A stretch of DNA of 64,000 bases, taken from assembly GCF_042477335.2 (NCBI RefSeq), contig NC_091247.1, forward strand, positions 231,955,001 to 232,019,000. The letters are read 5' to 3'. Under the pieces are notes generated by a model, which was not told the origin of the DNA, made no database searches, and saw nothing but the letters and a program-made list of their open reading frames with translations. Shown in pieces: positions 1 to 64,000 of this stretch. The translations under genes were made by a program, and so were the position numbers. Numbering within the stretch: the first letter of the stretch is position 1; the number at the start of each line of letters is the position of its first letter. The stretch comes from Ovis canadensis (Eukaryota; Chordata; Mammalia; Artiodactyla; Bovidae).

Positions 1-199
1 TGGGAGCTGGGTGGGCAGGATGTGGCTGCGGGTGTGGGGGTCCCTGAGACGCCGAGTCTTCTCACCACTTATTTGTGCAAGGGCCCCACCCTCTTTAACT
101 CCTAGTCACCCCGTGATGTCCTGGTCTACAGCGTCCATTCAACACAAAAGCGCAGCGTATTAACAGCAGCGTGGCAGGACTGCAGAGGGCGGTTCGGCC

Positions 200-1030
200 C
201 GCTGAGATCAAGAAGCACTTGGGAAGCAGCACCTATGCTGAGCCCGGAGCCCCGGGAGACTCCTTCCGCCCCGGCCCGTCGGCGATCCCCAGCCCCGGAG
301 CTTCCCGATCCGGTCCTCTGCTGGAGAGGGGCCCGGGCGCCCGCACGTCTGAGCCCTGGGCCTCGCGCCCGAGCTCGGGTGTGCCGCGCGCCCCTTCTCC
401 CGGTCCTTCGCTCCCGGTTCCTTCAGCGGCGGAGGCCCGGGGTCGGGCACGGGGAGGTGAGCGGGCGGGGACGCGCGGCTCCGTCGGTGGCCGCGTGCGG
501 GGAGTGGGTGCAGTTTCTCCCCGCGGGGCCGAGCCCGGTCGGTTGGAAGCCCTTAGCCCGGCGAAGGGGCCGCTGTGCCGCCCGCGGGATCCCCGGGTCC
601 TCCGCATCTCCCGCCCGCGGGGGATCGGAACGGTCTCCGGAGCCCGGAGACCGCCCCGCTCTCTCCTCGCCGCCTCCCGGCTTCTCGGGCGCACCAGGCT
701 CCCGGGTTCCAGCGGCGGCCAGGGGCCCGGAGCTCCTGCGGGGACGGGACCCCAGATCCCGCCCGGCCCCGGGCCGTCCGTGCGCGTCGCCTGCCCCGCG
801 GGCGCTGCTTCCCGGAGCGGCCGGCCGAGCGGCAGCCCCGGCCAGGGAGATGCGGCCGCTGGAGGCCCCGTCGGACGCGGACACGGGGCCGCCTGGGCTT
901 CTGGCTCCGCCGGCCGCCCCGGCTGCAGCCCGAGGGCCGGGGGACACCAAGCCAGGCAGCTTCGCCGTCTGCCCGCCGAGCGCAGGGGCGGCCCTAAACT
1001 ACGACTCGGGGTCAACTGCACGCGAGCCGC
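200..1030. other. CpG island in duplication copy 1
   Basis: The stretch is very GC-rich and full of CpG dinucleotides, in sharp contrast to its flanks, as at mammalian promoters. Open frames run through it on both strands, which is expected where stop codons are rare. The longest forward frame (171-1157, 328 codons) is not kept in the paralogous island at 59.7-60.5 kb, where indels shift it, so I do not call it a gene. No splice structure or recognisable protein could be assigned. Confidence 0.7.
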
Positions 1031-1097
1031 TTCTTTGATCTATGTCTCTGGTGTGAAAGAACCCAGAGTTCCCACCCTGGGCGGAAGAAAGGTTCTC

Positions 1098-1105
1098 TAT
1101 AAAGG
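1098..1105 (+). promoter_or_regulatory. TATA-like box after CpG island
   Basis: TATAAAGG lies just downstream of the CpG island and is kept in the paralogue at 60606-60613. No transcript is visible, and a chance match is quite possible. Confidence 0.2.
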
Positions 1106-1149
1106 TTTTGTAGAAGGCGTTCTTTCCCCCGCCAAAATAAGAGGGTTGG

Positions 1150-2718
1150 TGATTTGAAACGCCACCGTCACCCACGCTGTTGGCGGTGCGCCTGAAGGGC
1201 AGGTCTGAGCCTAACCCGCTGTGGGTGCGCGGAGCACAGAGCAGTGCCCGCCTCGGCTGCTTCTCAGCCCTCAGAGAATCAGACTCTCAGGGCTGGACTC
1301 CAGCTCCAGGGCTGGGGCTGGAAAGGCGGCTTCTGTCCCGCTGGGAGCCTCAGTAGGTACTGAAGGCTTGATGGGTGAGGAACTGTGCCCAGCAAGTAAC
1401 TGCTGCTCAAAACTCGATGGGCGCCAGCGCGCAGCAGGAAAGGGGTACCGAACAGGACAGCTTCCCTCCTGCTGGAGGCTGGGGACGCACAGATGAGCTT
1501 GTTGCAGCAAAAACAGAAATGCAGTGTTTCCTGTCCTGAGAACAAGGAAAGTAAACAGCGAAGACTAGACGAGAAACGTGGCAGGTCGCCAAAGAGTTAA
1601 TCACTCCTAGTTTTACTTGAGGTGTTTCTAACCTGTGTGTCTGTAACCGGGAGTCCCCGATCCTGCGTACTTTCCATCCTGCACCACGTTTTTGCTCTCC
1701 CTGCACCCTCTCATAGCAAGTCACCCCTTAGAGCCGTTTGCATTTCGGGAGGCAGGTGGCAGGCTGCCGGACCCAGGAGACCCAGGCTGTACACAGTCTC
1801 TCGGGTCCCCCAGGAGGGGACAGGGCCCTGTTCCTGGGGGGCTAGCCTGCTGTGTGCTCCCCTTGGCTGCTGAGGCGTAAAGCCGTCTAATTCCTCCCAA
1901 ATTCCGTCTCCCATATTTTTTAATTGAGCATTGGTGGGCCGAGAAAGGAGAGATGTTGGCAGTAACAAGGCGGCCACGCATGAGTGGGAGGCAGGGGTGG
2001 AGGCGGGGGGCGGAGTATCCTGGGGCGGGGGAGGACTCGAACCCCTCACACCTCAGGCAGCTTTTGGAAATTTGGATTTTGTTTTTTGAATAGGGTTTCA
2101 TAGTTACAGCACATAGCTCAATCACTCTGTTTTGGAATGGTGGTCCCTATGGGTGGGAGCGTCCACTATAAATGGATAGAATAGGCCATTGCATCTTACG
2201 TCCCATGGACCAAATTCCACTCCCAGATTGTGCTGGTAGGGCCTGAACGCTAAAAATGGTTTTTATACCTTTAAATGGTTGAAAATAGTTCTTACAGATA
2301 ATATTTGCAGCATGAAAATTCTATTCATTATACTCACATTCATCCAGATTTCATTGCCTATAAGGAGTGTCTTCTTGAAACGGGCTCTTCATGTACTTCT
2401 TATCTGTGGTGCTTCTTGGATACAACGAGTGAACTGAGTGGATCCAACAGATGTCATGTGGAAAAGCTAAAATATTCACTCTCTGGATCTTTCTAGAAGT
2501 TTGCCCACCTCCACTGTAGAAATATGGTAGGGCTTTTTGTTTGATTGTTTGTTTTAACACATATGCTGAGAACTTTTTGTTCACATTACAAATTACTGTG
2601 AATTTAGTTCACATTACATTGTGCATTTTGTTCTTTGAAGCAAACCTCCTGTGGGTAGACGTCCAGCTGGTCACATCGCTCTCAGAAATCTCACCAGCAT
2701 GAACACTGCGCCTGTGTA
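1150..2718. other. Gene-free part of duplication copy 1
   Basis: Intermediate-GC sequence grades into AT-rich sequence. I see no gene and no repeat that I can name. The sequence at 2033-2043 resembles a reverse-strand pol III B box but has no tRNA around it. Confidence 0.5.
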
Positions 2719-2931
2719 CTCAGTTGCTACTCAGCTGCTAAGTTGTGTCTCTTTGTGACCCCATGGACTGCAGCCCTGCAGGCTCTTCTGTTCCTGGGGA
2801 TTCTCCTGGCAAGAATAATACTGGAGTGTGTTGCCATGCCCTCCTCCAGGAGATCTTCCCAAGCCAGGGATCGAACCCGGGTCTCCCTCATTGCAGGTGG
2901 ATTCTTTACCATCTGAGTCACCAGGGAAACC
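2719..2931 (-). repeat. Bov-tA SINE
   Basis: Reading on the minus strand there is a tRNA-derived head ('ggtggctcag'-like, with a degenerate B box) followed by the Bov-A core ('gccatggggtcacaaag'-like). The same insertion is present at 62250-62460, so it predates the 4-kb duplication. Confidence 0.9.
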
Positions 2932-3214
2932 TCTCAGGAGAATGGTCAAGATGAATCGAGTTCTCAGAGTGATGTTTACTCTACTTTCTGTCTCAAATGT
3001 CACCCCTTAATTGAATCTCCCACCCTTTTCTGCCTTGATTTGTCAAATTTTCCATCTCTGCCTGCCCCCCTGCCCCCAAAGGGTCTCTCTGCATTCCTTC
3101 CAACCTATCCTTCCTACAGTAGAAAATGTAACTTAAAAAAACAAACAAAAAAAACACACCCAAATCCTCCTTAAAAATTTCAGTAATTTCTCACTACCAC
3201 CAGACCCACGATTC

Positions 3215-3625
3215 CAGGACCTTCCATGAATGACCCCTGTGTTTCTCCTCATGCTAATCTCCCTGCCATCCTGGGCTTCTTTGAGTGCCTGGCACCGTAC
3301 GTTTCCCCCTGAGTCAAGGCTTTATATATGCCGCTCCTCCTGCCTGGGGAGCTCTTCTCTCTACCCCTTGTTCCACCAGCTCCCACCATCTCATCTTCAT
3401 GTTCAGTACTCCTTGTTCAGGGGCGTCTTCCCTAACCCTTCCACCAGCTCCCCGAGCACCTGCATTCCCCCTCTGTCACATTCATCAGATTGCCAGTTCT
3501 TATGGAATCTCCTGCTGGACGGAAAACTCTGGGAGAGCAGGGCTGTGTCTTGCTCATGGTTCTTTCCTGGCTCCTGACACATTGATTCTCGGTCACTGTT
3601 GAATGGATGGTTGAAGGATGAGTGA
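3215..3625 (+). repeat. L2 LINE 3' relic
   Basis: The sequence follows the pattern of the mammalian L2 3' end: the 'tcctgcctggg' segment, a stretch like 'gagagcagggctgtgtcttg', then 'ctgttgaatggatgg' at the end. It is diverged and non-coding, and is shared with 62730-63140. Confidence 0.6.
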
Positions 3626-3982
3626 TGGGGGTGTGCTGGGAGGGGCCTGGCTCTGCGATGATCTGGAGATGCCACACATCTTTGGAGGATTTGGAGACTG
3701 GACAAGGTAATCGCTAACGTTCATCAGCTCAGACATCTATTAATCTTTAGGCTTACCCCCAGCCTGTTCCATTTGCTCCTAGATATTTGGTTGAACATTC
3801 ACTGTACTGAACTTGAGATTCAAGGTTAGGCTGTGGATAAAAGAGTTAAAAGTGACAGCTGCTTGATACACACATAAAATAATTTCTGAGATCTTTCTCC
3901 AGCTACAGAGCTCAGAGAATAGCCACCAAAACCACATAGTCATGCACTTGGCCACATAGTTTCCCGGGTCCTAAAGCACTGT

Positions 3983-4260
3983 TGGAGAAGGCAATGGCAC
4001 CCCACGCCAGTGCTGTTGCCTGGAAAATCCCATGGATGAAAGAGCCTGGAAGGCTGAGTCTATGTGGTCACTTAGGGTCAGACACGACTGAGCGACTTCA
4101 CTTTCACTTTTCACTTTCATGCATTGAAGAAGGAAATGGCAACCCACTCCAGTGTTCTTGCCTGGAGAATCCCAGGCACGGGGGAGCCTGGTGGGCTGCC
4201 GTCTATGGGGTCGCACAGAGTCGGACACGACTGAAGTGACTTAGTAGCAGCAGCAGCAGC
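3983..4260 (+). repeat. Bov-A2 SINE with intact target-site duplication
   Basis: This is a dimeric Bov-A2: two Bov-A units ('tggagaaggcaatggcaccc' and 'ggagaaggaaatggcaaccc') ending in a CAG-type tail. A perfect 10-bp target-site duplication, AAAGCACTGT, flanks it at 3973-3982 and 4261-4270. The paralogous copy at 63507 is cut off at its first monomer. Confidence 0.95.
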
Positions 4261-4270
4261 AAAGCACTGT

Positions 4271-5170
4271 AGCCAAAGAACCAAGTGATGTCTCTGAAGG
4301 TCTAGAACTAGCCATGCTTGCACAATGGAGAAGCTAACTTACGGCAGCCTCTATCTTCCGGTAAATGCTGACACTGGAAGGTGACTGATGATCACCTGGC
4401 TTTAATTCCCTCACCCCAGGGCCCTCTGGTGGGACTAATCAATCAGGTTGAAACGTGTACTCTAGAAACACAAGGGGTCCTCCCCACGGGAATGTCACTT
4501 TATTCAAAGCTTTCAACAATCTCTGAAATGGGAAATATACAGGGCAAAAGTCTCCCAGCCATACCTGCAATTAAACTTTGAGAAAGGGTTAAGATCTTTG
4601 CTTGTGGCTTTTCATATGAGTGAATTCTCATTCCTATCTGTCCATAGATTCCAAGAGCACAATTAATGTTCCCTGAGTTACAGAAGTCAGTTCTGCATCA
4701 CCTAGGATTAGGGCAGGTTCAAACCCACTCCTGTGGTTTAATTAATGTAAAAGCAACCTTCTGTAAAGGCCTACAGAACAGGTGAAGTTTTCAGGGTTTG
4801 CTGACTCTGTGACTACAATCTGGGGGAAAGTCTCGGAGGTGTTTTCCTGCCAGATGTTTAACATTTCAAAGGGCGAGATTCAAGTCTGGACTTGTGTTTC
4901 CAAACAGTAGTTGCTCTAATTAATGAAGTGTTTATCAAAGGTGATGTCCATTATCATGATTGTTGGAAAGAGAGTCATTACTGAATGACCACACACTTTA
5001 CTGGTGTGGAGGGGAAGTGCCCCAGAGCCACACACCAGGGCTGGGAGAATCTGCCCCATGACAGGCGGTGGGAGGAGATCACATTCCCATCTCCACATGG
5101 AATGTTGAGAGGGTAACAGATCCAGGACCTACTAAGACCTGCACTAGTCCTACAGGTGCACAGGAAAAGG
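4271..5170. other. Intergenic, no feature recognised
   Basis: AT-leaning single-copy-looking sequence. No coding signal, RNA gene or named repeat was found. Confidence 0.5.
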
Positions 5171-5174
5171 GTGA

Positions 5175-5612
5175 GCTCACTTACATGTGGCATCTTAAAA
5201 AAATTAATAAATGAAAAGCAAAGCACCAAGGTCCTCAATCCAGGGCACAGATCGGTGTCTGCAGAAGGCGGGCCGTGGGTGTGAGAAGTAGGTGAAGGTG
5301 CTCAAAAGGCACAGACTTCCAATTACAGGAAAGTGACTCCTGGGATCATCATGTGCAGCATGGCACCTATAGCTAATAGTACTATTAAAAAATTATTTTG
5401 TATATTTGAAAGTTGCTGAAAGAGTGGATCTAAAAAGTCGTCATCACACACAGAGAAGATGTCCCAGTGTGAGATGATGGACCTGAGATGGACTTACCAT
5501 GGTGATAGTGTCACAATATATACAAATAGTGAATCATTATGCTGCACACCCAAAATGAACATGAAGGGATATGTCAGCTATGCATCAATTAAGAAAAAAA
5601 AGAAAATGGTGG
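5175..5612 (+). repeat. Old L1 (L1M-type) 3' end
   Basis: The sequence resembles the 3' UTR of old mammalian L1: an 'acttacatgtggcatctt'-like start, 'gcatggcacctatagctaat', 'tatttgaaagttgctgaaag', 'cacaatatatacaaatagtg' and an A-rich end after 'tatgtcagctatgcatcaat'. It is non-coding. Confidence 0.75.
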
Positions 5613-6803
5613 AAGGATGACATGTGCTCTCACAATTGCTGAGAAAGATAAAGCTTTGAGCTTTGCATCAGGGTCTGCAGTCTTCCCTTCCTCTCAGTAA
5701 AGTAAAGGGTACTTATGGCCTTGGAGGCAGCAGATGGGACAGGCCTGGGGCTCTGCATTTTTCACAAGCTCCCAGGAAATGCCAGTTCCTGCGGATCCCT
5801 GGCTGCACTTTGAGTAGCAAGGTGTCAAAGCTCCTGAGGGTGGAGATTAGCTGGGCTGGTTTCTAAGGGATCCAGTTACACTTATGAGTACAGCACAGGG
5901 GCTTTTTTGGCCTCCATTCCTGACAGTGCAAAATAGCTGGGGGTGAGCCGAGGTGGTGTTTCCCTTGCAGAGAAGAGGAGAATGGCAACTTTCACCATTT
6001 CACCAACAGGAAATGATGCTGTTTCATGTTCATATACCGATCTCCTCAGACAGATGGGGCCCACCAGCAAAGACCTTCAGAAATAAGGGCAAAAAGACCA
6101 CTATGACGTTTAAAGTATTATTTTGGAGTGCTATCCACAATGAATAAACTAGATTCAAGGACAAGATTTTATGTCACAGCTCAAGTGGTTCAATAGCCTA
6201 GGACATTTTTTTTTTTTTTTAAGTTTTATCTTGAACCCTTCTTAGAAGCGTCTACAATCACATGAGGGCTTGACGGAGTGAGTTACTGCTTGTTCAAATC
6301 TCTGATGGCAAATAAAATATACAAAGACAGGAAGGACCCTTTACTACTCTTGTTAAAATATGGAAGGGTCCTCCCTGGGAAGCTATAGCTTCTTCGTCAC
6401 TGCGAGGAGTAGAAAGTGAGCCCGCAGAATTCACAGCTGGGCCGCAGGAGAGGAGCCAGCTGAGCTCCTGACCCTCTCAGCCCCTCTGATACAGGCTCTG
6501 TCTGACCCCTGACCCTCAGATATGCCTCCCGAGGGTCACAGACCCTGAGAGGCTTGGTGTGGGTCCCAGTGTTCTCCTCTGACCTGGGGGAGGAAATGGT
6601 GGGCTCAGGAGAGACCCCGGGCGTGAGTGAGGCCCGCGGCCTGAGCAGCACCCCGCGTGGAGGGACACCATCTGCACGCTCCGCTGGTGTCGGCTTCCAC
6701 GTGTGTAAGACGACCGGCCCGGCTGCTCTTGGGTGTTTCTTGATTCTTCAACGGTCCTTGGGCCTCAGCAAAATTGGCAGAAGTCAGAAATGTGATATCT
6801 CAG
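5613..6803. other. Intergenic; T-tract at 6206-6220
   Basis: No gene was recognised. It contains a 15-T run that may be the tail of an old antisense retroposon. Around 6400-6780 the GC content rises without a convincing exon. Confidence 0.5.
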
Positions 6804-6945
6804 ACATCCCTGATGACTCAGTGGTAAAGAATCTGCCTGCCAACGCAAGAGACACAGGTTCGATCCAGAAAGATCCCGCACACTGTGGAGCAGCTAAGTC
6901 CGCGCGTCACGACTATTGCTCCTGTAGCGCCCGGAGCCACAGGCC
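6804..6945 (+). repeat. tRNA-derived SINE (CHR/Bov-tA-like head), fragment
   Basis: A tRNA-like head ('ggtaaagaatctgcctgc', then 'caggttcgatccagaaagatc' as the B-box region) leads into the CHR-type body ('gagcagctaagtccgcg'). It is 3' truncated. Confidence 0.75.
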
Positions 6946-8034
6946 CTGACACCCCTGACTCCCAGAGCCTGTCTCTGCAACAAGAGGGCGGGGGAGTTTC
7001 TTGGAGTGAAAGCTGCTCCCCCACAGTGCGGACAGCGCCTGAGATGAGACCCAGATCGCCCCGCAAGACTGGCGGGGGAGCCACAGCCTCCAGTCTCCGT
7101 GCGGGTGAGCAGGGAGCACCTCCGGGCCTGAGAGAGTCGTGGAGAGTCGTGGGGCCTGGATTCCTGTCCTCAGGAAGCCCTGGGCCCAGGAGGGGCGTCA
7201 GACGAGACATAATGCACCCCCATGTGGCACATGCTCACCGAGAAAAGGCACACAGGACCAGAAGAGAGACAAGGAGTTACGACACAGCCCGAGGGAGTCA
7301 GAGGAAAATCAGCAGAGCAGATGGTTTCCAAGCCAAGGCCTCGGAGGAGTACAGTTCAGCAGCCTGGAATCCAGAGCCAGGGCCCAGTGGCAGGTGCAAC
7401 AGAGAGCAGGCTCCCCCCAGAAAGGCAGATGCGAAGGCAGAGCGTTCATCTAAGCTCCCGGATGATGTCAAAGGCGGTGTGGACTGCGGGGTGGACGCAG
7501 GGGGTGAGGGCTGGCAGAGGAAGGGGCAGGGGAGAGAGAGTGAAAGACATGTAGAGCCTGGCCTGGGATGCCACTATCCTTCCTGGGAAGTGGGCGCCAC
7601 TCAGATGCTGTGAGTAGAGAACGGAGATGTTCACAACTGCAGTTAAAGCAGGTCAGTTATCACAGAGAGAAAGCGAACAGGGGGGCAGAGAAGCTGCAGC
7701 CAGAGGGCGGCCAGGAGCCCAGCAAGAGCGCCAGGGAGAGGAGCCCAGACTGAACTCAGGAGGCAGAGCTGGAGGCAGGAAGCCCCTCAGAGCAGGGGGA
7801 GGAGAAGGAGAGGGGAAGATAGGAACCTGGAGAGCAGCTCCTGCAGAGGCCGAGGGTCCTCGTGGTTGGTGATGAAGGGCAGCTCAGAGAAGGCAGTCGC
7901 TGAAGAAGGAAAGGAGAATCCTCATCTCTGCCCAGATGTCTGTTTGTCTACAGATATTAGAAGGGTGAGAACCAAACAAAACTCAGGATAAGATGTGTTT
8001 CTTGGGTGAATTCTTTTAAAAAACCAGTCCTTTA
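6946..8034. other. Intergenic, purine-rich, no gene recognised
   Basis: Open frames here (for example 6885-7613 on the plus strand) come from AG-rich, stop-poor composition. I see no domain, no conserved motif and no paralogue to test them. Confidence 0.4.
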
Positions 8035-8044
8035 GCAATCTCAA

Positions 8045-8360
8045 TTTTTAAGTCAGAATCTAATTCACATATTATAAAATCTACTCTGTAAAATGTACAA
8101 CTCAACGATTCATCATCTGTTTGCAAGGTTGTGCAGCCATCACCACTCTCTAAATCAGAGCACTTCACCTCCTCACAAAGAAAGCCACCACCCATTAAGC
8201 AGGCGCTTCCCCGCCCACCTCCCCGGCTGTGGGCAACTGTCTGGGTGCTTTTTGACCCTGATGATTGGCCTGTTCTGCATTTTCACAGCACAGGGGTCTG
8301 CACCACTGTGGCCACCCACGCTGGTTTCCTACACTTGGTGCTGTGATTTTGAGACTCATC
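8045..8360 (+). repeat. Old LINE-type 3' relic (L1M-like)
   Basis: The segment from 'aattcacatattataaaatc' through 'aaggttgtgcagccatcacc' and 'aagccaccacccattaagca' follows a widespread old mammalian LINE 3' sequence. A second weak piece of the same type follows at about 8450-8510. Family assignment is by memory of the pattern. Confidence 0.5.
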
Positions 8361-8426
8361 TCTGGTTTAGCACACGATTCATTCCTCTGTTTGACTTGAG
8401 AAGTTTCCTTTCTAGGCCATGATAAT

Positions 8427-8440
8427 ACACACACACACAC
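8427..8440. repeat. (CA)n microsatellite
   Basis: Seven tandem AC dinucleotides. Confidence 0.9.
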
Positions 8441-8680
8441 CCACGGTCTTTTCTTTTTAATTGTGAAAAACTCACAGAATATAAAATTACCATTGTCACT
8501 CAGCCGTCACTAGGAACCGTCTTTGTGCAGGGAGCCTCTTTGCCTCACCGACCCTCAGCCACTGATGAGCACAGAGCAACCAGCCCAGCCACAACACCCC
8601 TTCTCAGGACCCTCCGTGCCACCCGCACGACCAGGACTCCACGCAGGCCTCCCCACGGCGGCCTAAGAAGAGAACTGCAT

Positions 8681-8692
8681 GGGGGGGGGGGG
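8681..8692. repeat. (G)12 homopolymer
   Basis: An uninterrupted run of 12 G, followed by AG-rich sequence. Confidence 0.9.
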
Positions 8693-8699
8693 CAGAGTT

Positions 8700-9460
8700 G
8701 GCTAAGGAGAGAGACCCAGGAGAGAGGAGAGGAGAGGCGGGTGGAGGAGTTGCCCCCCTGAGCTCCTGTCTCAGTCGCGTGCCCGCCAGACCAGCCCTGC
8801 TTAACTGCTGGGATCAGTAATGGTTAGAGGGGTGAGGGAGGTATGATCACCGGTGTCAGCAGCTTCAGCCAGACACCCAACAGTCTACACTGCAAACCTG
8901 CCAGGCCCAGCTTCACTCCCCGGGCCAGCTTCAGAGCCCCAGAGCCCCAGCTTCATGTGGGGGGCTATCCCAGCCCCATCCTCCAGAGCTCCACATCCCA
9001 GCTCTCAGGAGAGTCTTCTGAGCTCCCAGGAGATCGTGTCCACTCAGGGTGTATGACAAGCGGCATTAGGCTGGGACCAGCTGGAAGTGGCCAGAGTGAC
9101 ATCAAGTGTCTCTGTATCTCTTCTGCCCCTGAAGTGCCCACTCTCTCCGACCCGCTCATGCCTGCTGTGTCCAGGCGTCCCCTAACACAGCCAGGCTGCA
9201 GGGAGGGGTTTCAGGACAGAGCAGGAGCTGCAGCATCTCACGGTGAGCAGGCCTGGCCACCAACTCACGCCCGACTCTGGGAGAGCACCACTGTGGGTCA
9301 GAAAGTGACCCTCTGAAGGCACAGGTGAGTGCTCCTGGATCACACAGGGGCCCCAGAACTTAGGTTCGTCTTGTGCCCTCTACAGCTGGCTCTAAAGGAC
9401 AGACCAAGGAGATATCTGGACCCTGGTAATCACAGTCAGGTTGCTTACATACAAAGGGGG
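8700..9460. other. Intergenic, no gene recognised
   Basis: Moderately GC-rich. The forward open frame at 8843-9316 has no recognisable domain and is treated as a chance frame. Confidence 0.4.
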
Positions 9461-9680
9461 TGGGGCAGGGCTGGGCGGTGAGAACGGGGGGTGGGGGCCA
9501 CTGCCTCTGCTGTTCCCCCCACCCCCAGCTACTCCCCTGACCCTCTCCTGCTCAGCATCCTACCCCTGGGGCGGGGCAGTGAGGACAGGGTGTTGGGGGG
9601 AGGGTGGTTAGGCCGCCTGCCTCTGCTCTCCCCACCCACCTCCCCGCCCCCGACCTTCTCCCCCTCAGCATCCTACCCCC
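9461..9680. repeat. Imperfect two-copy tandem duplication (about 110 bp)
   Basis: Copy 1 (9461-9567) and copy 2 (9568-9680) share the order 'ggggcaggg', a G-rich run, 'gcctctgct', a C-rich run and 'ctcagcatcctacccc'. Both halves are GC-skewed, G-rich then C-rich. Confidence 0.75.
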
Positions 9681-10284
9681 GTACTGGGCTTTCTTGGCCC
9701 AGACACAACAGAAGTGCTCATTCAGTTACTCAGTATTCAGTGGAATAGTCACAAAGTGACTTCAGGTGTAAAAAGAAATAAAATTGAAAATAAAATCCAC
9801 CCAGACTGTTAATGTTTTGGATGAGGTTAGCGTCAGAGAAGATCCTGGGCTCCTGGTAAAGGTCCCCCTGAAACTCTGGCTCTGGAAGGAGGGAGGAGAT
9901 GACCTTTGGTGAATGTGACCTGAGCCTGGTTTGTGTCTGACCAGCTCATTGATTTGATTACTGGTCATCATCACATTTTCTGAGCCCCGTTCTGCATCTG
10001 TTTGAGGTCCCCACATGGCTGCCAAGCTGGAGAGCTCATCACAGTGTGCTTAAAGACTCGAGGGGTCCTGGGTGAGGCAGAAAATGGTGCGGGCAGAGCG
10101 TGGGATCAAGAAAGGCGTTGTGGACCCGCTGAGGTCTGCGCTGGGTCTCCAAGGGTGAGCTCAGCAGGGCCTGGCTCTGAGCAGGACTCACATACACGAT
10201 GAATCACTAAATGAGTGAAAATGGAAATGTTCCCAAAAAGGGCAAGACTGTGAGCTCGTCTGTAACTGAGCCCAAGCTCGTACT
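9681..10284. other. Intergenic, no feature recognised
   Basis: No coding signal or named repeat was found. Confidence 0.4.
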
Positions 10285-10720
10285 GCTCACCTCATGACAG
10301 GCCAAGAAACTGAGAGATGAGTTCCTGGGGCAAGGAACAGCGGCTTTATTCAGAAGCCCAGGACTCTTGTCCCGGGACCCATCTTGCCTGAGTGAGAATT
10401 CAGGCTTCTTTTATCTTACTTCTCAAAGGTGGTGTGGGAGGAAAGTCAAATATTTCCTCATTCTGATCAGGCTCCGGAGGGGATGTGTTAATGTCTGCCT
10501 CCCTGCCATGATTCACAGGTGAGTCTGGTCAGGAAGTTTCCTGTGAGCTAAACAAGTTATTTTAGCTTGGTGCTCATTACCTGGGTTGCAGGGCTCCCAG
10601 AGACGGGACTTTCTGTACAAGCTTATAGGCATCATTTCTTTAGTGGTTAACTCGTAATAGGTAGAACACAAAGGGTCCTTCCTTATGACACATTCAGGCC
10701 AAAGCTTGGACCTGCAGGGC
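10285..10720 (-). mobile_element. Probable solo-LTR relic
   Basis: On the minus strand the segment carries an LTR-like arrangement with a polyadenylation signal (AATAAA seen as TTTATT at about 10346). It lacks coding capacity. Boundaries are approximate and the family is not identified. Confidence 0.4.
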
Positions 10721-10870
10721 ACCCGGGGACAGTGGCAGAGGCCCCGCGGGGCGCCCACTCCACTCCCTCACAGCTGTCTTGCTGACTAAGCAGCCTGTGT
10801 CTTGACTCCCTGGGGGCACCTGTTTGCCCTCTTCTCTGGGCCAGTGCTGGTTGTAAGGTATAGATTGGGC

Positions 10871-11300
10871 TGACGCAGAAAAGGAGAGATGACCTCAACT
10901 GAAGTAGGTTACCTTTATTCAGGCAAGGAGGGGCTGCAGTCGGCCTAATGACCAGGCTGAGCGTGAGAGGGATCAGGGAGGCTTCATATTTAAAGGGAGG
11001 TTTGTGGACATGATAAGGGCAACGTTAGTCAGGCGGGATCTTTTGGGTATTCTTTAGTTGAGATGGCATTTGCAGTTGGGCAGGGGGTGATAAATCCTCT
11101 GGACGAGGGGTGATAAGTCCCAGGTAGATGCAACAAGCCTGTAGCATCAGGGAGGGACCTAAAGTTTGGTTTTGTTTTCCTTGAAGTTAGATGATTCAGC
11201 AAGGGCCTTTGAGACTGCTGTTTCCTTTTCTAGGCCCAAAGACTCTTTCACTCATCAGAAGCAACACTCACCTGTGCCCCTCCCTGATCAGGCCCAAGCA
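10871..11300 (-). mobile_element. Probable solo-LTR relic
   Basis: The layout resembles an antisense LTR, with TTTATT (AATAAA on the minus strand) near 10915 followed by non-coding U3-like sequence. It lies beside the relic just upstream. Boundaries and family are uncertain. Confidence 0.4.
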
Positions 11301-11323
11301 AACCAGCTGCCCTCACCTGAAAG

Positions 11324-11520
11324 GGTGTTAGTCTCTTAATCATGTCCCTGCGACCCCATGGACTGTAGTCCACCAGGCTCCTTTGTCCGTGGGATTTTCC
11401 AGGTAAGAATACTGGAGTGGGTTATCTGTTCCTTCTCCAGGGGATCTTCTCAACTCAGAGATGGAACCCAGGTCTCCTACATTACAGGTGTATTCTTTAC
11501 CATCTGAGCCACCAGGGGCA
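11324..11520 (-). repeat. Bov-tA SINE
   Basis: Minus-strand Bov-tA with tRNA head ('ggtggctcagatggtaaaga'-like) and core ('ccatggggtcgcagg'-like). It is diverged but nearly full length. Confidence 0.85.
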
Positions 11521-11544
11521 TGCATAAGAAACTGCTACCTCCCC

Positions 11545-12375
11545 AAACTGGGGTCAGAAGGCTGGGCGTGTGGTTCAGGCTCTACAAGGCAGTTCACATC
11601 CTCCTAGTATCTCCCCTTGTCTGCCTAAGAAGCTCTTACATCTCAGGACACCTCTAACCAATACCGTCTTTTGGTGGGAGCTAGAGCTCAGCAGTGAATA
11701 TTTTCAGCCCAGAGAGACACAGCCTGTGCTTTAGACCATGGGAAACCCTCCCAGCTAGCCCCAGTCCATCCAAATCTCTCCTGTTCCTCAGATCCCATGG
11801 TCAACAGACAGTCCCCGAGTCTGTTCAGCAGCCCAGCTCCCACAGTGTCCAGAGCTGAGGCTCCTCCCTCCCCCGTGTCCCCTCGGCCCTGCACGATGAG
11901 CCCGCACTCCTGGGAATGGAGGGGCCCCTGTGCGCTTCTTCCGGGGCTGCTGCTGGGCCTTCCTTCTCCTCCAACCAGAGCAGGGAGCTGGGCTCTTCCA
12001 TGCCCATGAGTAGGGGGAGGAGGGGACGAGCGGTCAGTCCCTCCATCTCCTGCGGGCGGAGGCCCTGCGGGAGGAGGCGCTGGGGGCTGAGAGTGGGCTT
12101 GGCCTGTTCAGTGGTCAGGACTCAGGGCGCATTCGGGAAAGGCTGAACCTGCTGGGGAACGGTGACAATGTTGATGGTGACAAGCTGTGTCCATCTCTGT
12201 ACGAGCTGGTCCAGTTCACCAATTCTCTCAAAACTAACCCCCGTATATAAACACCCTTCCTCTGGCAACAGAGGGTGGGCTCAGTGTTTTCCAGGAAACT
12301 CCTCACTAACCTCTCGGAAACATTCTGAGAGAGTCTCTGATGATGCAACGAGCATCCGCTTTGGTTAGGAATCGA
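11545..12375 (+). repeat. Dispersed repeat, plus copy of an inverted pair
   Basis: Aligned by eye to the reverse complement of about 36650-37470. Matching islands include 'aaccaatacc', 'tattttcagcccagaga', 'cctgtgcttt', 'gttgatggtgacaa' and 'caggaaactcctcactaacc'. The order and spacing agree. A frame of about 70 codons ends with TAA at about 12248 and its 3' half also aligns in the other copy, so it is probably part of an old ERV or LTR rather than a host exon. The family is not identified. Confidence 0.55.
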
Positions 12376-13220
12376 CAAGGACTCACTGTTGGGCACATGG
12401 ATGTCCATGCTATGTAGCAGCCTCGATGGGAGGGGAGTTTGGGGGAGAAAGGACACACGTGTGTGTTTGGCTGAACAGTTCCCCTTGGTGTTCACTTGAA
12501 ACTGTCACAACACTGTTTGTTAACGGGCTACACCCTAAATACAAAGTGAAAGTTAAGAAACAAAACATGTGACCAAACACAAAAAGAAGACACTGGATGA
12601 TTTGAACGTTGGCTTCACAAGTGCATTTTGGTAATACAGAAAACCACAGTATTTTAGAATCCTAGTTTATGATTTAGATTCTATGATATTTAGGTGACTG
12701 ATCAATTGTTGAATACAGGCACTGGCAAAAATACAAGCTAAAGGCTAACCAGTTTTAGTATCATAAATGTCACCCTACAGTCTAAAGCTAGGCACATCTG
12801 TCTGTTCATCTGTCTCCCTCCCTCCAACTCCCTCTGTCTATGGTGTTAAGATTTGTGCCACCAGTGAGCTGGCTCCCGCTCTCCTGCAGCACACACCCTT
12901 CATTCTGTGGGAGAAGTGGTGACACGCGTGTACACTAGTGTCGGTGAGGAGGTGACGCTCGGTGACAGAAGGAAGGTGACTGGCGGGGGGCTCGGCCCGG
13001 CCTCGGCCTGGGGGCTCTGCCCGGACCCCCGCTCCCTGGTCCACTGCTGACCATAGCAGGGGCGGGAGAGGCCCGTGAGGGGCCCTGGCCAAGAACCTTC
13101 ATGCACGGCTCGCCATTTACATCGAGAGCGTGGAGTTTTTGCAAAGATCTTCAAATTTCTGTCTTTTTTCTGACTTCTTTAGTTTTCATTAGTCTTCTCA
13201 CCAGGGGTGTCGTTAACTAA
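12376..13220. other. Intergenic, no feature recognised
   Basis: An AT-leaning part is followed by a short GC-rich patch (about 12960-13080). No gene was recognised. Confidence 0.4.
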
Positions 13221-13385
13221 ATCAGCCTGTATATTATTAATATTAACATATATCATTGATATATAAAATTATATTAAAATAATAACAGTACATAACATTT
13301 AATATTTATTTACATTATATATGCATATGTTTATGTAGCATTATTTTATATTAACTTAAATCAATAAATATAAGTTGACTAGCAT
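13221..13385. repeat. AT-rich low-complexity tract
   Basis: Nearly pure A+T with repeated 'atatta' and 'atatat' words. Confidence 0.8.
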
Positions 13386-13559
13386 AGCAGTATGAGTATA
13401 TGTTACTCCTCAGAGGCAGACCTTTGCCTTTTATGCAGTCAATACTGCCTGCTGACCGTATTTTGTTTGCCAGAAAAAAAATGAACACTGAGGCCAGAGT
13501 GAAAAGTGAGGGGAAGACAGGCAGAGAAGACCCAACCTGAAATTACAGCGGAGGCGTAA

Positions 13560-14000
13560 TTAAGTCACTCAAGTGAAACAAGAAGTGCGTTCCTGAGACC
13601 AGCCTGAAGCGCACAGTCTTAGTGAGGGGAGCGGATGCGACTCAGCGCCGGCTCATTGGCACCTTCAGGGGTGGGCGAGCGGGAGGGAGCGTCCTCCGGG
13701 GGTCTCTCTGCGGCTCCTCCGCGGACCCGCTCGCCTCCCCAGGCTCTGCTGCGACCTTCCTGCTTTGCCGCCCGGAGGCCCGTTTCCTGCCCTCCGCTGT
13801 TCTCCTCCTACCCTCTCTCTGTCCTGGATTCTCTCGGCTGCTACCGGCCGGCTGGAGACACAGGCATCACAAGACCTTCCCTCCAGCCAGTGAGCTGTCC
13901 TCGCCCAGCCCTCCTCCTTGAGAGCTGGGTTAACGGGGTGCCTGGGGTTCATTACTGAGACTTTCCTTGCTTGCAGTTTCCTCCATTCGTGATGGTGGGA
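13560..14000. other. GC-rich patch, CpG-island-like
   Basis: CpG-containing GC-rich sequence at about 13640-13860 stands out from AT-rich flanks. No exon or known protein was recognised. Confidence 0.35.
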
Positions 14001-15530
14001 TGCGCAGGGCAACTGAAGACATTTCTGGATTTCCCTGAATGTGGATGCTACATGAACCTAGTTTGCTTATAGCAGAATCATGTGGTTCTAAAGAAAGATT
14101 TTTATATTCCTATTAAAACCACTGGAAAACCCCCAAACAGGAAACGGTGACACCTCAGAGTCATACTGTTACATGACAAAAGCAAGCTGTAAAACAACAC
14201 ACGTTATTTGTCTAAGGGAACTGAAAGTGAACCTATGTTATCTGCGTGTCAATAAATACACATTTGAAAATGTTTTTAAAAAGCTGGAGGAATATACATA
14301 AATGAACCACAGACACTTTGTCAGGATGAAAGAGAAATTCTGCTTTTACTCTAAATTATCCAGTTTCTTGGTGCACTTTTAACTCAGGAGGAACTTGAAC
14401 ATGAGTGTATATTGTTTGTATTTAGATAAACACTTTACATATGATTGTACAGAACCAGCTTATCATAAAAACCGAACCAATGTATTTCAGAGTCAAACAA
14501 GTGATGAGCTGCGCAGAGGAGAGTGAGCCTCTGCTGAAGGGTCAGAGACAGAATGAGCACACGAGCAGCACGCGCAGTGAAACGCTGGCTGCATGCCGCC
14601 GGCCCCTCCAGCCACTAGAGCATTCCTTGAGCACTTGCTGGGTTTAAGGCAGCCTGGACATCAGTTCCCTGCCCAAGGCAAGTCTGAATTCATGCCAGGC
14701 CCATAGTAAAGACATGTTCTCATTAGCATCTCTCAGAGGTAGAAAATGTACGCTTTATTCTCTAAACGTATTCTGGCCTGCTCTATAATGGATCGTTCCA
14801 CTAAAAACAAAACTCTCAAGCCAACATTAAAAACCACCTTTTCGGTGTACCTGAAAGCTTTTGCCATTTTAGAGCTTTCTCTTTTTCTGTCATCTCTTAA
14901 ACACATGTAAAATAAATACAGTCAAGTCCCCAGCAGGAGGGGCTACTCAGGGAGCTCTGGGCCTCAGTCGTTTCTAGGAATGAAAGTGGCAAAGAGCATT
15001 TTTGCTCCAGAACTCTAAAGGCATTTTGGTGTTGGACAATCAGGACCGGTGGAAAGCATATGATAGCCTGATGCTGTTTTTCCATCTGCCACAGTTCAGT
15101 GATTTTCAATATCTTACTTTCTGTAACCAAATATTGAGAGTGCTCAGGAGAGAGCATACATATAACTACACAACTCGTTATAAATAGCATATAAGTAGAA
15201 AGTATAGTTAGATGTGAGTAGTTCCTGTGGCTCTCAGTCCATAAGGCTGACTCCCTTCCTCGGGCAGCTCTACAGATTGGACAGTAGGTGGCGCCTTCAG
15301 CCTGTTTGGAAAGCAGTTCCCGGGGCTTTGGCTCGTTCACTTGCTTTTTAACTGTTTCCGCACTATTGCACAGAAAACAAAGTAATGCGCTGCCTAAGCC
15401 TATGAAGTCCCGATCAACGTCACGGGAGCAACTCCAGAAGAACACAAAGCCACATAACTGGATCTGTCGGAAGCACTGACAAATATCCGCAGGAAAGACT
15501 CCACCTCTCCGTGATTCCGAACTGAAAAAA
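14001..15530. other. Intergenic, with a possible old L1 fragment
   Basis: The stretch around 14200-14370 ('aaaaagctggaggaatatac') resembles degenerate L1 3' sequence. Otherwise nothing was recognised. The minus-strand open frame at 14897-15445 has no domain that I know. Confidence 0.35.
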
Positions 15531-15657
15531 GAAAGTGAAAGTCACTCAGGCGTGTCCGACTCTGCGATCCCTTAGACTGGAGCCCACCAGGCTCCTCTGC
15601 CCATGGAATTCTCCAGGCAAGAATACTGGAGTGAGTTGCCATTCCCTTCTCTAGGGA
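15531..15657 (-). repeat. Bov-tA SINE, 3' part
   Basis: Contains the Bov-A core on the minus strand ('cagtattcttgcctggagaa'-like, 'gtcggacacg'-like), without the tRNA head. Confidence 0.85.
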
Positions 15658-15871
15658 GCCGGCCCAACCCAAATTGTCCAGTGATGAAACGCTGTTAGGG
15701 TTTGTGTCACGGATGCCCTTTGCTGCTTTGATTCCTGGAATGACAGAATCCCAGGCCAGCCTGGGACCCACCCCAAAGTAGTTTGTGTCCTGTAACCCTG
15801 GTCAGACAGTTTAGTTCGGTTTTCTTGTTTGGAAACAATTTGACCTAGCTGCTCACAAGCGAAAAGCAAAC

Positions 15872-16391
15872 TGTTGCAGGAAGACGAACCCCTTCCAGGG
15901 CCCGAAACTGGGCTCTTCTCTAACACTCGAAAATGAATTGTCCGAGACACTTGTGCTGACAAAGCAAGAGATTTTATTGGGAAAGGGCACCGGGGTGGAG
16001 AGCAGTAGGGTGAGGGAACCCAGGAGAACTGCTCTCCCATGTGGCTTGCAGTCTCGGGTTTTATGCTAATGAGATTAGTTTCTGGGTGGTCTTTGGCCAA
16101 TCATTCTAATTCAGGGCCTTTCCTGGTGGCCTTTGGCCAATCATTCTAATTCAGGGCCTTTCCTGGTGGCCCACGCATCCTCAGCCAAGATGGGTGGTAG
16201 CGAGAGGGATTCTGGGAAGTGGACGGACAGGCGGTGTCTCCTTTCGACCTTTCCCGAACTCTTCCGGTTGGTGGTGGCTGATTAGTTCTGCGTTCCTCAT
16301 CAGGCCCTCCTGTCATAAAACAACTCATGCAAATGGTTACTATGGTGCCTGGCCTGGGTGGGCGGTCTCAATCAGTGGGCTTCCCCTAACA
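15872..16391 (-). mobile_element. Solo LTR of a class I-type ERV
   Basis: 520 bp starting TGTTGC and ending CTAACA, flanked by the 4-bp duplication AAAC at 15868-15871 and 16392-16395. Short duplications of 4-5 bp are typical of gammaretrovirus-like elements. AATAAA is seen as TTTATT at 15973-15978. The same LTR family occurs at 33604-34087 and, truncated, at 52019-52233. No internal genes remain. It contains a perfect 40-bp tandem duplication (16091-16130 and 16131-16170). Confidence 0.85.
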
Positions 16392-16395
16392 AAAC

Positions 16396-18146
16396 TGCTA
16401 GACCTTAAAATGTCCCAGTAGAGTACAGTCAAATGCTCCTGATTCTAGGTACTTCACAGGGTGCTTTTAAGCCTTGTCAGCCAACAGCTTCTCTTGATTC
16501 TGAAAGCTGGGTTTTCTAGGGACCGGCAGCAGTGGAAGTGTGATGAAATCACCGCAGCGGTGTTGTGCTTCAAAGCACAGGATCTGGACAGACTAGGAAC
16601 AAGGATAAAATATTCTGAAGGGGTGAGTCCAGGGCATTTACTCTTATCTGAACGAGTTTGTGCACAGATGCATTTTAGGCATCACTTCAGGGAGGCCACA
16701 GGCTCCCTGGGCTCTCCAAGTCCCTCAGGTGAAGAGCTCCTGGACCGGGAGTGAAAGAAAGCAAAGGCAGCCCTTCCATCATCCCCATTCCGACCTCGGG
16801 TCCCATCACATTCCGACCCCTGGGCCCGTGAGGGGGCCGGTGGCCGCTCAGCGCGCTCTCCCAGCCGCTCGGCCCCAGAGGAGTGACCGGAGCAGGCCTG
16901 CCCCGTGGCGCCGCGGCTGCCTGCCTGCTGCCGGCTCGGTGAGAAGGCCCATGGAGGTCTAGGAAAAGCAAAGGGGCGCCCCTCTCAGCAGAGCAGCCCC
17001 GAGCACAGGGAGTTAAAGGAACAGGAAGCAGGGTTAGGTCAGGGAAGGACCCCTTTGTGCCGCGCTGATAAGGGAGTGGCTGAGGCTTCCCTCCCCGCAC
17101 ACGCGGCTCCACCTCTGCAGGCTCTTCCAGCTTGCCTCCGTGAGAGGCGGCCCCTTGTCAGAAGGCAGATCTTTCTATCACCAGTAAACTGTCTTCTCCC
17201 TGCTGTCAGCCCTGTAATCTGGCACTAGATGCTCCTGTTCCACTGGCTGCTAACACTTCTCTAAAAGGAGATCTAACTGTCAAAGTTCAAAATTCCAGGG
17301 GTCTGTGGAGTCCCGCCACCAATCCACCCCTAGAGTTGTGTTTGAATCAGGTAAAAACGCTCATTACAGGCTTAGCATTGAGGATACTAAAGTGAGAACA
17401 TGAGTGAATTAGAACTTTTGGAAAGTCTGATTTTAAAAGTATTTGTTTATCTTTAGTCCTGTAAGACAATTTTACTCTTGCTTATCTTGTCTGAGGAATA
17501 AACATGGAAAGATGCTGAACAAAAGCTACAAAATTTAAGATTTGAAGAAGGGAACTAAAAGAGAATGGGTCTCATGAAGAGTAACACCTTTCAGACGGAG
17601 AAGCTGAGAGGAGAAAGAAATTGATTTAAGAAGAGATCTTACCATTAGAGCTGAGGCCATCTGCCATTTCGTCACATTTACTTTCCTGCATGCAAGGTCA
17701 CCTTGTACAGACTCCTACAGACGCACAATACAGCTGCCATCTCCACTGACACGCAGAGGGGCCGCCGCTTCAGACCGCCTTGTGGGGCACTCAGGATGCT
17801 CAGGACTCTGTCCTATGTGTCCCTGGGAAGTGACTCCCAGGAGGTCCAGCCACTGAGCCGAGTTCCACTCTGTTTTCAAACAGCCCTTTAAATCCCTGGG
17901 GCCAGCGCTCCTCTCTCTCACCACATAAAACGTCCCCCGTGAGTCACTGCTCCTCATCAACATGGCGGCTGGTTTCATAATCAGTCTTAAGATATGGTCA
18001 CCTGATTCTATTATTTTTTATTATGCTAAAGTCAGTCAAGTGTTTTATATCTTTTTGGCATATTAATATGTTAGATTCAGAGAAATGATTCAAGTATAAA
18101 GTCAAATGCTTATCCTCCTATGCACATGAAGTAGATAAATATAATC
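16396..18146. other. Intergenic, with a GC-rich patch at 16790-17110
   Basis: No gene was recognised. Open frames in the GC-rich patch lack known domains. Confidence 0.35.
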
Positions 18147-18238
18147 TCTGGGAGATGGTGAAGGACAGGGAGGCCTGGGGTGCTGCAGTCCATGGGGTCG
18201 CGAGAGTTGGACCTGACTCAGCGGCTGCACAATGATGA
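18147..18238 (+). repeat. BovB 3' end fragment
   Basis: 'ggtgaaggacagggaggcct' followed by 'tgcagtccatggggtcgcga' matches the 3' tail of the BovB element at 48345-48426 in this window. Confidence 0.8.
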
Positions 18239-18503
18239 ACTATTGTCTCAGCTGATAATGAATGCCCAGTGCATAGGGGAAAGTGGGAGAAAAGGATTTT
18301 AAGAAATGGATCAAGCTTAGCTAATGAAATTAGCAGTTGCAAATGTTGTTTGAGGGAAGAACATAGTGAATTATGAATTAGGAATTTTCATCTTATGTGA
18401 AAGGAAAAAAGCAAAAGTCACAGAACATTCTCATGAGGAGACATATTTATTTATTTAGAAACTGCTTATTTTCTGTCAACCAATTTCCATTTTATGAGTT
18501 TGT

Positions 18504-18860
18504 GGGGTTTCCATAATGGCTCAGGGTAAAGAATCCTGCCAATGCAGGAGACACGAGTTCAATCCCTGGTCCAGGAAGATCCCACGTGCCTCAGAGGAGC
18601 TAAGGCTGTAAACCACAACCACCGAGCCTGTGCTCCACAGCCTGGGGGCCACAGCCACTGAGCCCACGCTCTGCCACCGCTGAAGCGTGGGGGCCCTGGG
18701 GCCCACGCTCCATAGCAAGGGAAGCTGCTGCAATGAGAAGGCCAGGCACCAGAACCAGAGAATGTGCCCTGCTCACCACAAGCAGAGCAAAGCCTGTGCA
18801 GCAGCAAGGACCCAGCAAGAACCCAGCACAGCCCCCACCCAAGAAAAGAGCCTGGGAAAG
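18504..18860 (+). repeat. tRNA-derived SINE (CHR-type)
   Basis: The tRNA-like head ('tggctcagggtaaagaatcc') and B-box area ('gagttcaatccctggtcc') are followed by a CHR-type body. The body contains internally repeated 'cacagcc' and 'gagcc' words and ends with 'aaggacccagcaagaaccca'. Confidence 0.75.
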
Positions 18861-18899
18861 AAGAGCTGAAGCCCACGCAGTGCTCTGCCTACCCGTCCA

Positions 18900-19640
18900 G
18901 TGGCCTGAGCAGTGGGCGCTGCAGGCCGGCCTTCAGGGGGAGCTGCGGAGCAGGCGGCGAGCTCGCGGCCCGCCTGTGGACTAGGCCGCCCCGCAGACCC
19001 AGCAGCCTTGCACTCAGGCGCTGAAGTGGCCCATTCACGGTGACGCCCTCCTTGCTCAGAGCGGCTCAGCTGCCCCCTGCTCTCCCCTTTTAATCTCTTC
19101 AGAATCTGCAGACGTGGAGATCAGGCACGACCTCCCAGGAGTGTTCACAGGAAACGGTGCCGCGCACGGGCAGAACTTCTCTGCGAGCATCCGCCAAGTC
19201 AGAGCCACCGACTGAGCTCCCTGGTTGCCGGGAATGGGTGGTCTCCAGAGCGCAGAGGAGAGCGCGTGTCACACAGACCGATGGTAAGAAGTTCACAGGC
19301 ATGCCTCTGGGAGAGGCTGGCGGTCAGCCTTGGGATCGGAACCAGCAGGAGTCTTGGCTCCTGGAAGCTGCCTGGGTCTGGGGAGCGGAGGCTCCAGGAG
19401 GGAAGCGGCCGAGCAGAGGAGCGGCGGCAGCAAAGCAGCTCGGCTCGCTGGCGAGGGTTCCTGGAGGACGCAGCAGGGACAGCGGCTGGGGTTTCAGGGG
19501 CAACGGCGGCATGAGCTGCCCACAGAAGCTTCTCGCAGGTTCTCTTCGGATCCCTAATGCAGGCGCCGCCACTGTTCCCTCCGTAGATGTACTGCTCCCC
19601 TGGGAAGTAAAGGTCGGTGCCGCCTAAGTGGGCTCCTGCT
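18900..19640. other. GC-rich stretch with unrecognised open frames
   Basis: A forward frame at 19157-19627 (156 codons) crosses it, and 'gatggtaagaag' at about 19280 could be a splice donor. I recognise no protein and find no paralogous copy to test conservation, so this stays a non-gene annotation. Confidence 0.3.
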
Positions 19641-20049
19641 GCAGGACCGTGATGACGCCGGCCTTCGTTTGCCGGACAGCAAGGACCCAGGAGAGCGTAG
19701 AAGATTCACTTCAAGTTATGACAAGAATCCAGACAGTGCCGAATGGACCGCTGTCTGGGTAGCGCGGGAAAAGCCTGAGCAGATGTTTTAGAGAAGCCAG
19801 ATAGTAAAACAAACCTGACTTTCATTCAGTTTGTAGAAATAAAGCTGTGAGTTTTATTCTTTAGAGGTTTAAAATTTTTGTAATGTCTTGGCATTTCTGA
19901 GAAACTTGTAACACATGTGCAAGGTTCAAGAACTAGAAATATAAAATAGCTCACATTGCATTGTTCTTCCTACCCCCTCCCTTCTTGTCAAGGCCCTGCT
20001 GCTTCCACAGTCAGCCACGTGTTTTGTTCTCAGGAATACCTTCCAGGGG

Positions 20050-20217
20050 TTTATTTTATTTTTTTCCCTAAGTATTTATTTGGCTGTGCCTGCGGGACCT
20101 TTTCCATGGGAGCTCTTAGCTGTGACATGTGGGTCCTAGTTTCCTGACAAGGGGTTGAACTCAGGCCCCTACAATGAGAGTGCGGAGTCTTAGCCCCTGG
20201 ATCAGGAGAGATGCCCC
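20050..20217 (-). repeat. tRNA-derived SINE (CHR-type), antisense
   Basis: Reverse-strand SINE with an A/T-rich tail on the left ('tatttatttggctgtgcc') and tRNA-like end on the right ('ttagcccctggatcaggag'). Confidence 0.75.
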
Positions 20218-20264
20218 AGAGTGTCATTTTATGTAAGCACAAGCAACTGTGAATATCTGTTTCT

Positions 20265-20478
20265 TCACTCCCCGTGGTGGTGCTAGTGGTAAAGAACCCA
20301 CCTCCCTGTGCAGGAGACATAAGAGACTCAGGTTCAATCCCTGGGTCTGGAAGATCCTCTGGAACAGGACTTGGGAAACCACCGTAGCATCCCTGCCTGG
20401 AGAATCGAGTGGGCAGAGGAGCCCAGTGGGCCACAGTCCACGGTGTCACACAGTGTCGGGCAGGACTGAGTGACTGAG
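20265..20478 (+). repeat. Bov-tA SINE
   Basis: tRNA-derived head with a B-box-like 'aggttcaatccctggg', then the Bov-A core ending 'ggactgagtgactgagga'. Confidence 0.85.
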
Positions 20479-20869
20479 GACACCGCATTTAAAGCCATGA
20501 ACGGTAGCATACTGAGCACAGAGCTTTATGGTGTCTTGCTTATACTCAGCTGACAATATCATGGGGAATAGTCTCTCTTGGGACACTGTTTTGCACAAAC
20601 CAGTCCACTGAATAGATGATGTACTATAATACACTTTACTGGTCCACACTGGAATAAATACTAATATAAAATGACATCTTGATATCACAATAAGCAATGT
20701 AATGCAAAACCTTAGCCTAATTTATTCCATTGCAGGAAAATGTATAAATTTCTAAGGCGTTAGGAATTTCTACAAATCTAATGGATTTGTAGCCTGAAGT
20801 ATTTCTAACTGAAATATAGCATGTGATAGGATGTCGCTGGTAAACTAGCACGTTGCTGGATTCCCCCCG

Positions 20870-21590
20870 CCCCCCGCCCCCCGAGGAGCTATGCAATGAT
20901 CACTTCTCTTTCCCTGAGACTCGACCTCTCCTCCCCCAGGTTTCTCCCTGATCTGTTTTTAGAAACACTCTCCACCCTCTTCTCCGCTTGGGACTTCCCT
21001 ATCGTCTGCTCTTCTCAGCACTGTCCTTCATTCGCCGCCCGCATCGCCTGGCCTGGTCTCTCCCTGCGGTCTCAGCATTGCCCAGCATCGCTGCCCCCAC
21101 TGCCCTGGAGACTGTATCCATGCGGCCAGATAGGTGGTTGAGTGTAGAAAAATGGTTCATGGATGATATTGAATCACTGAGCCTGGATGAGAAGGAGACA
21201 TCCACAGGGGAGTTCAAGGTAGCGGGGGAAGAAGGAGAATTTAGGTTTTATCTGTGGTCTTCATTCAGGGGAAGATGCTACAGGGCCCACACCAGGGAAG
21301 AAGGAGTCAGAGTCAGAGGTAAATACTTGGGAGGTGGTGCCCAGAAATTCCAGCAGGAACTCTGAAGAGAAGAGTGAGGGGGAGAGCCTGCTGTGAAGCT
21401 GCTGTATGTTGGGCAGGGCACACACGGGGCAGCAGAGAAAGAAGCAGGAAAGTAATGACAGGCTTCCCAAGGGAAGGGGAGGGCGTCACGGTGACCGTGA
21501 TGTGCATATAATTATACATGTCACAGAGAGACGAGGGAGAGTGGAAAGAGCCAGCGAGAGGGGAGCGTGGGCGCAATCAATACATCCTGT
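20870..21590. other. Intergenic, no gene recognised
   Basis: It begins with a C-rich run near 20865-20882. The forward frame at 20988-21365 has no recognisable domain. Confidence 0.4.
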
Positions 21591-21597
21591 ACGTTGT

Positions 21598-21861
21598 TGG
21601 AGAAGGCAATGGCACCCCACTCCCGTACTCTTGCCTGGAGAATCCCATGGATGGAGGAGCCTGGTAGGCTGCAGTCCATGGGGTCGCTAAGAGTCAGACG
21701 CGACTGAGCAACTTCAGTTTCCCTTTTCACTTTCATGCATTGGAGAAGGAAATGGCAACCCACTCCAGTGTTCTTGCCTGGAGAATCCCAGGGACGGGGG
21801 AGCCTGGTGGGCTGCCGTCTCTGGGGTCGCACAGAGTCAGACATGACTGAAGCGACTTAAA
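21598..21861 (+). repeat. Bov-A2 SINE with target-site duplication
   Basis: Dimeric Bov-A2 flanked by TGTACGTTGT (21588-21597) and TGTACATTGT (21862-21871), one mismatch. Confidence 0.95.
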
Positions 21862-22306
21862 TGTACATTGTTTCATGAGAGGCCAAGAGCAGAGGCCAAG
21901 AGAGAGGCTGAGCCAGAGCGCAGGACACAACCAAGGAGACATAAAACTTGATAAATAAAAACATAGGTGTTCAAATCAAGATTGTGTTAAAACGCTCTTG
22001 TAAGGAATACAATTGGGATTTTAAGGAACTCCTTTTAGGGAATATGGAAATAGAGTGCAGGTGAGATGATATGAATTTTTAGATGAGGATTCACAAGGAT
22101 GACTGCCCTGCCTAGAGAGTGGCACCACCAGAAGCAGCTCTGCGCCGAGGTGAGCCGGGAGATGGCTCAGCACAGTGGGGGAGACACTGGTCGATGGAGA
22201 CTCTGGGCCTTCCCGGGAGGAGGGGTTCCTGCAGACCCCATACGTCGGGGTGCTGAGAACATCGGGCAGGAGTTACCTGCGCCACTGGGAGTCACTGTAC
22301 TTGGAG

Positions 22307-22595
22307 GATGTTTGCTTAAATATAGTTCCATTTCTTTCTGGCCGCACGGGGCCTTCCTTGCTGCTTGCAGGCTCTCCCTACTGCAGAGAGCAGGGCCTGC
22401 GCTCTAGTTGCGGTGGTTGGGCTTCCCACTTTGGTGGCTCTCTTGCTGTGGAGCGCTGGGCTCTAGAATGCCTGGGCTCAGTATTTACAGCTTCATTTCT
22501 CTGTGGCACGTGGGATCTTCTGGGGACCAGAGATCGAACCAGTGTCCCCTGCACTGCAAGGTAGATGCTTAACCGCTGGACCGCCAGGGCAGCCC
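22307..22595 (-). repeat. tRNA-derived SINE (CHR-type) with target-site duplication
   Basis: Antisense SINE ending 'ggaccgccagggcagcc'. It is flanked by CTGTACTTGGAG (22295-22306) and CTGTACTTGAAG (22596-22607), one mismatch. Confidence 0.9.
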
Positions 22596-23070
22596 CTGTA
22601 CTTGAAGTTTTCACTGGAGCTACCTAAGTCCTGATAAACGTGACCCCAGCAAAAGGGGGAAGGAGAGTGAGCGCACGGCCTGCCTTCCACCGCAGGGAGC
22701 CTGCTGGGTCCGCACAGACCCCTTTCCGTTTCTGAACCGCACTTGCCATTTACTCACTTCCTTTTCTCCACCTAAAAAACACACTCTCTTAAATTCTCCA
22801 AGCAATCTTCCCGGTGGCTTTCTTCCATGGAAGCAGAATTTCTAGGCAAAAGAGTCTATGCAATCTTTCTATGTGAGTATCAGAAGAAGGTGAACATTTT
22901 CTTTGGGGTAACGGTTCTGGAAATTCAGAATTAAATATGTTTCAGCTCGCATTGGCCTAACGACTGTACCTGGCCCAGCTTCCTGCATCTTAGCCGGCTC
23001 ACTGGTGTCATTAAGGCCCCGGGGTCTCTCTGGCCCCTCAGCCACGGCATCCACCTCCTACAGCAAGGCG

Positions 23071-23089
23071 AAAAAAAAAAAAAAAAAAA
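23071..23089. repeat. (A)19 homopolymer
   Basis: An uninterrupted A run. Confidence 0.9.
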
Positions 23090-23346
23090 GGCTCTCTGGC
23101 ACCATTAAGACCCCTGCTGACTGCAGATCCTGTGACCTTGCTGGTGCCTTGACTTACTGCAGCTTCCTAAGTCCTTACCTAGGATTTGTTGGCATAAAGT
23201 TCAACCAGGAAAAACAAAACAAAACCTGTTTTAGTGTGTCTCTTGATATTTGGTTTTGCTTTTACATTTGCAAGAGCAAAACAGAGAAAATGAAGCAGAA
23301 GATACTTTCAAACATATGGTTAACGGATTTAGAATTACTGATTCAA

Positions 23347-23475
23347 AGTGAAAGTGAAAGTGAAGTCGCTCAGTCATGTCTGACTCTGCGACCCGTGGAC
23401 TGTAGCCCACCAAGCTCCTCTGTCCATGGGATCCTCCAGGCAAGAATACTGGAGTGGGTTGCCATTCCCTTCTCC
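23347..23475 (-). repeat. Bov-tA SINE, 3' part
   Basis: Minus-strand Bov-A core with 'gaatactggagtgggttgcc' (plus-strand reading) and a short GTGAAA repeat at the tail. Confidence 0.85.
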
Positions 23476-23989
23476 AAAACACACACTTAACACACAAGAA
23501 GACATTAAATTGATTGAAGACATTGCAAGAAGTGTCATAATTCATTCTCCCTTTGTCCACAGCTAATTGAGTGTGCTCAGTTAAGATGCTCTGTGTCTAC
23601 AGAGCGCGCTGTCATTCTTGGCTAATTTAAAATACAGTGTATTAATGGGAAATTGAAATACAGTGTATTAATGGGAAACTGGAGGCACAATGAGGCAAAC
23701 AGATCAGGAGACAACTGTCATCGAAGAGAGTTGATGACATAGAGTTCCCAAGAGGAGGGACAGGCCACGCCATTGGGCCACACGGGAAGGGACTGGACTT
23801 GTCCGGAGAGGGAGGGAGGGGAATTCAGTACAGGGGCCTTTCCTGTGACTCCTCAGGAGGGAACAGCGAGCTGGGTGTGCAGGTTCAGGACCAGCCAGTG
23901 CGCGTGATGTTAGCGGCCATCCTCGGCGTCTGGCTCTGGGTGACGAGGGAAGGGGATGGTGGCCCAGGGCGCAGCATAAATGTCACCTC

Positions 23990-24290
23990 CTCGGAGACAC
24001 GTCCCCACGTGCATCTGCAGTGACGGCTCCCCCGCGTCTCCTGCCCTCCGCGCCTCGGCCCTTCGCGGTCCAGGGCCGGCCCTGTCAGCGCCGCTGGGGC
24101 TCGTCAGCCATCCGTCCTCGGCCGGGACGCCTCTCCTCTCCTCCCCGCCGCCCCCCGCCCCAGCCCCTTCCCGCTGCGCCGCGTCCGCCCTTCGCTCCCT
24201 GGAGCTGCCTCTTCTACAGGCGGTTCTGTTCATTCCTCGTCTCCCTCCACAGCGCCAGCTCTGCGGGAGCAGCAGGATCGCTTCTTTTTA
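23990..24290. other. CpG-rich patch
   Basis: GC-rich, CpG-containing sequence between AT-rich flanks. Open frames on both strands lack known domains. Confidence 0.4.
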
Positions 24291-24321
24291 AAGTGTGGGG
24301 GTTTTCTGTCTTACTCTCCTC

Positions 24322-24503
24322 TTTTTGTTTATTTATTTATTATTTTTTCTTTTACTTTATTTCACTTTACAATGCTGTATCGGTTTTGCCACACATCGAC
24401 AGGAGTCCGCCACGGGTGTACACGAGCTCCCAACCCTGAACGCCCCTCGCACCTCCCTCCCTATGCCATCTCTCTGGGTCATCCCAGGGCACCAGCCCCG
24501 TGT
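24322..24503 (-). repeat. Ruminant L1 3' UTR fragment
   Basis: Antisense to the ruminant L1 3' end. It shows a T-rich left edge, then 'tttcactttacaatgctgta', 'cggttttgccacacatcgac', 'gtccgccacgggtgtacacg' and 'gggtcatcccagggcaccag'. Confidence 0.75.
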
Positions 24504-24877
24504 CAAGGGCTGTGAGGTGTGGTGGCTGGGCCCCTGCCCCCAGCCCCGGCCTGGCACAGAGCACATGCGCTCTCAGCATTTGGGGACGGACACACCCGCC
24601 ACCGTGCTTAGCAGGGAACCAGCAGCGGTAAGCCTTGTTGCTGCCCCCAGGGGGCTGTTAGAAACCAGATGACAGCCCCAGAGGAGTTGCTTGGTTAGGA
24701 GCCATGCCAGCAGAATAGCCGGAAATGCAGTTTTGGCTCTTCCAGAAACGAACTCTTGAACCAGTCAGCCAGGAATCTTCTGACTATCACTAGTTAAGCC
24801 ATCTGCCTGAGAAAGCTTTCCAGCCTCTAATGGAAAGTAACCTTGCAGTAGCCACTTGGAATCTTTGCCCAGCACAA

Positions 24878-25266
24878 GGTCCTTGTTCCTGATCCCTCAG
24901 CCTATACACGTCTTTTATTGTGTGCAACTCCTCAGTTTCTAACTGCTGAATTGGATGCTGCCTGATTCATAAATCTTTAAATAGAGGCACTAAGATTTTA
25001 AAATTTTACTCAGTTGAATTTTATTTTATTTTAATAGGGCTTATAGCTTCTTTTGGAGAAAGCACCCGACTCCAGTACTCTTGCCTGGAAAATCCCATGG
25101 ACAGAGGAGCCTGGAGGGTGTGGTCCATGGGGTCGATCAGAGTCGCACATGACTGAGTAACTTCACTTTCACTTTTCACTTTCCTGCATTGGAGAAGGAA
25201 ATGGCAACCCACTCCAGTGTTCTTGCCTGGAGAATCCCAGGGATGGGGGAGCCTGGTGGGCTGATG
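24878..25266. repeat. Duplicated segment, partner of 63611-64000
   Basis: Nearly identical in the same orientation to the last 390 bp of the window. It includes unique sequence ('taactgctgaattggatgct') and the first part of a Bov-A2 SINE. The partner runs off the window, so the true length is unknown. Confidence 0.95.
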
Positions 25267-25317
25267 TCTATGGGGTCACACAGAGTCGGACAAGACTGAA
25301 GTGACTTAGTAGCAGCA
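25055..25317 (+). repeat. Bov-A2 SINE with target-site duplication
   Basis: Dimeric Bov-A2 flanked by TAGCTTCTTTT (25044-25054) and TAGCTTATTTT (25318-25328), one mismatch. The same insertion begins at 63789. Confidence 0.95.
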
Positions 25318-25394
25318 TAGCTTATTTTAAGATTATACTTGGCTTTTAAGAGATTGTTATAGATTCAGTCGAGCTCACTGTGAACGATGTCAGA

Positions 25395-26002
25395 TTCATG
25401 ATCTCTGAAGAAGATTTAGCTTCAGGACCAAGGGCCAGGATTGATCACTCAAGAGCGTTTGTGTAGCAGAGTTTTATTACAGTGGAAAAAGGTCAGAGAA
25501 AGCTTCTGACATAGATATCATAAGGGGTGCCCCCCTTGCTAGTGTTAGCAAGGGACGTATATACTTTTTACATTAGTTACGGGACTTCCCTGGTGGCTCA
25601 GAGGTTAAAGCATCTCCCTGGAATGCAGGAGACCAGGGTTCAATCCCTGGGTCGGGAAGATCCCCTGGAGAAGGAAATGGCAACCCACTCCAGTACTCTT
25701 GCCTGGAGAATCCCATGGAGGGAGGAGCCTGGTAGTCTACAGTCCATGGGGTCGCAAAGAGTCGGACACGACTGAGCGACTTCACTTTAAATCAAAAGAA
25801 GGTCTCAGGGTTGTGAAAGTTTTACCAGAGCCACTCTCACAAGTAACACTTTAGGACGAACAGGATCAGAGTTTAACAGAAGGATCCTGCCAGACCCATT
25901 CCCATAATATACATTCTGAGATATCAGGACTAATCAGAAGGTTTTCAGGAAGGAGAAACTGTCCCCAAGCAGATACACTGTTGGTATACAATCCCTAGTA
26001 CG
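25395..26002 (-). mobile_element. ERV LTR relic, interrupted by a SINE
   Basis: Reverse-strand LTR-like sequence with TTTATT (AATAAA on the minus strand) at about 25473 and a non-coding body ('gaaagcttctgacatagata', 'ctgtccccaagcagatacac'). It is split by a Bov-tA at 25581-25788 and nicked at its end by another at 26011. Boundaries are approximate. Confidence 0.6.
25581..25788 (+). repeat. Bov-tA SINE
   Basis: Well-preserved Bov-tA: 'gggacttccctggtggctca' head, B-box-like 'gggttcaatccctgggtc', core ending 'cgactgagcgacttcac'. Inserted into the LTR relic. Confidence 0.95.
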
Positions 26003-26010
26003 GAGTTTAA

Positions 26011-26213
26011 GTGGCTCAGATGGTAAAGCATCTGCCTACAATGTGGGAAGCCCAGGCTGGATCCCTGGGTTGGGAAGATCCCTTGGAGAAGGCAATGGCA
26101 CCCACTCCAGTGCTCTTGCCTGGAGAATCCCATGGACAGAGGAGCCTGGTGGGCTACAGTCCGTGGGGTCGCAAAGAGTCGGACACGACTGAGCAAGTTC
26201 ACTTTCTTTCACA
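26011..26213 (+). repeat. Bov-tA SINE with target-site duplication
   Basis: Bov-tA flanked by GAGTTTAA at 26003-26010 and 26214-26221. Confidence 0.93.
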
Positions 26214-26260
26214 GAGTTTAAACTGAGTTGTGTAATCATCAGTTCCGGGCCCAAAGAAAG

Positions 26261-26283
26261 AAAAACAAACAAACAAACAAACG
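26261..26283. repeat. (AAAC)n microsatellite
   Basis: Tandem AAAC units after an A-rich start. Confidence 0.85.
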
Positions 26284-27956
26284 TTTTAAGTGACTAAGAC
26301 TAAGAAAAAAGAGGAAAAAAGGTGCTTGTCCTTTCCTCCTCCTTGAGAACCCCAGACCCCTCTCTCCTCGGGTACCCCTGGACTTCTTATCAACCTGCCT
26401 AGGAACTGACTCGCTCACTTTGAGTATCTCTTCAGCCTGTGAGCTCCATGAGAACATCAGGCCCTAAAGAGAAAAGACCTTGAGTAAATGTTATGATGAC
26501 TGAATAACTGTAGAGATAAAATGACTAAACAGAGTCCAGGTGAAGGTTACATTCACTGAAGATTAGCTTTTTCTTCCTCCTCCCTCCCTCTTTCCAGAAC
26601 AGAAGTTCCAGGGACCTTATATCACCCTCACCTCATATGGAACTCCAGTGGTCGGGGTGATTTTTAGCTTTTCATTTATTTTTACACTGGAAGACATTTC
26701 ATGAGTGTACCCCTCAAAACTGAGAAAATTACTACTTGAGGGGCAGGGACCCTCCATGTTGTCTGAGTCGAAAGAGAACAACATGTTGACACAGGATATT
26801 GAGGAGACGGCCTGGGGCCCTGGGCAGCTGGGAGCAGGGAGACAAAGGCAGAGGGTGTTGTTCCCACCCCCCTCCTCCCAACATGACGCATGTGTCCCTC
26901 TTTGCACTTAATCACTCTGATTCTGATTATCTGGAGATTGACGTGTCTGCTGGCAGATGGCGTGGTCTCAGGTGACAGCATTAAAGGCCCCCAGACCTCA
27001 GTTCGGAGCTGTTTGCAAGACCTAGGACAAGTCTTCAGCGTCTGAGATCTGCTGCTTTTAACCCGAAGCATTGATAGCGGTACTACCTATGTGAGGGTCC
27101 AGAGGTTGAGGCATAGGTACTTGGGATTGGTCACTGGGAAAGGCTGCAACCCTGGGAAGGCTGCCGCTAGAATCCCAGCCTGGAACACGAGTGGTAAGTG
27201 CAATATCTGGATGAAGCAGTGAGGGTGTCAGCGAGAGACACGCAGCTGGTGCCAGGACCACACTGAAGGAGAGCACTGGGCTTTTCTCCACTCGCTTCCA
27301 GAGGGTCAGGCCCTATTGCCATTGGCCACATAACCTGAGTGATAACCACCTCCTGGGAACTCCAAGTCACAGCCTGATGGCTAGGCCTCCAGAGGGCTGA
27401 AGGATGTGTCAGGAACGGTTTGCCCACAGATGCTGGGCACCCCAGGGCTCTGACAGGGGCTGGTAAGGCTGGCATGGCAGGGTCCCACAGCACAGGGTAT
27501 TGGGGTGCCTGGTCGGGGCTGCCACCATCTAGGGCCATACCACCGTGAAGGCACTTGCTAATTTCTGAGCTCAGAAGCTGAAGCAAAGTTGAGCGTGATT
27601 AGTAGTTGGTTGCAAGACCGCCTGGGGAGACCAGGAGCTGCAGACCCTCCTGTCCGTCCCTCCTTTCGTCTCTCTCACCCTCGGCCACCGCCCTCCACTG
27701 GCACAGATGGGCCCTTCTTTGGCCATTGGGAAGTGGCCTATTGTTGAGTCTTGGCCTGGGAGGGCGCTCTGGGGGCTCTGACAGTGGGTAGCACAGCTGG
27801 GCTGGTGCCCCCTGTGCACGCTGGCCGCTCTGGGTTGGGGGGCAGGTTGAGTGCCTACAGGAAGGCGGTACTTTATGCCATGGAACTGTGCGCATAAAAT
27901 GGTTCTAATGGCGACGCTGGACCTCAGTGTATTTTCCACATTAAAAGAACTGTAGC

Positions 27957-27980
27957 GTGTGTGTGTGTGTGTGTGTGTGT
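27957..27980. repeat. (GT)12 microsatellite
   Basis: Twelve uninterrupted GT units. Confidence 0.95.
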
Positions 27981-28446
27981 TAAAGACTTAGGAAAGTTCT
28001 GAAGCCAAACAAAAAATTGGACCACGTGATAAAATAAGAATAAGCCTCAGAAACACGGCACCGTGTAAGGAGCCGGACCCAAATGGCCGCAGTTGCACAA
28101 ACCCATGTGCTTGGAATACACAGAATAGGCAGTTCCATAAGGACGAAGGAGTGAGGAATGCGGAACTTAAAGTGGCTGATGAAGGAACACTAGGTGTCTT
28201 TGTAGGGAGATAAAATGTAAAATATTCTGGATCAGATAGTGATGATGGCTACACAACTATATGCATAGGCAATCACTACAATACAGTGCTCAAGGGAGAA
28301 GTTTTTGGTATATGAGATATATCTAAACTTAAAATGAGTAATTTGAATTTTTTTTTCAAAAGTAACAACAACCACATATTATCCTCCGTGCTTTATTTGG
28401 TTCTTTCTAAGCGCTGTAGACATAAACAAAGATGCCCGTGTCTCTG

Positions 28447-28590
28447 TGTGCATGCTCAGTCGTGTTTGACTCTTCGTGACCCCATGACCTGTAGATGGCT
28501 AGGCTCCTCGGTTCATGGAATTTTCCAGGCAAGAGTACTAGAGTGGGTGGCCATTTCCTCCTCCAGGATATTTTCCCGATCCTTTACTGT
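28447..28590 (-). repeat. Bov-tA SINE, partial; shared with unit B
   Basis: Bov-A core on the minus strand ('gcatgctcagtcgtgtttga' in plus reading), lacking the full tRNA head. The same insertion with the same flanking sequence sits at 42204-42424, so it predates the A/B duplication. Confidence 0.85.
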
Positions 28591-29329
28591 TTCTTCAGAA
28601 TTTGTCTCCAGAGCAGGGAGTCAGCCACCACCACGCGCCTAGGCTGAGACTCAGGGCACACACTGGAGTGGGGACACGTTCTGGTGGGAAAAGGGAAAGC
28701 GTGTCCTGCTCAGAGCGTGTAATATGGGGTAGCCAGAGGCAGGCTGACAGGAAGAGGGCCGTCCCAGGTGACTGCTTAGATAACAGATTTGGTTTCCCCC
28801 ATTTGGTACTAAATTGAAAGGAAGAAAAATAAGGAAGGTGGCAGTCACTGACCATGCACTGAATCCTGGAGCCCACTGCTGCGGAGGCTGGGGTCTGGTT
28901 TTCCAGGTCGGTTGCTGCTGGGCAGGGCCTCGTGGCTGGAAGGAGAGATTCCCCGACTTCCCAGTGTGTGAAGAAAGTTCTTCATCTCAACATTCTTCTC
29001 TAGTTGTCTGCAATTGGATACTCTGTGGATAAGCTTGAAACGATGTTTCTTAAATTAACTGCAAACAAAGGTAATAATTACGTTATTGTTGAGTAACAAT
29101 GATAATGGTGATTTTCATTATAATTAATTTTAAGATTTCTCATTGGATACCTACATTACAGCAGGTTACCACATTAGTAGCAAGGAGCTCCAACAACTGT
29201 CGGGCCATCTGGTCGACCTCGCCAGAGCAGCCGCCCATCTGTAGGCTTTGTGATCCTCACACAGACGTATCCGTGTCTCACACCCGCGAAACAGCGCCTC
29301 CACGCGGACACCATTCTTCCCACCTCTGA

Positions 29330-30240
29330 GCCCGAGGAGAATAGAAGGGTCGCAGGGCGCCCCTCGCATAGATGCAGCCCGACCCGCAGGAAACCCGCCG
29401 GCTGAGTCCTGGGCCCGTCACCGGGAACCGTGGCCGCCTGGGAGCAGCCGCAGCGCCGCGACGGCAGCGGGACGCCCGTTCCCCCAGGCTGACAAGGAAG
29501 CGCTTCCGGGCGCCCTTTGGGGAGGAGGACGGGCGGCCCGTGGTCCCTCTGCGGGGAGAGGACGCACGTTCGTGAGTCAGGACTGTCGGGGTCCATGGGG
29601 GAGGCTGGGGAGACTGGACATGTCCGCGTGCGTCCGTGTGGTCCGCACCTCCGGGCGAGAGGGAAACATCGAGGAGGTGTGACCCGGCGGACGCCGGCGC
29701 CGGGACCTTTCCGGCTCGCGCTCAGCTGCCCCGGCGGCGCCCGCGGGCAGAAGGGGCCCCGCGGCGCGCCGGTCCCGGGCCGGGCAGCGACACCGGCCGG
29801 CGCCGCCCGCCCAGGCCGCGGACCTGCAGCCCGACTCTCCGGCGACAGCAGGCTCCTCCCGGGTCTCATGGCGCTGGCACCCCCGGCCCCTGGAGCTCTG
29901 CCCCGGGCTCGGCGGCCGAGCCGCAGCCTTCGCGGGAGTCGCCAGCGTTCCCCGGGAAGGGACCGGCTGGCGGCGGCCGCTGGGTGGCTCCCGACGAGCG
30001 GCGCACACGGCCCCGGGCGCACCCCGACCGCCGGGCCGCCCTGACGCCCCGCTTGTCCCGGGCGTCCGCCTGGGAGCCGGCTCCCGGCCCCGCAGGGCGC
30101 GGAGACCCAGACAACAGACGGGAGGGCGGGAGCTGGGGAGACCTCCCCGGGCAGCTGCGGGAGAAGGCGCGCTCCTCCGCGATCCCCGAGGGTCGGACCC
30201 AGGCGGCCCAAGGGCAGGTCCCTGCTCCCGGGCGGACTTG
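29330..30240. other. CpG island of unit A
   Basis: Strongly GC-rich with dense CpG and Sp1-like GGGCGG words. A 394-codon minus-strand frame (29174-30358) spans it. It has arginine-, proline- and glycine-rich composition and no recognisable domain. The islands of B and C are too diverged to carry the same frame, so I treat it as a composition artefact. It may be a promoter, but its direction and transcript are unknown. Confidence 0.65.
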
Positions 30241-31339
30241 GGAATTTAGTGAGACTTAGACTGTGTGGACTGTAAAGCTGAAACCGTGAAAGGATTCGGT
30301 AAAAACATGCATGAATGACTTTTATTCTGTGGAATAAAAGAATGGACTCATGATACATTTTTTAAAGTCCAGAAGCCATCAAAGAATGAATGATAAACAG
30401 CCATAAACCCACCTTTTCATATTCCACAAGGAAGGTCCAATGATAACACATCAGCGTGGGAGGAACATTTGTGCAAATACTTGTGTAATAAGATTATTGA
30501 TATTAGTATCAGTATAAAAACAGAACATTCAGGAAACAGCCATTAAGAGGGATCTGATAAGGGCATTTTTATCGGTACTGACTTGAAAGATCTGCGTGAT
30601 GAACTGTTGGATAAAAATAGCCAAATTAGGGTTTCCACTGGTGTTAAGAGAAAAAATATACACATTTGTACATTTATCTTTTAAATGAACTAAGATGGAA
30701 AGGCAAATGAATTAGAACAGCTAAAGCAGTTTTATAAAAAGAATACAGTCTTTGCCATAGCTTGGCACCTGGTGCCAGAAAGAAGTGTCTTCAGAAACCA
30801 AGATGAGCCACACCGCCTGCTTTTCGGCCCCCTCCTCCTGTGGCCTCCAGGCAGGCAGCTGGCATCCTAGCCCCTTAAAGTCACTGCTCCACTCAGACTG
30901 ACGCAGATCCAAGGAGCTGTTGGTATGACCTTGGCTCTGCAGACTTGGGCTCCTCAGCCTCTTGCCTCATCCTGGGAGCCCCCAGCCAGTCAGTCATCAC
31001 CGCAGTCTTCCCCACCAGAGGCTACTGGCCCCACTCTGCAGGGGGCAGCCCTTGTCTCTATGAGATCCGAGCTGTTTTCCCAAAGGAAGGCTTTTCCCTT
31101 CGCACAGCAGCTGTGAAGCAAGCGGACAACTGCCTTTTTGCACCTGGACTGATCGTGCGCTTTGTCCTCACGTCTGGCCCCAATTACCCCCATGACGGTA
31201 AAAGAAGGACATTCCCTTTACACAGGTGGTGTGGATCAATGGGCACCTGAACTTTTACATCTGGACCTTTCATACGCATTTGACATGCACTTAGCTCCTA
31301 AAGACACGAGACAGAGGCAGGGTTAGGCCTCTTAGCATG

Positions 31340-31345
31340 GTTGGC
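31340..31345. repeat. Target-site duplication of retroviral insertion, left
   Basis: GTTGGC directly precedes the element and is repeated at 32922-32927. Six-base duplications are the usual signature of betaretroviral integrase. Confidence 0.93.
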
Positions 31346-31555
31346 TGCCGCGGCCAGCACAAACAAGAGTCGCACCTGCACAGGGAAAGAACGGAGCGTC
31401 CCCGCTAAGAAAATAAGAGAGAGACAAAAGATGGGGTTGAGAGGATCAGCCATTTTGGTCTCAACCCCATCTTTTGTCTCTCTCTTATTTTCTTAGCGGG
31501 GACGCTCCGTTCTTTCCCTGTGCAGGTGCGACTCTTGTTTGTGCTGGCCGCGGCA
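31346..31555. repeat. Perfect 97-bp inverted repeat of LTR U5
   Basis: Arms 31346-31442 and 31459-31555 are exact reverse complements, separated by a 16-bp spacer (31443-31458). Each arm ends at the U5 terminus CCGCGGCA or its complement. The left terminus is the integrated end, while the right arm leads into the primer binding site. It could extrude as a cruciform or hairpin. Confidence 0.97.
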
Positions 31556-31557
31556 GG

Positions 31558-31573
31558 TGGCGCCCAACGTGGG
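31558..31573 (+). other. Retroviral primer binding site (lysine tRNA type)
   Basis: TGGCGCCCAACGTGGG lies two bases after the U5 terminus. It matches the 3' end complement of the lysine tRNA used by JSRV-type betaretroviruses. The match breaks off at 31574, where the inverted env segment is joined. Confidence 0.88.
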
Positions 31574-31576
31574 TCT

Positions 31577-32393
31577 GTAAATATAGACTATTGCCATGAC
31601 CAAAAGCAGCCAAAAGTTTCCACAGTTCTGTCTGATATATAGGAGCAGTGTTTACAGAAAGAATGGGTGGACGCTGTCCTCGATATTCGGGGAAATCAGG
31701 TGTTCCCCCAGGTGCCCAGTCCCATAAAAAGGTGGCATTGGCATTGTTGATGTTGTACACTGATGCGACCCGTGCTCGACATAAAGTCCAAGGAGTGTCT
31801 ATTCCTATGCCGATGCTTAAATGTTTGTCACAAAACGGAATGTCGAGAGGTCCGGTTCCGTCACGGTACCATCTCTTTCCGGTTTTTTCATCAATGCCTG
31901 AAATAGTCACTCGAGGGTAGGATATATCAGCTGACACCTGTATACAGTGAGGATGCTGTGATTGATAAGAAAAGCACATAGGATATTGCGTAGTAAGACC
32001 ATAAAAGGAGATATTGGCTTGCTGAGGAGAAATGTGAATATCTGATTTTCCTCCTAAAAGACTTGTATCATTGACATATACAGGTACTATTTCTTTATCC
32101 CATCCTAAGGATTGAATCATGGGCGGATCAGGAATGTATGCCCAAAAAACCGCAGCCGCCCCGTTTTGTATCCGCTGTAACAATAATAATAACATGATCA
32201 GTATATTAGTAGGTGTCACTGGAGGTTGTACATGAGCCTCATTCCAAGCATATCGCATCAACGCCTCAATCTGCCTCTGGGTAGGCAGCTCACTCGTGGG
32301 CTCGCTCAGTGTCATGCGATGCATCTGATATGTCAGGGAGTTCCTCCGCTGCGCGTACCAGCCTTTCCGGTATCCAACGCGGCGCTTCGGCAT
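31577..32393 (-). pseudogene. env: Betaretroviral env, N-terminal fragment (JSRV-like)
   Basis: This encodes the start of the retroviral envelope surface subunit, which binds the host receptor in an intact virus. The ATG is at 32393 on the minus strand, just after an AG that fits a subgenomic env splice acceptor (32395-32396). The frame stays open for about 272 codons and shows a hydrophobic leader segment ('NILIMLLLLLQRI') after a long basic N-terminus, as in JSRV-type Env. It then runs out of env into antisense primer-binding-site and U5 sequence. The rest of the surface subunit, the furin site and the whole transmembrane subunit are missing, so it cannot make a functional envelope. Its start overlaps the end of pol by about 100 bp in another frame, which is normal for this group. 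Recognition rests on strong recall of the family and was not tested by search. Confidence 0.9.
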
Positions 32394-32786
32394 CCTGTGG
32401 AAAAACACAAACATGCCCTCGTCCCCATATTAATACAGGGTCTAGCCCATACCACAGATTGGTAAGTGGATCCTTCCATCGTACAAGTGGTTTTTTGCAT
32501 GAGGATCGTTCTCCCCAAAAACGCTGGGCTGCTGAATTGCCTTCTGTGTCTAAAGTTAAAAAATTTAAAACATAGAGGGCATGATTTAAGGCGTTATGCG
32601 GTGAGGGGCTATACAGTTCATTCCCCTTTTTTTGTTTTAATAATTGATGTTTAAGGCGTTGATGGGCTCATTCCACAATGCCTTGTCCTTGTGGATTATA
32701 TGGAATTCCTGTTTTATGATGAATTTGGAAAGAAAGACAAAAACGTTGAAAAGAACGGCTAGTATAACCAGGTCCATTATCTGTTT
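32290..32786 (-). pseudogene. pol: Betaretroviral pol, integrase C-terminal part
   Basis: Integrase joins viral DNA ends to the host chromosome. The fragment starts at the second catalytic aspartate region of the core ('TDNGPGY', from 32784) and passes the conserved '[13 protein letters not shown]' segment with the third catalytic acidic residue. It then meets an in-frame TGA at 32670-32668, immediately after that glutamate codon. Beyond the stop the same frame continues through the C-terminal domain to a TGA at 32292-32290, inside the env start. The N-terminal zinc domain, the first catalytic aspartate and all upstream pol domains are absent. Truncation, internal stop and lack of a promoter make it non-functional. 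The frame is otherwise uninterrupted, which fits a recent insertion. Confidence 0.9.
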
Positions 32787-32861
32787 TAAGAAAATAAGAG
32801 AGAGACAAAAGATGGGGTTGAGAGGATCAGCCCCATCTTTTGTCTCTCTCTTATTTTCTTA
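32787..32861. repeat. Second U5 inverted repeat (31-bp arms)
   Basis: 32787-32817 is the exact reverse complement of 32831-32861, with the 13-bp spacer 32818-32830 (TTGAGAGGATCAG). The antisense arm abuts integrase sequence directly, and the sense arm continues to the right U5 terminus at 32921. Confidence 0.95.
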
Positions 32862-32921
32862 GCGGGGACGCTCCGTTCTTTCCCTGTGCAGGTGCGACTC
32901 TTGTTTGTGCTGGCCGCGGCA

Positions 32922-32927
32922 GTTGGC
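32922..32927. repeat. Target-site duplication of retroviral insertion, right
   Basis: GTTGGC, identical to 31340-31345, directly after the terminal CA at 32920-32921. Confidence 0.93.
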
Positions 32928-33010
32928 CATTGCTTTCATGAAACACCCAGGGTCTCTAAGCAATGCCAGGGTGGCAAGAATAAAGAAGCAGCATGCAACC
33001 ATTCAGGCCA

Positions 33011-33030
33011 GACACACACACACACACACA
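33011..33030. repeat. (CA)n microsatellite
   Basis: About ten uninterrupted CA units. Confidence 0.9.
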
Positions 33031-33603
33031 GGAGAGGCTATAGAATCCACCTGATCCTAAGGGAAAATGTAACTCTGGAATCAACCATGTCAATGTGTCA
33101 TGCAGAAGTAAGATCACCTAAATGACCTGATTCTTTAACAAATTTTCAATTATTAATAAATATTTGCTGTCCTTGTGTTTATTCTGAGATTACTGAGTAA
33201 GGTGGCCAGTTTTACATTACTAAAAAAGATTTATTTCATGGGGCAAAATTTACTAAAACTTTACCTTTCTTCAACCAAAACTCCAGCATACCGTGTTTAA
33301 AATACCACTTTACTGAGCCAGAGCTGGCAAGTCTTCCTAAGCGGCAGATAGTGAGTATCTTAGACGGTCCTACGATCTCTGCGGCATCTGCACAGTTCCG
33401 TTATTGCAGCAGGAAAGCAGCCCCAGGTATCTTTACAGACGCTGAGACTTGGCAGCCATAGAATTCATATGTCTCACAACTTTATAACATTTAAGATAAT
33501 AAAGATCATTCTTAGCTTGTGGGTCCAACCAGCACAGGTTGTGGTAGAATCTGACCCGGGGATGCAGGATGCTGTGGCCTGATCTATGAAACCTCAGTGG
33601 GAC
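33031..33603. other. Intergenic, no feature recognised
   Basis: AT-leaning sequence with no coding signal. Confidence 0.4.
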
Positions 33604-34087
33604 CGTTAGGGGAAGCATGCTGACAGAAACCGCCCAGCCTGGCCAGGCACCACGGTAACCATTTGCATGAGCTGTTTTATGACAGGAGGTCCTGGTAAGG
33701 AACACGGAACTAATAAGCCACCACCAACCGGAAGAGGTTGGGAAAGCTCAAAAGGAGACACCACATGTCTGACCACCTCCCAGAATCCTCCTCTCTGGCA
33801 TCCATCTTGGCTGAACCAAGTGTGCACCACCAGGAAGGACTCTGAGTCAGAATGATTGGCTAAAGACAACCCGGAAACCAATCCCATCACCATAAAACCC
33901 GAGACTGCGAGCCGTGTGGCAGAGCTGTTCTCTTGGGTTCCCTTACCCTCCTGCTCTCCATGCTGGTGCCCTTTCCCAATAAACTCTCTTGCTTTGTCAG
34001 CACATGTGTCTCCTCGGACAATTCACTTCCGAGTGTTGGACAGGAGCCCAGTTTCGGGCCCTGGAAGGGGTCCCCCTTCCTGCAACA
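33604..34087 (+). mobile_element. Solo LTR of class I-type ERV
   Basis: Same family as 15872-16391 but in the opposite orientation. It starts (C/T)GTTAGGGG and ends CTGCAACA, with AATAAA at 33978-33983. Possible 4-bp flanks GGAC (33600-33603) and GTAC (34088-34091) differ at one base. There are no internal genes. Confidence 0.83.
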
Positions 34088-34091
34088 GTAC

Positions 34092-35849
34092 CCCCTGATG
34101 TGGAACACCCGCTGTGTTTTCAGGAGTCAGTGACCTGTGAGGATGTGGTTGTGAGCTTCCTCCAGAAAGACCAGCCCTGTCTTGTGATGCTGGAGACATC
34201 AGTCGTCTGTGGGTGAGACTGTCACTATTTAATGGAGAATCATCCAGAGCAGCTTGGCGTGAGTCAACTCTCATCTCCCCATGCCTCTTCTAAGGCTCAC
34301 ATGGACCTGAAGGACAGTTACTATTAATAAATTATATTTTAAACTACCCCTGAAAGAGAAGACACTTTTCAGACAAGCACAAATGAATAAATGAATTATC
34401 AAACTTATTACCATGTTCTCAAGCAGTTTAATATTTCAGTATATGCGTTTTTTTTTTCTCTATAAACTAGCAGGTTCCATAAGGGTGAAGGATATCTAAG
34501 AAATTACATAAACAAGATCAGACCCCTGGGAAATCCTGAATATCTGTCTCCTTGACCTGAGAACTTAGGGCAAAACTTAGCAACTTCCCACATTTTAGCT
34601 TAATACTGAAAATGGGTTTTAGTGATATTTCCACTGAAAGTTTTCAATGCATCAGTTTAGCAGGGGACCTACCAGAGTGAAACTCATCTTCCTTGTGATA
34701 ATCCAGTTACACCACACACGAGATGCCTGTGCCTCGAGGCTGTGCAGTTAGAAACTGCCCTTATTATCAGGAAAAGAGCACACATCTCAAAGCCAGTTAT
34801 GTGTTTAGGGGAGAGTGGGGGGTGCGCGGTGCGGGGGAAGGAACAAGTCCATCTCCCTGGAAGGTAGAGGGATCACCTCCTGATTCACTGAGTCGGGAGC
34901 ATCTATTTTCCACGTAGGTTTTCAGAGCCGCAGCTGGAGAGGACAGCAGATAGAGCTGAGCTTGGCTGTCCTCCCACAGAAAGGAGAGCTGAAAACACCA
35001 GACTTCTGCATGTTGGAGCAGCCTGACAAGGCTGCTGCACAGAAACCCCCTCAGAGCCTGATGTGCCAGTCAAGGTTGTGGACAAAAAAAAAAGTCCCCA
35101 CCAAATTACAGCCAGGAGAAGTGTGCGTCTGTTCCCCATTTAGATGTGGAGTGAGGCAGCCCGGGGTTGGTCTGGCAGGGCTGTTCCAGAAAGCTCCACT
35201 CTCGTCCTAGGAATACTGTTCTGTCATCCCAGGGGCGTTTGCCCCCTCCAGGGTGGACCTGGAGCAGAATGGAGCTTCCCCTTCTCGGCTGACGTTCCCA
35301 CAGCAAGACAGCAGGAGAAGGGAGAGCACACGAGGTTTCCCTCCATCCTGGAGGGAGAGCTGGTCTCACCAGCATCCCCGCTTCAGAGGATGCTGGGAAT
35401 GTCTGTAGTCTCGGGCAGCCATGTGCTCAGTTCAAAGCTGAGTGTTCAGTCCCCCCAGGAGAGAAGGGGCCAGCCTCCTAGGAGCCCAGTGGGTGTCTCT
35501 GCCATGTTCCCCCTACCCACACCCTTCCCAGAGTTCTTGCTGTATGAGAGTTTGTCCTTCAAGTTGCATCAATTCACATTTCAGGAATGGGTTGAAAACC
35601 ATGAGTTCATGGGCAGTTTTCATTAGATTTGCTGGTAGGTCATTGACTGAACTCCATTGCTAGCTCACAGAGTTTCTGTGGCCAGGGGCGGCACTGGGGC
35701 AGGCCATGTGGGTGAACAATAATAAGGTACCCAGTGGGAGCACCAGGGTGTCAGCAGCAGCTTCAAATCACAGGGGAAAGGAAAACATGGGGATACTCTT
35801 GAGGTCAACCCCCAAATAGTGTTGCTGGAAAATAACTACAATTAAGTAA
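34092..35849. other. Intergenic, no gene recognised
   Basis: Mixed composition. Open frames at 35144-35626 and nearby show no domain that I recognise. Confidence 0.35.
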
Positions 35850-36035
35850 TTACTTCCCTGATGTAAAGAGCCTACCTGCAGTGCAGGAGACCCAGGCTCG
35901 AGCCCCGGGTGGAGATGTCTGGAGAGGGGAGCAGCTCCCCACTGTAGTATTCTTGCCTGGAGAACCCCGAGGACAGAGGAGCATGGTGGACCTATAGTAC
36001 AGAGCGGTGCAGTCAGACCTGACTGCAGCTACAGC
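35850..36035 (+). repeat. Bov-tA SINE, diverged
   Basis: Head 'acttccctgatgtaaagagc', B-box-like region 'ggctcgagccccggg', core 'attcttgcctggagaacccc'. Substitutions are numerous and the end is degraded. Confidence 0.8.
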
Positions 36036-36649
36036 ATGGGTGCGCACATACACACCTGAGCAAGAAGACTAGTGAAGACCAAAGACATCCAAAGAACCGA
36101 GGCCTCTGAAGAGCTTCGGGAGCGCTCGATGCCCAAGAGGTAAATGGAGGGTATATGGAAGGTGCTGACTGCAGCTCCCCCTACGGCTCTTCTTGTCTGT
36201 CTCCTCCCCCATTAGTAGGTCAAGAGCGAACCAGGGGCCCCTGAGTGCCTGGGCAAAGCAGAAGCCCGAGGGCAGGACCCCCCCTCCCTGGCCAACCCCC
36301 TTCCCTCTGTCCCCACAGCCCAGGGGCCCCAGCCCCCTGTGGCCCACGCCTCACACCGGTGTAAACAGGTGTGATCACTTCCAAAGAGTGAAGCGCACGG
36401 GCGCAGAACTAGCACCTCCCCGCGGCGCCCAGCCTTAGACCAACGCGGAAGTCAGGAAAGTGCAAGTGGGAGTTACCACAGCCTGCAACACAGCTTTTGC
36501 TTTCACCAGCGCCTGCAGTATACAGTTAGTCATTAAGTAAGCTTGTTCTAAACACAGGCTTTTAATTTAGAAATAGTGCTGTTTTCTACTTCTTCAAAAA
36601 TGTAGCTTTGCAGCCAATGTTCAATTCCTCCCCTGTCTTCTTAACCAAA

Positions 36650-37470
36650 GCAGACTTTTTTTTTTTTTTTTTGCATCTTCAGAGACCCTGTCAGAGTGTT
36701 TCCTGAAGGTTAGGGGAGAGTTTCCTGGGTCACAGGCATCCCTTCCCCTGTTGCCAATCAGCACAGGTGTTTTACCATAAGCGCTGGTTCTGAGAGCACT
36801 CGCTGCGTGACTGGCTCGCATAGACCCGGAGCACTTTGTCCCCATCAGCGTCTGTGGCTGGTGTGGCCACTTGGAAGCAGCCCGGCGTCCCGGCCCCCAC
36901 CCCGGGCGAGCCACCCTGCAGGCCCCTTCCCTCACCGCTCCCACCCCCAGGATCCCAGGGCGCTGGGCCCTCGGGGCCGCTGTGCACTCCTACCCGCCCC
37001 CTCACGGGTATGGACAAGTCATCTTTGTGCCGGTCCAGGAGAAAGGAGGTTCTGTCACAGCCCCAGGGAGACCCACGGAGGGGGCCCCATCCCCTCAGAG
37101 GCTCAGGACTCCTCACAGAGGTGCGGGGGATCGTCGTGGTGGCTGCAGGAGCCTCAGCGCCTGCCCTGTGGGTTCTCACCCACTGAACAAAGACTGCAAA
37201 TACCTCTGGAAGTGGGGTGACTGCAGGATAGGTGAGACGCAAGTGGGTCCATTGTGGCGGAGAGGGGCTTCTAAGTTGCAAAGCACAGGCCAAGTCTTTT
37301 CTGAGCTGGAAATATGGACCGCTCAGAACCTGCCCCACCAACTGGAGGGATTGGTTGGCATGCTTGTTGAGGCAGTCTGAGTGTGGGCTGGAAAGGAATC
37401 TCCAGGCACAGCATTTCAGAAGGCAGTGGGTTGATTACCCACAAAGCAGAGATAATGTGGGCACTGCCAT
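36650..37470 (-). repeat. Dispersed repeat, minus copy of an inverted pair
   Basis: The reverse complement aligns with 11545-12375 in collinear blocks. The plus strand also holds a T run at 36656-36672. The open frames here (for example 36871-37380 and the minus frame 36772-37341) are not kept in the other copy beyond a short stretch. The family is not identified. Old ERV or LTR sequence is the likeliest explanation. Confidence 0.5.
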
Positions 37471-39097
37471 CACAGTGGGCTGAACTCCGGGCAGACCAGG
37501 GAGATTTGGCAGTTTTTGTGGGTTTAATAACCAATTTTTATAGCCTCAAGACAAAGAAAATTCCTGCTGTAGGGCTGGCATCAGGTGATTGATTAGGGAG
37601 CTATGAGTGTTTACTGGAGTGGGCATCTTTGCCTAATTGGGAGTCAGGAAGCTTGTTAGTGATGACTGGGTGTTTTGGCAATGGTTACAAAGGGCGGAGT
37701 TACCTCCAGAAGTGTCATTGGTTCTGGGCTCGGCTTCTGTGGCCAAGGGCAGGACTCACCAGTCCTGGGCGTAAGTTTCTCAGAGAGAAACGAGGAGATG
37801 GTGGAGGAGGAGAGCTCCCGGTGAGAGCCTAGACCTGACACCCATCCTTCTTGATCTCAGCACAGGAGCTGCGGGTTACTCTGCGTACAGCTGTCCCCAG
37901 GTCAGAGTGGCCGCCTCCTCCGGGCCTGATGTTCAATCTTGATTACGTAAGACAGATGCAAAACAAAAGAGTTAAGACCTACAGCAGGCTGTCGTCCTCC
38001 GACCCCTTCATTCACAGCCCAGGACAGTGCTTCGTGACACCTCCTGTCCCCACTACACGCTCAGGGCTCCCTCCCGAGAGCACGTTCATGGAGGCCCCAC
38101 TTTGTTCCTGGCCCATTCCAGACACTGGGGCTCAGCTGTGGGTCAAGCAGGAGGCTGGAGACCCCAATCCTTATATGAAACTGACAGGCTCAGAGACAGA
38201 AAAAGTAAAATGTATGCCAAGTCCAGTGGTAATATGCACCTGGGAGAAAAATAAACTCAGGAAGTTTAGGTAAGTTTCAGAGTGTGTTTCGAGAGTAATC
38301 AATGGGGAGAGTGTTCTGAGCTGGGAGAGCAGCAAGTGCCAAGACCCTGAGGCCACCGTGGAAAGCATGGTCAGAGTTTAATAGTGTGGATTCTTTCATT
38401 TTTCTTGAGTCTTTTTCTTTCTCGTTTCTAGCTCATTAATATAAACCTGGGCACCAGTCTCTTGAATTCAGCATATTATATCGTGGTGAATCAAAGTGAA
38501 AGCTTCAGTGGTTTTGGATCAAGTGAGCACCTGTTTATTGAGTGGTCTCTCTGGACCCAGCACTCTGGGAGTAACCAGGAGGCTGTGGAATGGAAGTGAC
38601 GGTCTCCCCCTTGACGACCGTGGTCAATGAATTTCCACCATGTCCTGAGGCCCCTTCCACTCCACTTTCTCCCCACCTCACCTGGGTCATGAATTCTGGT
38701 CCAAATGCTTTCATATCTTCATCCTCGGTATGTAATTCCTTCCAGATGTTTCTGACCCAAGATCCACCAAACTTCTCAAAGGCAATGCGGCCCCAAATGA
38801 GTCCACCCTTTAAGGGCAGCCACTAATTGCCCCGCCCTCAAGTCTCAGGAGTGGCGTCTGCCTCATCGCACCCAACACCTTCCACCATGATCCCACCACT
38901 GCAGGACTCCCCAGCATCCTCTCCAGCCTCAGACTGCACACTGACTCACCTCTGCACCAAGCCACTCCCCTCAAGCGGAGGGCAATCGCACACAGAACAC
39001 CACGTGCGGATTGCCAGTAAAGAGGACCTATGCCCGAGCAGAGGGCAGAGAGGCCTCGCTGAGCGGGTGGAGCACAGGCCAGTGGGGCAGCACAGTT
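37471..39097. other. Intergenic, no gene recognised
   Basis: The first 400 bp has LTR-like texture ('tttttatagcctcaagacaa'), but no boundaries could be set. The rest shows nothing that I can name. Confidence 0.35.
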
Positions 39098-39347
39098 CAC
39101 ACGGCAGGTGAGGCAGGCGGCACACTGCAGCCCCTGCCCGCAGGTCTCCCAGGGGGGCCTGTGACCTCAGGCTCCCATCCTGGTGGGCTGCCTCCCTGTG
39201 TTAGAGGGACGCCCCGTTCATTCACACGGCAGGTGAGGCAGGCTGCACACTGCAGCCCCTGCCCACAGGTCTCCCAGGGGGGCCTGCGACCTCAGGCTCC
39301 CGTCCTGGTTTGCTGCCTCCTTGTGTTACAGGGCCCCCTGTTCATTC
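39098..39347. repeat. Two-copy tandem duplication, 125-bp period
   Basis: 39098-39222 and 39223-39347 share nearly all bases, beginning 'cacacggcaggtgaggcagg' and ending around 'gttcattcac'. The differences are scattered substitutions. Confidence 0.9.
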
Positions 39348-40059
39348 ACTCACCTTGTGTTTTGTTTTGGCACCCATGCCAATCTTTGCCTAGATAACTA
39401 ACTCACCCTTAGGCCCAGCTCAGAAGTTGCCCACTCCATGAAGACCTGCTGATGGCCACCGCTGCTTCGTGGTGCCTCTGGGCTCATCTGAAACTCCCCA
39501 GGGCTCTGACCGTGCTTGATTACCTCTCCAGCCTGTGAGATCTGTGAGGACACTGGACCAGACTGAGGAAGGAACTCAAACTGTGATGACGCCTCAGTGA
39601 GCAGAGAAAGGAACACCGTGCGCGCGGGCTCATCACAGGTCTCTGTCTTCTCCTCTGCCCTCTTTCTGGGACCAGAAGCTGAGGGGCCTTGTCTCACCCT
39701 CACCTCATCTGCCACTTCAGTAGTTGGCAGGATTTTTATTTTCAATTGAATAAAGAAATTTCATGACTGTACCCTCCTTGAGAAACCTCATTGAGAAACC
39801 AATGGCAGGACTCCTTCCAGATACCCGAGCCAAAAGAAGACATTCTCGGAACATAAGTTGTCTGGGCCCCTGGGCAGCAGGAAGTGGGGAAACAGATGGG
39901 GGCAGTCTTCACCATCTGCCACCGGGACACACTTGCTCCCTCTTTGGACTTAACCAACATACCTCATTATAATTAGCTGATTACAGCTGTAATTCAAGGT
40001 CTCTCCTTGGATGGTCTGTCTTTTGGAGACAGATTTAGAGGCTGCCAGACCTCACCTGT

Positions 40060-40334
40060 CCGAGAAGGCAATGGCACCCCACTGCAGTACTCTTGCCTGG
40101 GAAATCACATAGGCGGAGGACCCTGGTAGGCTGCAGTCCATGGTGTCGCTAAGAGTCAGAAACAACTGAGCGACTTCACTTTCACTTTTCACTTTTAGGC
40201 ATTGAAGGAAATGGCAGCCCACTCCAGTGTTCTTGCCTGAAGAATCCCGGGAACAGGGGAGCCTGGTGGGCTGCCATCTATGGGGTCTCACAGAGTTGGA
40301 CACGACTGAAGCAACTTAGCAGCAGCAGCAGCAG
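40060..40334 (+). repeat. Bov-A2 SINE with target-site duplication
   Basis: Dimeric Bov-A2 with a CAG tail, flanked by CAGACCTCA (40046-40054 and 40335-40343). The insertion splits a site that is uninterrupted in unit A near 26990, so it arose after the A/B split. Confidence 0.9.
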
Positions 40335-40830
40335 CAGACCTCAGTTCTAAGCTCTCTCTATGACCTAGGACAAGTCACTCTTCCCCTTGGATTTTCTGTT
40401 CCTAACGCCAAGCAAATTTGCTTTTCTCTGCCAGACAGCCTTCCATAGGTCAGGCCTGGCTGGGTTCCTGCCGACTGTGAGATGCTAGCCCCTTGCTGTC
40501 CCTAAAGCCCCAGCCTGCAGCGTGGGGGCAGGAACGTCTCCTGGAGGAATATGGGGGAATGCGGGAGCGAGCAGGGGCAGGGCGGACACGGTCAGGATGG
40601 CACCAAAACAGAGGGGAGAAGCCTGTGGCCCCTGCCAGCTGGTCCCGCGGTAACGCCACGGGCCCCACTCCCCGAGCGCAGCACACCAACCGGCGCTTGC
40701 CATCTGCCTCTGCAGCATTACAGAAAGAGCTGCTGCCCTGGCTGCCTTCCAGCCCCCCACAGGAGCTCAGGGTGGAGAGCAGAGAGGAGCCGCCTGTGCT
40801 GCGGGGAAGACTGCAGGACAAGTCTTCAGA

Positions 40831-40924
40831 CCGACATTCTCAGGGGACGGTTTCATGAGCCCGGCCTTGTATCGCCCCGACATTCTCAGGGGACGGTTTC
40901 ATGAGCCCAGCCTTGTGTCGCCCC
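40831..40924. repeat. Two-copy tandem duplication, 46-bp period
   Basis: 'ccgacattctcaggggacgg' starts at 40831 and again at 40877. The copies differ at two or three bases. Confidence 0.93.
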
Positions 40925-42203
40925 TTATTTAGAAAAGCGCTAAAATCCTTCATGGTGACTTCTGCTCTTTGACTAAGCAGGAATCTTCACGAGACTAGCA
41001 AACTTTCTGGAAAAAGTTATGGGCTTGATTGCATCTCCAGCAAAGGCACACATTCACAGACCTTCCCCCACCTCTGCAGCAGTTTCTCAGTGTGGTCTGA
41101 GACGCCGCCCCCCAGGCTGGCGTTTTGCCCCAAATAAGACAACTCACAACATTATGCATTTTAAGTCAGCAACACAAGCTCCCATGTAAAACGTCTCAGC
41201 TTGAGGGGACGGCCCCAAGAGGGCTGAAGGGCACGTCAGGAGCAGCCCACACACAGGAACCTGGGGAGCCCAGGGCTCAGAGCGTGCTTGGGACTGGAGC
41301 CTGGCTGGCAGGGTGCCCAGCCTAGGGGCATCAGTGGCCACACCTCCCTGAGGAGCCTGGTCAGTACTCGGTTGGGAGACTTCATATTCTGGAGGGTCAG
41401 GATTTTGCCCCCTTCCTCTTCTGCTCTCTCATTTGCCACCACTACCCTCAACGCCTGGCACAGGAGCCCTTTCCTTTAGCCGCCGTCCTGAGGCGTCCAT
41501 TGGTGGAGTCCTGCTCAGGGTGGGGGGGGGGGTGGCGTGTGGGGTTTTGAGAAAAGACAGCAGGGCTGGGCTTCTGTCCACTGAGCTTGATGGTGGCTCC
41601 GGGCTGGTGGGGAGAGTTGGGGATCTGCAGGATAGCAAGACGCGGCGGCCTGGACCGGAATGTACAAAATGATGGTGATTGTTATGTTCTGAGCATCGTT
41701 CACAGTAAAAAAGATTGTGCCTCTAACCATCTTAACTGACTTAGAATAGGCAATTCTTCAGCAAAAGAGAGGAACCAACCCTTGGCTAACATGGATGAGC
41801 CTCAAAAGCATGACCCCAAGTGTGAGAAGCCAGCCGGAAATGTCCACAGTTGCACAACTCCAGTTATGTGAAACACACAGAACAGGCCAGCCCAGAGGCA
41901 GACAGCGCCCAGGGGACGGCTGAGGGCTGGGGAAGGGGAAGGGAGAGTGGCTGTCTAATGAGTTTTTGATTTCTTTCTGAGGTAACAGTGTTCTGAAGTC
42001 ACGGTGGTGACAGTTGAGCAAATTTCTGTGTGAACTGAATCACTGCACTGTCGTCTCCTGGAAGGGTGGATTTGATGATGTGTATTTCACTTTAAATATT
42101 AGCATGCAACTTTTCAGAACATCAAAGCGTGACATCCTAAACTTGGTTCCCACGCTAATCATTTCTGTAGACGTGAGCAAAGACCGCCTCCTCAAAGGAG
42201 AAT

Positions 42204-42424
42204 GTGCATGCGCGCTCAGTCATGTTAGACTCTGCGATCGAGGGGGTCATGTTAGACTCTGCGACCTATGGACTGTAAACCTGCAGACTCCTCTGTCCAC
42301 AGAATTCTCCAGGCAAGGATACTGGATTCAGTTGCCGTTTTCTTCCCCTGGCACTCTTCCCAACCCCGGAACTGAACTCACATCCACACTGACAGGTGAA
42401 TTCTTAGCCACTGAGGCCACCCCC
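42204..42424 (-). repeat. Bov-tA SINE with internal 27-bp duplication
   Basis: Nearly full-length minus-strand Bov-tA, the counterpart of 28447-28590. A 17-bp word, CATGTTAGACTCTGCGA, occurs at 42221-42237 and again at 42248-42264, a small tandem duplication inside the SINE. Confidence 0.88.
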
Positions 42425-42880
42425 AGAGTTTCCAAATAAGAACAGGCAAGTTTATCCAGAACTCCTCTGCACAGCAGAGGAGTCAGCCACCACTCACCTG
42501 AGGTGGAAACACCGGGCTCATGTGGGAGTGGGGACGATTTCTGGTGAAAAAACAGGCAGGTTTTCCAGCTCTGACAGAAAGAGGGGTGTCCCACGTGATT
42601 GCCTGGGGGAACAGATTTGGCATCACATTCCCGCTGTAAGTGGAAAGGTTGGAAAGGAGGACGGTGTGAGTCACTGATCCAGCACTGATGTTGGGCGTGT
42701 TGCTGTGGAGGCTGGGGTCTGGCTTCCTGGGTTGGTTGCTCTAAGGCGTGGGCCTGTTTGGAAGGAGAGGATCATCGGCTCCCAAGGAGGATTTAGAAAA
42801 TTCTGCATCGTGGACCACGTCTTTCCTCTTCAAATAGTGTGGACAAAGAAACTGTATTCAATGTTTTAAAAATTAACTGC

Positions 42881-42894
42881 AAAAAAAAAAAAAA
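42881..42894. repeat. (A)14 run between duplicated AATTAACTGC words
   Basis: 'aattaactgc' occurs on both sides of the A run, a small slippage or duplication event. Confidence 0.8.
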
Positions 42895-43019
42895 TTAACT
42901 GCAAAGTGATCAGCGTGGGAACAATGGCGATTTTCGCTATAAATTTTAGAATTTGATTATATCGTAGTGAATCTTGCTCTCAATAGAAAAAACAAAGTCT
43001 TCACTCGTTTTCACTACCC

Positions 43020-44620
43020 GAAACCCCACCCTGCGGCCTTCTGATCGACCTCGCCGCAAAACCCACCACGTGAGGCGCCGCTGTTTACACTCTTCACCGG
43101 GGGCACCTGGGTCGCACACGGGCGAAGGTGCGGGGGAGCACCCAGCTTCAAACCCGGCCTCTAGGCATCGGGTTGCCCGGCCGAGAGCACTCAGTGTCCG
43201 CGCGCACGGAGGCCAGACTGTGAGAAGCCGCTGGCGATCGGCCCCGCAGCAGCTCGGTCGGGCTCCGGGTTCTCTGCACCGTCAGTGTGTGGCGGAGGCA
43301 GGTTAGGCGCCTCCGACCCCCGAGCGGGATCGGCGGACGGGACGTGAGCGCCCCCCGCCAGCCTGCGGGGTCCCCGCGGCCACCGCAGGGAGGGGACTGC
43401 GGGCTGTGACTGACGTGCCCGCGGAGCCCCCCGGACAAGGGGCGCGGGCGCTTCCCGAGTCAGGGCCCACACGACCTGCGTAGGGGCCCCCGGCGGCAGG
43501 GTCCGGAGCCCGGTTCCCGCCGGACCTGAGAAGCGAACGTGGGCGCCAGTGAGCAGCCGCGCCCCAGGGCGGGAGGCCCCAAGGCGGGAGGCCGCACCCT
43601 GGGCGGCCGCGGGCAGGGCTGTCGCGGTCCCACGGGATGGAGAACAGGGAGGTCCGGGCTCCATTTCCGAGTCCTAGTTGCGCATTCGTGCCCGTCCCTA
43701 TGCCGGGAGAGATGTCAGCGACTGGGATTAGGGTGAACGGGATCCACGGGCCAGCGATGCGGACACCCGGCGTGGTTGTTTCATCTCCAGGCCACTGGTA
43801 AACGACACACTGGAGACAGTATCAGGGGCCAATAGCCACAGGCAGGTCGGCAGAAGAGCACCCAGGAGTGCTGGTCGACCCAGCCGAGCACCCAGCCACG
43901 ACTCAGGGCGCCGCAACGGGCCCTCTCTAAAAACTCTGGAAGCCCAGTGTTCCGCGATAGCAGGAGACGCCTAGGCCTCAGGGATGCTGGCACTTTCGCC
44001 GCCAGTGTTGCCGGCTCCTGGAATGCTTCCTCGTGCCTGCCTGCCAAGTCACAGCCCTTGCAGAGGTCGCAGACGCTCTAAAGGGAAGTGTGAGACGCTT
44101 GAGTGCTCAGACGTGTCAGACTGTTTGCGACCGCACGGACTGTAGCCCACCAGGCTCCTCTGTCCGTGGGATTCTCCAGGCAAGAATCCTGGAGCGGGTT
44201 GCCATGCCCTCCTCCTGGGGATCTGCCCAACCCAGGGATCGAACTCACGTCTCTTCCATCTCCTGCACTGGCAGGCAGGCTGCTTCCCACGAGCGCCACC
44301 AGAGGGAACGGACGATCTCAAAGCGGCAGTCGGGTGGCTCCGGACAGCCTGCTGGAAGGCCCCAGGGTGGATCCCTGTCACCGGCAGGACGCGGAGGACG
44401 CAGCCGAGCCGGCAAACGCCCTAGCTCGTCCCGGGCCGTCTGCCCTGGAGCGGCTCCCGGCTCCGCACAAGGCGCCTCGGGGACGCCCCGGGACCCTGGA
44501 GCGGGAGGGGACGCCGGGGAGTGGGTAAGAGCTTCCTGGGCGCTTCTGCGGAGACGGCCCCCCCAACCCCCGCGAGTCCCGGCGCGGCGGGTGCAACAAG
44601 GCGGACTTGAACTGCGTGGA
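43020..44620. other. CpG island of unit B
   Basis: CpG-dense GC-rich region, densest at 43030-43660 and 44310-44620, with a Bov-tA inserted at 44098. It occupies the same relative position as the islands of A and C. It ends before the conserved 'gtggactgtaaaactgcaac' stretch, which has counterparts in A ('gtggactgtaaagctgaaac') and C. No exon was identified. Confidence 0.6.
44098..44305 (-). repeat. Bov-tA SINE within CpG island
   Basis: Minus-strand Bov-tA with well-kept core ('caggcaagaatcctggagcg') and tRNA-like end. Confidence 0.9.
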
Positions 44621-45394
44621 CTGTAAAACTGCAACCATGAAAGTAATCGGAGAAATCTATGAATCATTCATACTCTGACTTCAGAACGGAGTCCTTGTAA
44701 AGCACTTTTTAAGTCTAGAAATCATCAAAGAAATGAACCATAAAGTTGACTACAAACTGATCTTTACATATTTCACAAAGACCCATGACAACAAATGGGC
44801 ATCTGGGGAACACGTGTGCAAATTCATGTGTAATAAAAAAAAAATGAGACCAGTATCACTTAATATAAAAGCAGGGCATTTGGAATTGTAGCCATTAAGA
44901 GGAAGTAGGTAGGTAAATTCTAGTACAATCACACAAGGCAATCGTCAACTTGTGTTTTGGTTATTGATGGTTTTAAAATGAGATAAATCTGCAGGTACTT
45001 GGAAGGAAGTTGGAGATGAACTGCTCAACGCAAATAAGCTGTAGAACTCCCCGTGGTGTTATCGCTCAAAAAATAGGACATCTGTCATTTAAGGAAATGT
45101 GGATGGAAAGGCCAAGGAATTAGAATTGCTTAACCACAAAAATCAAGTCTTCCTTGTAACCTAGTCTCTGGAGTCAGAAAGGTTAACGTCTCTAGAAATA
45201 AAGATGGGCCACACCTCCTGCTTTTCTGCCCCCTCCAACTATGGCCTCCAGGCTGGCAACTGGCATCCCAGCCCCTCAGTGTCTGTGCTCCACACCCAGA
45301 GCCAAGTGGGGTGGGAGGCAGCCTGGACTCTACAGTCCTGGGCTCAGGCCTCGTTCCTCATCCTGGGTGCTCCCCCCGCAACCATTCACTCATA

Positions 45395-48300
45395 CCTGAA
45401 CCCCATGAACAGTATGAAAAGGCAAAATGATAGGATACTGAAAGAGGAACTCCCCAGGTCAGTAGGTGCCCAACACATTAGTGGATACCAGTGGAGAAAT
45501 AACTCCAGAAAGAATGAAGGGATGGAGCCAAAGCAAAAACAATGCCCAGCTGTGGATGTGACTGGTGATAGAAGCAAGGTCTGATGCTGTAAAGAGCAAT
45601 ATTGCACAGGAACCTGGAATGTCAGGTCCATGAATCAAGGCAAATTGGAAGTGGTCAAACAGGAGATGGCAAGGGTGAACGTTGACATTCTAGGAATCAG
45701 CAAACTAAGATGGACTGGAATGGGTGAATTTAACTCAGATGACCATTATATCTACTACTACGGGCAGGAATCCCTCAGAAGAAATGGAGTAGCCATCATG
45801 GTCAACAAAAGAGTCCGAAATGCAGTACTTGGATGCAATCTCAAAAACGACACAATTATCTCTGTTCATTTCCAAGGCAAACCATTCAATATCACCGTAA
45901 TCCAAGTCTATGCCCCAACCAGTGACGCTGAAGAAGCTGAAGTTGAATGGTTTTATGGAGACCTACAGGCCCTTTTAGAACTAACACCCAAGAAAGATGT
46001 CCTTTTCATTATAGGGGACTGGAATGCAAAAGTAGGAAGTCAAGAAACACCTGGAGTAGCAGGCAAATTTGGCCTTGGAATGTGGACTGAAGCAGGGCAA
46101 AGACTAATAGAGTTTTGCCAAGAGAATGCACTGGTCATAGCAACCACCCTCTTTCAACAACGCAAAAGAAGACTCTCCACATGGACATCACCAGATGGTC
46201 AACACCAAAATCAGATTGATTATATTCTTTGCAGCCAGAGATGGAGAAGCTATATACAGTCAACAAAAACAAGACCAGGAGCTGACTGTGGCTCGGATCA
46301 GGAACTCCTTATTACCAAATTCAGACTGAAATTGAAGAAAGTAGGGAAAACCGATAGGCCATTCAGGTATGACCTAAATCAAAACCCTTATGATTATACA
46401 GTGGAAGTGAGAAATAGATTTAAGGGCCTAGATCTGATAGATAGAGTGCCTGATGAACTATGGAATGAGGTTCGTGACATTGTACAGGAGACAGGGATCA
46501 AGACCATCCCCATGGAAAAGAAATGCAAAAAAGCAAAATGGCTGTCTGAGGAGGCCTTACAAGTAGCTGTGAAAAGAAGAGAGGTGAAAAGCAAAGGAGA
46601 AAAGGAAACATATTCCCATTTGAATGCAGGATTCCAAAGAATAGCAAGAAGAGATAAGAAAGCCTTTTATAGTGATCAATGCAAAAAAATAGAGAAAAAG
46701 AACAGAATGGGCAAGACTAGAGATCTCTTCAAGAAAATTAGAGATACCAAGGGAACATTTCATGCAAAGATGGGCTCGATAAAGGACAAAAACGGTCTGG
46801 ACCTAACAGAAGCAGAAGATATTAAGAAGAGGTGGCAAGAATACATGGAAGAACTGTATAAAAAAAATCTTCATCACTCGGATAATCTCGATGGTGCGAT
46901 CACTCATCTAGAGCCAGACATCCTGGAATGTGAAGTCAAGTGGGCCTTAGAAAGCATCACTATGAACAAAGCTAGTGGAGGTGATGGCATTCCAGTTCAG
47001 CTATTTCAAATCCTGAAAGATGATGCTGTGAAAGTGCTGCACTCAATATGCCAGCAAATTTGGAAAACTCAGCAGTGGCCACAGGACTGGAAAAGTTCAG
47101 TTTTCATTCCAGTCCCAAAGAAAGGCAATGCCAAAGAATGCTCAATACCGCACAATTCCACTCATCTCACACGGTAGTAATGGTCAGAATTCTCCAAGCC
47201 AGGCTTCAGCAACGCGTGAACCGTGAACTTCCTGATGTTCAAGCTGGTTTTAGAAAAGGCAGAGGAGCCAGAGATCAAATTGCCAACATCCACTGGATCA
47301 TGGAAAAAGCAAGAGAGTTCCAGAAAAACATCTATTTCTGCTTTATTGACTATGCCAAAGCCTTTGACTGTGTGGATCACAATAAACTGTGGAAAATTTT
47401 GAAAGAGATGGGAATACCAGACCACCTAACCTGCCTCTTGAGAAATCTGTATGCAGGTCAGGAAGCAATAGTTAGAACTGGACATGGAACAACAGACTGG
47501 TTTCAAATAGGAAAGGAGTATGTCAAGGGTGTATATTGTCACCCTGCTTATTTAACTTATATTCAGAGTACATCTTGAGAAACACTGGACTGGAAGAAAC
47601 ACAAGCTGGAATCAAGATTACCGGGAGAAATATCAATAACCTCAGATATGCAGATGACACCACCCTTATGGCAGAAAGTGAAGAGGAACTAAAAAGCCTT
47701 TTGATGAAAGTGAAAGTGGAGAGTGAAAAAGTTGGCTTAAAGCTCAACATTCAGAATACTAAGATCATGGCATCCACTCCCATCACTTCATGGGAAATAG
47801 ATGGGGAAACAGTGGAAACAGTGTCAGACTTTATTTTTTTGGGCTCCAAAATCACTGCAGATGGTGACTGCAGCCATGAAATTAAAAGACGCTTATTCCT
47901 TGGAAGAAAAGTTATGACCAACCTAGATAGCATATTCAAAAGCAGAGACATTAATTTGCCGACTAAGGTCCGTCTAGTCAAGGCTATGCTTTTTCCAGTG
48001 GTCATGTATGGATGTGAGAGTTGGACTGTGAAGAAGGCTGAGTGCAGAAGAATTGATGCTTTTGAACTGTGGTGTTGGAGAAGACTCCTGAGAGTGCCTT
48101 GGACTGCAAGGAGATCCAACCAGTTCATTCTAAAGGAGATCAGTCCTGCGTGTTCATTGGAAGGACTGATGTTGAAACTGAAATTCCAATATTTTGGGCA
48201 CCTGATGCGAAGAGCTGACTCATTGGAAAAGACTCTGATGCTGGGAGAGATTGAGAGCAGGAGGAGAAGGGGACGACAGAGGATGAGATGGTTGGATGGC

Positions 48301-48426
48301 ATCACCAACTGGATGGACATGAGTTTGAGTTAGCTCCGGAGTTGGTGATGGACAGGGAGGCCTGGCGTGCTGCAGTCCACGAAGTCACAGAGAGTTGGAG
48401 ACGACTGAACGACTGAACTGAACTGA
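45395..48426 (+). mobile_element. BovB LINE (RTE clade), nearly full length
   Basis: BovB is the ruminant RTE-clade non-LTR retrotransposon that also supplies the machinery for Bov-tA SINEs. The copy starts at 'cctgaaccccatgaacagta', covers endonuclease and reverse transcriptase, and ends in the tail 'gactgaacgactgaactgaa', which is shared with SINE ends in this window. At about 3.0 kb it is close to full length and only modestly 5' truncated. It interrupts duplicated unit B. I could not define a target-site duplication. Confidence 0.95.
45585..48333 (+). pseudogene. BovB endonuclease-reverse transcriptase ORF, frameshifted
   Basis: The protein would nick target DNA with an APE-type endonuclease and copy the element's RNA. 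The first frame is open from the codon after a TGA at 45582 to 47177 (first ATG 45630). It shows 'GTWNVRS' (45609), 'GDWNAKVG' (about 46014), 'NQIDYILC' and 'CGSDQELL'. In APE endonucleases the last motif normally has SDH, so the catalytic histidine appears as glutamine here. RT begins in this frame ('SSVFIPVPKKGN'), is shifted near 47146 into a second frame ('FCFIDYAKAFDCVDHNKLW') and again near 47530 into a third ('NLRYADDTTLMAES', the YADD catalytic box at about 47647). The third frame ends at 48333. The two frameshifts and the altered endonuclease residue make this copy inactive. Confidence 0.93.
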
Positions 48427-48429
48427 GTT

Positions 48430-48700
48430 TGTATTTGGGCCAGGCCTTTTGCAGGGCTAAATTTTCCAGTTTCTGAGAATGTAGCCAAGGGGTGAGTCTG
48501 AGAGAGGCTCCCGGGACGTACCAGAGCACACTGTCGGCCTATCTGCCATAGAATGGGGTACTCAGAGTCACCGGCTGACAGAAAGGCGTCCCTTTTGTCC
48601 CAGTGATCTCCCCTGTGACTAATGCATGAAAATGGCCGCCCGACCCAACAGCCGCGCCCGACAGTGAGAGGTGACCCCTGAGAACAGCGCAGCTAGGGCA
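48430..48700. other. Intergenic spacer between BovB and L1 relic
   Basis: Nothing was recognised. It is not a clear continuation of unit B. Confidence 0.35.
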
Positions 48701-48726
48701 CCGTGTGACCCGGGCAGAGACATATT

Positions 48727-48964
48727 CCATACTTGTCACAAGTGCACGGGGAACATTCTCCAAAATTGACCATATGTTAGGCCAGAAAATAAGTCTACTA
48801 TAAATAGACTCAAATCCTGCAAAGGCACTGTTTCCTGTCACAATGCCATACTTTTCACAAGTGCACGGGGAACATTCTCCAAAATTGACCATATGTTAGG
48901 TCAGAAAATAAGTCCACTATAAATAGACTCAAATCCTGCAAAGGCACTGTTTCCTGTCACAATG
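48727..48964. repeat. Two-copy tandem duplication inside L1 relic, 119-bp period
   Basis: 48727-48845 and 48846-48964 are nearly identical (first copy starts 'ccatacttgtcacaagtgca', second 'ccatacttttcacaagtgca'). Confidence 0.95.
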
Positions 48965-49130
48965 CAACGAAGCGGAAAGTTAATAGCAGAAGGAAAGGTG
49001 GGAAGATCCACAACATGTGAAGATTAAACACACTCTTGTGTAACCAGCAGGCTAAAAGCAAGAGCAATAAGAAAGGAGCTTAGAGAATACCTGGAGACAA
49101 ATCAAAATATAAACATACCAAAATGTATAG

Positions 49131-50471
49131 TGCCGGGAGCCACCACGGGAGATCCCACCCACGACAAGGTCATGTGGAAGAGAACTGTTACGCAAGGCTT
49201 CAGAACTCAACAGGCTCCCTAGGCTTTCTCGAGCATCTACCCCAAAACAGAATCTGTCTATTTTACTACTTCATGACTTTCACCAACTCCTGTGACATTA
49301 ACAGGGGGCTAACCCTGATCACCTTTCACTGGAGAAAATCAACTCAGGGCTATAGCTAATCAGTCTCCTGGACATGAGAGAAATATTTCAAATCAAACCC
49401 CCTCTGTAAGCATTTTAGCTTGCTTGGCAGATATATCCAGACTCTTGCAGCTATGCATATGATTATTTACTTCTTCCAAACTGTGAGAGGCATGGAAAGC
49501 CTAAAACATAGAGCCTTTCAGAGAGTTAAAAGTTATTAGAGTAGTGCTGGTGTAGGGTTTCATTATTGGGCCAATGCGTGTTGCTGAGTTCCCGTATCTC
49601 TTACCCACTGTGCACCTGGGAGTGCATTAGTTAACAGAATTGGAAAGTAAGAAAAACAGGTGTAGCCTGAAATTAACCACATCGGACTTTTGAGCTAATT
49701 GGTTCTTTCTTGTAACTCACTGCACCTTTGCTTCGTGAGAATGTAACTCTGTTTGATACTTTCTGAGGCCAATATAGATTAGAAATATAAGAAAAAACAT
49801 TTCAAGGGAAAGTAAGTTTTCTGGTTGAACAGCCTTTATCAAAAGAGGGTCATAAAATGTTCACAGGCCTTCAAGGCCAGAAGATAATGTACACAATATT
49901 GTTTATGGGAAAGGTTTGCAGAAAAAAATCCTGGTTTTGATAAAGACAAAACAGATGTAATGTTTGGGCTGACTCTGTATGACTTTGCATCTTTCATTTC
50001 CCTCTATGTACAAGTAAAGGTATAAAAGGCCCTTTTAAAAATAAAAACAATGGGCCTCGCTTGAAGAAGCTTGGTCACCCCGTGTTTTTCTTTTTTCTCT
50101 GTTTTTCTCTCTTACTTTCTTTTTCAGCTGATCCCTGGAGCATAGAGGCTCCCTGCGTTCTCTTATCTGCCCGGGTTTCTAAGACCTGAACGGGAAGACG
50201 TTCTGCATCTTCATTCCCTTGGGAGACCAGGAAGGCACCTGTGGCCTCCGTGAACGGGGCAAACTTCTTGTCTCGAAGTTTTATTGGCTTTCTATGTAAA
50301 CCAAAAAATATCAGCCTCTTTCTCTCCTCTGTTTTCTCATCTATAATATTCTTTCCTTATCTCTCTCTAAATCAATCACCGACACCGTTTTTCCTTCAGG
50401 TTCCCCTGGATCCTACAGGGGCTGGACCCCAGCAGTATGAGATTCTGCAAAAACATCACCAACAATGAAAT
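49131..50471 (+). mobile_element. ERV LTR, class II-type, about 1.3 kb
   Basis: It starts TGCCGGGAGCC, has a TATA box (GTATAAAAGG at about 50019) and an AATAAA at about 50040, then a T/C-rich stretch and a long U5-like region. Flanks GTATAG (49125-49130) and GTAAAG (50472-50477) would be a 6-bp duplication with one mismatch, but the right end lacks a clean terminal CA, so it is uncertain. It inserted into L1 ORF2 sequence. No gag, pol or env was found. Confidence 0.65.
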
Positions 50472-51059
50472 GTAAAGCTGGTAATGCATACGTTTAAAAG
50501 AAAGCTCAAATAAGCAACCTATCTTTACACCTAGGCAGAAAAGGGAGACCAAACCAAACTCAAAGCTAAAAGGAGGAAGGAAAATAGTAAAGATTAGCTC
50601 TCAGATACATACACAGAAGAGGAAAACCAAAGAAATCAATTGTAGACAAAAGTTACTTCAACCAGGTTGACATAAGTAACAAATCTTTAGCTATATTGAG
50701 TAAGAAAAAGACAAGTAAAATCAGTAACAAAGGGGAAACATAACTGCTGATTTGACAATGCAGAGCACTGCAGGAGAACTCTGCACAGCCGGATGCTATG
50801 AGGCTGGATAACCTGGATGCAGCGCTGTTATTTAAGCCTCAGGCTGCGGTGTTTTATTCTGGCAACCCTAGCAAACTAGTGAAGCTTTATCCTCTTTCTT
50901 GCAAACAAAAGTTATGAAAACAGTGCCCAAACCCACAAAGTATACAAAGTATCCGAAAGGAGGAAAAAAGAAAATGATGAACTACCTAGGGTGTTGAGAA
51001 AAATCTTTGTTTCTTATCAAAGTTAAAATAAAAACATCAGAACCACCAGAAAAATCTCA

Positions 51060-51905
51060 TGAATAGACATTTTAGAGAAGCCCAACAAGAGCCATGGTAA
51101 AACAAACCAGAAATTCATTCAGTTGGTAAAAGCAGTAAAATAATATCGTAAAATAAAAACAGTAAAATGTATTGTATTCTTTGGAGGTTTAAAAAAATTC
51201 AACTTACTGAAAATTCCAAAGAGGTTATAATAGAGAGATATATTATATACTTGCCTTAATTTGTGCCTCCTATCGTTTAGCCTGTGTGTCCAGGGCCATC
51301 TGCCCTCCGCAGGTAGTATTTTGTTTTTACGGATCCTTCTAGAGTTCCTCGTAAGAAAACATGGAAGTATATTTCTCCTCCATGCCCTAATTAAAAACAC
51401 AAATAGTGGTCTATTAAGCATGCTGTTTTGTTACATGTTGATTTTATTTGACAATGCCGGGGGAACTGTCTTCCCTCAGGACATACTTTCCTACACAGCA
51501 GGCCACTGGGTGGATGATGTAGTATTATAATGCTTTTTGCCCATCCACATTGGGATGAACACTGATATGCAAGAAGACAGACACTGGGATTCAGGAAAAA
51601 AAAAATTCTCCACAGTATAAGCTGTGGGAAAATTTAGTGTGACTTATTACACCAACAGATCTTATGAAAACAGGAGCAAAAACTGCCTTAGTGACTTGAT
51701 AGTACCTGAAGGACTCAAATTCAGAGACTCCTAAGACCTTACCCCCAATTTATTGGCATAATGTTCTTCTAGGGGGTAAGGAAAGCCATCTAAGTGTGTC
51801 TCCTGATACTTCGTTTTAACATGTTCATGAGCAAAACAAAGAATATGAAACAAAAGACACCTTCAAGCACGTGTGGTTAGGTGATTTTAAATTATTGATC
51901 AAAAG
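51060..51905. repeat. Diverged duplicated unit, copy C, upstream part
   Basis: Aligns with islands of D: 51070-51190 with 19790-19870, 51420-51570 with 20530-20650, and 51725-51905 with 23160-23346. The SINEs present in D are absent here, so they inserted after the split. Confidence 0.65.
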
Positions 51906-52018
51906 TGTAATTTTCTCCTAAAATAAAATGGGATTTCTGCTTCCAAATAAATACAAAGAGTGTCTGGACTTCCTCACCAGTAGTAACGTAATTAGAAAGC
52001 TGAACAAAATGCATGAAA

Positions 52019-52233
52019 CGAACCCTGAGTCAGAATGCTTGGCCCGAGACAACCTGGAAACCCACCCCATCACCATAAAACCTGAGACCGCAGGTCACGT
52101 GGTGGAGAGGGACCCTGGGGCTTCCTCACCCTGCTGCTGTCCTCCTGGGCGCCCCTCCAGCCAAGTCTCTTGCTTTGTCAGCACGTGTGAGCCCACTCTA
52201 GGGCCCTGCAGAGGGTTCCCCTTCCTGCAACGA
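52019..52233 (+). mobile_element. Truncated LTR, same family as 15872 and 33604
   Basis: Starts within the U3 ('aaccctgagtcagaatgctt') and ends 'ccttcctgcaac'. The segment with AATAAA is deleted or changed, so it is a damaged partial copy. Confidence 0.8.
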
Positions 52234-53189
52234 TAAGAGGAACAGTGTCTACTTGCCCACCTACCATTGGGAATTAGAAAGCTGAACAAAACAGGAAACT
52301 ATTCTCAGACCCTGAACCGCAGGCAGTGTGGGGGTTCCGGGGCTAGGTTCCTCGCGTGAAGGTGAGCACACACACCAACCTGATGACTCCGCACCTCTCT
52401 GCCTTCAGGCGTTTTTCACGCTGCAACTGCAGGCAGAGGTGCCCATGAACATTCTGGCAGAATCAGAACAGAGAACACGGCTGAGCTGGGAGGCCACCGA
52501 GGCTGTGATCTGTGTGGCAGGGCTTCACAAATGAGGGAGCTACTCAGAGAAAGTTCCACAGCTGCTGAATGGTCCCTTTGAGTCTTTATCGAATATCAAT
52601 CGGCGGACACAGAGGTCAGATTCCGTAATGAATAAAAAACAAAACATAAAATATTGGTCTCAAAGCAAAAAAAACAATTCCTTCCACATTAAATTTTTTT
52701 CTAAGTATGACAAACGAAGACTAGTGAGCAGCACACACATACGTAAATGGATATGTTTCTAGAAAGCAGTTTTTAAAAGATGTCAAAACCTCTTGTCATG
52801 CCAGCCTTCGAATTCTGCTGAAAAAGTGAAAAGAGTAATGCGGAACTAGGTCTTTGCATACAAAAAGGCATTCGAATAGCTTTAGTATTTCTTTCAAAAA
52901 TTTTTTCATCGGTGAAAAATTGTTTTCCCATTTTCTGTTGGTTTCTGCCATACAACAATCCCCATTAGCCATAATTACTTACATATGTATTTTATATTTG
53001 TATATCACTTGCTTCTTAAGCCTCTCTCCCCTCCTTGAATAGCTTTAGTTTTAGGATGGAAAAGTTATAAAGAGCCCTATAAACAGGAAATCAACAATGT
53101 TACACCTGTTCCTCACTCAATATTACGCTTCCATTATCACGTTTATAAAAGACCTTAAAATGCACATCAGTAAGTGCACTTCCCAGCTA
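52234..53189. other. Intergenic, no feature recognised
   Basis: AT-rich, with no coding signal. Confidence 0.4.
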
Positions 53190-53700
53190 CTATTTGGGTT
53201 GCAAGGGGTCAGCCGGCACCACTTGCATTAGGCTGAGACTAGGGGTACGCAGAGGAGTGATAGCAAACCAGGAAGGCACGTCCTGCTCAGAGCTAGTGAT
53301 ATGTAGGGAAGCTGGAGGGCGGCTGCGGGGAAGAGAGGCGCCCATGGGATTGCTTAGAGGAGCATGTTCCCCCCGATGTTTCTAATTGGAAAGGATACAG
53401 AAGCAAAGTCACTAACCGAAACTGGACCATAAGGCCTATTGCAGCAGTTTGGGGGGGGAGGGTCTGGATTTCCCGAATGGCTGCTGCGGGGAATGGGGCC
53501 AGGCCTCCCGGGTTGTAGTTTTCTGTGGGTTTAAAGAAGTACTTAGACATACTGAAACTCCTCTTCGGTCATCTTTAACTGAGCAGCTGTTCTGTAGATA
53601 AACTTTATAATTACAGACAACAGTAATTACAGTATCGTCAAGTAACAACGATAATAGTAATTTTCATTATTCTAGATTTCTTTCATCTACTAAAACCTGC

Positions 53701-53952
53701 TACTGCTGCTCCTAAGTCGCTTCAGTCGTGTCCGACTCTGTGTGACCCGATAGACGGCAGCCCACCAGGCTTCCCCGTCCCTGGGATTCTCCAGGCAAGG
53801 ACAGTGGAATGGGTTGCCATTTCCTTCTTCAATGCATGAAAGTGAAAGTGAAGTTAGTCCTGTCCGACCGTATGGACTGCAGCCTACCAGGCTCCTCCGC
53901 CCCTGGGATTTTCCAGGAAAGAGTATTGGAGTGGGTTGCCCTTACCTTCTCC
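53701..53952 (-). repeat. Bov-A2 SINE with target-site duplication
   Basis: Antisense dimeric Bov-A2, flanked by CTACTAAAACCTGC (left, ending 53700) and CTACTAACCTGC (53953-53964), which differ by two bases in an A run. Confidence 0.92.
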
Positions 53953-54039
53953 CTACTAACCTGCATTGTAGCAAATTTCAAAGCACCAAAGCTGCCTGGC
54001 TATCTAGTCGACCTGTCGGCGATGATCACCCAGCTACAA

Positions 54040-55560
54040 CTACCCGGCATGAACGCCACCGGAACAAATCCGGACCGTAGGGAGCAGAAGGCACAGCGTC
54101 ACCACTCCGCACGCGTTTCCTCCGAGTGCGCCGGAGGTTGCATTTCTCTCTCCCGCATCCTCCCGTTCACCCGTGTGTAGGCTCTTCTGAGACTAAAGGG
54201 GCGCCAGGCTCGCGTTTCCTTAGGACCCTCCACGGGACGGCCGCGGACGCTTTCTGTCTCAAATATTTGTTTCGCGCTTCTGACCGCCGAACCCAGACAT
54301 GACTGGAGCCGCGCATGGGGCTCTTTTCTTACTCGCTCCGTTCCCTGTTAACACCCGCGGTGAGGGGATTCGTGAGTGTGGGGTCCAGGGCCGCAAGGGG
54401 AAAAGGTGGGACAACAGGCGGTCCCCGTGTAGACACAGCCCTGCCTCGTACGACCGCAGAGCCTGGAGAAACGACAGTGGGCGTCGGGGAGCAGCTTCCC
54501 CGCCTCCCATCTCTGCTGCAGACCTGAGCCCCAGGCGGCGACAACCCGCGGTGCTGCGGGGAGAGCCGTACGCGCAGTACAGCGCAGCCTTGTTCCGCGC
54601 GCTCTACCTGTCCCATTCCGGGGGTTCCGTGATCCATGGACGGCCGACGGAGACACGGCAACTCTCAGGTGAGACGGAAAAACTGACTAACGTGGCCCAG
54701 AACACCGCGTGGGGCACGCTCAGTCTCACCCGCTAACTATAACCCAGGCCGTACCCGAGGACCGAAGAAACGTCTCGACCGCTCCCCAGCTCCTAGAGAC
54801 ACGAGTCGGCCTCGTCACGCAAGCCTGCCCGTTCCAGTCAAGCGGGAGCAGGACGCGTCCAGGCCCGCTAAACGAACTCTACGAGCAGGATTCGCGCGGG
54901 CTGGCGAAACCTCGGAGTGTGGAGCGGGGGTAACGAGGAAGGAAAACAAACGCCCTAAAAGGTGACCCACGAGTCTGGACGCCGAGCCACCAGCGCTCCG
55001 GCGGGGAAGATCCTCTCTCTCCCCGTTCCGAGGCCCCGCGGATGGCTGGGCGCGGGGAAATGCTGGTCGACCCGAGCGAGCAGCCAAACCTACCTACCCC
55101 GGCCCCAGGGAGCCTCCCAACACCCTGCAGATCCAATCTTCAGCAGGAGCAGGCCTGCCCAGGCCTCCGCAGCACCGGGGATATCGCCGCCAGGGCTGCC
55201 GGCCTCTGGAGCTCCCTTCCGCGTTTGCCGGCTGCATCGCAGCCCTTGTGAAGGTCGCCGAAGGAAGGGAACGCTCTGCAAGCGGCCGCCGGGGGCGCAC
55301 GACAACCGGTTCGAGCGTCCCCGGGACGAGGCGCCGTCGCCGGCAGGCCGCAGTGGCGCCTGCCGCCCGAACGCCCGAGCTCGCCGGGGGCCTCTGCCTC
55401 GGAGGGGGCTCCCCCTCGGGACAGCACGGCGCGGAGCGGCCCAGGGCTGGCGGAGAGCGGGAGGCCGCGGCGGAGAGGCCCTCCACGCGAGACTGCAAGG
55501 CCCAGGCAAACCTGAGCAAGGGAGATTCTGCAGGGGGTTGGGCTGTGTGAACTGCAGGCT
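54040..55560. other. CpG island of unit C
   Basis: Very CpG-dense. Several open frames on both strands (for example 54962-55570 plus and 55090-55662 minus) reflect composition. None has a recognisable domain or is conserved in A or B. Position relative to the flanking unit is the same as in A and B, so it may be an old shared promoter region. Confidence 0.65.
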
Positions 55561-55974
55561 GAAACAGTGACGGCAACACAGAGAGAGCGCGGGAGACACT
55601 GCATTCTGTAATTTCAGAGTCGAGATGCTGCTGAAGAGTAAAACCCAAGGCTCGGAAGCCATAAAGGAAAGGACTGAAAATTCGACTACGTGATTGGTCT
55701 TTTAGTCTTTACCAAGCAGAGTCAGATGACAAGAAACGGGTGTACGGGAACACGTGTGCAACTACACGTATAACAGCGATGTTGACATCAGCATTACTTA
55801 ATCACAGAATATTTAGAAAGCATGGCAAGAGACCAGTGCTTTTACATAACACAACTATCAATTTGCTCTTTGGTTTATTGCTGTTATTTAAATGAGTTAG
55901 AGCTATAGGTATTGAAACGATATCTATGGCAAACTGTTAAATGAAAACAGAAAGTTCTAGCACTTCCAGCGGTG

Positions 55975-55991
55975 CATATATATATATATAT
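55975..55991. repeat. (TA)n microsatellite
   Basis: About eight TA units. Confidence 0.9.
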
Positions 55992-56598
55992 GCATTTACC
56001 ATCTTTTAAAAATGCAGTGGAAAAGTAGAGAGAGTAGCTAAAGAGGTTTTAAAAAGCAAGAATCAAGTCTTCCCTATAGCCTGGTGTCTGGACAGAAAGA
56101 CGTGCAGAAACAAAGATGGGCCACACGACGTACTTTTCTGCTCCCTCCTACTCTAGTCTTGGGACAGGCAGCTGGCATCTCAGCCCCTCCACCTCTCTGC
56201 TCCACTAACACCCAGAGCCCCTGCGGGCAATCAGAGCTCTGACTCTGCAGGCCTGGGATCCCTATGTCCACAGTCTCTTCCTTCAGGTCAGGAGCCTCGA
56301 GCCATTCCCTTGGCTTGCCCAATCATGCGTGCCCAGAGCTGCTGGCTCTAACACACACCTGTGTAGTCCTTCTCTCCATAAGCTTTGAGCTGATATCCCA
56401 GGGGAAGACCATTCCCCTCACAAAACAGCTGTGAACAACGGGAACAACCGGAAGTTTGCCCCTGGACCCATTATACAAACTCTGTGCACACTCAGCTCCC
56501 AAAGACACTACCCTGTTCACCGCGCTGTTTACGTGGCATCGCCACTGCTTACTTGAAGCATCCAGACTCACTTCTGTGGCAGGAAGAAATACGAGGCG

Positions 56599-56668
56599 CG
56601 TATACACACACACACGCACGCGCACGAGCACACACACACATGCACAAACACAGAAGCACACACATACC
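56599..56668. repeat. Interrupted (CA)n microsatellite
   Basis: CA and CG-containing variant units over about 70 bp. Confidence 0.85.
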
Positions 56669-57785
56669 CCAGGAGCCACTCTGGACCCCTGCTAGAGCTG
56701 GCAATGGTGGGAGAAGAAAAGAGATCACTGTTGCTACTTCTCAGGTCCTCTGCGCTGACAGACCCTGGTGGCTTTACTGATTTCACTGTGGAGAGTGCGG
56801 GCTTTAGCGCCCTGGTCTGTAGTTTGCTGTCCCGCGCCCTGCGCTCTATTGGGTCCACTCTACCCTTTCTCCTCAATGCACACTCAGCACTAAGAAATGA
56901 GAACCGACACACATTGCGTTCAGCCTTCAAATCTGAACAAAGTTTAAGAGCAGAGAGAAACTGAGTTCTTGTGAAGAAGGTAGTGAGAAAATTGTATTTA
57001 TCCGTTTTGTAGCTGCCAAAATGTTCAAATATAGTCTATAAAAGCTTAATATTTTTTAAAATTAGGAAAAGTAAATAGGCCCTCATTACTCCTCCTTGCC
57101 CATCACCACCTCTGCCCCAGCGTCCATCACACTGGGCTCGTCTGATGACACTCCTGTTCTCCTGGTTGGGGACCTTTTTCACACTCATCACTGTCATCTG
57201 TGCCCGCTGCACACCTGCGGCCACGGGGGCCATTCCCATGGTGAATCAGGGGGTTTTCTCCAGTGAGCCTCAGGGGTGCTGTTGTTTTCTTTTAATAGAA
57301 ACCTCTCCCGTCTGTCCTGTAAACTCACAACCTTTACAGATGCTGTAGCGAGCGGGTGTGAGTGACAGAAAGAGGCTGTTTCCATATCAGTCCCTGAGCT
57401 GCCACGTGCCTAACAGAGTGGTGGGTGTCACTGGCATCAATATTTCCTGCGTGGTGTTAGAAGATCCAGGCCGAAAGGAGAAACCGGACAATTTGGCAAG
57501 ACACAGATCAAACCAGGAACGAGAGCAAGTCCCTCTCATTGTTTCAAGGTCAAGAACTCAGCCCCCACTGTCCTCCTCTGCATCCTCACGCAGGACGGTT
57601 GAAACTGACCAGATAAAGCTGAGGAGACGGAGAGCCGTCATGAGAGCCAAGCCTCTAAAGCCCTGCTGGATACTCTAGGCTGAGTCTCCAACACTCACCT
57701 GGGGGTGACCCCTCCCACCAAACCACGGGCATGCAGAGATAAGGGGAACCCTGCTCTCTCTGGGGTCAAGGGGAAAACACTATGG
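56669..57785. other. Intergenic, no gene recognised
   Basis: Beyond the end of unit C. No coding signal or named repeat. Confidence 0.4.
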
Positions 57786-58008
57786 GCTGCTGCTGCTGCT
57801 GAGCCAATCAGTCATGTCCTACACTGTGCGACCCCATGGACAGCAGCCCCCCAGGCTCTCCTGTCCCTGGGGTTCTCCAGGCAAGAACACTGGAGTGTGT
57901 TGCCATTTCCTTCTCCAGTGCATGCAAGTGAAAAGTGAAAGTGAAGTCGCTCAGTCGTGTCCTACTCTGTGTGACCCCATGGACTGCAGCCCACCAGGCT
58001 CCTCTGTC
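57786..58008 (-). repeat. Bov-A2 SINE, partial
   Basis: Antisense Bov-A2: CTG-repeat end on the left, first monomer complete, second monomer cut at 'ccaccaggctcctctgtc'. Confidence 0.9.
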
Positions 58009-58692
58009 ACACATTGCTAGGCATCAGAAGAAAGAGAAAGATGCAAAGCTAAGTCTACATGGGGCACATTGTGATATAAGGTCATTTTTTTTTTCCTGGT
58101 TACTCTTTTCCTTCAGTGGCGACCCCCCCTGGTCCTAGATGCTCATCTTTGAGGGATGGCGCTCACCTGGTGGTGAAGCTGCAGGTGCAAGGCCCCAGGA
58201 CCCCCTTGTGCATCACCCTCTCTCAGCTCAGCTGTCTCCAGAGCATCTCCAGATCTGAGTAAGATCACAAGCACACAGCCCTCCCAGCTGTTTCCCTGAG
58301 GCTCCTCTGCCTGCAGTCCCTTCCTGCCCCCAGGGAGGGCCTTTCTTATCTACCCACATCTTCCCTTCCCTCTTGCTCAGGAGAGTGGCTTCTGAACTGC
58401 TTTTCAGAGGATACATATTATCGAATCACCTTTCTTCATTCTAACTCCCTGATACAAAGAAATTCTTCCAACCAGTAGGGAGTCCATGTATCTTTTAAAA
58501 AGATACATTTTTAGAAGAAAACATTTTAAATTAAAAAAAAAATTCTTCCTACCAGTAAGGACCCATGTATCTTTACAAAAGATACATTTCCCTACCTGTA
58601 TTCATTTGTTACTGCTGGTATAACAAATGAGCACAGGTTCACTTTCTCATCCGTCTGGAGAAGTCCAACGTGGATCTTGCTGTGCGGACATC
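58009..58692. other. Intergenic, no gene recognised
   Basis: Contains a T run near 58086-58094 and a local repeat of 'aattcttcc(a/t)accagta' and 'catgtatcttt' words (about 58460-58580). Nothing else was recognised. Confidence 0.45.
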
Positions 58693-58866
58693 GAGGTGCC
58701 GGCGGGCTGTGCTCCTTCTGGAGGACCTGGGGGTGCTCTTCCTAGGGGTTGAGGTGTCGGCGGGCTGCACTCCTTCTGGAGGACCTGGGGGTGCTCTTCC
58801 TAGGGGTTGAGGTGTCAGCGGGCTGCACTCCTTCTGGAGGATCTGGGGGTGTTCTTCCTAGGGGTC
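58693..58866. repeat. Minisatellite, three copies of a 58-bp unit
   Basis: Units at 58693-58750, 58751-58808 and 58809-58866 each begin GAGGTG(C/T)C and carry 'ctccttctggaggacctggg' (third copy with one change). Differences are few. Confidence 0.97.
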
Positions 58867-59512
58867 GCCGCACTGCTCGCCTGGGGGCCCAGCAGCCACT
58901 TCAGCCCCGAGGTGGCTCATGTTGTCACGGCTCCTCCACCAGCTGTGACCCTCCTGACTCCCTCTCTGACTTCTGAGGACCCTTGGGACTACGTTGCACC
59001 CTCACCAGTGACCCGAGGGCCTCCGGGTGTATATCCTTTCTTTAACCACACCCACACGAGTCCCTTCTGCCCTGTGAGTTAACAGTCACAGGTTCTGGGG
59101 ATTAGGACCCAGACGTCTTTAGGGGGAGGGAAACTTGATCACACTACTCTCTCTGCGCAACTTGAGAGAAAATTACTTTAAACAATTGCAAGGTACCTTC
59201 ACAACAGCTCAGAGTAGCATCACCTGCTAAAATATGACGTACAGATAACACAACAGCTGGGCCATAATGTGGGTCTCAATAAACAGGCCTAGAAGAATGC
59301 TTTCCTAATTTTTCACCAGCGAGAAACGACGATCAGGTTGCATTTGGGTGACACCTGTCGGGGTCGTTTCCTGAAGCATGAGGTCGGGGAGGGTGGGTGC
59401 GGTCTGCACAGACAGGGCTGAGGCGGGCGAGGTCCCGGTGAACACAGGCATGGAATCCAAGGGACAGCGAGGCCTCTGCAGGCTCAGGCAGGAGGAGCCC
59501 CGGACTTCAGGG
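58867..59512. other. Spacer before duplication copy 2
   Basis: No gene was recognised. It probably includes sequence that would lie upstream of base 1 if the duplicated block extends further left. Confidence 0.4.
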
Positions 59513-59714
59513 TGGGAGCTGGGTGGGCAGGATGCGGCTGCGCGTGTGGGGGTCCCTGAGACACCGAGTCTTCTCACCACCGATTTGTGCAAGGGCCCCA
59601 CTCTTTAACTCCTAGTCACCCCGTGATGTCCTGGTCTACAGCGTCCATTCAACACAAAAGCGCAGCGTATTAGCAGCGTGGCAGGACTGCAGAGGGCGGT
59701 TCGGCCCGCTGAGA

Positions 59715-60545
59715 TCAAGAAGCATTTGAGAAGCAGCAGCGCTGCTGAGCCCGGAGTCCCGGGAGACTCCTTCCGCCCCGGCCCGTCGGCGATCCCCAGC
59801 CCCGGAGCTTCCCGATCCGGTCCTCTGCTGGAGAGGGGCCCGGGCGCCCGCACGTCTGAGCCCTGGGTCTCGCGACTGAGCTCGGGTGTGCCGCGCGCCC
59901 CTTCTCCCGGTCTTCCGGTCCCGGTTCCCGCAGCGGCCGGAGGCCCGGGGTCGGGCCCGGGGAGGCGAGCGGGCGGGGACGCGCGGCCCCGTCGGTGGCC
60001 GCGTACGGGGAGCGGGTGCAGTTTCTCCCCGCGGGGCCGAGCCCGGTCGTCGGAAGCCCTGAGCCTGGCGAAGGATCCGCTGTGCCGCCCGCGGGATCCC
60101 CGGGGCCTCCGCATCTCCCGCCCGCGGGGGATCGGAAAGGTCTCTGGGGCACGGAGACCGCCCCGCTCTCTCCTCGCCGCCTCCCGGCTTCTTGGGGCTC
60201 ACCAGGCTCCCGGGTTCCACCAGCGGCCAGGGGCCCGGAGCTCCTGCGGGGACGGGACCCCAGATTCCACCCGGCCCTGGGCCCTCCGTGCGCGTCGCCT
60301 GCCCCGCGGGCGCGGCTTCCCGGAGCGGCCGGCCGAGCGGCAGCCCCAGCCAGGGAGATGCGGCCGCTGGAGGCGCCGTCGGACGTGGACACGGGGCCGC
60401 CTGGGCTTCTGGCTCCGCCGCCCGCCCCGGCTGCAGCCCGAGGGCCGGTGGACACCAAGCGAGGCGGCTTCGCCGTCCACCCGCGGAGCGCAGGGGCGGC
60501 CCTAAACTACGACTCGGGGTCAACTGCACGCGCGTCGCTTCTTTG
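59715..60545. other. CpG island in duplication copy 2
   Basis: Paralogue of the island at 200-1030. Several substitutions change amino acids in any frame read across it, and indels break the long forward frame of copy 1 (here it stops at 60505). The region is therefore not behaving like a conserved coding exon. Confidence 0.7.
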
Positions 60546-60605
60546 ATCCACGTCTCCGGTGTGAAAGAACCCAGAGTTCCCACCCTGGGCGGAAGAAAGG
60601 TTCTC

Positions 60606-60613
60606 TATAAAGG
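60606..60613 (+). promoter_or_regulatory. TATA-like box, paralogue of 1098-1105
   Basis: TATAAAGG is conserved between the two copies. The same caution as for copy 1 applies. Confidence 0.2.
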
Positions 60614-62249
60614 TTTTGTAGACGGCGTTCTTTCTCCGGCCAAAATAAGAGGGTTGGTGATTTGAAACGCCACCGTCACCCACGCTGTTGGCGGTGCGCC
60701 TGAAGGGCAGGTCTGAGCCTAACCCGCTGTGGGTGCGTGGAGCACAGAGCAGTGCCCGCCTCGGCTGCTCCTCAGCCGTCAGAGAGTCACTCTCAGGGCT
60801 GGACTCCAGCTCCAGGGCTGGGGCTGGAAAGGCGGCTTCTGTCCCGCTGGGAGCCTCAGTAGATACTGACGGCTTGATGGGTGAGGAACTGTGCCCAGCA
60901 AGTAACTGCTGCTCAAAACACGATGGGCGCCAGCGCGCAGCAGGAAAAGGGTACCGAACAGGACAGCTTCCCTCCTGCTGGAGGCTGGGATGCACAGATG
61001 AGCTTGTTGCAGCAAAAAGAGAAATGCAGTGTTTCCTGTCCTGAGAACAAGGAAAGTAAACAGGGAAGACTAGACGAGAAACGTGGCCGGTCGCCAAAGA
61101 GTTAAATCACTCCTAGTTTTACTTGAGGTGTTTCTAACCTGTGTGTCTGTAACCGGGAGTCCCCGATCCTGCGTACTTTCCATCCTGCACCACGTTTCTG
61201 CTCTCCCTGCACCCTCTTGTAGCAAGTCACCCCTTAGAGCTGTTTGCATTTCGGGAGGAAGGTGGCAGGCTGGCGGACCCAGGAGACCCAGGCTGTACAC
61301 AGTCTCTCGGGTCCCCCAGGAGGGGACAGGGCCCTGTTCCTGGGGGGCTAGCCTGCTGTGTGCTCCCCTTGGCCAGCTGAGGAGTAAAGCCGTCTAATTC
61401 CTCCAAAATTCTGTTTCCCGTATTTTTTAATTGAGCATTGGTGGGCAGAGAAAGGAGAGATTTTGGCAGTAACAAGGCGGCCACGCATGAGTGGGAGGCA
61501 GGGGTGGAGGCGGGGGGCGGAGTATCCTGGGGCGGGGGAGGACTCGAACCCCTCACACCTCAGGCAGCTTTTGGTAATTTGGGTTTTGTTTTCTGAGTAT
61601 AGGTTTCATAGTTACAGCGCATAGCTCTATCACTCAGTTTTGGAATGGTGGTCCCTATGGGTGGGAGCGTCCACTATAAATGGATAGAATAGGCCATTGC
61701 ATCTTACATCCCATGGACCAAATTCCACTCCCAGATTGTGCTGGTAGGGCCTGAAAGCTGAAAATGACTTTTATACCTTTAAATGGTTGAAAATAATTCT
61801 TAAAGATAGTATTTGCAGCATGAAAATTCTATTCATTATACTCATATTCATCCAGATTTCATTGTCTATAAGGAGTGTTTTCTTGAAACAGGCTCTTCAT
61901 GTACTTCTTATCTGTGGTGCTTCTTGGATACAATGACTGAGCTGAGTGGATCCAACAGATGTCATGTGGCAAAGCTAAAATATTTACTCTCTGGATCTTT
62001 ATAGAGGTTTGCCCACCTCCACTGTAGAAATATGGTAGGGGTTTTGTTTATTTGTTTGTTTTTAACACATATGCTGAGAACTATACATTAGAAACATTGT
62101 GAATTTTGCTCACATTACAAATTACTGTGAATTTAGTTCACATTACATTGTGCATTCTGTTCTTTGGAACAAACCTCCTGTGGGTAGATGTCCAGCTGGT
62201 CACATCACTCTCAGAAATCTCACCAGCATGAACACTGCGCCTGTGTACT
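60614..62249. other. Gene-free part of duplication copy 2
   Basis: Paralogue of 1106-2718. Nothing beyond the shared sequence. Confidence 0.5.
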
Positions 62250-62460
62250 CAGTTGCTACTCAGTTGCTAAGTTGTGTCTCTTTGTGACCCCATGGACTGT
62301 AGCCCTGCAGGCTCTTCTGTTCCTGGGGATTCTCCTGGCAAGAATAATACTGGAGTGGGTTGACAGGCCCTCCTCCAGGAGCTCTTCCCAACCCAGGGAT
62401 CGAACCTGGGTCTCCCTCATTGCAGGTGGATTCTTTACCATCTGAGCCACCAGGAAAACC
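62250..62460 (-). repeat. Bov-tA SINE
   Basis: Paralogue of 2719-2931 with the same insertion site. Confidence 0.9.
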
Positions 62461-62729
62461 TCTCAGGAGAATGGTCAAGCTGAATCGAGTTCTCAGAGTG
62501 ATGTTTACTCTACTTTCTGTCTCAAATGTCACCCCTTAATTGATTCTCCCACCCTTTTCTGCCTTGATTTGTCAAATTTTCCATCTCTTCCTGCCCCCTG
62601 CCCCCAGAGGGTCTCTCTGCATTCCTTCCAACCTATCCTTCCTGCAGCAGAAAATGCAACTAAGAAAATAAAAACCCAAATCCTCCTTAAAAATTTCAGT
62701 AGTTTCTCACTACCACCAGACCCACGATC

Positions 62730-63140
62730 CAGGACCTTCCATGAATGACCCCTGTGTTTTTCCTCAGGCTAATCTCCCTGCCATCCTGGGCTTCTTTGAG
62801 TGCCTGGCACCGTACGTTTCCCCCCGAGTCAAGGCTTTATATATGCCGCTCCTCCTGCCTGGGGAGCTCTTCTCCCTACCCCTTGTTCCACCAGCTCCCC
62901 ACCATTTCATCTCCATGTTCAGTACTCCTTGTTCAGGGGCGTCTTCCCTAACCCTTCCACCAGCTCCCAAGCACCTGCATTCCCCCTCTGTCACATTCAT
63001 CAGATTGCCAGTTCTTATGGAATCTCCTGCTGGACGGAAAACTCTGGGAGAGCAGGGCTGTGCCTTGCTCGTGGTTCTTTCCTGGCTCCTGACACATTGA
63101 TTCTCTGTCACTGTTGAATAGATGGTTGAAGGATGAGTGA
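62730..63140 (+). repeat. L2 LINE 3' relic
   Basis: Paralogue of 3215-3625. Confidence 0.6.
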
Positions 63141-63506
63141 CGGGGGTGTGCTGGGAGAGGCCTGGCTCTGCGATCATCTGGCAATGCCACACATCTTCGG
63201 AGGATTTGGAGACTGGACGAGGTAATCGCTAACATTCATCAGCTCAGACATCTATTAATCTTTAGGCTTACTCCCAGCCTGTTCCATTTGCTCCAAGATA
63301 TTTGGTTGAGCATTCGTTGTACTGAACTTGAGATTCAAGATTAGGCTGTGGCTAAAAGAGTTAAAAGTGACAGCTGCTTGGTACACACATAAAATTATCT
63401 GCATAGTTTCTGAGATCTTTCTCCAGCTACAGAGCTCAGAGAATAGCCACCAAAACCACATAGTCATGCACTTGGCCACATAGTTTCCTGGGTACTAAAG
63501 CACTGT

Positions 63507-63610
63507 TGGAGAAGGCAATGGCACCCCACTCCAGCACTCTTGCCTGGAAAATACAGTGGATGGAGGAGCCTGGTGGGCTGCAATCCATGGGGTCGCTGAG
63601 GGTCGGACAC
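63507..63610 (+). repeat. Bov-A2 SINE cut at a duplication junction
   Basis: First monomer only, in the same site as 3983. It stops at 'gggtcggacac', where the sequence switches to the 24.88-kb block. Confidence 0.93.
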
Positions 63611-64000
63611 GGTCCTTGTTCCCGATCCCTCACACCTATAAAAGTCTTTTATTATGTGCAACTCCTCAGTTTCTAACTGCTGAATTGGATGCTGCCTGAT
63701 TCACAAATCTGTAAATAGAGGCACTAAGATTTTAAACTTTTACTCAGTTGAATTTTATTTTATTTTAATAGGGCTTACAGCTTATTTTGGAGAAAGCACC
63801 CAACTCCAGTACTCTTGCCTGGAAAATCCCATGGACAGAGGAGCCTGGAGGGTGTGGTCCATGGGGTCGATCAGAGTCACACATGACTGAGTAACTTCAC
63901 TTTCACTTTTCACTTTCCTGCATTGGAGAAGGAAATGGCAACCCACTCCAATGTTCTTGCCTGGAGAATCCCAGGGATGGGGGAGCCTGGTGGGCTGACG
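63611..64000. repeat. Duplicated segment, partner of 24878-25266
   Basis: Nearly identical to 24878-25266 from 'ggtccttgtt' onward, up to the window end. It is foreign to the preceding 4-kb block. Confidence 0.95.
63789..64000 (+). repeat. Bov-A2 SINE, truncated by window end
   Basis: Same insertion as 25055-25317. The left flank CAGCTTATTTT corresponds to the target-site sequence there. Confidence 0.93.

Follow-up and report, generated by a model that had tools for sequence, protein, structure and literature searches.

How could a retroviral insertion come to face its host with U5 at both ends and with no U3? The locus that raises this question lies within a window of 64,000 nucleotides from Ovis canadensis (contig NC_091247.1; coordinates below count from the first base of this window), in which an element of 1576 bp (31346-32921) is bracketed by two copies of GTTGGC (left, 31340-31345; right, 32922-32927). 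It opens with TGCCGCGGCC at its left edge and closes with GGCCGCGGCA at its right, and these two ends are reverse complements of one another. Identity between the two flanks stops at exactly 6 bp; the probability of any one specified match of 6 bp is 4^-6 (0.00024). The element has TG...CA ends, the trimming of two bases and a 6-bp target duplication, as an integrase-type insertion should. Integration by the betaretrovirus MMTV likewise produces a 6-bp duplication, and 3' processing usually takes two bases off each viral end (PMC3790719, in the sections drawn on here). By comparison, aberrant HIV-1 insertions, one end of which is joined by enzymes of the host, are usually described as having no short duplication and rearranged host DNA (PMC5041404, in the portion used here). 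A LINE-type insertion was rejected on three counts: the retroviral TG...CA ends, the 6-bp duplication, and the absence of a poly-A tail at both junctions. We take the insertion to be germline from its presence in the assembly.

The original prediction described a GTTGGC-flanked element with two outward-facing U5 ends, and the flanks, a published primer and a further, internal copy of U5 confirm that description. To compare the element with JSRV, we aligned it to 11 of the 20 primers in a published table (PMC12400676, the table being the part used) and to one JSRV integrase oligonucleotide (PMC3790719, likewise used in part), each set against 200 shuffles. The left end matched the JSRV U5-end primer at 17 of 18 bases, the first 17 bases of the left terminal U5 being those of the primer, while none of the 200 shuffles came within fewer than four mismatches. 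Five primers in all did better than every one of their shuffles: the U5-end primer (1 mismatch versus a shuffle minimum of 4), the JSRV integrase-end primer (1 versus 5, or 19 of 20 bases), AFRT4 (2 versus 3), the 5'-genome primer (3 versus 6) and the R/U5 primer (6 versus 7). Within the element, the left terminal U5 was identical to the internal copy at 97 of 97 bases, and the right terminal U5 was identical to either of the other two at 89 of 89. In the internal copy, U5 is followed by GG and a putative primer-binding site (31556-31573), which independently fixes both the limit of U5 and the two bases that integrase would have trimmed; the outer copies stop at CA, immediately before the position of that GG. 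Given the primer match, the reverse complementarity of the termini and this internal marker of where U5 stops, both outer ends are processed U5 ends. An exact 22-base U5 pattern had no matches in a collection of viral contigs.

The absence of U3, also part of the original prediction, holds up by two routes. Five primers that we assigned to U3 in this analysis (U3-III, U3-VI, NMJSRV-R, 3'RACE-F and U3d-F) matched the element no better than shuffles; 3'RACE-R, taken to span U3/R, and env-F did not do better than every one of their shuffles either. In addition, all 1576 bases could be assigned to parts other than U3, and this accounting is the stronger argument, since endogenous U3 differs from exogenous U3 and primers are correspondingly less telling. 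For scale, the LTR of one JSRV strain is given as U3 267, R 13 and U5 112 bp (PMC12400676, in part). A canonical provirus has a U3-R-U5 LTR at each end, with U3 outermost at the 5' side, and gag-pro-pol-env between them; here there is no such LTR at either end, and the coding content is limited to a 3' part of integrase and a 5' part of env.

What the original prediction captured were the ends and the duplication; the internal palindromes, the primer-binding site and the pieces of env and integrase went unreported. The left end of the element is a palindrome, here called H, with fully complementary arms of 98 bases and a centre of 16 bases. It begins with U5 in minus sense (31346-31449, outermost bases TGCCGCGGCC, last bases GGATCAG), turns at R, and is completed by R and U5 in plus sense (31450-31555). 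Its centre holds a 17-base word of the 28-base JSRV 5'-genome primer, from primer base 8 onwards, and this word starts at ATCAG (31445-31449), five matching bases where minus-sense U5 gives way to plus-sense R. On the strength of the primer word we place the strand switch at ATCAG; of 2084 maximal alignments between arm and primer, no more than 2 share five bases. Seven bases in the left centre might be taken for non-templated sequence, but the published JSRV primer identifies them as R/U5, and that reading was rejected.

The bases at the turn are predicted to pair in one of two published JSRV primer variants. The published 28-base JSRV R/U5 primer is predicted to fold as a DNA hairpin that pairs the turn bases (-4.7 kcal/mol), and its complement forms the same hairpin at the same energy; the z-scores are -3.2 and -3.7 for primer and complement respectively, with 2 of 200 shuffles folding as well in each case. 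For a second published primer, which carries a variant base, the predicted fold of the 27-base complement is weak (-1.8 kcal/mol; z -0.48) and is equalled by 56 of 200 shuffles. The palindrome has the form expected of a self-primed product, consisting of U5 and R, turning in R and reaching the primer-binding site. The loop, however, does not contain a complete R end: the palindrome centre lacks bases 1 to 7 of the 5'-genome primer, which suggests that the priming end was trimmed or mispaired.

Beyond the plus-sense U5 lie GG (31556-31557, plus strand), the two bases that integrase would trim from a free end according to sequence and to the part of PMC3790719 used here, and 16 bases of a putative primer-binding site (31558-31573, plus strand), placed by their position directly after U5 and GG. 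A primer-binding site immediately after U5 is what would be expected if a self-primed strand had copied its attached tRNA. These 16 bases are a candidate for the tRNA-Lys1,2 type; primer-binding sites are usually 18 bases long.

The right end of the element carries a second copy of H with its start cut off, comprising a partial U5 in minus sense that runs to GGATCA(G) as in the left copy (32787-32829) and then the plus-sense, right terminal U5 (32830-32921). From TAAG onwards, its 135 bases (32787-32921) are the 150 bases at 31406-31555 minus a single stretch of 15, the position of the gap sliding over two bases in a CC repeat. These 15 bases may have been lost during copying, or the palindrome, being unstable, may have been trimmed later. 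On the simplest view of their sequences, both palindromes were copied from a single product, H, although gene conversion may instead have made them alike at a later time.

Between the palindromes lie 1213 bases of minus-sense env and integrase (31574-32786). The env piece (31574-32393, minus strand) is a 5' part that belongs to SU; its reading frame starts at an ATG (32393) and meets no stop before the join with the primer-binding site. Seven of 430 candidates passed a threshold of E 0.001 in a protein search: six were 93-97% identical over 75-92% of the query, one being a hypothetical protein of Capra hircus and the other five unnamed, and the seventh, from Cervus canadensis, was 48% identical. 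The piece gave no Pfam family, no matches in the viral contig collection and two weak matches in the PDB, both named Surface protein (best E 3.3e-5). The pol piece is a 3' part that runs from TDNG in the integrase core to the pol stop (32290-32784, minus strand), recognised by Pfam (rve, 3e-8; IN_DBD_C, 3.6e-22), by the JSRV integrase-end primer and by the PDB, where 7usf (1.5e-31) and then 3jca, both named Integrase, were the best among 11 sequences; we take both to be from MMTV. It carries one in-frame stop (32668-32670, minus strand), while the env piece is open throughout. Judged from these sequences, the source is a JSRV/enJSRV-type betaretrovirus, a name that rests on the published JSRV primers.

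The join of primer-binding site and env (31573/31574) has little or no microhomology. In two of the three env relatives that were fetched, a serine codon continues at the point where the element turns into the primer-binding site, and the third departs from the frame earlier. Neither this join nor that at 32786/32787 has a CA-terminated viral end, and autointegration was rejected for this reason.

Taken together, these features lead us to regard the element as probably an integrated, defective reverse-transcription product of a JSRV/enJSRV-type betaretrovirus, formed by self-priming of strong-stop DNA, carried by a single cDNA and inserted through two U5 ends. Minus-strand strong-stop DNA normally moves to the 3' R. 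Here, the strong-stop DNA (U5 then R, in minus sense) would have failed to make this transfer; pairing of its R end with U5 at CTGAT/ATCAG, in a fold-back, would have supplied the primer for a copy of itself. Copying back through U5 and into the attached tRNA primer would then yield U5-GG-PBS and with it the palindrome H. The growing strand may next have switched to env RNA, copied env and integrase in minus sense, and shifted at TAA onto a copy of H, so finishing at U5 once more. A tRNA on the copy of the primer-binding site beyond that end could have primed the second strand; if so, both ends of the cDNA would be U5, and the polypurine tract and U3 would be dispensable. Finally, integrase would have removed the last two bases at either U5 end and inserted both ends into host DNA, giving the 6-bp duplication. 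The sequence itself establishes how the element is built, that its U5 ends are identical, that the target is duplicated and that the palindromes are related as copies. We infer that strong-stop DNA primed itself, that tRNA primed both strands, that one cDNA was involved, and the order in which the steps took place.

Both unusual steps have precedents in other retroviruses. Minus-strand strong-stop DNA of HIV-1 folds back and primes itself, a reaction limited by nucleocapsid (PMC4668388, in the passages drawn on). MMTV integrase carries out concerted integration in vitro of paired mimics of the U5 end, while the JSRV enzyme could not be purified in the same study (PMC3790719, in part). The statement in the original prediction that integrase normally joins one U3 and one U5 end applies in cells, but is too strict for the test tube. 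As to the locus itself, joining of two U5 ends by integrase is the simplest reading of CA-ended U5 termini beside a 6-bp duplication and implies a concerted reaction, and to that extent the interpretation first offered for this element is partly supported.

Several observations argue for self-priming: U5 and R share five bases at the turn, a hairpin is predicted there for the 28-base primer, and the primer-binding site follows directly on U5. Also in favour of the proposal as a whole are the right palindrome, which is the left less one 15-base stretch, and the assignment of all 1576 bases without U3. Against the proposal stand the weak fold of the variant primer, the seven missing primer bases and the shortness of the primer-binding-site copy at 16 bases. 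The scant microhomology between primer-binding site and env fits end joining as well as it fits template switching, and the evidence that integrase can use two U5 ends comes from MMTV in the test tube.

The original prediction had named two possible sources, a rearranged palindromic cDNA and two cDNAs joined later. A palindromic cDNA fits better, given a palindrome at each end of the element with the right one equal to the left less 15 bp. The second source nonetheless stays a candidate on account of the join at 31573/31574, which has little or no microhomology and falls where a self-primed product would end; each virion, moreover, packages two genomes. In this case two molecules would have supplied the U5 ends, one a self-primed strong-stop product and the other a further defective cDNA; integrase would have paired these ends, and the host would later have sealed primer-binding site to env by end joining. 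We consider this unlikely: the right palindrome copies the left apart from 15 bases and would need a shared template anyway, and the inward-facing ends would have had to join after integration without other damage.

A further rival to our preferred reading is that the palindrome arose from two annealed strong-stop molecules, by intermolecular priming, and not from one molecule folded back. Annealing within or between strong-stop cDNAs has been proposed for abortive products of HIV-1 (PMC4668388, in part), and intermolecular priming would yield an identical sequence, so that the final product hardly separates the two routes. Fold-back of a single molecule is favoured by the hairpin predicted for one published R/U5 primer, though not by the variant primer, and on balance we judge intermolecular priming improbable.

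An artefact of assembly or library preparation, whether from palindromic reads or from a collapsed provirus, has to be weighed as well. Perfect inverted repeats are typical of hairpin-read artefacts, and the region is not simple, with a 4.1-kb duplication of 94% identity at the ends of the window. Collapse, however, would not create a 6-bp duplication beside processed U5 ends, an asymmetric palindrome centre or a correctly placed primer-binding site, and an artefactual origin therefore appears very improbable. The least credible account is an ordinary provirus altered after integration by deletion, inversion or gene conversion: most enJSRV loci are indeed defective through premature stops, large deletions and/or recombination (PMC4276937, in part), but, as the original prediction argued from the duplication, such changes are hard to reconcile with exact U5 termini beside an intact 6-bp duplication, with no U3 remaining, and with joins at 31573/31574 and 32786/32787 that have no viral CA end of the kind expected from autointegration.

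Compared with known systems, the element shares with enJSRV and JSRV proviruses its env and integrase sequence, its U5 end, the start of its R/U5 and a 6-bp duplication of the MMTV kind. It differs from them in having no U3, no full LTR, U5 at both ends, a total length of only 1.6 kb and a minus-sense coding piece between two palindromes. The provirus enJSRV-20 also carries a piece of env outside the usual place, directly before its 5' LTR, but it does have that LTR, and a U5-U5 structure is not described in the portion of PMC4276937 used here. Self-primed strong-stop DNA of HIV-1 likewise folds back at R and copies itself (PMC4668388, in part); the product seen here, in contrast, seems to have reached the tRNA, joined internal sequence and become a chromosomal insertion. 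The two-U5 integration by MMTV integrase resembles our case in its ends and in the use of a betaretroviral enzyme, but involved oligonucleotides in a tube and not an animal chromosome (PMC3790719, in part). Retroelements of the DIRS-1 type, with their inverted LTRs, resemble the element in having inverted terminal repeats; they are not known to use a retroviral integrase, whereas here the ends are of integrase type and the target is duplicated.

Each of the two steps, self-priming and two-U5 integration, is known from other systems, and as far as could be seen their combination in a chromosome is new. Among the matches listed, which covered open-access titles and the starts of abstracts, with subscription journals mostly outside, neither an inherited U5-U5 provirus nor an integrated strong-stop palindrome was reported, and we do not claim priority. 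The locus was put forward as a record of both reverse-transcription error and integrase end choice; it is mainly the former, and the choice of ends is less surprising in the light of the MMTV experiments. Given that MMTV integrase already accepts pairs of U5 ends in vitro, it is more surprising to find strong-stop self-priming apparently recorded in a chromosome; in HIV-1, the products of this reaction count as abortive (PMC4668388, in part). The locus suggests that strong-stop DNA whose copying has reached the tRNA bears a proper U5 att end and is able to enter a chromosome, and it indicates that a betaretroviral integrase accepted two U5 ends in an animal. Two questions thereby become directly testable: the frequency with which fold-back of strong-stop DNA leads to a chromosomal insertion, and the need of integrase for a U3 end in vivo.

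More tentatively, and with our judgement leaning somewhat against it, we suggest that a retroviral cDNA might be completed without U3, a polypurine tract or the normal first strand transfer: a self-primed strong-stop palindrome with its own primer-binding site would serve as a portable terminal repeat, both strands would be primed by tRNA, and the U5-U5 product would be inserted. If true, ruminant genomes may hold a class of U5-U5 elements missed by standard LTR searches. In practice, a search for paired direct LTRs would probably overlook an element of this kind.

No difference was found in the 3 x 89 bases compared among the U5 copies, and three assumed neutral rates place an upper bound of approximately 2.5-7.5 My on the age of the element; possible gene conversion between the arms weakens this bound, since it would let an older element pass for a young one.

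The surrounding window contains several other repeats. A direct duplication of about 4.1 kb (1-4086 and 59513-63611, 94% identical, 59.5 kb apart) is perhaps part of a larger tandem or segmental duplication, the next unit of which might carry an empty insertion site. An inverted repeat pair (33605-34089 and 15870-16390, 82-86% identical, with 'AATAAACTCTCTTGCTTT' near one end), one member of which lies 0.7 kb to the right of the element, looks like the LTRs of another endogenous retrovirus. At 45585-48333, a 530-aa ORF with an endonuclease domain is followed by a reverse-transcriptase ORF, and we take the two to be a BovB/RTE-like LINE. Across the window, Rfam gives a single match at the gathering threshold, to tRNA (2856-2927, minus strand, 32.7 bits), which may be a tRNA-derived SINE, and a 143-bp tandem repeat at 21597 resembles a ruminant SINE.
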